From positions 1-43,909 of the forward strand of contig LFSK01000172.1 in assembly GCA_001512555.1 (NCBI GenBank): 43,909 bases of DNA. Direction: 5' to 3'. This DNA comes from Clostridiaceae bacterium DTU059. GTDB lineage: Bacteria; Bacillota; Clostridia; DSM-8532. Shown here in pieces: positions 1-43,909 of this stretch (the stretch's first letter is position 1; each line of letters begins with the position of its first letter). The notes below the pieces were generated by a model that ran no database searches, was not told where the DNA came from, and was given only the letters and a program-made list of their open reading frames with translations. The translations under genes were made by a program, and so were the position numbers.

Positions 1-373
1 TGCCAAGGTAGGAAAGGTAGACCGATGGATTTCTCTCGGTAACGCTGATCCCCACCTCGTTTGGAAAAATAATAAACACCCTTGCCTCTTTTATCCTGGG
101 CAGGGCTTCTATGGCCAATTCCGCATCAAGAAGCCTTAAACCGAGGATTGCTTCAGGAGAAAACCTGATTTTTCTAAACCCGTTTTCACCCGGAGCAATA
201 CCCGATGCAAGCCTGATCTCTTCCAGGTTATAGTATTCGGCACCCTCGACACGGATGTTTTTGATATTGAAAATCGGCGTAAAAAGAAGCATAATCCCCA
301 AAAGTACTGGACATATCACCAGCAGCAGTAGTATTTTAAACAGCTTCTTCCTTTGTTTTTTTCCGCGGCTCAT
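1..373 (-). CDS. ftsQ: Cell division protein FtsQ/DivIB, N-terminal part (runs off window)
   Basis: Not in the ORF track because no stop codon lies in the window. Reading the minus strand from ATG 373 gives MSRGKKQRKK, a hydrophobic segment (about residues 11-30) and a POTRA-like region beginning FNIKNIRVEGAEYYNLEEI. This is the layout of FtsQ/DivIB: a basic cytoplasmic tail, one membrane span, then an extracytoplasmic POTRA domain that recruits FtsL and FtsB-like partners to the septum. An in-frame ATG also exists at 382, but AAGGTG lies 9 nt before ATG 373 and abuts the other, so 373 is preferred. It follows murA by 56 bp as the last visible dcw gene. About 124 residues are visible; the beta domain and C-terminus are outside the window. 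Confidence 0.85.
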   Translation of the reverse strand, partial: MSRGKKQRKKLFKILLLLVICPVLLGIMLLFTPIFNIKNIRVEGAEYYNLEEIRLASGIAPGENGFRKIRFSPEAILGLRLLDAELAIEALPRIKEARVFIIFPNEVGISVTERNPSVYLSYLG

Positions 374-429
374 AGGTACCATCACCTTAAAGCATATTAT
401 ACCAAAGAGGGGAGGGAAATAACAGCACC

Positions 430-1695
430 TTAGGTTTCAACTCTTTTAATGTCGGCCCCTATGCTGGAAAGAACCTTTTCCATCCTCTCATAGCCCCTGT
501 CGATGTAGCCGACACCCGATATACTGGACGTGCCTTCCGCAGACAGTGCCCCGATGACCAATGCGGCACCGCCCCTCAGATCCCGAGCCTCAAGCTGGGC
601 GGCCTTGAGCCTGTCGGTACCGCGTATGATGGCCGCTCTGCCCTGGATACTGATATCCGCACCAAGCTTCATAAGCTGCTCGGTATAGCGGAACCTGTTC
701 TCAAAAACGGTTTCTACAACCACACTGGTTCCCTTGCACTTGGACAGGAGAGCCACCAACTGGGGTTGCATGTCTGTGGGAAATCCCGGATAAGGAGAGG
801 TTCTGACCAGATCCAGAGCCGACAGCTTGCCGCTGGATTCCAATGCGATCACATTTCCCGAATAGTTCCTGATCCTGCATCCGCACCGCTTAAGGCAGTA
901 CAGCACCGAACCCACATGATCGTATTCGACGCCTGTGATCACAAGGCTTCCCCCCGTGGCAGCCGTGGCGGCAAGATAGGTCCCTGCCACAATGCGGTCG
1001 GGTATGATTCTGTGTACTGGCTCAGTCTTTATCTCATGGATTCCCTGGATGCGGATGACGCCTGTTCCGGCTCCAGAGACCTTGACACCCATCTTCCTTA
1101 AAAAAGCCTGCAAGTCATCGATTTCAGGCTCTTTGGCGGCATTTTGGATAATGGTCTCCCCTTCAGCCAGACTGGCTGCTAGCATGATGTTCTCGGTTGC
1201 CCCAACACTGGGGTAATCCAATAGTATCTCGCAGCCTGTAAGCTTTTCGGCTCTGCAGCGAAGCATACCGTCGCTTATACCGTCAATCTGGGCTCCCATC
1301 TGCATAAGTGCCTTCAAATGCATGTCGATCGGCCTTAGGCCAATTTCACATCCGCCGGGATAACTCACCAACACTTCGCCACATCTGGCTAGCAGTGAGC
1401 CCAGGATTATGATGGATGACCTCATTTTTTTAGCCAGCTCTTCGGGGATGCTGCTGGCTGCCAGCTTAGAGGCATCTACCTCTATCCTGCTTCCTTTCCT
1501 TCGGATACTGCAGCCCAAGGCTCCGAGTATCTCCAACATTGTGGTCACATCGTCCAATTCCGGGCAATTCTCAAGGATGCTGGTACCTTTGTTCAAAAGT
1601 GTAGCAGCCAATACCGGCAATACAGAGTTTTTAGCCCCCGGTACCTCTATGATACCGCAAAGCCGTGACCCTCCGGTTATTATGAGATTGCTCAC
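430..1695 (-). CDS. murA: UDP-N-acetylglucosamine 1-carboxyvinyltransferase
   Basis: MurA transfers enolpyruvate from PEP to UDP-GlcNAc, the first committed step of peptidoglycan precursor synthesis in the cytoplasm. The sequence has PGAKNS near the N-terminus (Lys22 and Asn23) and PGGCEIGLRP, with the catalytic Cys at about 116, the residue alkylated by fosfomycin. FPTDMQPQ near the C-terminus holds the conserved Asp. With GTG 1695 as start the protein is 421 aa, the usual length. The track start is an upstream TTG (1725); GTG 1695 has GGGGG about 7 nt upstream and gives the normal N-terminus SNLIITGG. Firmicutes often have two MurA paralogues; which one this is cannot be told here. It lies between ftsW and ftsQ, where many dcw clusters have murG. 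Confidence 0.95.
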   Translation of the reverse strand: MSNLIITGGSRLCGIIEVPGAKNSVLPVLAATLLNKGTSILENCPELDDVTTMLEILGALGCSIRRKGSRIEVDASKLAASSIPEELAKKMRSSIIILGSLLARCGEVLVSYPGGCEIGLRPIDMHLKALMQMGAQIDGISDGMLRCRAEKLTGCEILLDYPSVGATENIMLAASLAEGETIIQNAAKEPEIDDLQAFLRKMGVKVSGAGTGVIRIQGIHEIKTEPVHRIIPDRIVAGTYLAATAATGGSLVITGVEYDHVGSVLYCLKRCGCRIRNYSGNVIALESSGKLSALDLVRTSPYPGFPTDMQPQLVALLSKCKGTSVVVETVFENRFRYTEQLMKLGADISIQGRAAIIRGTDRLKAAQLEARDLRGGAALVIGALSAEGTSSISGVGYIDRGYERMEKVLSSIGADIKRVET

Positions 1696-1836
1696 GCAAA
1701 ACACCCCCGGAAGCGAAGTATTCAATACATTTCATAATATGCTCCCGGAGAAATCCTGTTACTGGAAGCGTGTCCGGCTTTATCTAGAGTTGGGTGGACA
1801 AGGGGACATTCATTCCACCGGGCTGTGGTGATATGA

Positions 1837-2991
1837 TCAGCCCTCACCCTGGCGGGCCCGTTTCAGAAGTTCGGATCCCCTCACAGGGTTAAAATTGTTC
1901 ACACTGTTTCTGGAGATATTGAGGAGTATACCCATACTCGCGAGAACGAACAGCATGGAAGTTCCCCCATAGCTGATAAATGGCAGAGGCATGCCTGTAA
2001 CGGGCAGAGTGGCGGTCACAACGGCTATATTGATGATGGTTTCAATGGCTACCAGCGAAGTGATACCGATGGCCATAAGGCTTCCCATCATATCTGGGGC
2101 ATTCATTGAAATACGAACACCCCGCCATATGAGCAGGAGAAAGAGAACGATCACAGTGAAAGCCCCCACAAAGCCCAGTTCCTCTGCAACTATTGAAAAG
2201 ATAAAGTCGTTTTGGGGCTCCGGAATGTACAGATATTTCTGAAGGCTCTTGCCCAGTCCGCGGCCGAATATGGAACCCGAAGCGATGGCATACAGGGAGT
2301 TCACCGCCTGATAGCCGCTGCCCTGGGGGTCAGCAAAGGGATCAAGAAAGGCTAAAAAGCGCTGCAAACGATACTCTGAGCTGATAACCAGGTATGCTGC
2401 TGCCGCCATAGTGGGTACCCCTATGGCAAGAAAATGAAAAATTCTCGCTCCGGCACAGAACAGGATAACTACGGCAACCAGCGTGATGAGAACAGCGCAG
2501 CTATAATGAGGCTCCAAAAGCAGCAGAAGATCTACAAACCCCACAATCAGCAGATATGGCACTAAGCCTCTGAAGAAAAAGCGTAATTTGCCGCTGTTTT
2601 TTGCGAGGCTGAAGCTTAAAAACATTATAAGTGACAGCTTCATGAGCTCCGATGGCTGGAATGTGGTAAAGCCTAAGTTGAACCAGCGCCTCGCATCGTT
2701 GTATTTTGCACCTATACCAGGTATTGCCACCAGGATAAGAAGAACAATGCTGATCAGCATCAGAACGGGCGAGATAATTGCCAGGCGGCGGTAATCTATG
2801 TTTGATATGACGAACATACAGACAAGACCCACACAACTCCAAAGCAGCTGTCGGATGAGAAAGTGGAATTTGTTATTCCAGTTGTAGGCTGCATAATAAG
2901 AACTGGCACTGAAGACCATGATCACGCCGATGGCCAGGAGCACCATTACGGTGAAGAGGAGCCAGAAGTCGTATTCCCTTTTTCTCTTCAT
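1837..2991 (-). CDS. ftsW: SEDS peptidoglycan glycosyltransferase FtsW/SpoVE
   Basis: A polytopic membrane protein of 384 aa with about ten predicted spans. SEDS-family glycosyltransferases polymerise lipid II together with a class B PBP. Family signatures are present: FQPSELMK after the third or fourth span, NDFIFSIVAEELGFVGA with the extracytoplasmic Asp required for polymerisation in the family, and LPFISYGGTSML near the C-terminus. It follows mraY by 95 bp and precedes murA. In Bacilli and Clostridia the dcw-borne copy may be the vegetative FtsW or the sporulation protein SpoVE, and sequence reading alone does not separate them. The natural partner is the SpoVD-like PBP four genes upstream. 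A second SEDS protein (rodA) lies at 12257-13393. Confidence 0.92.
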   Translation of the reverse strand: MKRKREYDFWLLFTVMVLLAIGVIMVFSASSYYAAYNWNNKFHFLIRQLLWSCVGLVCMFVISNIDYRRLAIISPVLMLISIVLLILVAIPGIGAKYNDARRWFNLGFTTFQPSELMKLSLIMFLSFSLAKNSGKLRFFFRGLVPYLLIVGFVDLLLLLEPHYSCAVLITLVAVVILFCAGARIFHFLAIGVPTMAAAAYLVISSEYRLQRFLAFLDPFADPQGSGYQAVNSLYAIASGSIFGRGLGKSLQKYLYIPEPQNDFIFSIVAEELGFVGAFTVIVLFLLLIWRGVRISMNAPDMMGSLMAIGITSLVAIETIINIAVVTATLPVTGMPLPFISYGGTSMLFVLASMGILLNISRNSVNNFNPVRGSELLKRARQGEG

Positions 2992-3086
2992 GCAATCATC
3001 CTTCTAGCCGGTGAATATAAGCTGTGTTGTTGGCATAAAAGCCTGTCTACCGGCATTTTTCTGATAATATGACCGCTTCTTCGGCC

Positions 3087-4070
3087 TTAAAGGAGCAGCA
3101 GGGCTATGGCGCAGGCAACAATGGTAATCAGAGTAAAGATGATTACCACTTTGGTTTCCTTCCATCCCTTGTACTCATAATGATGGTGCAGAGGAGCCAT
3201 CAAAAAGACTCTCTTTTGGGTCCTCTTGAACCAGGCAACCTGTATTACTACAGATAATGCCTCTGCCACATAGATTATTCCTGCAATCGCAAGATAGATG
3301 GCCGCGCCCGTCATCAGCGACATGGCCGACAGGGCGCCTCCTAAGGCCAAGGCCCCCACATCCCCCATGAATATCTTCGCAGGATGCAGATTGAAAACCA
3401 GAAATCCCAGCACACCCCCTGCAAGAATGGCACAGAAGGTGCTGATATAATTCCATTCATTGTTGAAGGTGGACATAACGGTGAGGAATAAAAGAACAAT
3501 TGTGGTGACCGTACCTGCCAGTCCGTCCAGTCCATCGGTAAGATTCACGGCATTGGAGAATGCCACCAGTACGAATATGGAGAAGGGAACTGCAATCACC
3601 ACGGGAAGTGTCAGCGGCGCTTTCAGTCCCAAAAACGGAATGACCAGGGTGCTAGCTTCGGGTATATAGCTTACAGCATACCATGTAAAGGCGCCCGACA
3701 CGATCAAAAGTCCAAGCATTTTCTGCCTTGGGGTCAGCCCGGTGTTATGTTTTTTGACAACCTTCAGGTAATCGTCCAGAAAACCGATTAATCCAAAACC
3801 CAGGGTCACCAGTATCAGGACCAGGATGCGATGATCCTTCAGTGCATACCACCCGCCCACCAGAACCAGAGGTATCAAAAACAGCAGTCCACCAAAGGTC
3901 GGAGTTCCGCTTTTCACCTTATGGGATGCGGGACCTTCCTCCCTTTGCGGCTGACCACATTTGATCCGTTTCAACAGGGGAATCAAAAACCTGGCAAGGG
4001 CTATGGCCATGGCAAGTGAAATGATATAGGCCACCACCTGATGCGGTATGATGTTGAAGATTTTATCCAT
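3087..4070 (-). CDS. mraY: Phospho-N-acetylmuramoyl-pentapeptide transferase
   Basis: MraY moves phospho-MurNAc-pentapeptide from UDP to undecaprenyl phosphate to form lipid I at the cytoplasmic membrane. The 327-aa protein has about ten hydrophobic segments and the family motifs in order: DDYLKVVKKHNTGL (DDxxK type), NAVNLTDGLDGLA, KIFMGDVGALALG with the catalytic Asp, and the PLHHHYE loop near the C-terminus. It lies 25 bp downstream of murF and 95 bp upstream of ftsW. murD usually sits close to mraY but is absent here. Confidence 0.96.
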   Translation of the reverse strand: MDKIFNIIPHQVVAYIISLAMAIALARFLIPLLKRIKCGQPQREEGPASHKVKSGTPTFGGLLFLIPLVLVGGWYALKDHRILVLILVTLGFGLIGFLDDYLKVVKKHNTGLTPRQKMLGLLIVSGAFTWYAVSYIPEASTLVIPFLGLKAPLTLPVVIAVPFSIFVLVAFSNAVNLTDGLDGLAGTVTTIVLLFLTVMSTFNNEWNYISTFCAILAGGVLGFLVFNLHPAKIFMGDVGALALGGALSAMSLMTGAAIYLAIAGIIYVAEALSVVIQVAWFKRTQKRVFLMAPLHHHYEYKGWKETKVVIIFTLITIVACAIALLLL

Positions 4071-4095
4071 TCCTTATACCTCACTTATCCTGCGT

Positions 4096-5493
4096 TCAAG
4101 TATCCTGCGACCCTGAAACCCTGCCCTCAAATAGCTTTGTGGCAAGAATATCCAGATTCATTCTCCTTGATCCCTTGAAAAGAATCACGTCGCCTCTGGC
4201 AATCCTTTGCCTCAGATAGCTTTGTGCATCTTCAGCATTTTGGAACAGCTTGGTATTTTCAAGTGGCATGCCGTGATCGAGAGCACCCTCCACATACCAG
4301 CGAGCCAGATCGCCGATGCCCACCAGATAATCAATCCCGGATTCGGATACCTGCATTCCTATCTCTCTGTGGGCGTCTTCAGCCCAGTCCCCCAGTTCCA
4401 GCATATCCCCTAAAACAGCCCATTTGCGTTTATTGGCACCGATCTCGGAGAGAACCTTAAGAGCTGAGCTGACCGATGCGGGAGCCGCATTATAGGCGTC
4501 ATTTATCACTTTAACACCATCTGTTTCCATGATGTTCATGCGCATACGGTCGCCTGAATAGCTCAGAAGACCTTTTTCTATGGTCTCATCGTCAAAATTC
4601 AATGTCAAGGCGGTGCTGATAGCTGCAAGAGCATTCTGCACATTGTGTATCCCCGGAGCTGGTACAAAGAACCGGTGTTCGCGGTTCTTGTGACGAACGG
4701 AGAAGCTGATCCCCTCTTCCCCCCTGGACAGAAGATCGCTTGCCCTCACATCGCAGAATTCTTCCATGCCATAGAAAAGGGTGTTCTGCTTAAGAAGGCC
4801 GCGAAGCCCGGAAAGCAGTTCATCATCACCGTTGAGTATCACAACCCCGTCGTCCTTCATCCCGCGGATGATCTCCAGCTTAGCCTTGAGGATGTTCTGC
4901 CTGGAACCCAGCCTTTCGATGTGGGATATGCCGATATTGGTTATAACCGCAATATCAGGCCGGACAATCCGGGCAAGGTAATCAATCTCCCCGAAGCCCC
5001 GCATTCCCATTTCGAAAACTGCGACCTGGTGGGAATCATCCAGTTCCAGCACAGACAGGGGAAGCCCAATCTCGTTATTGAAATTCCCCCTTGTTTTATG
5101 TACTTTTAATCCCGCCGACAGTGTGGCTGCAATTATCTCCTTGGTACTCGTCTTTCCTACGCTTCCGGTAACGGCTACCACGGGTATGTGGAATCGGCGG
5201 CGATGGTACTCTGCCAGCTCTCCGAGAGCTATCACTGAATCCTTCACCAGTACAGCAGGAGCACCTTCAGGTATTGAAGCACCCATTTCAGCCATCACAA
5301 GGACAGCTCCCTTGTCCAGTGCCTCCCGGATATAGCTGTGTCCATCGAAGCGCTCGCCCCTGATGGCAACAAAAAGGCAGCCAGGCTCAATACTCCTGGA
5401 GTCGGTGGACACGCTCCTGATTATTATATTCCCATCAGCAGCCAACTGTCCATCAACTGCACGGGAAACATCGATGGCTTTCATTTCCTTCAT
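4096..5493 (-). CDS. murF: UDP-N-acetylmuramoyl-tripeptide--D-alanyl-D-alanine ligase
   Basis: MurF adds D-Ala-D-Ala to UDP-MurNAc-tripeptide in an ATP-dependent cytoplasmic reaction. The 465-aa protein has the three Mur-ligase domains: an N-terminal UDP-binding domain, the ATPase core with P-loop TGSVGKTSTKE at about residues 109-119 followed by KTRGNFNNEIGLP, and a C-terminal domain ending in DVILFKGSRRMNLD. The start codon follows the murE stop by 3 nt. AAGGAG lies about 12 nt before this ATG, inside the murE 3' end, and a second in-frame ATG three codons later has no properly spaced site. The close spacing implies translational coupling with murE. Confidence 0.96.
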   Translation of the reverse strand: MKEMKAIDVSRAVDGQLAADGNIIIRSVSTDSRSIEPGCLFVAIRGERFDGHSYIREALDKGAVLVMAEMGASIPEGAPAVLVKDSVIALGELAEYHRRRFHIPVVAVTGSVGKTSTKEIIAATLSAGLKVHKTRGNFNNEIGLPLSVLELDDSHQVAVFEMGMRGFGEIDYLARIVRPDIAVITNIGISHIERLGSRQNILKAKLEIIRGMKDDGVVILNGDDELLSGLRGLLKQNTLFYGMEEFCDVRASDLLSRGEEGISFSVRHKNREHRFFVPAPGIHNVQNALAAISTALTLNFDDETIEKGLLSYSGDRMRMNIMETDGVKVINDAYNAAPASVSSALKVLSEIGANKRKWAVLGDMLELGDWAEDAHREIGMQVSESGIDYLVGIGDLARWYVEGALDHGMPLENTKLFQNAEDAQSYLRQRIARGDVILFKGSRRMNLDILATKLFEGRVSGSQDT

Positions 5494-5496
5494 GAA

Positions 5497-6954
5497 TCAC
5501 TCAAGCTCCTTCAGTATATTCTCCACGATCTCCCGTTCATCATAATGGATGGTCTTGTCTCTGAATATCTGATAGGTTTCATGGCCTTTGCCTGAGAGAA
5601 CGATGATATCACCGTTTTTGGCATTCTTCATGGCATACCGGATGGCCTCGGTTCTGTCCTCGATCACCACATATTTCCCATGGGTCTTCAGTATGCCGGC
5701 CTCAATGTCCCTGATTATCTGCCCCGGCTCCTCGGTTCTTGGGTTGTCGGAGGTAATGATGGTGAAATCGGCAATCCTGCCTGAAACCTCGCCCATGAGG
5801 GGTCTCTTGGTACGGTCCCTGTCACCGCCGCAGCCAAAAACGCTGATGAGGCGTCCTCTGGCAAATTCCTTAACGGTGGAAAGTATGTTTTCCAGGCTGT
5901 CGGGGGTATGGGCATAGTCGATCATCACAGTGTAGTCTTTGTCCGGGGTGGGAACAACCTCGGCTCTTCCCGGTACCTGTACCTTGAGAAGACCTTCATG
6001 AATGGTTTCGAAGGGTATTCCCATCAGCCCGCAGACCGCGATAGCACCCAGGGCATTGTACACGCTGAAAAAGCCGGGAACCGATACCTTGACGCGCTCC
6101 CTGAACCAGGGTGTCACGGCAAGAAACTCTACCGAATCGGAATGGGTGGTAATATTCTCAGCTCTCACGTCGGCAGGTTTTTCTATGCCGAAGGTGCATA
6201 TCTCACATTTCGCATCATCCAGAATACGGTCGGAATATGCTGCGTCCACATTAATTATGCCCTTCTTACACATGGAGAAGAGGCGAAGCTTGGATGTAAA
6301 ATAGTCCTCCATATCGGGATGCTCAAACCCTCCGATATGATCCTTCGAAAAGTTGGTAAAAATGCCATAGTCAAACTCGCAGCCCGTCACCCGGTGAAGT
6401 TTGAGCCCCTGGGAGGATACCTCCAGCACCGCCGTGTCGGCCCCCTTCTCCTTCATTTTCTCAAACATCTCCTGAAGATCATAGGATTCAGGGGTGGTCC
6501 TCCTGGCAGGAATCTTCTCCCTGCCTATGCAGTTGGCTACTGTGCCAATTAGGCCCACAGTTCTGCCAGCCTTTTCCAGGATGGAGCGTATCATATAGGT
6601 GGTGGTGGTCTTTCCCTTGGTTCCTGTTACACCCACAAGTATCATATCCCGGGATGGGTTACCAAACCAGCAGGCTGAGATCAGCGCCAGGGATTTCCGG
6701 GAATCCTTCACCCGGACTATGGTAACATCCTCACCTATGATATTGATATTTTTCTCTACCACAAGGGCACAGGCTCCGTTGTCCACCGCCTGCTGGGCAT
6801 ATTTGTGCCCATCGGTGGTAAATCCGTCTATGCATATGAAGAGATATCCCGGCAGGGCCTTTCGCGAATCATAGGTCACGCCCCTGATTTCCTTATCAAG
6901 ATCACCCTGAATCTCAACAACTTCCAGGGATTCCATCAGTTCCTTCAGTTTCAT
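5497..6954 (-). CDS. murE: UDP-N-acetylmuramoyl-L-alanyl-D-glutamate--2,6-diaminopimelate ligase
   Basis: MurE adds the third stem-peptide residue. The 485-aa protein has the P-loop VTGTKGKTTTTYMI at about 109-122, the core block NFSKDHIGGFEHPDMEDY, and the C-terminal domain with SDNPRTEEP. DNPR at about 403-406 is the motif of meso-DAP-adding enzymes, whereas lysine-adding MurE has a different tetrapeptide there, so meso-DAP is the predicted substrate. An ATG start with a weak upstream site is taken from the track. It lies between the class B PBP (48 bp upstream) and murF (3 bp downstream). Confidence 0.96.
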   Translation of the reverse strand: MKLKELMESLEVVEIQGDLDKEIRGVTYDSRKALPGYLFICIDGFTTDGHKYAQQAVDNGACALVVEKNINIIGEDVTIVRVKDSRKSLALISACWFGNPSRDMILVGVTGTKGKTTTTYMIRSILEKAGRTVGLIGTVANCIGREKIPARRTTPESYDLQEMFEKMKEKGADTAVLEVSSQGLKLHRVTGCEFDYGIFTNFSKDHIGGFEHPDMEDYFTSKLRLFSMCKKGIINVDAAYSDRILDDAKCEICTFGIEKPADVRAENITTHSDSVEFLAVTPWFRERVKVSVPGFFSVYNALGAIAVCGLMGIPFETIHEGLLKVQVPGRAEVVPTPDKDYTVMIDYAHTPDSLENILSTVKEFARGRLISVFGCGGDRDRTKRPLMGEVSGRIADFTIITSDNPRTEEPGQIIRDIEAGILKTHGKYVVIEDRTEAIRYAMKNAKNGDIIVLSGKGHETYQIFRDKTIHYDEREIVENILKELE

Positions 6955-7002
6955 GCTATCCTTCCTTCCTTGCAGGCCATGCCCGCTTAGATTTGTAGAT
7001 TC

Positions 7003-9327
7003 CTAGTCTGCGATTAAGAGCATGAACTCCACATCCACCACTTCGCCTTTTGGAAGGGGAGTACCCGGTTCATACTTCTGTTTCAGAACCATGCCCTCAC
7101 CCCTGATGCGTATGTTGAGTCCCAGGTTCTTCATTGCAGCAGCAGCCTCATCCACTGTCTTATTGGTAAGGTCGGGCATGGGTACCATATTATTCTCTGG
7201 GCTTCCTTCGGTATATATTATCACAGTTGAATTCTGCGGGATGCTGAAGTCTGCCTTGGGTGTCTGATCCTTCACCACTGCATCCTCTGCCTGGGATCCC
7301 TCCACCACATATTTCAGGCCATAGGCCTTGAGTTTTTCGATGGCTTCACTCACCGTCAATCCCACCAGCGAAGGCACATAGACCTCTTCGGTCATTTGCT
7401 TCATGTCCTTCTCGCTGTACTGCCTTTCTATCTGAAGATACTCAAGGATGTCCTCACAGAGCTTTCCCGCAACAGGAGCCGCCAGTATACCGCCGGATCT
7501 GAGATGCATGGCAACCTGGGGATGGTCCAATACCACCAGTACCACGATCTCAGGCTTGTCGGCAGGGGCAAAGGCAGCAAAGGATACCACATAACGGCCC
7601 TCGGATTCGGTCTCGAGGGTTTCGGATGTACCGGTCTTGCCGGCAATCCTGTAACCACTTATATAAGCATTTTTTCCCGTTCCTTCCGAAACTACACCTT
7701 CAAGTATGGTTCTGATGGTTTTTGAGGTTTCTTCGGATATGACCTTCCTTACAACCTGGGGTTCGAACTTCTGTATGATGTTTCCGTTGCTGTCGCTGAT
7801 CTGCTTCACCAGCATGGGCTTCATGAGGTTTCCGCCGTTTGCAATGGCACAGTAAGCTGATGCAAGTTGGATGGGGCTAATCTGGAAGCGCTGGCCGAAA
7901 CCTGTCACCGCCAGGTCTATTTCCTTGGGATCCTTATGCCATAGATTCTGGTATTCCTCATCGGTGGGTTCACCGGATATCTCCAGTCCGGTTCGTTTTT
8001 GAAACCCGAACATCCGTACATAGGTATAAAACTTTTCAATGCCTACCGCGAGAGCCTCCTGAACAAACACTGGGTTACAGGAGTTATAAACCGCATGGGT
8101 AAAGTCCTCCTGACCATGCCCTCCCGCGCGCCAGCAATTGATGGTATGCCCTGCCAGGGAGTAAGGCTTGCATACCACGGTGGTATCTGGTGTCACGACG
8201 CCCTCTTCCAGCGCAGCAGCGGTGGTGATGGCCTTGAAGGTGGATCCGGGCTCATAGGTATCATTTACCGCTCTGTTCCGGAACACGGTCTGCCAGAGCA
8301 GTTCGGTATCCTCCACACTGGCAAAGCCCAGCCATTCCGGGTTGTCAACAAAGTCGGGCTTAGCATCGGGACGGTTGGGATCAAAATCGGGATAGGAGGC
8401 CATGGCCAGAACCTCACCGGTGTTAGGATTCATCACAATGGCAGCAGCCCCCCTCTTCAAATTATAATCCAGGGCGGCCTGCTCTATAGCCTTCTGGGTA
8501 AAAAACTGAATGGTCTCGTCAATGGTGAGGAACACATCATATCCGTCAACAGCTTCCACATAACGCTCCTTACTGAAGCTGATGGGCCTTCCCAGCACGT
8601 CCACCTCATTCATGATCTTGCCCGGCATACCCCTCAGGGTGGCATCAAGCTTCAGTTCAATGCCCGCAAGACCCTGATCGTCTACCCCTGTAAAGCCCAG
8701 GATATGGGCTGCCAGGCTGCCATTGGGGTAGTAGCGTTTGGAGTCCTCATCTATGTAAATGTTCTTGATGCCCTTCTCCTGTACAACATAGCTTCTCACC
8801 CTGGCACCAAGTTCCCTGTCAATTTTCCTCTTTATATACTCGAACCTGGAATTTTTGTTAAACACCTTAATAACGTCCATGGAGTCCATATCCAGGATCT
8901 CCGCCAGTCCCTCGGCCAATTCCTGGAGCATTCCGGGATCATTATTCAGCTCGCTTCTTAGGGCATTGGGATTGACCGACACGGTATCCACCGAGGCGCT
9001 GATGGCAAGACCCTTCCCGTTTCTGTCATAGATGGTACCGCGCTTTGGATTGATCTGCCTCTTCTGGGTCTGGGTATAATAAGCCTTCTTCTGATATTCC
9101 TCGCCCTTTACAAACTGAATGAAACCAACCCTGTAGAGCATGAAAAAAAGCGACAGGGTAAAGACCAACAGCATGAAGAATTCCCTTCTTTTCAGCATTC
9201 CCGTGTTTGGCTGGTTTGGGATCTCTTCCGCCTTCTTTTTCTTCCTGACGCTCTTCAAATCAACCGGAGCTTTAGAAGCAGTCTTGTGATGCGTGTTTTT
9301 CATGTTTTTGCGATTACTGCTTTTCAT
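7003..9327 (-). CDS. spoVD: Class B penicillin-binding protein with two PASTA domains (SpoVD/FtsI type)
   Basis: A transpeptidase of 774 aa that cross-links peptidoglycan outside the membrane. Reading from the N-terminus: a basic cytoplasmic tail, one membrane span at about 49-68, a PBP dimerisation domain (RGTIYDRNG near residue 96), then a transpeptidase domain with STFK (Ser362), SCN (Ser416) and KTGT (564-567). Two PASTA domains follow at about 650-707 and 715-771. The track start is a TTG at 9354; ATG 9327 has AGGAG 7 nt upstream and is preferred. Clostridial dcw clusters carry this SpoVD-type protein, which works with SpoVE in cortex synthesis or serves as the division PBP; I cannot decide which. 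It follows ftsL after a 162-bp gap in which I see only weak promoter-like AT-rich sequence. Confidence 0.92.
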   Translation of the reverse strand: MKSSNRKNMKNTHHKTASKAPVDLKSVRKKKKAEEIPNQPNTGMLKRREFFMLLVFTLSLFFMLYRVGFIQFVKGEEYQKKAYYTQTQKRQINPKRGTIYDRNGKGLAISASVDTVSVNPNALRSELNNDPGMLQELAEGLAEILDMDSMDVIKVFNKNSRFEYIKRKIDRELGARVRSYVVQEKGIKNIYIDEDSKRYYPNGSLAAHILGFTGVDDQGLAGIELKLDATLRGMPGKIMNEVDVLGRPISFSKERYVEAVDGYDVFLTIDETIQFFTQKAIEQAALDYNLKRGAAAIVMNPNTGEVLAMASYPDFDPNRPDAKPDFVDNPEWLGFASVEDTELLWQTVFRNRAVNDTYEPGSTFKAITTAAALEEGVVTPDTTVVCKPYSLAGHTINCWRAGGHGQEDFTHAVYNSCNPVFVQEALAVGIEKFYTYVRMFGFQKRTGLEISGEPTDEEYQNLWHKDPKEIDLAVTGFGQRFQISPIQLASAYCAIANGGNLMKPMLVKQISDSNGNIIQKFEPQVVRKVISEETSKTIRTILEGVVSEGTGKNAYISGYRIAGKTGTSETLETESEGRYVVSFAAFAPADKPEIVVLVVLDHPQVAMHLRSGGILAAPVAGKLCEDILEYLQIERQYSEKDMKQMTEEVYVPSLVGLTVSEAIEKLKAYGLKYVVEGSQAEDAVVKDQTPKADFSIPQNSTVIIYTEGSPENNMVPMPDLTNKTVDEAAAAMKNLGLNIRIRGEGMVLKQKYEPGTPLPKGEVVDVEFMLLIAD

Positions 9328-9489
9328 CTTGCTTCTCCTGCAAAAAAAGGACAACGGACTGATCCGCTGTATACCTCCCTATCAATCCATAGTCCCGTGC
9401 TGATTCTGTATAAAATATATACCTAACTTGATGAATATATTTATCTTTTCCATACGAAAGTTCAGCAACCAGGCGAGATGGCCCATCCA

Positions 9490-10002
9490 TCAGGGAAAGG
9501 CCGCCTGTATGGCATCCAGAATGCCTTTCAGCAATGGCTTCCCGCTATTATCGGTCGCCTGGTCAATGTATTGCTGATCCAGTACAACGTTGTAATCATT
9601 CTTTGGTACGCTTACCGGTACGATCTGGTACCGATCGGGCTTATGCATGCCCATTTCAGTCTCTGCCACCTGCTTAACCCTGTCAAGGTCAATATTTGTC
9701 TCTATTTCAACCTTCAGGAGTCTGTTTTCATTCCTCAGGGCGTTGTATTCCTCATTCATCCTGTTCATGGTGGCATTAAGATCCGACAGGATCGAGAAGC
9801 GGTACAGCACTACAAAACACATGGATGCCAGCGCAACGATGCAAAAAATCAATCTGGCCTTGGGAACATGGGCATAGGCTGGAGCTGCAGCCCGGGATAC
9901 CTTTACCCTGCTCCTTTTTGGCTGCTGAGCTGCCTGACGCTCAGGCCTCTGGGGCAGTTTGGGCGCTGCGCTGCCGTAAACATAACCATATCTGGTTTCC
10001 AT
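9490..10002 (-). CDS. ftsL: FtsL-like cell division protein
   Basis: A 170-aa bitopic protein identified mainly by position and architecture, since FtsL sequences diverge strongly. It has a 50-residue basic, Pro- and Ala-rich cytoplasmic tail, one membrane span at about 50-69, and a coiled-coil segment at about 70-105 (NRMNEEYNALRNENRLLKVE). The coiled coil is followed by LDRVKQVAETEMGMHKP, typical of the FtsL/septum formation initiator families. FtsL bridges FtsQ and the FtsW-PBP pair in the divisome. AGGGAGG lies upstream of the ATG. A 550-bp non-coding leader separates it from rsmH, so it may have its own expression control. Confidence 0.82.
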   Translation of the reverse strand: METRYGYVYGSAAPKLPQRPERQAAQQPKRSRVKVSRAAAPAYAHVPKARLIFCIVALASMCFVVLYRFSILSDLNATMNRMNEEYNALRNENRLLKVEIETNIDLDRVKQVAETEMGMHKPDRYQIVPVSVPKNDYNVVLDQQYIDQATDNSGKPLLKGILDAIQAAFP

Positions 10003-10155
10003 GCCTTTTAGCCTCCCTTCACGATCTCCTCTTTACCAAAGGGTAAAATACTTTTGCGACGCCGGACAGTATGCATGTTTCCCGGCAATCCGACTTACTT
10101 TTAAATACAGGATGGACGTATACTGTACAAATTGCGCTTCTCAGAAGAGAATAAC

Positions 10156-10179
10156 GTGGCGTACTTTTTGTAACGCCAC
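10156..10179 (-). other. Small hairpin in the ftsL leader
   Basis: GTGGCGT (10156-10162) and ACGCCAC (10173-10179) form a 7-bp stem with a 10-nt A/T-rich loop. The minus-strand loop contains an ACAAAAAG sequence resembling the upstream array motif. No T-tract follows on either strand. Confidence 0.45.
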
Positions 10180-10205
10180 AGCCCCTGACACATAAGAGAT
10201 GAAGT

Positions 10206-10235
10206 CCCGGGTCTGCCATCGGGGCAGACCCCGGG
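10206..10235 (-). other. GC-rich hairpin without a T-tract
   Basis: CCCGGGTCTGCC (10206-10217) pairs with GGCAGACCCCGGG (10223-10235) as a 12-bp stem with one bulged base and a short loop. Neither strand has a T-run after it, so it does not look like an intrinsic terminator. It lies in the leader of ftsL, just downstream of the ACAAAAG array in the direction of transcription. Confidence 0.6.
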
Positions 10236-10271
10236 TAAAATCAATTGGTTTTGCCTCTCATAAGCACTTCT

Positions 10272-10534
10272 CTTTTGTACGATCTGTTCTTCTGTTTTCT
10301 CTTTTCTGCCTGTCTTTAGTAACTCTTTTCCTCTTTGTCTTTTGTAACCATTAAAATGGGGTATTTATCTTTTGTTCAGGGTTCCAATCTTTTGTAACTC
10401 CGATGTTCCGGTCAGTGGTTATCTTTGGTGAATCATGGATTGGTTTGGAAGATAATTGCGCTTTTGTTTGTTGAAAATTCTTTTGTGCTTTAGATCCTTA
10501 CTCTTTTGTGTACTCAGTTTCCTTTGTCTTTCGT
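10272..10534 (-). repeat. Array of ACAAAAG motifs (CTTTTGT on the plus strand)
   Basis: The exact heptamer CTTTTGT occurs on the plus strand at 10272, 10339, 10369, 10389, 10461, 10480 and 10503, seven copies in under 240 bp. Variants include CTTTAGT near 10314, CTTTGT at 10333 and 10522, and CTTTCGT at 10528. Several copies extend to GTTACAAAAGA or TACAAAAGA in the sense of the rsmH-ftsL transcript. Spacings of 67, 30, 20, 72, 19 and 23 bp are irregular, so this is neither a tandem repeat nor a CRISPR. Its role is unknown. Confidence 0.75.
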
Positions 10535-10553
10535 ATAGGCTTATTTCAATTTA

Positions 10554-11495
10554 TTATAGCTTTTCCGCAACCCGGAGCTTGGCGCTCCTGGATCTTGGGT
10601 TCTCATCAAGTTCACTCTGGGACGCTGTTACAGGTTTTTTTGTTATGACCCTGATCTCCGGTGTCCTGCCGCAGACACACTGGGGAAAATCCCCCGGGCA
10701 AACACATCCCTGCGACCTGTCCCTGAAGGCTTGCTTGACTATTCTGTCCTCTAACGAGTGGAAGGTAATCACTACAAGCCGGCCTCCCGGATTAAGAAGA
10801 CCCACGACCTCCTTCAGGGTTCTTTCCAGCACCTCCAACTCCCTGTTGACCTCAATTCGGATGGCCTGGAATGTCCTTTTTGCAGGATGCGGTCCCTTTC
10901 TTCTCGCAGCCGCTGGTATGGCGGCTTTGATTATGTCTGCCAGCTGACCTGTTGTTGTTATCTTTTGTATTTCACGGTTTTTTACAATGAATTCCGCTAT
11001 CCGTGAGGCCCATTTCTCCTCACCGTATTCTCGGATGATCCGGGTCAAATCCTCACGGCTCAGGTTATTGACAACCCATGCGGCATCCCTTTCTTCGCTT
11101 TTGTTCATACGCATGTCGAGGGGTGCATCCTGTTGGTAGCTGAATCCCCGTTCCCCCTCATCCAGTTGGTGGGAGGAAACCCCAAGATCCATAAGTACCC
11201 CGTCGACAGCCTTCAGCTTTTGCATCCCGATTACTTCTCTTATGTTTTCAAAGTTCGTATGATAAAGGACATATCGTCCCTTGGTCTGCACTTTTTTTAG
11301 CCTTTGCCCGGCCGCCTGTATGGCGTTTTGGTCCTGATCGATTCCAATCAATAAACCCTCCGGTCCCAGGCGTTTCAATATTTCGGAGGAATGCCCCGCA
11401 CCCCCAAGGGTGGCATCCAGATAGACACCATCGGTACGGATATTCAGATAATCTATGCATTCATCCAGCATGACGGGTTTGTGTTCAAAAGTCAC
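10554..11495 (-). CDS. rsmH: 16S rRNA (cytosine-1402 N4)-methyltransferase
   Basis: RsmH (MraW) methylates N4 of C1402 in the 16S rRNA P-site using S-adenosylmethionine. The sequence begins [13 protein letters not shown], then the SAM-binding motif [14 protein letters not shown] and IGIDQD, a lid region with [17 protein letters not shown], and the C-terminal [12 protein letters not shown] signature. The track starts at ATG 11510, which has AAGG directly against it. GTG 11495 has GAGG 9 nt upstream and gives the normal family N-terminus, so I prefer 11495 (313 aa), with moderate certainty. It follows mraZ by a few bases and is the second dcw gene. Confidence 0.93.
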
Positions 11496-11521
11496 GACCG
11501 GATTCCTCATCCTTTCAGGTT

Positions 11522-11962
11522 TTACGGAAGATTGATGGGCAGGCTGTCCAGTATCTCGTTAATATCGTAGGAGTTGGTAACATCTTCATATCGCTGGGGA
11601 TCCCAGATCTCAACTTTGGTGTCGACTCCGGCGAAAAGCACTTCCTTGGTTAAACCAGCCCACTCCCTCAATTCCTGGGGAATCACGATGCGTCCCTGGC
11701 TGTCAAGGCTGCAAGTGGCTGCATTAGCGAAGTAGTGGCGCATGATGGCCCGGAAATTCTGCCTGCTGGTTTGAAGGGTTTTCACCTTTTCTTCAAACTC
11801 TTCCCAGGCATCCATGGGATAGAGGTAGAGGTTCTGATCCTCGCCGCGGGTGAGGATGAATTCCTTTCCCAGCTTATGGCGATAAGCGGCAGGCACGAAA
11901 ACGCGGTTCTTCGCGTCCAGGGTATTCGTGTATTTGCCGTTAAAACCACTCACCACTTTCAC
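11522..11962 (-). CDS. mraZ: Transcriptional regulator MraZ
   Basis: MraZ is a DNA-binding protein with two AbrB-like swapped-hairpin domains that controls its own dcw operon. [22 protein letters not shown] matches the N-terminal repeat and [19 protein letters not shown] the second, each with the family's D-x-K/Q-x-R core. The track start at 12007 cannot be right because the promoter -10 box and operator lie inside that extension. Of the downstream GTG codons, 11962 has GGAG with an 8-nt spacer; 11956 and 11953 are alternatives. With 11962 the protein is 146 aa, close to the family norm of about 143. Confidence 0.93.
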
Positions 11963-11979
11963 CCACTTTACTCCACTTA
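11946..11979 (-). promoter_or_regulatory. MraZ operator (10-bp-period AAGTGG boxes)
   Basis: On the minus strand TAAGTGGAG, AAAGTGGGTG and AAAGTGGTG follow one another with TGG at 11975, 11965 and 11955, an exact 10-bp period; a further TGG lies at 11948. MraZ is known to bind direct GTGG/TGGG-type repeats at 10-bp spacing in E. coli and mycoplasmas. The boxes begin about where transcription should start and run through the ribosome site and start codon. Binding should block the promoter or early elongation, giving autoregulation. Confidence 0.88.
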
Positions 11980-11985
11980 CATTGT

Positions 11986-12014
11986 ATTCTACTCCATCTA
12001 TCGGCACCCGTCAA
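11986..12014 (-). promoter_or_regulatory. Sigma-A promoter of the mraZ/dcw operon
   Basis: TTGACG (12014-12009), a 17-bp spacer and TAGAAT (11991-11986) on the minus strand. It lies just after the upstream operon's terminator and just before the MraZ boxes. The predicted transcription start is near 11979, leaving a leader of under 20 nt. Confidence 0.88.
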
Positions 12015-12045
12015 CCCTTTGATTAACTGTTTCCGCCCCAAATAC

Positions 12046-12075
12046 AAAAAGGGGTGTTCCGATATGAACACCCCC
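12046..12075 (-). terminator. Intrinsic terminator after rodA
   Basis: GGGGTGTTC (12051-12059) and GAACACCCC (12066-12074) form a perfect 9-bp stem with a 6-nt loop. On the minus strand it is followed by TTTTTGTATTT. It separates the rodA operon from the mraZ promoter. The AT-rich stretch 12076-12256 between it and the rodA stop shows no gene. Confidence 0.88.
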
Positions 12076-12256
12076 GAGAGGTCAGAATATACCATATATT
12101 GTATTGTAATATCTTACAATCTACTAGATATATCTGGGCAATTATTTGTAGAAAACTATACATTTTTGTTTATTGATTTTTTGTAACACAATCTTAATAT
12201 TTAGAGGCAAATTTCCACCCGTTTCCTGTATCAGCATCGGGATTGCCCCTCTGCTG

Positions 12257-13393
12257 TCAGGTCTCGAACATGGGCTTCTGCCTTCGCATGGATACACTGA
12301 CGATTATCCCAATGGCAAGGTAGTTGACCACCACCGAAGAACCGCCGCTGCTGATAAAGGGCAGGGGTATACCTGTCACCGGCAGGATGCCTATGTTCAT
12401 GCCCACGTTCTCAACAAAATGGAAAAGGAACATGGACATAAGGCCTATGACCAGAAAAGACCCGAACTTGTCCTTGGCAAAGCGCGAAATATAGAGGCAA
12501 CGCAGTAAAAGGGCAGTGAACAGTACTACAAGAATGACAGCCCCTATAAAGCCAAGCTCTTCTCCCACCACCGAAAAGATGGAGTCTGTTTCCACCTCCG
12601 GGACATTGAAGACCGCCTTGCCATTGCCAATACCTACTCCGGTGAGCTGTCCCCTCCCGATATGGCGGATAGCCATGCGCACCTGATAGCCGCTGGTATT
12701 TTCATAGGCGGCGGGGTTGATAAAGGAGAGTATGCGCAGTATCTGGTGCTCCTTCAAAACATTCACCAAAACTGTGAACCACAGCAGGGGAAGTCCCAGC
12801 AGCGTCGCTCCTCCGAAAATGAATATATACCGGTACTTGATTCCGCTTACAAAAAGCATGCACAGGAACATGAAAACATAAACTACGGCCGTTCCAAAGT
12901 CCGGCTGCAGCAGCACCAGCCCGATGGGCAACGCCGAAGTGGCAAGGAGAAGGATGTAATTTTTGATACTGCGGTTCTGCTGTATTTTCTCGAAATAGAA
13001 GGCTGCGGCGATCACCATGGCCACCTTGCCAAGTTCCGAGGGCTGAATGCTCAATGGCCCAAGCAGCAGCCAACCCTGGGTTCCCGTTTCTTCCCTTCCC
13101 GTACCCACCAACAGTACAGCCACCAGGAGAAAAACGGTGATGAAATAGGCAGGTATGCCCAGTATCTTCAGATCCTTATAATCTATGATCATGACAATGA
13201 TCATGACGGCAAGCCCCAGAATGGAGGCTATTAATTGTTTCATGAAGAGGTTGGGTACATTCAACTGATCAGGTGAAGACATCCCCTTCAACACGATTAA
13301 GCCCATCGCGTTGATGAGGATGACATTCACGATCAGAAACCAGTCTATATTCTTGACCAGCGACGGCCCTTTGTTTTTCTCTATGGCATACAT
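12257..13393 (-). CDS. rodA: SEDS glycosyltransferase, RodA-like
   Basis: A 378-aa protein with about ten membrane spans and the SEDS signatures IQPSELGKVA, ETDSIFSVVGEELGFIGA with the catalytic-type Asp, and LPFISSGGSSVV near the end. RodA polymerises glycan strands for cell elongation with a class B PBP. The NIDWFLIVNVILINAMGL start and GTQGWLLLGPLSIQPSE segment resemble RodA more than FtsW. It is the last gene of the M16-M16-lgt-rodA operon, 64 bp after lgt, and ends at a strong terminator. The ribosome site is weak: GAGG lies about 14 nt from the ATG. Confidence 0.88.
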   Translation of the reverse strand: MYAIEKNKGPSLVKNIDWFLIVNVILINAMGLIVLKGMSSPDQLNVPNLFMKQLIASILGLAVMIIVMIIDYKDLKILGIPAYFITVFLLVAVLLVGTGREETGTQGWLLLGPLSIQPSELGKVAMVIAAAFYFEKIQQNRSIKNYILLLATSALPIGLVLLQPDFGTAVVYVFMFLCMLFVSGIKYRYIFIFGGATLLGLPLLWFTVLVNVLKEHQILRILSFINPAAYENTSGYQVRMAIRHIGRGQLTGVGIGNGKAVFNVPEVETDSIFSVVGEELGFIGAVILVVLFTALLLRCLYISRFAKDKFGSFLVIGLMSMFLFHFVENVGMNIGILPVTGIPLPFISSGGSSVVVNYLAIGIIVSVSMRRQKPMFET

Positions 13394-13457
13394 AAACTGA
13401 TATTTATACCTCGCTGCTGCATTTTCATGGGTTCAGCCAGAAGCTCCCAACCCGGTT

Positions 13458-14549
13458 TCAATCATCAGAGGACTCAGGATTATCCGTCCCGGCATTGTCC
13501 CCGGTTTCGGCTATGTCATCTTTCTCCGCTTCTGCCGGTTTTTTTCCATCGGCTTCGGGGATGGGTTCTGAAGGAGTATCCCTGTTCTCATTATCAGGCA
13601 GGACAGGCTCCATGTCATTGGAATCTACTTCCTGCTGCAAATCCTCTTCATCCTTCAAGGTCTTCAGGATATCGGCATACGCGCTGGGCGTGTCGTAAAC
13701 AGGGGTTCTCTTTCTGGCTCTCTGCCTGGCGGCGGCTATGATAAGGAAAATAAATGCGCCTAAAAATACCACAGCGGCAAAGGCCTGATTGTAGCGCACA
13801 TTGTTGCCGGACTGGAAATCATCCACTCTCAGGAATTCAGTCATAAACCTTCCGAAGCTGTACAAAAGCAGGTACCATGCAAAGACCCTGCCAGGAACCT
13901 TGTTTCTCTTTCTGATGGAGAGCAAAAGGAAAAAGGCAAGAATATTCCAGAGGGATTCATACAAAAAGGTGGGATGAACCGGTATAGCGGGATTGATGCC
14001 CGGATCAGGGAAGGCCTGGATGATGCTTCCTGTCATACCCCAGGGCAGATCGGTATTTGTTCCGTAGAGCTCCTGATTGAAGAAATTACCCCAGCGGCCT
14101 ATGGCCTGTGACAAAGGAAGGTATACGCATGCAAAGTCTGCCATGGTCCACATATTAATCTTTCTGATCCTGGAAAAAATGAACACTGACAGAACTGCTC
14201 CTAAAACCGCACCATATATGGCCACTCCACCTTCCCAGATATATAGGATGCGCTTAAGATCGTTTTTAAACATGTCCCATTTGAAGACGACAAAGAACAG
14301 CCTGGAGAATATAACCGATACGGGTAGGGCAAGTAAAAACATGTCTATCAGGTCTTCTTCCCTGATTTTGAATTTTTCGGCCTGTTTGGTTGCCAGAATG
14401 AGTGACACCAAAATGGCCGTGGCAATGATAATTCCGTACCAGTGCACGCTGATGGGGCCTATTCCTAGAAACGGTCCCAGTTCAAACGCTTCCGGGCTGA
14501 CATTCAGCCTGATTCCAAGCTTCGGGAATTCAATAAAGTCGACCCCCAT
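13458..14549 (-). CDS. lgt: Prolipoprotein diacylglyceryl transferase with acidic C-terminal tail
   Basis: Lgt attaches diacylglycerol to the lipobox cysteine of prolipoproteins in the membrane, the first step of lipoprotein maturation. It has about seven spans, the WEGGVAIYGAVLGA segment and the signature GRWGNFFNQELYG. The track start is a GTG; ATG 14549 has GGAGG 8 nt upstream and gives 363 aa. About 85 residues after the last span (from RQRARKRTPV onward) form a highly acidic, Pro/Glu/Asp-rich tail ending ESSDD. That tail is absent from typical Lgt proteins of about 260-290 aa and has no recognisable domain. The gene follows the ymfH-like gene by 18 bp. Confidence 0.93.
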   Translation of the reverse strand: MGVDFIEFPKLGIRLNVSPEAFELGPFLGIGPISVHWYGIIIATAILVSLILATKQAEKFKIREEDLIDMFLLALPVSVIFSRLFFVVFKWDMFKNDLKRILYIWEGGVAIYGAVLGAVLSVFIFSRIRKINMWTMADFACVYLPLSQAIGRWGNFFNQELYGTNTDLPWGMTGSIIQAFPDPGINPAIPVHPTFLYESLWNILAFFLLLSIRKRNKVPGRVFAWYLLLYSFGRFMTEFLRVDDFQSGNNVRYNQAFAAVVFLGAFIFLIIAAARQRARKRTPVYDTPSAYADILKTLKDEEDLQQEVDSNDMEPVLPDNENRDTPSEPIPEADGKKPAEAEKDDIAETGDNAGTDNPESSDD

Positions 14550-14567
14550 AATCATAACCTCCACAGT

Positions 14568-15839
14568 TTATATAGGATTGATCACCGACAGTGCAGTTGT
14601 TTTAGTGAACAGGTCTCTCAAGACACTGTTGGTGTAACCAATATCCAGTTCCTCATAGACCCTGCTCAGGTCGAAATAGCTTGTCTTGTTGAAATAGCTA
14701 TCCATCATCTCTCTGGCAATGATATCGGGTGAGTTGAGCGTCCTGACAAAAACACCTTCGTGGGACCTTTTTATACGCTCAAAAACATCCGGATCAATGC
14801 CCCTTTCCACAGTGGAGTCAATCTCCCTGCGTATTTCCTGAGCCACCCTGTTGGGATCGGAAGATTGGCCTCCCCAGTTGACGAAGCCATAGCTCTGATC
14901 CACCGATGCATCAAACCGGAAGGAGTCATTGATGAGCCCGTCATAATACAGCCGGTTAAAAAGCTCCGAACTTCTGCCCATGATGGATGCAAGGATAATC
15001 CCCAGCGCTGTTCTTCTCTTAAGAAGGTCATAACCAGAAAGACGTACCGGATCCTTGATGCCCATATTGAACAGAGGCATGGATACCCGGAGCTTCTGCT
15101 CTTTATACTCCATGTTCACCCTTTCGGGTTCCTCGGGATATCGCTTTTCCGGCTTTCCCCCTTCTTTAGATTTTATCATATTATCCACCGTTTTGAATAC
15201 CAGCTCGGGTTCCACATCCCCGGCCACCACAACCACCATGTTGCCGGGTGTATAAAAGGTATTGTAGCAATCGTAAAGGAGCTCTTTATTGATTTTGGAA
15301 ATGCTCTCAACTGTGCCTGCTATGTCCAGTTTGACAGGATGATTCACATACAGGCAATCCAGCAGGTTGAAAAATAGCCTCCAGTCCGGACTGTCCTCAT
15401 ACATGCGGATTTCCTGGGCGATTATCCCCTTCTCCTTCTCAACATTTTCATCGGTGAGCCAGGGATTTTGTACATAATCCAGGAGCATCCTGAAGTTGTC
15501 CTCGAAAAGGTCGGTGCACGTAAAATGGTATGCTGTCTGATTAAACGAGGTGAAGGCGTTGGGTGAGGAGCCCATTTTAGAAAACTTGTCCAGCATATTG
15601 CCGTCTTCCTGTTCAAAGAGCTTGTGCTCCAAAAAATGGGCGATGCCGTCAGGTACCTGCATAACCTGTCCGTCACTCTTTTTAAAGACATTATCGATGG
15701 AACCGTAGTCGGTTGCAAACAATGCAGTTTTCTTATTGTAGCCTGTTTTTTTCACAAGGAATGCCTTAAGGCCTGTAGGATGATCATATTCATAAAGGGT
15801 TTCTCCCAGTCTGTCATAGGTAATGGTTTTATAGTCCAT
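14568..15839 (-). CDS. ymfH: M16-family zinc peptidase, YmfH-like
   Basis: A 423-aa M16B (pitrilysin/MPP-like) protein. The inverted zinc motif HFLEH is at residues 68-72, and the downstream block EKGIIAQEIRMYEDSP should supply the third zinc ligand, so this subunit looks catalytically competent. A second half-domain with GFVNWGGQ follows. It is paired with a non-catalytic homologue 44 bp upstream, as in B. subtilis ymfF-ymfH. Two-subunit M16B enzymes act as heterodimers, with the partner supplying the substrate-binding arginine/tyrosine side. The physiological substrate is not evident here. GGAGG lies about 8 nt before the ATG. Confidence 0.87.
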   Translation of the reverse strand: MDYKTITYDRLGETLYEYDHPTGLKAFLVKKTGYNKKTALFATDYGSIDNVFKKSDGQVMQVPDGIAHFLEHKLFEQEDGNMLDKFSKMGSSPNAFTSFNQTAYHFTCTDLFEDNFRMLLDYVQNPWLTDENVEKEKGIIAQEIRMYEDSPDWRLFFNLLDCLYVNHPVKLDIAGTVESISKINKELLYDCYNTFYTPGNMVVVVAGDVEPELVFKTVDNMIKSKEGGKPEKRYPEEPERVNMEYKEQKLRVSMPLFNMGIKDPVRLSGYDLLKRRTALGIILASIMGRSSELFNRLYYDGLINDSFRFDASVDQSYGFVNWGGQSSDPNRVAQEIRREIDSTVERGIDPDVFERIKRSHEGVFVRTLNSPDIIAREMMDSYFNKTSYFDLSRVYEELDIGYTNSVLRDLFTKTTALSVINPI

Positions 15840-15883
15840 ATTTGAGACCTCCTTCTTAGGGCACGGTTTGTCGGTATTGTCTA

Positions 15884-17179
15884 TTACTGCACATTATCGG
15901 GCTTTAAAAAATAAACGGTGTCCAGTTGAATCCGTCCGGCAACCCGTACCACATCATCAATGGTAACGGACTCAAGCTTTTGAGCCATGGACTCAAAATC
16001 CTCTCCATCCTGGGTCAGATGCTGGCTGAAGAAGAAATCGACAATGGCGCCCTGACTGTCCTGCATGGTTTTGATACCCGTCCTCAGTGATTTTTTTGTG
16101 GCATCCAGTTCTTCCTGAGTGATTCTGCCCTCCCTCATATCCTCAAACTGCCTGAGGATTATCTCTTCAGCCTTGTCCCGGTTTTCCTGCTCAATGCCGC
16201 TCATAATAATCATGAGACCCTTGTATTTTTCCAGCACCGATTGAGCGTAGTAAGCCAGGCTTGCCTTCTCCCGTACATTCTGGAACAGCTTGGAGTGAAC
16301 ATCCCCTCCCAGTATGCCGTTGTACACCACAAGGGGATAATAATCCGGTGAGGACGGAATCACATTTGTTCTGAAGCCCAGGCACAACTTCCCCTGATTG
16401 ATATTCATGGTCTCATCCACACGCCTGACTTCTTTGACGGTTTTAGTGTTGTCGGCAAATCCGACCCTTCCGGGATTGGTGCGGGGCAATCTGGAAAACT
16501 GTTCAATAAAGCGATGGGCGCTTTCATCATCAATGGAACCGGACATATAAACAAAGCCAGGATAGGATGAGATCATCTCCTGGTAGATTCCGAAGGTTTT
16601 TTGTGGTGTCAGCAGCAGTGCGTCCTCCTCATAACCCTCATCGGGAATGGCATAGGCTTCACCGCTGCACATTTCCTCTATGCACCTTAAAAACGAAAAG
16701 CGCATCTTGTCATTGATCCGACTCCGGATATAATCTATAAGATTATCCCGCTCCTGTCTGAACACCGGAACCTTGAACCCATTATCCTCCACCACAGGGT
16801 TCTGGAGAATGCACATCAAAAGCTGGCTGCACTGGTCAAAGAGCTTGTCTTGCCCGCTAATATAGTCTTCTGCTATATGGGACATATGGAAGCTGACGCA
16901 CTGGGTTTCGCCCCTCTTGCTGCACCCACCGTCCACAACTGCCCCGTATAGCTCTTCAAGGCGCATCTCCAGCTCTCTTTGTGTTGCGAAATCCCTGCAT
17001 CCCCTCTTAAGCACCGAGGGTATGATGGCATTTGCTGATGCCCGTTGCCTTTCCAGCCTGTCAAGAAAGAATATATCAACCCTGTTTGTCTTAAATTTTT
17101 CGGAATTGATGCGATAAAAGGTTATGCCGTCCTTCTTCGCAAGCTTCTCAGCTGATGTTTTCACCTTGGTCGATTCCAT
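15884..17179 (-). CDS. ymfF: M16-family peptidase-like protein, YmfF-like, zinc motif lost
   Basis: A 431-aa M16 homologue, first gene of the operon. The C-terminal half has the family's substrate-side features (NPGRVGFADN, VYNGILGGDVHSKLFQNVREKASLAYYAQS). At the N-terminal position of HxxEH there is only SVLKRGCRDFATQRELEMRLEELYG, so the metal site is missing and the protein is predicted inactive alone. It probably pairs with the YmfH-like subunit. The track start is upstream; ATG 17179 has GGAGG 8 nt before it and is preferred. Confidence 0.85.
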   Translation of the reverse strand: MESTKVKTSAEKLAKKDGITFYRINSEKFKTNRVDIFFLDRLERQRASANAIIPSVLKRGCRDFATQRELEMRLEELYGAVVDGGCSKRGETQCVSFHMSHIAEDYISGQDKLFDQCSQLLMCILQNPVVEDNGFKVPVFRQERDNLIDYIRSRINDKMRFSFLRCIEEMCSGEAYAIPDEGYEEDALLLTPQKTFGIYQEMISSYPGFVYMSGSIDDESAHRFIEQFSRLPRTNPGRVGFADNTKTVKEVRRVDETMNINQGKLCLGFRTNVIPSSPDYYPLVVYNGILGGDVHSKLFQNVREKASLAYYAQSVLEKYKGLMIIMSGIEQENRDKAEEIILRQFEDMREGRITQEELDATKKSLRTGIKTMQDSQGAIVDFFFSQHLTQDGEDFESMAQKLESVTIDDVVRVAGRIQLDTVYFLKPDNVQ

Positions 17180-17323
17180 GGCGGATCCCTCCAAATATTT
17201 CGCTAAGCCGTGAAACGGATCCATATCAAGCCGGATAACCGCTTCACGTATTATTTTTACATGGCAAGCACTTTTTTATTTTGAGAATAATTACTGATGG
17301 AGCAAGTCCTTTAAAGTTAAATA

Positions 17324-17332
17324 ATTATACCA
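17324..17332 (-). promoter_or_regulatory. Extended -10 promoter for the ymfF-ymfH-lgt-rodA operon
   Basis: TGGTATAAT on the minus strand is a perfect -10 hexamer with a TGn extension; the -35 region is poor. It lies in the 317-bp divergent gap between ymfF (minus) and the GGDEF gene (plus), about 145 bp before the ymfF start. I see no equally good promoter on the plus strand in that gap, although TATATATATAGG near 17430 is AT-rich enough to be one. Confidence 0.55.
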
Positions 17333-17496
17333 CAAAATTTTCTTCAAATCATAGCGGTCTGGGTATTTATGGCTATTGCCTGGGTGGACCGGCTATAAGA
17401 AACCAAAAAACCAGCCGATATATTGTATATATATAGGTAAGGGGCAGCCTTTGTGCGCTCTCCATCCCGGAACAGAATCCCCCAAGGAGGTTCCCC

Positions 17497-18693
17497 ATGT
17501 TTTATCTCAATTTTCAAAATCAGCTTCAACTGTTTATGCTGATCGGTTTTTCATCCTATATATTCGTTACGTCACTTACCATAAAGCTTAAGGATCCATC
17601 CCTTAAAGCAATGGGGCTATCCTTTGCCATTCCGCTCATTCTGGGCGGTTACTCATTTTTTGTTGGACCCCACAACCTAAATGGAGCATCCCTGTACCTG
17701 GACCTGTCCTGGTTCTTCCTGATTATGATACTGACCCTGATTTCTCTTGTCCAAAAGTCCAATGAATCCATGAAATTCCTCTATCCTGTGATCTTCTTCC
17801 TGCCCATCGCAGCCATCCTGATGCAAGGTATTCTGCTGAGGCTCAATCTCAGGAACTATATACGGGTCTTCATCCTGTTGCTTGCCGCCATTGAACTGAT
17901 AATGACGGTTCTCCACCTGATCATTAAAAACAATACCCGTCTGCTGCTTCACTCAGGCATTTTCCTGCTTGCACTCAACTTTGCCCTGTTCATTTCCAAA
18001 AGTCAGAACCTGCTACTGGTCACTTCCCTGGCTGCTGCAGGCTTGTACATATGTGCCCGCTATTTCTACAGGCATACCTATGGGCTGTTGAAGTCTGAGC
18101 ACAGCAGATTCAGCCAGGATCTTGAGAAAATCAACCACAGCATACATGCAGAGGTTGTTCGTCGCGTCCAGGAGATTGAGCGATCAAACAGAAAACTTGT
18201 TGAAAAATCAAAGACTGACAGCATGACAGGACTCTATTTGAAATCAACAATCCTGAATCTTATTGAAAACATGATAGAGCGCTCCCCAAACTCCAGGTTT
18301 TCATTGCTCATGTTTGATATTGATAATTTCAAGGGAATCAATGACAACCAGGGTCACCAGACAGGCGACAAGTGCATCAAAACACTGTCAAAGCTTATTC
18401 AGACCAGTTTTAGAAAAGAAGATATAACCGGCCGTTACGGAGGGGACGAGTTCATCGTCATCCTGCCCGGCGCTTCAACGGTTCGGGCTTACCTGACAGC
18501 CGACCGCTTTAGGCAAACCGTTCAGGAAAAATCCGATCCGAAGATAACCATTTCTGTCGGCATAGCCACATATCCCGAGGACGGGAATAGTGTCGCTTCC
18601 CTGATCGCCGCCGCCGATAAGGCGTTATACACCTCCAAGGAAAACGGGAGAAACCGGGTGACCTGCTACAACATGGTGGATAATGGTTCCTGA
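17497..18693 (+). CDS. Membrane-bound diguanylate cyclase (GGDEF)
   Basis: A 398-aa protein predicted to make cyclic di-GMP from two GTP. About seven hydrophobic segments span residues 8-190, followed by a helical linker (LEKINHSIHAEVVRRVQEIERS) and a GGDEF domain from about 230. The active-site motif GGDEF is intact at 315-319. The inhibitory RxxD site is present as RKED at 306-309, five residues before it, so product inhibition is expected. No EAL, HD-GYP or PilZ domain is present. AAGGAGG lies 6 nt before the ATG. The 7TM-like sensor half is not recognisable as a known ligand domain. It stands alone between a divergent operon and the DUF4097 gene. Confidence 0.9.
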   Translation: MFYLNFQNQLQLFMLIGFSSYIFVTSLTIKLKDPSLKAMGLSFAIPLILGGYSFFVGPHNLNGASLYLDLSWFFLIMILTLISLVQKSNESMKFLYPVIFFLPIAAILMQGILLRLNLRNYIRVFILLLAAIELIMTVLHLIIKNNTRLLLHSGIFLLALNFALFISKSQNLLLVTSLAAAGLYICARYFYRHTYGLLKSEHSRFSQDLEKINHSIHAEVVRRVQEIERSNRKLVEKSKTDSMTGLYLKSTILNLIENMIERSPNSRFSLLMFDIDNFKGINDNQGHQTGDKCIKTLSKLIQTSFRKEDITGRYGGDEFIVILPGASTVRAYLTADRFRQTVQEKSDPKITISVGIATYPEDGNSVASLIAAADKALYTSKENGRNRVTCYNMVDNGS

Positions 18694-18755
18694 GTGTGTT
18701 CCCAAGACCTTGATTAAAATGAGGTTAGAATCCAATTAAGTTATGATTGACTTCC

Positions 18756-18784
18756 TTGTTATGGGTTTAGTTCCATGCTATGAT
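18756..18784 (+). promoter_or_regulatory. Candidate sigma-A promoter for the DUF4097 gene
   Basis: TTGTTA, a 17-bp spacer and TATGAT on the plus strand lie about 105 bp before the start codon. The -35 matches 4 of 6 and the -10 matches 5 of 6 consensus bases. Another TATGAT near 18807 lacks a good -35. Confidence 0.45.
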
Positions 18785-18889
18785 TCTCCATGCAATAACC
18801 TGTAATTATGATACCATTCCCGGTAAGGAAAACAGTGTTGGCGGGTTTTCCTCCTATTTGACAGCAAGCTCAATCGGGAGGATTTTTTG

Positions 18890-20110
18890 ATGGGCGCTAG
18901 AAAAATAATCATGTGGACCTTATTAGCGATGCTGATCACAGGCGGCGTACTGATAATATATTTCCTTACCAGTACCAACAGCATGGGAGGGGTAATTGAT
19001 ATGTTTTTTGGAATAAGCAGGGTATACGAGGTTAACGACATCAAAGAATTTGATCCTGGCTCCATCAGGAAGATCGAAATCTCGGTATCAAGCACCGATA
19101 CCAACCTGAGAATGGTGGATTCACCGAAGGTTAAGGCCTCCCTGACAGGAATCGTCCGCACAAATGATCCCTCTTTCGTGCCATACATCGAAGCCCATGT
19201 GACAGGGAGTACTCTGCGCATCAAGGTGAAAACAAAGTCTTCCTTTTTCTCAGGCTTATATTCAAGCAATGTAAGTATGGAATTGGAAATACCACAGTCC
19301 TTTTCAGGGGATCTGGTACTAGATGGTACCTCCAGCAGGCTGACAGCTTCTGAGCTGAGATTTAACTCCTGCAGCTTCACCACATCCTCAGGGGATATAA
19401 TCCTTGGAAGTATTGATGTAGATTCAGCATTTACTGCCGGTGTGACCTCAGGAAGAGTTGAGGTTGAAAGGCTTGAGGCGGCCAGTGCCAGGCTCACAGC
19501 TTCCTCAGGGGATACCTTCCTGGGAGTTATCGAACTCCGGGACGATTTTTCAGCCGATTCAACCTCAGGAAAAATAATCATTGACAGGCTCAGTGCAGCC
19601 AATGCCTCACTGAAAAACTCATCCGGCAATAAGAAAATCGCTGTCATGACCGTACCGGGAGAAGTTATCATTGAAGGCAATTCCGGCACAACCACCCTGG
19701 ACCGCATTAGTGCAGGCAAACTGGTCATCAACTCAACCTCCGGGGATGTGAACACCGGCTCTGCCCATTCAGGACATACAACAATTAAGACCACTTCGGG
19801 TAGGATTTCGGTTAAGTCTTTTGAGGGGGACGCAGATCTGTCCTCATCCTCAGGAAGCATTACACTGGTATGCGATAAGCCGGCATCAACCATCCAGATC
19901 GAATGCTCCAGCGGAAGCATCAATCTTGGGCTACCCGATGGTACCCAGTTTTCTCTGAACGCACAAATCAACTCGGGTAGTATAAAGACAGATTTTGCCC
20001 TTGATCAGTCCTCTGCAAGCAAAAAGCAACTGCAAGGAAGCACAGGAAATGGAGAATTGGATATATCGTTGAAAACCACATCGGGGAATATAAAGATTAC
20101 AAAAATCTGA
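18890..20110 (+). CDS. DUF4097-type beta-repeat membrane-anchored protein
   Basis: A 406-aa protein with an N-terminal hydrophobic anchor (about residues 7-27), short of a cleavage site, then an extracytoplasmic region of short beta repeats of about 20 residues. Recurrent cores include SSGDIILG, TSGRVEVE, SSGDTFLG, TSGKIIID, TSGDVNTG, TSGRISV, SSGSITL and TSGNIKI. This pattern is that of DUF4097/DUF4098 putative adhesin-like right-handed beta-helix proteins, often encoded beside membrane-stress regulators; no molecular function is established. The track adds one TTG codon; ATG 18890 with GGAGG 8 nt upstream is preferred. A terminator follows. The long antisense ORF over it is a by-product of the repeats. 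Confidence 0.82.
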   Translation: MGARKIIMWTLLAMLITGGVLIIYFLTSTNSMGGVIDMFFGISRVYEVNDIKEFDPGSIRKIEISVSSTDTNLRMVDSPKVKASLTGIVRTNDPSFVPYIEAHVTGSTLRIKVKTKSSFFSGLYSSNVSMELEIPQSFSGDLVLDGTSSRLTASELRFNSCSFTTSSGDIILGSIDVDSAFTAGVTSGRVEVERLEAASARLTASSGDTFLGVIELRDDFSADSTSGKIIIDRLSAANASLKNSSGNKKIAVMTVPGEVIIEGNSGTTTLDRISAGKLVINSTSGDVNTGSAHSGHTTIKTTSGRISVKSFEGDADLSSSSGSITLVCDKPASTIQIECSSGSINLGLPDGTQFSLNAQINSGSIKTDFALDQSSASKKQLQGSTGNGELDISLKTTSGNIKITKI

Positions 20111-20141
20111 TCCATGAGGCTTAGCTGTTTAGACCCTCTAT

Positions 20142-20184
20142 AAAAAATGTGGCTAGGATAGATTCCGTCCTTGCCACATTTTTT
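20142..20184. terminator. Bidirectional intrinsic terminator
   Basis: AAAAAATGTGGC (20142-20153) and GCCACATTTTTT (20173-20184) form a perfect 12-bp outer stem with A-tract and T-tract arms, suited to termination in both directions. It lies between the convergent DUF4097 gene (plus) and ahcY (minus). Confidence 0.92.
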
Positions 20185-20216
20185 ATACTGAAGCTTTTCA
20201 GTTTTAAAGCCCTTTT

Positions 20217-21464
20217 CTATAGGTTCCAGCTTCCCAGGTACCGCTTTTGCTCCTCGGTGAGGACATCTATACGAACGCCAATGCTTTCAAGCTTACTTTG
20301 AGCTATCCTCTGATCAATGCTCTCAGGAATGTCAAACACCCCGGGCTTGAGTTTGCCCCTGTTTTCGATGATGTAGAGAGAGGCTAAAGCCTGAACAGCG
20401 AAGCTCATATCCATGATCTCGGCGGGATGCCCGTCCCCACAGGCCAGGTTGACCAAACGACCTTCTCCCAAAAGATAGATCCATCGGCCATCAGCCATCC
20501 TGTATCCTGTGATGTTCTCCCTGCTCTCCTGAATCTCCGCAGCCAGTTCTTCCAGTTCGGGTATGGAGATTTCCACATTGAAATGGCCTGCATTACAGAG
20601 CACTGCGCCATTCTTCATCTTCTTGTAATGATCCCCGTAGATCACACGTTCACAGCCGGTTGCGGTAATGAAGAAGTCGCCCAGCGGAGCAGCTTCATCC
20701 ATGGGCATCACTGAAAATCCGTCCATCACTGCCTCAATAGCCTTCACAGGATCTATCTCGGTCACTATCACCCGGGCACCGAGCCCCTTGGCCCTCATGG
20801 CAATACCCTTTCCACACCAGCCATATCCTGCGACAACAACGGTCTTCCCTGCCACAATCAAATTTGTGGTACGGTTGATGCCGTCCCAAACCGACTGTCC
20901 GGTGCCATAGCGATTGTCAAACAGATGCTTACACATGGCATCGTTGACGGCCATCATAGGTATCTTCAGGGCACCGTCCCGCTCCATGGCTTTGAGCCGG
21001 AGGATACCGGTGGTTGTCTCCTCACATCCGCCCCAGACATCCGGCAGAAGATGGGGAAATTCGTTATGCAGGCAATTGACCAGGTCTCCCCCGTCATCGA
21101 TGATGATATTGGGGCCATGATCAAGGGTCATCCGGATGTGCTCCATATATTCATCCGGCGAAGCATTGTACCAGGCAAATACTTCCATTCCGTCTGCAGC
21201 AAGCCCTGCCGCCACGTCGTCCTGGGTGGACAGGGGATTGCTTCCGGTGACTGCCATCTGTGCTCCTCCCGATGCAAGAACCTTTGAGAGATAGGCGGTC
21301 TTTGCCTCCAGATGAACAGACAGGGATATCTTCACACCCTCAAAGGGACGCGTCCTTTTAAACTCCTCTTCAAGCCCGGAAAGAATGGGCATATTGCGCT
21401 TCACCCACTCAATCTTACGCCTGCCCGAGCCAGCCAGCGAAATATCCCTGATCCTGCTTTTCAT
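20217..21464 (-). CDS. ahcY: Adenosylhomocysteinase
   Basis: AhcY reversibly splits S-adenosylhomocysteine into adenosine and homocysteine using bound NAD, recycling the product of SAM-dependent methylation. The 415-aa protein has the substrate domain with GGAQMAVTGSNPLSTQDD, a DDGGDLV block, NDAMCKHLFDNRYGTGQS, the NAD-binding motif VVVAGYGWCGKGIA, and FNVEI and NLACGDGHP signatures. It is the shorter form without the insertion seen in many eukaryotic and proteobacterial enzymes. It is monocistronic, with its own promoter and a terminator. No SAH or SAM riboswitch is visible in its short leader. Confidence 0.95.
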   Translation of the reverse strand: MKSRIRDISLAGSGRRKIEWVKRNMPILSGLEEEFKRTRPFEGVKISLSVHLEAKTAYLSKVLASGGAQMAVTGSNPLSTQDDVAAGLAADGMEVFAWYNASPDEYMEHIRMTLDHGPNIIIDDGGDLVNCLHNEFPHLLPDVWGGCEETTTGILRLKAMERDGALKIPMMAVNDAMCKHLFDNRYGTGQSVWDGINRTTNLIVAGKTVVVAGYGWCGKGIAMRAKGLGARVIVTEIDPVKAIEAVMDGFSVMPMDEAAPLGDFFITATGCERVIYGDHYKKMKNGAVLCNAGHFNVEISIPELEELAAEIQESRENITGYRMADGRWIYLLGEGRLVNLACGDGHPAEIMDMSFAVQALASLYIIENRGKLKPGVFDIPESIDQRIAQSKLESIGVRIDVLTEEQKRYLGSWNL

Positions 21465-21495
21465 TTCAATACCCCTCTCTTCTTTCTTCTATTGG

Positions 21496-21504
21496 ATTGT
21501 ACCA
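21496..21504 (-). promoter_or_regulatory. Extended -10 promoter of ahcY
   Basis: TGGTACAAT on the minus strand, a TGn-extended -10, lies about 32 bp before the ahcY start; no good -35 hexamer is present. It lies back to back with the gntR promoter in the divergent gap. Confidence 0.45.
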
Positions 21505-21555
21505 GACTATGATTCAAAAATAAAGGCTGCCAATATTTCATTATTGATTTTTCTG

Positions 21556-21584
21556 TTGACAAATTAACCCATGCGTATTATACT
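21556..21584 (+). promoter_or_regulatory. Sigma-A promoter of the gntR-ABC operon
   Basis: Perfect TTGACA (21556-21561), 17-bp spacer and TATACT (21579-21584) on the plus strand. The -10 overlaps the left arm of the palindromic operator. Confidence 0.92.
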
Positions 21585-21606
21585 ACATTGCATGACTAAT
21601 GTAGTA
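21581..21606 (+). promoter_or_regulatory. Palindromic operator for the GntR regulator
   Basis: TACTACATT (21581-21589) and AATGTAGTA (21598-21606) form a perfect 9-bp inverted repeat around an 8-bp spacer. It covers the -10 box and the transcription start, so bound regulator should repress its own operon. The predicted ligand is the YtrA-type GntR protein encoded immediately downstream. Confidence 0.82.
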
Positions 21607-21622
21607 ATGGTGTGGTGATGTA

Positions 21623-22003
21623 ATGAAACTTAATCCAACCGATCTGAAGCCCATCTATATCCAGATTGCCGAAGGGATTGAGGATGATATTCTCAACGGA
21701 GTGCTGGAGGAAGGAAATGAATGCTATTCCCAGTACCAGATCTCCAAGATGTTCAATATCAATCCCGCCACTGCAGCCAAGGGTATCAACATCCTGGTTC
21801 AGGAGGGCATCCTTTACCGGGTGCGCGGGCTTGGAATGCATGTATCAAAGGGGGCAAAGGCCATGATCCGCCAGAAAAGACGTCCGGCAATAGCCGAGAG
21901 CATCAGGAAACTGGTTTTGGAGGCAGTAAAGCTGGACATCAGCAAGGAAGAACTGATCCAAATGATCAATGATGTGACAATTCCCAAGAAGGAGGACCAA
22001 TAA
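21623..22003 (+). CDS. GntR-family regulator, YtrA subfamily
   Basis: A 126-aa protein with only an N-terminal winged helix (PIYIQIAEGIEDDIL, then QYQISKMFNINPATAAKGINILVQEGILYRVRGLGMHV) and a short C-terminal dimerisation helix. That size and shape define the YtrA subfamily, whose members repress adjacent ABC-transporter operons and often respond to cell-envelope stress or antibiotics. Its gene is first in the operon and its stop overlaps the ATPase start (TAATG). The perfect palindrome at its promoter is the likely binding site. The inducing signal is unknown. Confidence 0.88.
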   Translation: MKLNPTDLKPIYIQIAEGIEDDILNGVLEEGNECYSQYQISKMFNINPATAAKGINILVQEGILYRVRGLGMHVSKGAKAMIRQKRRPAIAESIRKLVLEAVKLDISKEELIQMINDVTIPKKEDQ

Positions 22004-22896
22004 TGAACGCTGTAATCCTGCAAAACCTGGTCAAGAGGTTTGGGAAAAAGAACGCTCTTGACAATATCAGCCTGGAACTGCCCGAGAATTGCATCGTCGG
22101 ACTGATCGGCCGGAACGGTGCCGGCAAGACAACGCTTCTTAAAACATTGGCAGGCTACTTAAGACCCACGGAGGGAAGAGTAACGGTTCTTGGCCAGCAA
22201 CCTTTCGATAATATCAGGGTGCTTTCCGATATCGTGTTTATGGATGATGAAAGGTACAACGATTCAGCAGTTCTGTGGGACCTCGTCGACCAGGCAGCAC
22301 TTTCCTACAGCCGGTTTGACAAAGTAACAGCCTTAAAGCTTCTGGATTACTTCAATATACCCGTAAAGTCCAAGATCAAAAAGCTTTCCAAGGGTATGAA
22401 GACACTCTTTTCCCTGGTCATTGCCCTGCTGAGCCGAAGCCCTCTGACCATGCTGGATGAACCTACCATTGGACTGGACGCGGCTCACCGTAAGGAGTTC
22501 TCCAGCCTTCTTTTAAAGGATTACACCAATCACCCTCGCACCATCATTGTTTCCAGCCATCTCATAAGCGAACTGGAGGGTTTGATGGAGCAGGCAGTAC
22601 TGATCGATCAGGGCAAGCTGATCTTTAATAAGGCTATTGAGGATGTACAGAACTACGCCCTGTACCTTTCAGGTCACAGAAGGGTTCTTGAGGAACTGGA
22701 AGGGCGGCACAGCATTATCTATAAGGAATCCATGGGAGAAATGCTGGTTCTGGGTGTTGTCAACAGTCTGTCAGAGGAAGAACTCCGTGAACTGGAATCA
22801 TCGGGAGTTGAGATCAGCGCCATGAGCGTTCAGGATGTGTGTGTAAACCTGACCGCAACCAATAAGGGAGGTGTTCTTGATGTTATCGCAAAATAG
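22003..22896 (+). CDS. ABC transporter ATP-binding protein
   Basis: A 297-aa ATPase with Walker A GRNGAGKTT (36-44), a signature at 128-132 that reads LSKGM rather than LSGGQ, and Walker B LTMLDEPTIGLD (148-159) followed by the switch histidine in IVSSHLISELEG. The degenerate signature is common in the YtrB/CcmA-like antibiotic-type exporters found with YtrA regulators. The C-terminal 80 residues are a variable accessory part. Translation is coupled to gntR by a TAATG overlap and to the permease by a 17-nt overlap. Confidence 0.9.
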   Translation: MNAVILQNLVKRFGKKNALDNISLELPENCIVGLIGRNGAGKTTLLKTLAGYLRPTEGRVTVLGQQPFDNIRVLSDIVFMDDERYNDSAVLWDLVDQAALSYSRFDKVTALKLLDYFNIPVKSKIKKLSKGMKTLFSLVIALLSRSPLTMLDEPTIGLDAAHRKEFSSLLLKDYTNHPRTIIVSSHLISELEGLMEQAVLIDQGKLIFNKAIEDVQNYALYLSGHRRVLEELEGRHSIIYKESMGEMLVLGVVNSLSEEELRELESSGVEISAMSVQDVCVNLTATNKGGVLDVIAK

Positions 22897-23587
22897 CAGG
22901 CTTCGCGCTATGAAATCTCTTCTATACAGCTATTATGTGGACTTCAAATCCTTTTACGGCATATATATTGGAATTATGACAGGACTTTTGCTTAGCAAGT
23001 TTGCATTATCTTCTTCAGCCTCGGGCAGCAGTTCCCTGAGTGCCGGGCTGGTTAGCGGAGTGTTTATGCTGCCCATTGCCATGATCATAATAACCAGCAA
23101 TTCAGAGCTATTGAAAAAATTCTCCTTCCCCGTAGACAGGAATATGTTGGTGCTATCACACATCATACTCATATTGGTGCTTCCCGTCATAATGCTGCTT
23201 ACATCCTGCGGCTTCCATCTGCTGGAAACCCTTGCAGCAGAATTAACCCTGAGCGTAGCAGAAAACTTCTTCTACACATGGGTCATCACAAAGGACAGCT
23301 TTCTTGTCGGGTTCGCCATGTCTTATATAATCATGGTCTGTATTGGGGGAATAACCTGGATGGTTTTTTCCTGGTTCTACCGTCACAAAATTGCCACAAG
23401 TGTTGTTTGCGGAACATTTCTGCTGGCTCTGGTTTATTTAAGAGACTTCCGGGATGCCTTCCTCAAACTGATAAATTTTATTTTTTACAGCCCCACGCCG
23501 GGAATCCTCTTCCTGAAGCTTTCCGCAATAACCCTGATATCCTTTGCAGCGGGTTATATCCCCATTAAACGAATGGAGGTAAAGTAA
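22880..23587 (+). CDS. ABC transporter permease-like membrane protein
   Basis: A 235-aa integral membrane protein with about six hydrophobic segments and no recognised substrate motif. It should form the membrane channel for the preceding ATPase. The track starts at GTG 22871; ATG 22880 has GGGAGG 8 nt upstream and is preferred. The product could export a drug or peptide, or sense envelope stress, as inferred for YtrA-linked systems; nothing in the sequence specifies a substrate. Confidence 0.75.
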   Translation: MLSQNSRLRAMKSLLYSYYVDFKSFYGIYIGIMTGLLLSKFALSSSASGSSSLSAGLVSGVFMLPIAMIIITSNSELLKKFSFPVDRNMLVLSHIILILVLPVIMLLTSCGFHLLETLAAELTLSVAENFFYTWVITKDSFLVGFAMSYIIMVCIGGITWMVFSWFYRHKIATSVVCGTFLLALVYLRDFRDAFLKLINFIFYSPTPGILFLKLSAITLISFAAGYIPIKRMEVK

Positions 23588-23588
23588 A

Positions 23589-24068
23589 ATGAATAAATGG
23601 ATAGTGATAGCAGTATCAATTGCCCTGGTTTTATCCTTTACCCTGGTATATCTGCTCAGTCCAAACGACAGCGATTATCTTGCAAGATATACCCCTGAAA
23701 ACTATATAACCGTAGCTGCTATTGATGTGCCCCTTGACGGCATAAGAGAGCTGGACGTAGTATCCTCCCTGTTTCCCTTTTCCTATAAAACAGTAACGAT
23801 GGATATTGGTCAGCTTGAGATCAGGGTTAACAAGAATATATCCGGCAACCTCCTGGATTTTATGCGGCAAAACCTAAATACGGAACTGTTCTCTGTTCCC
23901 GAGTCAGGGACGCGCCTGAACCTGGAGATCAGCTTTCCCAGACCCGTCCGCAATTATATGGCTGAAACCTTCGGTATAGTCAGGATTTTTGAACACTACG
24001 ACGAATTGATGGAGGAACATGCCGAGTTTATGATCTGTATACCTGAGAATTACAAACTTGTTGATTGA
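23589..24068 (+). CDS. Membrane-anchored protein of unknown function in the ABC operon
   Basis: A 159-aa protein with an N-terminal hydrophobic segment (residues 4-23, IVIAVSIALVLSFTLVYLL) and no lipobox, then a soluble, probably extracytoplasmic domain of about 135 residues. I do not recognise the domain. It starts 2 nt after the permease stop with GGAGG 9 nt upstream, so it belongs to the gntR-ABC operon. It may be an accessory or sensing subunit of the transporter; this is inferred from position only. Confidence 0.75.
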   Translation: MNKWIVIAVSIALVLSFTLVYLLSPNDSDYLARYTPENYITVAAIDVPLDGIRELDVVSSLFPFSYKTVTMDIGQLEIRVNKNISGNLLDFMRQNLNTELFSVPESGTRLNLEISFPRPVRNYMAETFGIVRIFEHYDELMEEHAEFMICIPENYKLVD

Positions 24069-24085
24069 TTCAGAAATATAACAAA

Positions 24086-24162
24086 AGGGAGCTGTCTGAA
24101 GAACATGAGACCTGCCCGGTGTTCCGGTCTATCCGCCAGCCATATGTTCACAGCAGCTCCCT
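24086..24162. terminator. Large nested hairpin between convergent operons
   Basis: AGGGAGCTG (24086-24094) pairs with CAGCTCCCT (24154-24162). Inside it, GAACAT (24101) pairs with ATGTTC (24144) and AGACC (24108) with GGTCT (24126). On the minus strand the outer stem is followed by TTTGTTATATTT, so it probably terminates the punA operon. On the plus strand only CTTTC follows, giving weaker support as the end of the ABC operon. Confidence 0.6.
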
Positions 24163-24186
24163 CTTTCATTCATCGAGGTATCGTCT

Positions 24187-25011
24187 TTATTCCCAGCTTC
24201 CTACTATCTCCCTGACCAGTGAAGAAAACTTCTGCTCTACGCTCTTTCCGGTCTCCATCACCTCTTCATGGGTGAGGGGCTGATCCAGGATACCCGCTGC
24301 CATATTGGTGATACAGGATATCCCCAGAACCCGAATCCCCATATGTCTTGCAACAATCACCTCGGGTACGGTGGACATGCCTACCGCATCAGCACCCAGC
24401 ATGCGCAGAGCTTTGATTTCAGCCGGAGACTCAAAGGATGGCCCCTTACAGTAGGAATAAACCCCGCTCTTAAGGTCAATCCCGGCTCTTTGTGCACATT
24501 CCAGGGCAAGCTTTTGCAGTGAACGGTCATATGCGGCGGACATGTCGGGGAACCGGGGCCCAAGATCATCGAGATTTTCACCCCTCAAGGGGTTCTCAGC
24601 GAAGAAGCCGATATGGTCTTTTATGAGCATGAGATCACCGGGTTTAAAGTCTGTGTTCACTCCCCCGGCGGCATTGGTCACCATGAGGTTTTTAATGCCC
24701 ATCATCCCGAATACCCGTATGGGATATACCACGACCCCCATATCATGGCCTTCGTAGTAGTGGAACCGCCCTTTCATAGCCACCACATATCTGTCTCCCA
24801 GGCGTCCAAAGATGAGCTTGCCCTCGTGTCCCGCAACGGTGGTTGCAGGGAAGTTTGGTATCTCCTCATAGGGAATCTCCTGCCTGCCCTCAATGAAGTC
24901 AGCCAGCCTGCCCAATCCGGAGCCCAGTATTATGGCAATTTCGGGCATACCCTCAGTAATGTTCCTCAAATACTCTACGGTTTTTTCAAGCCTTCTTACA
25001 GTATCCTTCAT
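24187..25011 (-). CDS. punA: Purine nucleoside phosphorylase
   Basis: A 274-aa trimeric-type purine nucleoside phosphorylase that splits inosine and guanosine with phosphate. Signatures are ILGSGLGRLAD with the phosphate-site Ser, AGHEGKLIFG, KGRFHYYEGHDM, NAAGGVNTDFKPGDLMLI, MSTVPEVIVARHMG and the base-binding Asn in SCITNMAAG. It lies 12 bp downstream of polC and probably shares its transcript. The track ATG is accepted. Confidence 0.94.
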   Translation of the reverse strand: MKDTVRRLEKTVEYLRNITEGMPEIAIILGSGLGRLADFIEGRQEIPYEEIPNFPATTVAGHEGKLIFGRLGDRYVVAMKGRFHYYEGHDMGVVVYPIRVFGMMGIKNLMVTNAAGGVNTDFKPGDLMLIKDHIGFFAENPLRGENLDDLGPRFPDMSAAYDRSLQKLALECAQRAGIDLKSGVYSYCKGPSFESPAEIKALRMLGADAVGMSTVPEVIVARHMGIRVLGISCITNMAAGILDQPLTHEEVMETGKSVEQKFSSLVREIVGSWE

Positions 25012-25023
25012 AACAGATCCTCC

Positions 25024-28000
25024 TTAACCTAATCCGAACAGCGATAACTGGCTGCTTTCGTCCATTCCGTCCAGGCAGCCGTGTTCTGACAGGATTTCAA
25101 TGACCGCCTTGGATATGCCTGATTTCATTTTCAGATCCTCTATGGATACAAATTCCCCATCTTTTCGGGAATCCACAATATTGGCCGCTGCCGCGGTTCC
25201 CAGCCCCTGCAGTGCGGTGAGGGGAGGCAGTATGCCATCCTCGGTTATTATGAAGCGGGTAGCATGGGATTTATACAGATCCACAGGCAGGCAGTTAATG
25301 CCCCGTGCATACATTTCTCTTGCCACCTCCAGAATGGTCAGAAGGTCTTTCTCCTTTTGGGTGACCATCTTGCCCTTATCCTCTATATCCTTTATAGCCA
25401 GGCTGACTGCGTCAGGCCCCCGGGATATGATGTTGGCGTCAAAGCTGTCTGCCCGGACGCTGAAATAGGTGGCATAAAAGGCTTCCGGATAGTAGACCTT
25501 GAACCAGGCTATCCTGAATGCCATCATCACATATGCTGCGGCGTGAGCCTTTGGGAACATATATTTAATCTTCTTACAGGATTCTATGTACCAACCGGGA
25601 ACTCCCTTCTCCTCCATGAGGGTCTCCTGTTCGGGGGTAAGGCCTCTGCCCTTTCGGACACTCTCCATGATCTTGAAGGATGTTAAGGGTGGCAGGTCGT
25701 TCATTAAAAGGTAGGTCATGATATCATCACGGGTACAGATAACCTCCGACAACGTGGCCACCCCGTTTCTCACCAGGTCCTGAGCATTATTGAGCCACAC
25801 GTCGGTTCCGTGGGACAGACCCGAGATACGGATCAGTTCCCCAAAGGTGGTGGGCTTGGTATCCACAAGCATCTGCCTTACAAACTTGGTACCGAATTCG
25901 GGAACTCCGATGGTCCCCACCTGGCTGTCGATCTGCTCGGGAGTAACGCCCAGAGGTTCGGTCCCCGAGAAGATGCCCATGGTTTTTTTCTCACCCAGGG
26001 GTATGGCTCTGGCGTCCACCCCGGTTAAATCCTCCAGCATGCGGATAACAGTCGGATCATCGTGTCCCAGTATATCCAGCTTAAGAATTCTGCCGCTGAT
26101 GGAATGGTAATCAAAATGTGTCGTGATGATCTCGGAGCTGGTATCATCGGCAGGACGTTGTATGGGTGAAAAATCATAGATCTCCTTGTGCCGGGGCACC
26201 ACCATGACTCCGCCGGGATGCTGTCCCGTGGTGCGTTTGGTACCCATGCAGCCCGCCGCCAGCCGGTTAAGTTCGGCACGCGTTCCCGGTATCCCTCTTT
26301 CCTCCAGAAACTTCTTTGCAAAACCAAAGGCCGTCTTTTCTGCGATGGTGGCTATGGTGCCGGCACGGAAGGTATATCCTTCTCCGAACAGCTCCTCGGT
26401 ATATTTATGGGCTCTCGGCTGGTATTCCCCCGAGAAGTTCAGATCGATGTCAGGCTCCTTGTCGCCATCAAAGCCCAGGAAGGTTTCAAAGGGTATGTCA
26501 TGGCCATCCTTGATGAGGGGATTACCGCAATTGGGGCATGCCTTGTCAGGAAGGTCAAAGCCGCAGGCTACCTGCTTGTCCTTAACAAAGAACTCGGAAT
26601 ACCTGCAGTGCCCGCACCGGTAATGGGGCGGAAGTGCATTGACCTCGGTGATTCCGGTTAAAAAGGCTATGAAGGAAGAGCCCACCGACCCTCTGGATCC
26701 CACCATATAGCCATCGGACAAGGATTTTTGAACAAGCTTCCGTGCAATCATATACAGGGATGAAAATCCGTTTTTTATGATGGAACCAAGTTCACGATCC
26801 ACCCTCTGCCTCACCAGTTCGGGAAGGGGATCCCCATACATATCCCTGGCCATATCCTCACTTATGCGTTTAACATCCTCTTCAGCACCCTCCAGAGAAG
26901 GCGGGAAAGTACCATCGGGAATGGGAAGGACATCCTCTATGCTCTCACTTATGGCTACCGGATTGGTTACAACTACCTGAAAGGCCTCGTCCTCACCCAA
27001 GTAGGAAAACTCCTCCAGCATCTCATCGGTAGTTCTGAAATAAATAGGTGCCTGCTTGTCGGCATCCTTGTATCCCTGACCTGTCTGAAGGATCTGTCTG
27101 AACACAGCATCATCGGGATCCAGAAAATGAACGTCGCAGGTAGCAACCACCGGCTTTCCCAGCTGATCTCCCAACGCCACAATCTGACGGTTTAAATCTC
27201 TTAAGGCTTCCTCATCCTTAACCATACCCTCCCGGACCAGAAACTGGTTGTTGCCGATGGGTTGTATCTCCAGATAGTCGTAGCGGGCGGCTATGGTCTC
27301 AATCTCTTCACTGGGTTTTCCTTCCCGCAGGGCACGGTATAATTCGCCTGCCTCACAGCCGCTTCCTATAATCAGCCCATCACGGTACTTCTCGAATAGG
27401 GACCAGGGCACCCTGGGTCTTTTGTAAAAAAAGTTCAGATGGCTTTCTGAAACGATCTTATAAAGGTTTTTAAGACCGGTTTGATTCTTTACCAGAATTA
27501 CCGCATGGTATGTATCGGCGCTTTTATAGTCCAGTTCACCATTGTTGTTATATCTTTCATCCACAAGAAGATAGGCCTCCATCCCGTAAATCACCTTTAT
27601 CTCCCTGTTGGACTTTTTGAGCTTGGCGGCTACCTCCTGTGCCTCCGGGAATGCCTGAACCACACCATGGTCGGTGATAGCAATGGCTTTATGCCCCCAA
27701 TCGGCGGCACGAGTAATCACATCCTTTACCGAGGTGATGGCATCAAGCTGGCTCATCTGGGTATGTAGATGAAGCTCCACTCTTTTTTGGGATGCCTGAT
27801 CCACCCTGACTTTCGGATTAGCTTCAATATACTCGATTGCCCTTAGCCTGATAGTGAGCTCCTTCTCATAGGCATCAAACTCTGCATCGCCGTTAACCCG
27901 GACATGGGATCCCACCTTCAGCTTCTCCTTTAAAACCTCCATCTCCTGTTCCTTAGCAAAAGCCTTGCAGGTAAGGGATGAGGTACGGTCGGTTATGTCC

Positions 28001-28842
28001 ATGCTCAGGAGGATACGCCCATTTTTCAGTTCACGGGTCTCCATCCTGATGATCTCACCGGACAGAACAACACTTCCCGAGTTTATGTCCACATCCACCA
28101 TGGGCAACGGCTCTCCCTTGAAGGGCCGGCCATAAATAACACGCTGATCATTGGAGTTCTGTCCCCGGTTTTCTCCGTTTCTTACGTACTTGCCAGAACC
28201 CTTTTCCTGAGCGGCAGAAGTTGATGCCCCCCCTTTATTTCCGGGTATTGATGCCCCGGTTTCCTGACTGGAGAGCACCTGAGCTACAATTCTGGCCTCA
28301 CTCTCCATCTTCTCGGCGATATAATCAACCATCCCCCTCTTCCTGTCTTCAGTCTCACTGAAGGAAACCCTGACATCACTTTGGAACAGCATTCTGATAA
28401 CCTTCTCCATATGCTTTTCTGCCCCGGATGCCTTAAGTACTGAGCATCCCGATCCGGGAAGGCATACCATGAGTTGCCTGCCCCTAAGCCTGAACTCGGC
28501 ATTTTTCAGAAAGGGCGCCAAATGGGATTTGCTGCGGCAGGTGTAGCGGATGATTATTTCCTTGTGCCAGTCATCCAATTCTTCCGGAAAGGGTATGGTA
28601 AAGCCGGGTCTGATATCGACCCGTGCAGAAAAATAGTCTGTAAGTGTTTTTTCAAGTTGCAGAATTTTATCAGGACAGATCTGCTGGCTGATATCCAGAC
28701 AGAGTTCGATTCTTTTTTCAGACTTGTGATAATTGAGTTTGGTAATAAAGGCTTTTGAGAAATCCTGCTGTAACTGATCTATGGGTATGATGTGTTTAAA
28801 CGCCTCGCAAAGGGATGACTTTTTGAGAACGTTTTCATCCAT
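25024..28842 (-). CDS. polC: PolC-type DNA polymerase III alpha subunit lacking the inserted proofreading exonuclease
   Basis: The replicative polymerase of Firmicutes. Domains in order: N-terminal region (1-240), OB fold (about 255-340), PHP domain (from HLHT at 357), zinc ribbon (C743, C746, C760, C769, C772) and the polymerase core with PDIDLNFSG (catalytic Asp798 and Asp800), then fingers and C-terminal helix-hairpin-helix parts. Family proteins are about 1430-1440 aa; this one is 1272. The missing part is specific: PHP sequence VIYGMEAYLLVD runs into NNNGELDYKSADTYHAVIL (about 417-450), where PolC normally carries a 160-170-residue DEDD exonuclease (FDVETTGL type). No such motif occurs anywhere in the protein. 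The nine PHP metal-ligand positions look intact. The frame is open throughout, so this is not a frameshift. Confidence 0.95.
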   Translation of the reverse strand: MDENVLKKSSLCEAFKHIIPIDQLQQDFSKAFITKLNYHKSEKRIELCLDISQQICPDKILQLEKTLTDYFSARVDIRPGFTIPFPEELDDWHKEIIIRYTCRSKSHLAPFLKNAEFRLRGRQLMVCLPGSGCSVLKASGAEKHMEKVIRMLFQSDVRVSFSETEDRKRGMVDYIAEKMESEARIVAQVLSSQETGASIPGNKGGASTSAAQEKGSGKYVRNGENRGQNSNDQRVIYGRPFKGEPLPMVDVDINSGSVVLSGEIIRMETRELKNGRILLSMDITDRTSSLTCKAFAKEQEMEVLKEKLKVGSHVRVNGDAEFDAYEKELTIRLRAIEYIEANPKVRVDQASQKRVELHLHTQMSQLDAITSVKDVITRAADWGHKAIAITDHGVVQAFPEAQEVAAKLKKSNREIKVIYGMEAYLLVDERYNNNGELDYKSADTYHAVILVKNQTGLKNLYKIVSESHLNFFYKRPRVPWSLFEKYRDGLIIGSGCEAGELYRALREGKPSEEIETIAARYDYLEIQPIGNNQFLVREGMVKDEEALRDLNRQIVALGDQLGKPVVATCDVHFLDPDDAVFRQILQTGQGYKDADKQAPIYFRTTDEMLEEFSYLGEDEAFQVVVTNPVAISESIEDVLPIPDGTFPPSLEGAEEDVKRISEDMARDMYGDPLPELVRQRVDRELGSIIKNGFSSLYMIARKLVQKSLSDGYMVGSRGSVGSSFIAFLTGITEVNALPPHYRCGHCRYSEFFVKDKQVACGFDLPDKACPNCGNPLIKDGHDIPFETFLGFDGDKEPDIDLNFSGEYQPRAHKYTEELFGEGYTFRAGTIATIAEKTAFGFAKKFLEERGIPGTRAELNRLAAGCMGTKRTTGQHPGGVMVVPRHKEIYDFSPIQRPADDTSSEIITTHFDYHSISGRILKLDILGHDDPTVIRMLEDLTGVDARAIPLGEKKTMGIFSGTEPLGVTPEQIDSQVGTIGVPEFGTKFVRQMLVDTKPTTFGELIRISGLSHGTDVWLNNAQDLVRNGVATLSEVICTRDDIMTYLLMNDLPPLTSFKIMESVRKGRGLTPEQETLMEEKGVPGWYIESCKKIKYMFPKAHAAAYVMMAFRIAWFKVYYPEAFYATYFSVRADSFDANIISRGPDAVSLAIKDIEDKGKMVTQKEKDLLTILEVAREMYARGINCLPVDLYKSHATRFIITEDGILPPLTALQGLGTAAAANIVDSRKDGEFVSIEDLKMKSGISKAVIEILSEHGCLDGMDESSQLSLFGLG

Positions 28843-28942
28843 GGTTCTTTCAGTCCTTTCAAGAAGTGCTGGCTGATCATTGGTTAAATCCTATACCCAT
28901 ATTCTATCATATGAGTCCTCAATGGTGGAGCTCTTTTACATG

Positions 28943-29491
28943 TCAAACAGACCCGAAATCACTGAAGGGAAAGATGCGCAGTAGACATCGTCCGATGACA
29001 CGATCCTTGTTCACAGGCCCAAACACCCGGCTGTCACGGCTCTTATTTGGCAGCCTGTTATCACCCAGAACATAGATACAGCCTTCAGGCACAATCATAT
29101 CTGAATAGAGATCATTCATTTCATCGGTATGGGAACCATTGATATAGGTCTCCTGCAGCTCTTGCCCATCCACATAGACCTTGCCGTCCCGTATAAGAAC
29201 ATGCTGATTTTCAACGGCTATAATCCGCTTGATGGCATGCTTGCGCCTGTCTCCCAAAAGTTCGGGGATTCGCATGACAACGATATCCCCCTGGCGCAAG
29301 GTACCAAAGCGTGGTGTAATGCTCTCTATAATCAGCACATCGTTATTCTTCAGGGTAGGAACCATGGAAGTTCCTTCAACAATGGTGATCCTGCCCAGAA
29401 ACAACACAATCAGAAGGGCCAGCAATACGGCAACACCGATATGCAGCCCCCAATCAAGGATTTCCTTTATTATTTTATTCTTAATCTTCAC
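28943..29491 (-). CDS. lepB: Signal peptidase I
   Basis: A 182-aa type I signal peptidase that removes signal peptides from secreted proteins at the outer face of the membrane. One N-terminal span (about 15-33) precedes the catalytic EGTSMVPTL (Ser42). KHAIKRIIAV supplies the general-base Lys88, and GDNRLPNKSRDSRVFGPV is the conserved C-terminal box. A GTG start overlaps the aspS 3' end by 11 nt, with GGTGAG 8 nt upstream, so it is translationally coupled to aspS. Clostridia often carry several LepB paralogues. Confidence 0.93.
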   Translation of the reverse strand: MKIKNKIIKEILDWGLHIGVAVLLALLIVLFLGRITIVEGTSMVPTLKNNDVLIIESITPRFGTLRQGDIVVMRIPELLGDRRKHAIKRIIAVENQHVLIRDGKVYVDGQELQETYINGSHTDEMNDLYSDMIVPEGCIYVLGDNRLPNKSRDSRVFGPVNKDRVIGRCLLRIFPFSDFGSV

Positions 29492-31277
29492 TTTTCTTGC
29501 TCACCGTCTTGATATGAAGCTCCTCAAGCTGCTTTTCCTCCACCACATCAGGAGCGTTGGACATCAGGCATGAAGCTGCTTGAACCTTTGGAAAGGCTAT
29601 GACATCACGGATGTTATCGGTGCCTGCAAGGAGCATGGTCAGCCGATCCAGTCCGAATGCCATCCCGCCGTGGGGCGGAGTGCCATATTTAAAGGCTTCA
29701 AGCATGAACCCGAAGCGATCCCTGGCCTGCTCGTCAGAAAGCCCGATCACACGGAACATTTTAGCCTGGAGTTCCTGGCTGTGGATACGAATGCTTCCGC
29801 CACCAACCTCGTAACCATTCATAACCAAATCGTAGGCCTTGGAGCGAACCTTTCCGGGATCTGAATCCAGGTACTCTATATCTTCGTCCATGGGAGCCGT
29901 AAACATGTGGTGTCTGGCAACCCAGCGTTTTTCTTCCTCATCATATTCCAGCAGCGGGAATTCGGTTACCCAAAGAATATCGTAGCGGTCATGGTCGATG
30001 AGCCCCAGCTTCTCCCCCAATTCCAGCCGCAGATGTCCCAGGGCATCAAAGACAATCTCATCCCTGTCCGCCACAAAGAGGAGCAAATCCCCGGGTTTTG
30101 CATCCAATCTGTCTTTTATATTCTCAATCTCGGTTTCACTAAGAAATTTGGCAATGGGGGATCTAAGTCCGTCCTCCTCCACCACCATCCATGCGAGGCC
30201 TTTTGCCTTATAGGTTTTTGCAACCTCACCCAAAGCATCGATCTCTCTGCGGGAAAACTTTGAGCCTGCTCCTATGGCATTGATAGCACGTACGCTGCCA
30301 CCGTTTTCCACCGCATCTTTGAAGACTTTGAACCCTGATTCAGCCACAAGGTCGGAAACATTCACAAGCTCAAGCCCAAAACGGGTGTCAGGCTTATCCG
30401 ATCCAAAACGCTCCATGGCCTCTGCATAGGTCAGCCTCCTGAATGGAGCCGGCATGTCGATGCCCAGCGCTTCCCTGAACAGGCGGCTTACAAAACCCTC
30501 GTTGATGGCCATCACATCTTCCACATCCACAAAGGACATCTCAAGGTCAATCTGGGTAAACTCAGGCTGCCGGTCAGCCCTGAGGTCCTCATCCCTGAAA
30601 CACTTGACAATTTGCATGTAACGGTCAAATCCCGATACCATCAGAAGCTGCTTGAATATCTGAGGGGATTGGGGAAGAGCATAGAATTTGCCCGGATGGA
30701 TTCGGCTGGGAACCAGATAATCCCTTGCCCCTTCCGGCGTGCTCTTGGTGAGAACAGGTGTCTCTATCTCACAAAACCCGTTTTCATCATAGTAGTCGCG
30801 GGCAATCTTTGCTATCCGGTGGCGTAGCATGAGATTCCGCTGTAAATCTGGCCGGCGCAGATCCAGATAACGGTGCTTAAGCCTCAAAACCTCATTGGCA
30901 TCCGAGTTCTCCTCGATATGAAATGGTGGGGTCTCGGATCTGTTGAGGATCCTGAGTTCGGAAGCAATTATTTCGACCTCTCCGGTTTCCATGTTTTTAT
31001 TGATGGCATCGTCGCTTCTTCGTGCAAGAGTTCCCCTCACCGCCAGAACAAATTCGCTCCTGACCTGAGAGGCCTTTTCGTGAAGTTCGGGATCGGTCTC
31101 ACTGTTGAATACAACCTGAATGATGCCGCTTCTGTCCCTTAGGGTAACAAAAATCAGTTTACCCAAATCCCTTCTTCTCTGCACCCATCCCATGACCACC
31201 ACTTCACGGCCAACGTCGGATGGCTTGAGTTCTGTGCAACGATGTGTTCTTTTCATGCCTTTTATGGTCTCTGACAT
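29481..31277 (-). CDS. aspS: Aspartyl-tRNA synthetase, bacterial type
   Basis: A 598-aa class II synthetase that charges tRNA-Asp. An N-terminal OB anticodon-binding domain (VMGWVQRRRDLGKLIFVTLRDR) precedes motif 2 (FRDEDLRADRQPEFTQID), the bacterial GAD insertion (about 290-420), and motif 3 (GMAFGLDRLTMLLAGTDNIRD). Whether it also charges tRNA-Asn cannot be judged here. It lies 17 bp downstream of hisS, a pairing conserved in many Firmicutes. No T-box leader is visible upstream of the hisS-aspS pair. Confidence 0.96.
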   Translation of the reverse strand: MSETIKGMKRTHRCTELKPSDVGREVVVMGWVQRRRDLGKLIFVTLRDRSGIIQVVFNSETDPELHEKASQVRSEFVLAVRGTLARRSDDAINKNMETGEVEIIASELRILNRSETPPFHIEENSDANEVLRLKHRYLDLRRPDLQRNLMLRHRIAKIARDYYDENGFCEIETPVLTKSTPEGARDYLVPSRIHPGKFYALPQSPQIFKQLLMVSGFDRYMQIVKCFRDEDLRADRQPEFTQIDLEMSFVDVEDVMAINEGFVSRLFREALGIDMPAPFRRLTYAEAMERFGSDKPDTRFGLELVNVSDLVAESGFKVFKDAVENGGSVRAINAIGAGSKFSRREIDALGEVAKTYKAKGLAWMVVEEDGLRSPIAKFLSETEIENIKDRLDAKPGDLLLFVADRDEIVFDALGHLRLELGEKLGLIDHDRYDILWVTEFPLLEYDEEEKRWVARHHMFTAPMDEDIEYLDSDPGKVRSKAYDLVMNGYEVGGGSIRIHSQELQAKMFRVIGLSDEQARDRFGFMLEAFKYGTPPHGGMAFGLDRLTMLLAGTDNIRDVIAFPKVQAASCLMSNAPDVVEEKQLEELHIKTVSKKSED

Positions 31278-31294
31278 ATGATCTATCTGCCTTT

Positions 31295-32563
31295 CTAGTC
31301 GGTTTCCCTTATCTTGACAAGCCTGTCTATAAGGGTATCAAGACTTATATCCTTGAATTCTCCGGTTTTCATATCCTTCAAAGATGCCTTGTTGCTCTCC
31401 ACCTCGTTGTCCCCGATTATGAGCGCATATCTGGCACCCAGCTTATCCGCATATTTCATCTGAGCTTTTACGCTCCTGCCCATGATATCCTTTATGCACG
31501 TAATGCCTTCGGATCTGAGCTCCCAGGCAAGCTTTTCACAGAGCTTTTCTGCCTTTTCCCCAATGGATCCAAGATAGATATCCGGGCCTGGCCTGATCGG
31601 GATTTCAATCCCCTGGCTTTCCATCTCAAGGAGCAGCCTCTCAACGCCTATGGCAAAACCAATCCCCGGTGTGGGCGCTCCGCCGCAGGTTTCAATCAGA
31701 CCGTCATATCGGCCACCGCCGCAGACGGTACCCTGGCTGCCTATGTTTCGTGATACAAACTCAAAAACAGTCCTGTTGTAGTAATCCAGTCCTCTGACAA
31801 TTCCCTTGTCAATCTCATAATGTATACCGATGTCCTGGAGCTTTTGGGTCACCTTTTCAAAATGCACCCTGCAATCATCACAGATATGATCCAGAAGAAC
31901 TGGCGCCTCTTTAAGATGCTGCCTGCAGCCTTCATCCTTACAATCAAGAATGCGCATGGGGTTGCGGTCTATGCGTTCCTTACAGGTTTCGCACATATTC
32001 CCTATTCTGTCAGCCAAAAATTCTTTCAGCTTCTGATTGTAAGCCGCCCGGCATTCGGGGCAGCCAATGCTGTTCAGGTTAAGGGTGAGGTTCTTGATGT
32101 TGAGACTGTCAAAAAACAGAACCAAAAGGGAGATGATCTCCGCATCAGCCGACGCATCCCCTGCTCCGAAAAGCTCAACCCCAAGCTGATGGAATTCGCG
32201 GAAGCGGCCTTTTTGCATCTTCTCATAGCGGTAGGCCGTGATATTATAAAACAGTTTTGTGGGCTGGGGCAATGAGGCCATACCGTGTTCGATATAGCTC
32301 CGGACTACACCTGCGGTACCTTCCGGGCGCAGGGTGAGGCTTCTTCCGCCCTTGTCCTCAAAGGTATACATCTCCTTTTGGACAATATCGGTGGTATCGC
32401 CAACCCCCCGCTGAAACAGTTCGGTATGCTCGAAAACAGGCAGACGAATCTCCCTGTAGCCGAATCTTCTGCAAATCTCTGCAAACTTCTGCTCCACAAA
32501 GATCCATTTATCTATCTCGTCAGGCAGTATGTCATGGGTTCCTTTCGGCGCCTGTGTCAACAT
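31295..32563 (-). CDS. hisS: Histidyl-tRNA synthetase
   Basis: A 422-aa class II synthetase that charges tRNA-His. It starts with the typical LTQAPKGTHDILP, has motif 2 with LRPEGTAGVVRSYIEHG, the histidine-specific VRGLDYYNRTVFEF, and motif 3 around GVERLLLEME, ending with the anticodon domain. The track starts at ATG 32581; ATG 32563 gives the usual N-terminus and has GGGAG about 11 nt upstream, so I prefer it. It is the first gene of the hisS-aspS-lepB run, directly behind a strong promoter. Confidence 0.95.
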   Translation of the reverse strand: MLTQAPKGTHDILPDEIDKWIFVEQKFAEICRRFGYREIRLPVFEHTELFQRGVGDTTDIVQKEMYTFEDKGGRSLTLRPEGTAGVVRSYIEHGMASLPQPTKLFYNITAYRYEKMQKGRFREFHQLGVELFGAGDASADAEIISLLVLFFDSLNIKNLTLNLNSIGCPECRAAYNQKLKEFLADRIGNMCETCKERIDRNPMRILDCKDEGCRQHLKEAPVLLDHICDDCRVHFEKVTQKLQDIGIHYEIDKGIVRGLDYYNRTVFEFVSRNIGSQGTVCGGGRYDGLIETCGGAPTPGIGFAIGVERLLLEMESQGIEIPIRPGPDIYLGSIGEKAEKLCEKLAWELRSEGITCIKDIMGRSVKAQMKYADKLGARYALIIGDNEVESNKASLKDMKTGEFKDISLDTLIDRLVKIRETD

Positions 32564-32604
32564 CCTTCGCCACACTCCCATCCGTTCGTCTAGTCTATCG
32601 ATTC

Positions 32605-32633
32605 ATTGTAACCATTCAGTCAAGGGTTGTCAA
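32605..32633 (-). promoter_or_regulatory. Sigma-A promoter of hisS-aspS-lepB
   Basis: Perfect TTGACA (32633-32628), 17-bp spacer and TACAAT (32610-32605) on the minus strand. The start of transcription should be near 32598, leaving a leader of about 35 nt, too short for a T-box. Confidence 0.9.
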
Positions 32634-32915
32634 CGCATGGCATACTGCTGAGCACTGCAATTCTGCCATGGGCTGCCCATTGATCCGGCATCCCTGATCA
32701 GCTGGTTCAGTCGTTGTATTTCTTATACTTTGGATGGCGGCCGGTCATCTTGAATCATTTACACATCCTTATGAGCGGGTTTAATTCTCCCTGGATATTT
32801 CCCGCTCCCCTCCCAGCAGCACCACGTCATGCTCCTGGTCCGTGTATTAGCTATTTTATCATATATGCTGAAACAGATAGAAGTGAGAAAAGAAAAAAGA
32901 GCGGAGTGACCGGTA
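32634..32915. other. Gene-free spacer upstream of hisS
   Basis: I see no credible gene, terminator or structured RNA in this stretch. The plus-strand 107-aa ORF crossing it has no good ribosome site and runs into the palindromic element that follows. Confidence 0.5.
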
Positions 32916-33116
32916 TTTACGGGATCTCTGCAATCACTTACCCGCTCGTAATGGTATCCACATATGTCATTGCGAGGAGGCCTTGCCGACGAAGCAATCT
33001 CACGAAATGGAGGTTGGATGTGAGAGGTGAGAAATGAGAATCTAAGAAGGTTTAGAGGTCGAGATTGCCGCGTTCAGCTTCGCTTCACTCTCAATGACAA
33101 TAAGAGATCCCGTAAA
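32916..33116. repeat. Nested palindromic (MITE/REP-like) element 1
   Basis: Three inverted-repeat pairs are nested. TTTACGGGATCTCT (32916-32929) pairs with AGAGATCCCGTAAA (33103-33116), perfect over 14 bp. TGTCATTGCGAG (32965-32976) pairs with CTCTCAATGACA (33088-33099), one mismatch. GCAATCTC (32994-33001) pairs with GAGATTGC (33061-33068). The TCATTGCGAGG...CGAAGCAATCTC core resembles a palindromic repeat that I recall from many unrelated bacterial genomes. No transposase is present, so it would be non-autonomous. Confidence 0.75.
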
Positions 33117-33121
33117 GGTAA

Positions 33122-33251
33122 GGTCGCATTGCGATAAGACACCGAAACATCCTGTGAGAATGAGATAAGGGCGGCTGTTGTTTGAGCGGAGCGAGTTCAG
33201 CCGACCCTCATTCGAACAGTTGATGTTTCGCAGACGTGCCGCTCAGCGACC
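33122..33251. repeat. Nested palindromic element 2
   Basis: A second nested inverted repeat directly follows element 1. GGTCGC (33122) pairs with GCGACC (33246), CGAAACATC (33143-33151) with GATGTTTCG (33222-33230), CTGTGAGAATGAG (33152) with CTCATTCGAACAG (33207, three mismatches), and GGGCGGCTG (33169) with CAGCCGACCC (33198). The transcript of either strand would fold into one long stem. It ends about 23 bp from the kinase stop codon. Confidence 0.65.
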
Positions 33252-33286
33252 GGGCTTTGCGGGATCACTGTTATCATTCGCCCGGT
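33249..33286. other. Inverted repeat across the histidine kinase stop codon
   Basis: ACCGGGC (33249-33255) and GCCCGGT (33280-33286) form a 7-bp stem around the kinase stop codon (33274-33276). No T-tract follows on either strand. It abuts element 2, suggesting that insertion of the palindromes reshaped the gene's 3' end. Confidence 0.4.
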
Positions 33287-35478
33287 GTGGAATCCTCAGA
33301 AATATCTCCGTATACCGGGTCTTCCTCTCCACTTTTATGCTGAGGAAGGGAATCCTCATCCTCTTCTTCCAGCACTTCGCCTTGGGGAAGTGCGACAGAT
33401 TCTTCCTTCTCAGGCAAGGTCCCATCATCCCGCCTCAGCGAGTCCTCATTATACTCCTCATCAGTTAGCTGGTTAAAGCTCAGTGTCACTTTGAAGAGAT
33501 CACCGTCAATGCTGATGTCAAATCTTCCGCCGCAGGCATGGGTAAAACTTCGGGCGATGGCCAGCCCCAGCCCGGATCCTTCGGTAGATCGGGCTTTATC
33601 CCCTCTCACAAAGCGCTCCATGATCTCTTCTGAATCGAAGTCCATCTCGTAGCCTGCTATATTTTTAATCTCCACTATCACCCTGTTGTTATCTGAGATC
33701 AGATTCACATAAACCCTGGATGATTTCATTGAGTGTTTTAATGCATTGGAGATCAGATTCTGAAATACCCGGTAGAGCCGCCTGCCGTCACTCATGATAT
33801 AAACAGGGAAGCCGGGTACTTTCACTTTGAAGGTCAGATCCGACTGCTCAATCTGCTCACTCATATCTGCCAGTGTCTGCTCCATGAGCCTGACAAGATC
33901 AATTCGTTCCATGGCAAGAACCATGTCACCACTTGCTGCCCGGCTGAGTTCAAACAAATCCTGGATAAGGGTCTTGAGTCTGTCGGATTTTTGGGAGAGT
34001 ATCTGGACATAATCCTTCACGGTATCCGGAAGCCCCTCCTCCCTGCCGATCAGGTCGGTGTAGCTGATGATGGAAGTTAAAGGTGTTTTCAGGTCATGGG
34101 AAACATTGGTGATCAGTTCCATCTTCATACGTTCGCTTCTCACCTTTTCTTCCACAGCATTTTGAATGCCGCTCTGAATGAGGGTCAGGTTCTCCCAGGC
34201 CCTGTAAAAATCCGAATCTGGGGACAGGGAAGACGAACCTTCATATTTCCCGTTTTTCATGGCTTCAATCCGCTCCACCACCAGTCCAAGGTCGTTCACA
34301 GTCCTGCGGAAGCGCCTGAGATACAGATAGAGCAGGTATAAGCCGGCAGCCACGAAGGGTATTGCCATGAGCGCTACTCTATGCCCGGCAGCAGCAAAAA
34401 CAAACGCAAAAAACACAAGGATAACCTCGGCAGCTACCAGAGCATAGATCCGCCACAGTAATGCTTTCTGAAAGGGTTTTTTGCTCTCATACCGCCGATA
34501 ATGGCCAACGAGCCAGGTGATAGAATTATTTGCGAAGAACTGCTTTCTATTGGTCAGCAAATCCACAAGCATTGTATAGAACCACCACAGACCGCAAAGG
34601 TTCAGAATACCGCTTGCAATGGAAAAGCCGTGATCGCTGACGGTATGGAAAAAGAAGAGCAGAACAAACAACGAAAAAACCAGCTTGACCTCAAACCACA
34701 GCCGGCCGGATATCCGGGCCAGGGTTCTGTCGAACTCCCTTTTGTCACTTCTTCTTACCAGGGCTATGAGCAGCATGATCAAATCCAGAGCCACAATCCC
34801 AAGAACCCAAAAACATGCCCGTCTTGCACGTTGAGCCCATTGCTTTATCATATAGAGGCTGCTTAAGCCAGAGTAGTTTTCTACCAGATCTTTTTTGACC
34901 ATCAGGAGGGCCCGTACTTCTGGAAAATCGCTGCTCCTGTACAGATATGGCCTCAGCAATGTGTTCTGGTATCCGTTTTCGTAGCTGTAGGCATTGACAG
35001 TCCTGTTCCGGTTTTGTACCGTGATCTCCGAACCATTGTAGTAGATATAATAATCATAGCCCTGGGGCAGTATCACCTTGTCCCAGGCATTAAGTGTGTC
35101 ACCATTCAGGCTGCCCAACGTTTCCTGGGCAAGAACCGTTTCTTTTTCTATGTTTCCTAAAGTTTTTCCGGTTATAAGGTTTTCGGCATAATAGAGCAGG
35201 TTCTCCCCCTCGTCCGAGAAGGCGTAAACAAGCCCCTCCGCATCATTGATACCCTTGGCAACCCTCATAAGATGTTCGAAATGATTTGCAATTTCCTGTT
35301 TGAATTTCGAGGTGTCCTTGATGTCCCACCGGATGACGGCCATGATGTCTCCAAAGTGGTTGATAATCTCATCTGCATTCCCAAGCCCCAGCACAGCCAA
35401 CCCTAAGAAAACACTAGCCCCGAGAAAAAAACACATCCATACCAAAAAGGCTCTAAATTTTTTCGATTTTGTACCCAA
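33274..35478 (-). CDS. VanS-like sensor histidine kinase with acidic C-terminal tail
   Basis: A 734-aa membrane kinase. An N-terminal span, a large extracytoplasmic sensor region (about 35-215) and several further spans (about 220-395) lead through a HAMP-like linker to the kinase core. The H-box is NVSHDLKTPLTS with His461, the N-box is QNLISNALKHSM, and the G2 box is GSGLGLAIA with MERFVRGDKARST before it. The usual DxGxG G1 box is replaced by EIKNIAGYEM, as in other VanS-like clostridial kinases. The last 60-70 residues are acidic and Ser/Pro-rich without a domain. The start is TTG with AGGTGG 9 nt upstream, overlapping the response regulator by 26 nt. Confidence 0.9.
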   Translation of the reverse strand: MGTKSKKFRAFLVWMCFFLGASVFLGLAVLGLGNADEIINHFGDIMAVIRWDIKDTSKFKQEIANHFEHLMRVAKGINDAEGLVYAFSDEGENLLYYAENLITGKTLGNIEKETVLAQETLGSLNGDTLNAWDKVILPQGYDYYIYYNGSEITVQNRNRTVNAYSYENGYQNTLLRPYLYRSSDFPEVRALLMVKKDLVENYSGLSSLYMIKQWAQRARRACFWVLGIVALDLIMLLIALVRRSDKREFDRTLARISGRLWFEVKLVFSLFVLLFFFHTVSDHGFSIASGILNLCGLWWFYTMLVDLLTNRKQFFANNSITWLVGHYRRYESKKPFQKALLWRIYALVAAEVILVFFAFVFAAAGHRVALMAIPFVAAGLYLLYLYLRRFRRTVNDLGLVVERIEAMKNGKYEGSSSLSPDSDFYRAWENLTLIQSGIQNAVEEKVRSERMKMELITNVSHDLKTPLTSIISYTDLIGREEGLPDTVKDYVQILSQKSDRLKTLIQDLFELSRAASGDMVLAMERIDLVRLMEQTLADMSEQIEQSDLTFKVKVPGFPVYIMSDGRRLYRVFQNLISNALKHSMKSSRVYVNLISDNNRVIVEIKNIAGYEMDFDSEEIMERFVRGDKARSTEGSGLGLAIARSFTHACGGRFDISIDGDLFKVTLSFNQLTDEEYNEDSLRRDDGTLPEKEESVALPQGEVLEEEDEDSLPQHKSGEEDPVYGDISEDSTPGE

Positions 35479-36154
35479 TACCCCACACCACCTTTAAGTA
35501 TTTGGGCTCTTTCGGGTTAATTTCTATCTTCTCCCTGATCCGCCGGATATGCACCATCACCGTATTTTCAACACGGAAGGCCGGCTCTCCCCACACCCGC
35601 TCATAGATTTCCTCCGCCGGAAACACTCTTCCCGGATACCGCATGAGAAGCTCCATAATCCTGGTCTCGGTAGCTGTCAGCTTAACAGGTTCTCCCAATA
35701 AGGTGAGGGTACGCGTTTCCAGATGGTAGCAAAGATCGCCGGAACGCAGAACGCCACTTTTTTCGGAACCATTCATATCCCCCAGCGTCATAAATCTGCG
35801 CAGTTGAGCCTTGACCCTTGCCATAAGCTCCAGAGGGTTGAACGGCTTGGTGACATAGTCGTCGGCTCCCATGGACAAACCCAGGATTTTGTCGCTGTGT
35901 TCGGATTTGGCTGACAGGATGATGATGGGTATATTCCTTTCTTCGCGAATCTTCATGGTCGCCGACAGGCCATCCAGCCGGGGCATCATGATATCCAGCA
36001 AAATCAGCTGGATGCTGTGGGTCGCCAGAATATCCAGAGCCTGGAGCCCATCGTAGGCCTTATAGACCCGGTATCCCTCATTTTCAAGATTGATGCTTAT
36101 GGCCTTTACAATCTCCCTGTCGTCGTCCACCACAAGAATGCCGGGATTATCCAT
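35453..36154 (-). CDS. OmpR/VanR-family response regulator
   Basis: A 233-aa regulator with a receiver domain (acidic pair Asp11/Asp12, phospho-acceptor Asp54 in LLLDIMMPRLDG, YVTKPF with the conserved Lys) and a C-terminal winged helix ending VVWGIGYKIEKI. It should be phosphorylated by the kinase encoded next. The track adds 28 codons; ATG 36154 has GGAGG 7 nt upstream and gives the normal start. The 11-bp-period direct repeat at 36276-36298 is a probable binding site, implying autoregulation. Targets other than itself are not visible. Confidence 0.93.
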   Translation of the reverse strand: MDNPGILVVDDDREIVKAISINLENEGYRVYKAYDGLQALDILATHSIQLILLDIMMPRLDGLSATMKIREERNIPIIILSAKSEHSDKILGLSMGADDYVTKPFNPLELMARVKAQLRRFMTLGDMNGSEKSGVLRSGDLCYHLETRTLTLLGEPVKLTATETRIMELLMRYPGRVFPAEEIYERVWGEPAFRVENTVMVHIRRIREKIEINPKEPKYLKVVWGIGYKIEKI

Positions 36155-36275
36155 ACAGCTACCTCCTTCCTTACATGATACATCATCGTGGCAAAAAGTC
36201 ACAGTTTCAAATAGAAAGAAACCCTTCAAACCCTGCATCCATCCTAAAAGGATAAACTTACAAAAGGCCTGATGG

Positions 36276-36298
36276 ATTTCTTACAAATTTCTTACGAA
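36276..36298 (-). promoter_or_regulatory. Tandem response-regulator binding site
   Basis: On the minus strand GTAAGAAAT occurs twice with an exact 11-bp period inside TTCGTAAGAAATTTGTAAGA. Direct half-sites at about one helical turn are typical for OmpR-family dimers, and the sequence resembles VanR boxes as I remember them. It lies about 120 bp before the regulator gene, inside the gap after the transglutaminase-like gene. Confidence 0.65.
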
Positions 36299-36340
36299 TA
36301 TAGCCATCATATAATTTTGTTGTTAAATAACGCCCTTTTA

Positions 36341-37729
36341 TCACTTGAGCCAGATATCCACCACGCCGTACAAATCATTGACACTGTAGTACAAGCTCCA
36401 TAACCCCCATGCGTTTGCTGCTTCCTGAATGAGTTTGGGAACATCATAGCTGTCTTCATCATAATTTGTAATCCTCAGAGAAATCCGATCCTTCCCGCCT
36501 TTTACCGCATCCTCAAGGCAAACATTGAACTCATGGGAAGATGCCACCGCAAGCCCATAATAATGATAATAGTTATAGGTTGTACCATAGCATTGTGGAT
36601 AAGCTGCCCTGTCCCAGGAGTGATCCCTTTGAATGTCCTGGTCTGTAAGGTTAAAATAGACGTGTGACAGAATCTGTTCGCCGCCAGCCATAACCGGATC
36701 ATTCCAGGTGGCATCCACATGATAATACTCACCGTCCAGGCAGACTATATTCCAGGCATGGCGCTCTCCCTTGGAGTATCCGGCCACAACAAGGCTCGGG
36801 ATATTCACCCGATCCAGCATAAGCTTCATGGCTTTGGCATACCCTTCACATACCGCCATGCCATTAACCAGAACACCATAGGCAGTGTAGTCCTCCGGTG
36901 GAGTTGTGCCCTCTTTCAGGTTCTCAATATCATAACGGCAGTTGTTCACGATATAATCATGAATAGCCAGTTCCTTTTCAAAATCGTTCATTCCCGGTTG
37001 AATTATTTCGTCCAGGATTTCATCAGCTGTTCGTATCGTAGTTTGAACGGCGCTGAGAATAAAGTCACGGCTTTTGCTGTATTTAAGAGTCAGCTGTCCA
37101 TCGCTTCTATAGCGGCCTCCCTCATAGAACATGATCTCGGGGTTGTCCAGTATGATCTTTTCGATAATACCAAAAACAATCCTGGAATCATCCCCGGTAC
37201 CAAGAACGGGAAGAATCACCTGCTCCTCAACATTCTTCAGGGCTTTTACTATCAGATCGTAAATCCGTTCTAATTTTTGGTCGTAGGTAAGATTGGCGGT
37301 CTCCTTAAGCTCCCCGGAAATACTATCGGGTTTGGGATCTGCCAGTTCAATTATCTCTTCCGGATCGGGAGTTGTACCAATAAAGCTCGGATCATTCACA
37401 AGATCGCTATTCTCATCCGGGTCAGGGAAATCCGCAGGTTCAGCGGGTATTGGCTTTATCCCATCACCATCCGGTATCCCTTTGGCATTATCCTGGGAAG
37501 AGATATTCCTTTTATTGTCCATATAAAAATGATCCTGAGCCAGGCGGATAATATGGCCTCTGAAAATAAAGACCACAAAGGTAAGGAGTATAAAAAAAGC
37601 CCATCCACGAATCCTGGAACGGCGCCCTTTATGGAGGAGTTGTCCGCAACGGCCGCAACGTTCCCAGTACGATGGCATATATGATCCGCATTTTCTACAT
37701 TGTTCCAACCCATCGTAGCGATACGACAA
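36341..37729 (-). CDS. Zinc-ribbon, membrane-anchored transglutaminase-like protein
   Basis: A 462-aa protein. An N-terminal four-Cys zinc ribbon (C11, C14, C25, C28) is followed by a basic stretch, one span (about 40-58), an acidic Pro/Asp-rich linker and an extracytoplasmic transglutaminase-like domain. The likely catalytic triad is Cys294 in AVCEGYAKA, His324 in HAWN and Asp339 in VDATWND, all present. Bacterial members act as cysteine peptidases or cross-linkers at the surface, mostly uncharacterised. TTG start with GGAGG 7 nt upstream. It lies between the NYN gene and the two-component genes; a functional link is possible but not shown. Confidence 0.82.
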   Translation of the reverse strand: MSYRYDGLEQCRKCGSYMPSYWERCGRCGQLLHKGRRSRIRGWAFFILLTFVVFIFRGHIIRLAQDHFYMDNKRNISSQDNAKGIPDGDGIKPIPAEPADFPDPDENSDLVNDPSFIGTTPDPEEIIELADPKPDSISGELKETANLTYDQKLERIYDLIVKALKNVEEQVILPVLGTGDDSRIVFGIIEKIILDNPEIMFYEGGRYRSDGQLTLKYSKSRDFILSAVQTTIRTADEILDEIIQPGMNDFEKELAIHDYIVNNCRYDIENLKEGTTPPEDYTAYGVLVNGMAVCEGYAKAMKLMLDRVNIPSLVVAGYSKGERHAWNIVCLDGEYYHVDATWNDPVMAGGEQILSHVYFNLTDQDIQRDHSWDRAAYPQCYGTTYNYYHYYGLAVASSHEFNVCLEDAVKGGKDRISLRITNYDEDSYDVPKLIQEAANAWGLWSLYYSVNDLYGVVDIWLK

Positions 37730-37803
37730 GCAAACACCTCCGAAACCAAACCTTTAAGGCATAACTGATACATGAATATATGAGCCAAATGAGAATGCCG
37801 GAA

Positions 37804-38580
37804 CTACTTTGCGTTTCTGTTCCGAACATAGATATGCTTGATGTGGGGCTTTCCGGTATCCCTCTCATCGATTTCAAACTGACTGATGGCCTTGATAAGC
37901 GGGGTCAGCTTATTAAAACCATAGTTCCTGGAATCAAAATCGGGTCTTTTCTTCTGGATCAGGCTGCCAACCTCTCCCAGAAAGGCCCAGCCTGAATCGT
38001 CGGCCAGATCGGATATGGTAACAGAAAGCAGTTTTATGACATCTTCGGGAATCCTGTCATCACTCTCGTGTTCGCTATGGGGCTTGCTGCCCTTAGGCTT
38101 CCTGGCCTTGGGCGGCGCCGCCTCTTTTTTCTCATCGGATTTTCCTATGATCTCAAGATAGATGAACTTATCACAGGCAACAATGAATGGACTGGGAGTC
38201 TTCTTCTCACCGATACCTATGACCTTCATGCCTGCTTCCCGCAAGCGGGTGGCAAGGCGGGTGAAATCGCTGTCGCTGGATACAATGCAAAAGCCGTCCA
38301 CCTTACCGGAATAGAGGATGTCCATGGCATCGATGATCATAGCAGAGTCGGTGGAATTCTTCCCTGTGGTATAGTTATATTGCTGAATGGGTGTTATGGC
38401 GTTTTCAAGAAGTACATTCTTCCACCCAGAGAGTGTGGGCTTTGTCCAGTCCCCGTAGATTCTCTTAAAGGTGGGCGTACCGTAAAGTGCTATCTCTTCC
38501 ATAACGCCCTTGATATTGCTGTACGGTACATTGTCCGCATCTATCAGAACTGCCAGTCGCAGATCGTTCATATTTTCCAT
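37804..38580 (-). CDS. NYN-domain ribonuclease-like protein with C-terminal OST-HTH/LOTUS domain
   Basis: A 258-aa cytoplasmic protein. The NYN (PIN-like) nuclease domain covers about 8-150, with acidic residues Asp14 and Asp16 in VLIDADN, Asp78 in STDSAMIIDAMD, and Asp103 and Asp105 in SSDSDF, so a metal site seems intact. A basic linker (KARKPKGSKPH) joins it to a C-terminal OST-HTH/LOTUS domain (about 180-250, SGWAFLGEVGSLIQKKRPDF). OST-HTH is an RNA-binding fold; in some proteins it binds G-quadruplex RNA. Predicted to be an RNA-targeted nuclease. GAAGGG lies 8 nt before the ATG. The target is unknown. Confidence 0.87.
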   Translation of the reverse strand: MENMNDLRLAVLIDADNVPYSNIKGVMEEIALYGTPTFKRIYGDWTKPTLSGWKNVLLENAITPIQQYNYTTGKNSTDSAMIIDAMDILYSGKVDGFCIVSSDSDFTRLATRLREAGMKVIGIGEKKTPSPFIVACDKFIYLEIIGKSDEKKEAAPPKARKPKGSKPHSEHESDDRIPEDVIKLLSVTISDLADDSGWAFLGEVGSLIQKKRPDFDSRNYGFNKLTPLIKAISQFEIDERDTGKPHIKHIYVRNRNAK

Positions 38581-38692
38581 TTCGCTTTCCCTTCTTCATA
38601 CATTTTCCTCAATACCAACTATATCATATGGTAGGTATTTACGAAAGAAGGGGCGAAAAATTCCATTTATTGTTTTGCAGCAGGGCACCTTA

Positions 38693-40609
38693 TTAACGTT
38701 CGTAATAGGTATATCCCCTTAACCCGTTGTCATAGGCCTGCATGATCTCCCGCCTTTCGCTGGCGCTGATGTACCCGCTGCGAATGGCCTCTTCACAGGT
38801 CTCCCGGAAACTCTCCGACATGTTTTTGGGATCGTATTCCACATAGGATAATACATCAGCCACGCTGTCCCCATAAAGCTCCTTGGTCAAATCAAAACTT
38901 CCGTCGGGGTTGATTCTGATACTGACCACGTTGGTATCGCCAAACAGGTTATGGAGATCACCCAGGGTTTCCTGATAAGCGCCCACCAGGAAAACGCCCA
39001 GATAGTAATCATCCCCATTCTTCATCTCGTGGAGAGGAATATTGTTGCGCACATCATGAAGGTCGATGAACCTGTCAATTTTACCATCGCAGTCACAGGT
39101 GATATCGGCGATAACGCCGTTCCTTTTAGGTAGTTCCAGCAAGCGGTGTACCGGCATGATGGGAAAGAGCTGATCTATGGCCCAACTGTCCGGGATGGAC
39201 TGAAACACCGAAAAATTGCAGTAATAGATATCCGATATGGCATATTCGATATCCTCCAGATCGGGCGGGGAATGCTTCAGCCTCTGCTTCTCCCTGGCAA
39301 TCTGATACATGGTGTTCCAGAAGAGCTTTTCAGCCAGAGCCCGCTCCCGCAGGCTGATTCTGCCGTGCTTAAACATGTCCCTAACCTCGTCCCGGTAATA
39401 GAGAGCATCATTATAGCACTCCTGGATGTTCTTCAAAGTGATACTTCTGTGAACCTCATAAAGGTTCTTAATCTGCTCCGGTGCATCCTCATCGGGATGT
39501 TCGGGCACATCATATGTCTCAAACCTTTCCACATCCAGCACGTTGAACAAAAGTACCGAATAATAGGCCACAACCGCACGCCCGGATTCAGTGACAATGA
39601 CTGGATGAGGAATGCTTTCAGCATCGAGCACAGACATAACCGCCTCGATGATGTCGGTGCAATATTCCTCCACCGTGTAGTTGCGGCTATGAGTAAAATT
39701 GGTGCTGGATCCGTCATAATCCACAGCCAGGCCGCCTCCCAGATCCAGATAGCCCATGGGCGCTCCTTCCTTTACCAGCTCTGCGTAAACCCGGGTAGCC
39801 TCCAAAACAGCAGACCGTATATCCCTGATATTTGGTATCTGGGAACCAAGGTGGTAATGGAGCATTTTAAGGCTGTCCAGCATATTTTCCTCTTTTAACT
39901 TATCAACAATCTCAATGAGCTGGGACATGTTCAGACCAAAGATGCTGCGGTCTCCTCCTGATTCAGTCCAATGTCCGCCGGCCTTTGACGAAAGCTTAAT
40001 ACGAAGCCCTATGTTGGGTATAACTCCCAGGGCTCGCGACCGTTCCAGTACAATATCTATTTCATTGGGAATCTCAATGACAAAAATGCACTTGAACCCC
40101 ATCTTCACAGCATATAGCCCCAGATCCACAAACTCCTCGTCCTTGTACCCGTTACAGATCAAACATGCCTCCCTGTCCTTCATGAGGGAAAGGGCGGCTA
40201 TCAACTCGGCCTTGCTGCCCACTTCAAGGCCGTGGTGGTAGCGCTGTCCAAACCTTGTCACTTCCTCCACCACTTGCTGCTGCTGATTGACTTTTATGGG
40301 ATAAACGCCATTGTACCGGCCTTTGTAGCCCAGCTTTTTCATGGCATCTCCAAAGGATTCATTCAAAAAGGATATCTGCGAATCCAAAAGATTCTCAAAG
40401 CGGAGCAGAACCGGCATATCCATCCCGCGCTCCCGGACACCCGAGATAATGTCCATGATGCTGACACCTGAAGCCTGATCCCTGTATGGGTTGACAACCA
40501 CCTCTCCCTTGTCGGATATGGAGAAATACCCGCCACCCCAGTTTTTTATACCATACAACTCCTCGGATCTTTCCTTCGTCCAGCGGCCCAGAACTTCTGT
40601 TTTGATCAT
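38693..40609 (-). CDS. speA: Biosynthetic arginine decarboxylase
   Basis: A PLP-dependent alanine-racemase-fold enzyme that converts arginine to agmatine, the first step of one route to putrescine. YPIKVNQQQQ carries the PLP lysine (Lys106), and HYHLGSQIPNIRDIR, GYLDLGGGLAVDYDGS and the C-terminal CDCDGKID block are typical of SpeA. With ATG 40609 the protein is 638 aa; the track start is a TTG at 40639. GGGG lies 8 nt before ATG 40609, so I prefer it. It follows the carboxynorspermidine genes behind its own promoter and a hairpin-bearing leader. agmatinase (speB) or aguAB is not in the window. Confidence 0.94.
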   Translation of the reverse strand: MIKTEVLGRWTKERSEELYGIKNWGGGYFSISDKGEVVVNPYRDQASGVSIMDIISGVRERGMDMPVLLRFENLLDSQISFLNESFGDAMKKLGYKGRYNGVYPIKVNQQQQVVEEVTRFGQRYHHGLEVGSKAELIAALSLMKDREACLICNGYKDEEFVDLGLYAVKMGFKCIFVIEIPNEIDIVLERSRALGVIPNIGLRIKLSSKAGGHWTESGGDRSIFGLNMSQLIEIVDKLKEENMLDSLKMLHYHLGSQIPNIRDIRSAVLEATRVYAELVKEGAPMGYLDLGGGLAVDYDGSSTNFTHSRNYTVEEYCTDIIEAVMSVLDAESIPHPVIVTESGRAVVAYYSVLLFNVLDVERFETYDVPEHPDEDAPEQIKNLYEVHRSITLKNIQECYNDALYYRDEVRDMFKHGRISLRERALAEKLFWNTMYQIAREKQRLKHSPPDLEDIEYAISDIYYCNFSVFQSIPDSWAIDQLFPIMPVHRLLELPKRNGVIADITCDCDGKIDRFIDLHDVRNNIPLHEMKNGDDYYLGVFLVGAYQETLGDLHNLFGDTNVVSIRINPDGSFDLTKELYGDSVADVLSYVEYDPKNMSESFRETCEEAIRSGYISASERREIMQAYDNGLRGYTYYER

Positions 40610-40647
40610 AGCATCTACCCCATCCCATAATGGTTTCAAGCTGATAA

Positions 40648-40670
40648 AAACCGGCTTTTTTCACCGGTTT
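40648..40670 (-). terminator. Terminator-like hairpin in the speA leader
   Basis: AAACCGG and CCGGTTT (minus strand 40670-40664 and 40654-40648) form a 7-bp stem with a 9-nt loop, and TTTTTATC runs through its 3' arm. It lies about 40 bp before speA and downstream of a good promoter, so it is either the end of nspC transcription or an attenuator for speA. Confidence 0.6.
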
Positions 40671-40693
40671 AACCCATGAACCCTTTTCTGCAT
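40661..40693 (-). CDS. Possible leader peptide MQKRVHGLNR of speA
   Basis: A 10-codon ORF from ATG 40693 to TGA 40661, with a weak AGGT just upstream. It contains Arg codons AGG and CGG. The last codon CGG lies in the 5' arm of the terminator-like hairpin, and the stop in its loop. Arrangement is suggestive of arginine-sensitive attenuation but two Arg codons are few; this may be chance. Confidence 0.3.
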   Translation of the reverse strand: MQKRVHGLNR

Positions 40694-40737
40694 ACCTGAG
40701 GGATCACAGCCACTATTTCAATAAAAAACCAAGCCAA

Positions 40738-40766
40738 ACAATACCACAACCCATGGTTCAAGTCAA
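40738..40766 (-). promoter_or_regulatory. Sigma-A promoter of speA
   Basis: TTGACT (40766-40761), 17-bp spacer and TATTGT (40743-40738) on the minus strand, in the 186-bp gap between nspC and speA. The expected leader is about 120 nt and includes the short ORF and hairpin. Confidence 0.7.
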
Positions 40767-40795
40767 TGTGAAAAATCACCGTTAAATCAGTAGTA

Positions 40796-41929
40796 CTACA
40801 ACCGCGATTTGTAGTCGGAATATCCGAACCGTTTCAGGATCCTTACACCCTCTTCCTCGCTGAACAGAGCTATGCAAGGCAGGTTCACGCCATTGAACAT
40901 ATTATTCTTCACCATGGTATAGTGTGCCATATCGCAGAACACCAGCCTGTCTCCCGGCTTCAGAGGGTTTGGGAACGAATAGTCCCCTATAACATCTCCT
41001 GCAAGGCATGTGAGCCCACCGATCCGAAAGGTGTGAGCAAACTCACCAGGGTATCCCGCTCCGATAATCCTTGGCCGATATGGCATCTCAAGAACATCGG
41101 GCATATGGCATGCTGCTGAGGTATCCAAAATGGCAATATCCATACCGTTATTCACAACATCCAGAACACTTGCTACCAAATACCCGGTGTTGAGGGCAAC
41201 AGCCTCACCCGGTTCCAGATACACATCCACATGGTACTTTTCCTTTATGAACAGGATTGTCTTTATCAGCCTGTCCAGGTCGTAATCCTCTCGGGTGATA
41301 TGATGACCTCCGCCAAAATTCACCCACTTCAATCCCTTCATATAAGACCCAAATTTCTCATCGACCACCTCAATGGTTCTCTCCAGCGTATCGGAGTTTT
41401 GCTCACACATGGTGTGGAAATGAAGACCGTCAATTCCATCCAGATCATCCGGTCTGAAATTGTCCAGAGTCACACCGAGTCTGGAATGAGCATAACAGGG
41501 ATTGTAAATGGGTGTTTCAATCTCCGAGTATTCCGGGTTGATGCGTATCCCGCATTCTATGGGCTTTTGATGGTTCCTTACCCGCGCCTTGTATTTGTTC
41601 CACTGGCTGAATGAGTTGAAAACTATGTGGTCACAGTATTTCAGCAGCTCGTCAAACTCATCCTCAATATATGCAGGGGAATAGACATGAACCTCCCCGC
41701 CCATCTCTTCGAAGCCGAGACGCGCCTCAAACAACGAGCTCGCAGTAACACCCTTCAGATACTCTCTGATAAGGGGAAAGACGGCATACATAGAGAATCC
41801 CTTCAACGCCAGCAAGATGCGGCATCCGGTTCTGTCCTGAACCGTTTTCAGTATCTCCAGGTTCCGTTTCAAAAGACGTTCATCCACGATATAGCATGGG
41901 GTGGGAAGGTAGCCAAAATCCAGTTCCAT
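40796..41929 (-). CDS. nspC: Carboxynorspermidine/carboxyspermidine decarboxylase
   Basis: A 377-aa PLP enzyme of the alanine-racemase fold that removes the carboxyl group from carboxy(nor)spermidine, giving spermidine or norspermidine. LALKGF holds the PLP lysine (Lys43), HFHTMCEQNSDTLE and WVNFGGGHHI are typical of NspC, and YLEPGEAV and CDMAHYTMVK follow. The track adds 14 codons; ATG 41929 has GAGG 8 nt upstream and starts 10 nt after the dehydrogenase stop, so the two are co-translated. Whether the product is spermidine or norspermidine cannot be read from sequence; spermidine from putrescine is more common in Firmicutes. Confidence 0.93.
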   Translation of the reverse strand: MELDFGYLPTPCYIVDERLLKRNLEILKTVQDRTGCRILLALKGFSMYAVFPLIREYLKGVTASSLFEARLGFEEMGGEVHVYSPAYIEDEFDELLKYCDHIVFNSFSQWNKYKARVRNHQKPIECGIRINPEYSEIETPIYNPCYAHSRLGVTLDNFRPDDLDGIDGLHFHTMCEQNSDTLERTIEVVDEKFGSYMKGLKWVNFGGGHHITREDYDLDRLIKTILFIKEKYHVDVYLEPGEAVALNTGYLVASVLDVVNNGMDIAILDTSAACHMPDVLEMPYRPRIIGAGYPGEFAHTFRIGGLTCLAGDVIGDYSFPNPLKPGDRLVFCDMAHYTMVKNNMFNGVNLPCIALFSEEEGVRILKRFGYSDYKSRL

Positions 41930-41939
41930 AGTTTCTACC

Positions 41940-43139
41940 TCAATCCAGCAGGGTAGGCTGAAATTCCTCATGCCAGGGCAGCCCCTGCTTGTTCAACTCT
42001 TCCATGAAGGGGTCGGGATCAAACTCCTCAACATTATAGACCCCGGGCTTTTTCCATATCCCCTTTATGATCATCATGGCACCGATCATAGCCGGAACCC
42101 CGGTGGTATAGGAGATGGCCTGGGAGCCCACTTCAGCGTAGGCCTCCTGATGATCGCAGACATTATAGACATAATAGTTTACAGGCTTACCATCCTTTAT
42201 CCCCTGCATGATGCAGCCGATGTTGGTCTTTCCCTTTGTTCTGGGTCCCAGAGAGGCGGGATCGGGCAGCACCGCCTTCAGGAATTGAAGAGGCACGATT
42301 TCCTTCCCTTCATAGATGATGGGCTCGATGGAGGTCATGCCCACATTCTGAAGAACCCTCAGGTGGGTAAGATAGTTGTCAGAAAATGTCATCCAGAATC
42401 TAATTCTCTTGATACCACGGATGTTTTGCGCCAAAGACTCCAGCTCCTCATGATAGAGCAGATATATGTCCTTTGGGCCTATCCGGGGAAAATTGTATAC
42501 CTTTTTAACCGACAGAGGATCTGTCTCCTTCCATTGGCCTTCTTCGTAATAGCGGCCTTTGGCGGTAACTTCACGGATATTGATTTCGGGATTGAAATTG
42601 GTGGCGAAAGGATATCCATGGTCCCCGGCATTGGCGTCCAGGATATCTATGAAATGAATCTCATCAAAATAATGTTTTTGGGCATAGGCACAGAATACTC
42701 CGGTAACTCCAGGATCGAAACCGCATCCCAGCACGGCTGTAATACCCTTTTCCCTGAACCGGTCTCTGTAGGCCCACTGCCACTTGTATTCGAACTTTGC
42801 GGTATCCGGGGGCTCGTAGTTAGCCGTGTCCAGATAATGAACCCCGGTTTCAAGACAGGCATCCATAATGGCCAGATCCTGATAGGGCAATGCTACATTG
42901 ATGACGACATCGGGCTTGAACTCGTTTATCAGTTCTGCTACTTCTCTTGCGTTATCCGCATTCACCTGCGCTGTCCGTATCTTTGTCCTGCCTCCGTCCA
43001 GCTTTTCCTTCATAGCATCGCATTTAGACTTTGTTCTGCTTGCTATAAGGATCTCCTCAAACACATCAGGATTCTGGCAGCATTTGTGAACAACCACATT
43101 TCCCACGCCGCCTGCACCAATAATAAGGGCTTTTCCCAA
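41940..43139 (-). CDS. Carboxynorspermidine/carboxyspermidine dehydrogenase (saccharopine dehydrogenase family)
   Basis: A 399-aa NAD(P)H enzyme of the saccharopine dehydrogenase fold. The Rossmann motif ALIIGAGGVGNVV is at the N-terminus, with ASRTKSKCDAM, YEPPDTAKFEYKWQ and LGCGFDPGVTGVFCAYAQ further on. It condenses a diamine with aspartate semialdehyde, making the substrate for NspC. The track extends to 43265 through the promoter; TTG 43139 has GGAGG 9 nt upstream and gives the usual length. Without the adjacent nspC one might call it saccharopine dehydrogenase; the pairing makes the polyamine role much more likely. Confidence 0.92.
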   Translation of the reverse strand: MGKALIIGAGGVGNVVVHKCCQNPDVFEEILIASRTKSKCDAMKEKLDGGRTKIRTAQVNADNAREVAELINEFKPDVVINVALPYQDLAIMDACLETGVHYLDTANYEPPDTAKFEYKWQWAYRDRFREKGITAVLGCGFDPGVTGVFCAYAQKHYFDEIHFIDILDANAGDHGYPFATNFNPEINIREVTAKGRYYEEGQWKETDPLSVKKVYNFPRIGPKDIYLLYHEELESLAQNIRGIKRIRFWMTFSDNYLTHLRVLQNVGMTSIEPIIYEGKEIVPLQFLKAVLPDPASLGPRTKGKTNIGCIMQGIKDGKPVNYYVYNVCDHQEAYAEVGSQAISYTTGVPAMIGAMMIIKGIWKKPGVYNVEEFDPDPFMEELNKQGLPWHEEFQPTLLD

Positions 43140-43175
43140 TTCCAAATACCTCCGTTCACAGAAAATAACAGGAGC

Positions 43176-43204
43176 ATTATACAAAATGGGGATGGTAACA
43201 TCAA
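43176..43204 (-). promoter_or_regulatory. Sigma-A promoter of the carboxynorspermidine operon
   Basis: TTGATG (43204-43199), 17-bp spacer and perfect TATAAT (43181-43176) on the minus strand. It lies about 37 bp before TTG 43139 and inside the track's ORF extension, confirming that the extension is not coding. Confidence 0.9.
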
Positions 43205-43250
43205 GACATTTTTCAAAAAAATTTGAACCGGGTTGGCGTGGAACATGAAA

Positions 43251-43279
43251 ACAGGGGTCAACCAAAAGGCTGCCCCTGT
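43251..43279 (-). terminator. Intrinsic terminator after abrB
   Basis: ACAGGGG (43251-43257) pairs with CCCCTGT (43273-43279) and inner bases CAGCC/GGTTG extend the stem with one bulge around a TTTT loop. TTTTC follows on the minus strand. It separates abrB from the polyamine operon promoter. Confidence 0.75.
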
Positions 43280-43297
43280 CAGTGAGTTTTTACGGGA

Positions 43298-43543
43298 CTA
43301 CTTGAGATTTAATAAATCGTTCAGACAGTCTTCACAGATCAGCTTGTCCTTTTTCTCAACAACATTCTCTGTGGATTTACAGAAAGTACATCTGGGCTTA
43401 TATTTCTGAAGAACGACGTAACAGCCGTCCACTTTCAATTCCATAGCATCCCTGATGTCTATCCCCAGTCTTCGCCTGAGCTCTACAGGTAACACGACGC
43501 GTCCAAGTTCATCCAGTTTTCTCACAATACCAGTTGATTTCAT
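43298..43543 (-). CDS. abrB: AbrB/SpoVT-family transcriptional regulator with C-terminal zinc ribbon
   Basis: An 81-aa regulator. The AbrB DNA-binding domain is STGIVRKLDELGRVVLPVEL through residue 48, a transition-state regulator fold. The C-terminal third has four Cys (C52, C55, C70, C73) in CxxC-x14-CxxC spacing, suggesting a zinc ribbon instead of the B. subtilis AbrB multimerisation tail; clostridial AbrB homologues commonly have this form. The track adds 11 codons; ATG 43543 has GGAGG 5 nt upstream and is preferred. TTGACA and TATTAT elements lie just upstream but their spacing is not ideal. Target genes are unknown. Confidence 0.9.
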   Translation of the reverse strand: MKSTGIVRKLDELGRVVLPVELRRRLGIDIRDAMELKVDGCYVVLQKYKPRCTFCKSTENVVEKKDKLICEDCLNDLLNLK

Positions 43544-43661
43544 AGCTACCTCCTCTATAATGTACACTAAGAGCAATAATACCCTATTTTCATGTCAATA
43601 AACAATCCAATTTAATGCCGGCTAACCTGATCAGACCGAGCAGGTACCGTAACCTACATGG

Positions 43662-43909
43662 CTATTTCTTAGTCCAGAAAGTTCCATCAGGATCTACAAT
43701 GATCTTGCCATAGATCTTACCCCAGGATTTCATGCCCATTAAGGTCAAAGTGATATCCTCACCTTCTATTTCATACTCGCCCTCCAGGACAGTGTCTCCC
43801 CTGTTTACGGTAAATACATTGTCGTCCTTTAATTCGATATAAAAGGATTCATCCTCCTCGTGGTAGTATTTTCCCTTGTGGTTGGATCCGCAGCCGGTAA
43901 ACAGCATCA
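43662..43909 (-). CDS. Putative lipoprotein, 5' end cut by the window
   Basis: About 80 residues are visible. LFTGC near the start fits a lipobox with the lipidated Cys, but the basic and hydrophobic part of the signal peptide must lie beyond the window, so ATG 43907 is probably internal. The mature part (YYHEEDESFYIELKDDNVFTV onward) is a run of short beta strands, as in small DUF5640-like or lipocalin-like lipoproteins; I cannot assign a function. Lgt in this window would lipidate it. Confidence 0.7.
   Translation of the reverse strand, partial: MLFTGCGSNHKGKYYHEEDESFYIELKDDNVFTVNRGDTVLEGEYEIEGEDITLTLMGMKSWGKIYGKIIVDPDGTFWTKK

Follow-up and report, generated by a model that had tools for sequence, protein, structure and literature searches.

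Tandem copies of a short, sense-oriented motif, ACAAAAGA, are a real, conserved and apparently undescribed cis element of the dcw operon of Clostridia. The motif, its conservation and orientation, its linkage to dcw and its three alternative positions in the operon can all be read from the sequences themselves. With moderate confidence, the array is interpreted as a multi-site, single-stranded leader RNA that would be bound by a trans-acting RNA-binding protein and would tune the expression of the downstream division and wall genes. The known regulator of the dcw operon is MraZ, which acts on DNA. With a conserved RNA array in front of ftsL, rsmH or mraZ, much of Clostridia would have a second level of control that acts after initiation and governs both division and wall synthesis.

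The window is the whole analysed stretch of 43,909 nucleotides from Clostridiaceae bacterium DTU059 (contig LFSK01000172.1), a close relative of Thermoclostridium caenicola (RsmH 86% identical). The array is also present in the gap of T. caenicola DSM 19027 (L039), a non-pathogenic thermophile. The minus strand of the window encodes the dcw cluster mraZ, rsmH, ftsL, a PASTA penicillin-binding protein, murE, murF, mraY, ftsW and a gene of the EPSP-synthase family that is read as murA. Between rsmH and ftsL lies a gap of ~551–554 nt, much longer than any other intergenic gap in the window. It harbors seven exact ACAAAAG copies and five one-base variants, which add up to 12 sites (Table 1), with variants counted only if they are enriched in related arrays. 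All 12 lie on the strand that encodes rsmH and ftsL, and a single near-match in the gap is antisense. The seven CTTTTGT starts listed in an earlier note on this DNA (10272, 10339, 10369, 10389, 10461, 10480 and 10503) are all exact and all on the minus strand. When the 554-nt gap is shuffled with its dinucleotides kept, 0.3 copies result. The densest 300-nt segment elsewhere in the window has 2–3 such sites. The genome-wide background was drawn from pattern searches and 400-kb samples; a triple ACAAAAG array occurs in this genome only in the rsmH-ftsL gap, and the heptamer is not dense elsewhere, so that the first result named as refuting in the earlier note was not obtained.

Table 1. Features of the dcw region of the window, with positions counted from the first letter of the window.
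Feature	Position	Strand	Remark
dcw promoter, TTGACG-17-TAGAAT	11986..12014	-	sole promoter-like site on the strand within 9900-12300
MraZ-type operator, three AAGTGG repeats, 10-bp spacing	11953..11978	-	separate from the array
rsmH (mraW)	10554..11510	-	
Array, 12 sites (7 exact ACAAAAG, 5 variants), consensus Y-A-C-N-A-A-D-G-H, rsmH-ftsL intercistronic leader	10271..10534	-	
Two weak sites, overlapping, ACGAAAGA and ACAAAGGA	10520..10534	-	
Exact site ACAAAAGA	10502..10509	-	
Exact site ACAAAAGA	10479..10486	-	
Exact heptamer, ACAAAAGC	10460..10467	-	
Variant site ACCAAAGA	10422..10429	-	core kept in 5/5 genus members
Exact site ACAAAAGA	10388..10395	-	
Exact site ACAAAAGA	10368..10375	-	
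Exact site ACAAAAGA	10338..10345	-	
Variant site ACTAAAGA	10313..10320	-	ACAAAAGA in 3/5 genus members
Exact site ACAAAAGA	10271..10278	-	
Hairpin 1 after the array	10206..10235	-	conserved in genus; nowhere else in genome; z -3.7
Hairpin 2, GTGGCGT..ACGCCAC, then U-rich GTTRTTCTCTT	10156..10179	-	conserved in genus
ftsL	9490..10002	-	

Across 63 arrays, the octamer ACAAAAGA occurs 368 times, compared to 8 expected occurrences, a 46-fold excess over a first-order Markov expectation. The recognition profile is Y-A-C-N-A-A-(A/G/T)-G-H (YACNAADGH). C2, A5 and G7 are invariant, and changes at these positions are not tolerated. Changes at positions 1, 4 and 8 are partly tolerated, position 6 accepts G or T but not C, position 3 accepts any base, and position −1 is mainly T or C. 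The fully free internal base argues against RNA pairing and for recognition by a protein. This bears on the idea that a small RNA with the sequence UCUUUUGU targets the sites, which would fit their being single-stranded, repeated and sense-only. Pairing would not leave an internal position open to all four bases, an A-to-G wobble at position 5 is not tolerated, and no candidate small RNA was identified, which makes this explanation highly improbable. The array regions are A-rich (36–52% A) and in some families lie just before ribosome-binding sites, as would be expected if the array were an unstructured spacer or a translation enhancer whose composition gives rise to the motif incidentally. 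That origin is very unlikely in view of the octamer excess, the intolerance to single-base changes at A5 and G7, and the conservation of the cores relative to their spacers.

This conservation is visible at close range. The gap and the array are kept in all five genus members in the gap alignment, so the lack of conservation in close relatives that the earlier note had named as contrary evidence was not found. Genus-wide, the motif cores are 87–91% identical, whereas the spacers are 48–64% identical; in the nearest species the values are 100% and 91%, respectively. A functionless tandem repeat that is decaying or expanding is scarcely credible: a few members do carry recent duplications, but the cores are conserved amid diverged spacers, the linkage to dcw recurs in many families, and the arrays cluster on the RsmH tree far below shuffles. 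The "slowly decaying repeat" of the earlier note is rejected on the first of these grounds. The recent tandem expansions consist of 39-bp units in L128 (G013) and 14-bp units in L129 (G007). With the 39-bp unit, ACAAAAGA and ACGAAAGA were duplicated together, which suggests that both are functional sites.

The distance between neighboring sites is irregular in the window (19–42 nt, variants counted), as the earlier note had stated, but its description as unphased is only partly right, as the 62 related arrays show a clear mode at 22–25 nt. Distances of 15 and 18 nt are common in f58. The overall distribution is broad (15–27 nt), and helical periodicity is weak. A protein-coding repeat was rejected, because a stop-free sense frame is present in only 11 of 62 arrays, mostly short ones, and the spacing does not follow multiples of three (mod 3 = 93:81:65).

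The array turned out to be larger in scale than the earlier note had described, being class-wide and shifting its position within the operon. A sample of 391 Clostridia genomes was searched for strict ACAAAAG triples. Together with the counts that allow variants, the results place an array next to rsmH in no fewer than 14 family-level groups (f1, f2, f15, f26, f29, f39, f40, f48, f53, f54, f58, f68, f76 and f80). The arrays contain 4 to ~28 copies, with the maximum at one locus (L171). Outside f1 and f2, the array is located at the dcw cluster or linked to rsmH in 29 of the 40 strict-triple genomes in which the position of rsmH was determined. Once the enriched variants are allowed, arrays appear in further members of f15, f26, f39, f40, f48, f53 and f76. 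In every f1 member with the gap read, and likewise in f2, a sister family within the order, the rsmH-ftsL gap measures 295–554 nt and contains 2–11 exact copies, with no exact copy in antisense. The sites are in sense orientation in every dcw array, while antisense and reversed-motif controls mostly give 0–2 sites. Usually, a genome contains one such locus. Most other named Clostridia (Thermoanaerobacter, Caloramator, Cellulosilyticum, Peptoniphilus harei, Sedimentibacter, Lachnospiraceae and others) have 0–2 sites. Outside Clostridia, the array is absent from ~190 genomes of the phylum: a search of 200 phylum genomes (193 from other classes) matched the genome of the window and one stretch from outside the class, which reads like a coding tandem repeat. 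In f26, four species of one genus (L289-L292) have two sites left in a gap shortened to ~190 nt, and their sister species have 7 to ~28 sites; array loss is apparently ongoing in this genus.

The array occurs at three positions within the operon: in the rsmH-ftsL gap (A), in the mraZ-rsmH gap (B), and in the 5′ leader upstream of mraZ, where it follows the promoter and the MraZ operator (C). The position states cluster strongly, far below shuffles, on a tree built from the RsmH sequences of 163 loci, which is a quick gene tree and not a species tree. A large A clade comprises f1, f2, f26, f54, f76 and f80 together with two MAGs, and a B clade comprises f39, f48 and f58. The C group is formed by f15 and f53 and adjoins f68, which itself has the array in A; f40 has a reduced array in A. 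The tree requires ~5 changes of presence and 3 of position. The same motif at different places of one operon suggests a shared trans-acting reader rather than the simple inheritance of a sequence block.

The location of the promoter strongly supports a position of the array inside the transcribed leader. In the window (11953-12075, minus strand), a canonical dcw promoter lies upstream of mraZ behind an intrinsic terminator, and three MraZ-type AAGTGG repeats directly follow its −10 box. A scan of 9900-12300 found no promoter-like site on the coding strand within the rsmH-ftsL gap. The order in f15 and f53 is promoter, MraZ-type AAGTGG repeats, array and mraZ start codon, which places the array within the 5′ UTR. 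AAGTGG-like repeats upstream of mraZ are common to many array-bearing families. An identity of the array with the MraZ operator was rejected, as ACAAAAGA recurs at 22–25 nt instead of AAGTGG/TGGG-type repeats at ~10 bp, and the genuine AAGTGG repeats stand separately. The array could otherwise be a double-stranded DNA operator, with same-orientation sites for a DNA-binding regulator or a roadblock inside the operon. The strong octamer specificity, a modal spacing of about two helical turns and the precedent of MraZ, a DNA regulator already known at this operon, would suit such an element. It is nevertheless unlikely, since the sites are always in sense despite three different array positions, the array is always downstream of the promoter, the spacing is broad with weak helical periodicity, and the canonical MraZ repeats are separate and normal. 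Sense-only orientation, the position after the promoter and weak helical phasing favor a reading at the RNA level. Of the interpretations offered in the earlier note, the one that sees the leader RNA as a target with several sites has the best support, and a cluster of transcription-factor sites is disfavored.

The two hairpins reported to follow the array are present in the window. The pair is locus-specific in the window genus, and its U-rich tail is imperfect, with no clean U-tract. Most families with the array in position A or B have a stable hairpin between the array and the next gene. A hairpin context CCGGG...CCCGG-TTTGTTGTCT is shared by f54 and part of f1, and f58 carries the hairpin (A)CAACTGGTA...TACCAGTTG, with both sides of one stem pair changed. 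In many cases only 30–50 nt separate the hairpin from the next gene, which leaves little room for a promoter and probably makes the downstream genes dependent on read-through. The hairpin is missing in the C families, in f39 and in f68, and is therefore considered accessory. Attenuation as a universal mechanism was rejected for this absence in several families and for the lack of a clean U-tract in the window genus.

In the favored RNA-level mechanism, the gap would be an untranslated, A-rich and largely unstructured segment of the dcw mRNA that presents tandem single-stranded sites, although no special lack of structure was seen when the arrays were compared with shuffled sequences (mean z −0.67). 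The reader would be an RNA-binding protein that is conserved in Clostridia, acts in trans and binds to several sites simultaneously, either on the nascent transcript or on the mature mRNA. Its occupancy would set the share of transcripts that reaches ftsL, spoVD/pbp, murE, murF, mraY, ftsW and murA, possibly through the hairpin region and/or through control of stability or translation. Binding and its effect on downstream expression are predicted from the sequence pattern. In Bacillus subtilis, division reportedly depends critically on the level of FtsL (White et al. 2022, cited in PMC13317604). Exact motif, copy number and species make the proposal directly testable, and the array could be used as bait for its binder.

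The array resembles several known systems. The leaders bound by CsrA/RsmA and the CsrB sponges likewise offer a single small RNA-binding protein several short sites on RNA. CsrA recognizes GGA, usually in hairpin loops. GGA is absent from the main array motif, which lies in unstructured RNA; a CsrA-type leader was rejected, as only the rare variant ACAAAGGA has the GGA core. The MraZ operator of dcw has about three to four repeat copies. Operator and array are both direct repeats at the same operon, but they differ in motif, spacing and position, with AAGTGG every 10 bp at the promoter. The trp leader bound by TRAP also places many short single-stranded motif copies in an untranslated leader followed by a hairpin, with one protein complex binding many sites. 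TRAP recognizes (G/U)AG triplets, of which the trp leader has eleven (PMC4027176), whereas the array consists of YACNAADGH octamers with a modal distance of ~22–25 nt, and no antiterminator was seen. A TRAP-type leader was rejected on this basis. An Rfam 15 scan of 15 loci (E up to 1) gave only sub-threshold chance matches, and literature searches that covered the octamer as well as dcw leaders and KhpB motifs gave no description of the array.

Hfq (PF17209) was excluded as a general partner: of 28 array-bearing genomes, all listed as ≥90% complete, 10 encode it and 18 lack it. In pneumococcus, the RNA-binding proteins KhpA/KhpB (EloR/Jag) have been linked to cell elongation and division (PMC6403258). 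The KH_KhpA-B domain (PF13083) is encoded in 28 of 28 array-bearing genomes, with one partner not seen in G032, G148 and G318. The pair is a possible binder, for which presence is necessary but neither sufficient nor discriminating; no published binding motif was found in the literature that could be matched to the array.

Some arrays lie away from dcw. In two f58 species (G335 and G269), dcw has no array and no gap between mraZ and rsmH, and G335 also has a convergent gene right after ftsL. Their many-copy arrays (L204, 1988-2420; L210, 1914-2107) are located 3′ of an unrelated gene pair, an HTH gene and a gene of unknown function, and run into an intrinsic terminator with no downstream gene on that strand. 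These two loci are counter-evidence to the favored leader-RNA mechanism. The G335 arrangement, the up to ~28 sites at L171 and the hairpin after the array in many families would suit a role as sponge or decoy, or as a piece of a distinct non-coding RNA, by which an RNA-binding protein is titrated in proportion to dcw transcription. Such a role is quite unlikely, because the array abuts the mraZ start without a hairpin in f15 and f53, and ACAAAAG is not enriched in other leaders that could serve as targets (two relatives, 400 kb each). This lack of enrichment, which also weighs against the favored mechanism, suggests that the presumed reader would have essentially one multi-site target. Likewise, no recurrent locus outside dcw was apparent in a pair-pattern search for a genome-wide regulon in 33 genomes. 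The genome G186 (f65), whose dcw has no array, carries ACAAAAG four times in the region that separates a T-box-like leader (GGTGGTACCGCG) from ileS (L209, 1976-2188, minus strand). The arrays of G335, G269 and G186 could be relocations, independent non-coding RNAs or, in G186, chance. The non-dcw pair-pattern matches look sporadic or belong to a dispersed repeat in G017, ACAAAAGAACCGTCCCYYTGTG...ACACAAAAGA, which occurs in more than 20 copies on many contigs in a context unrelated to the array.
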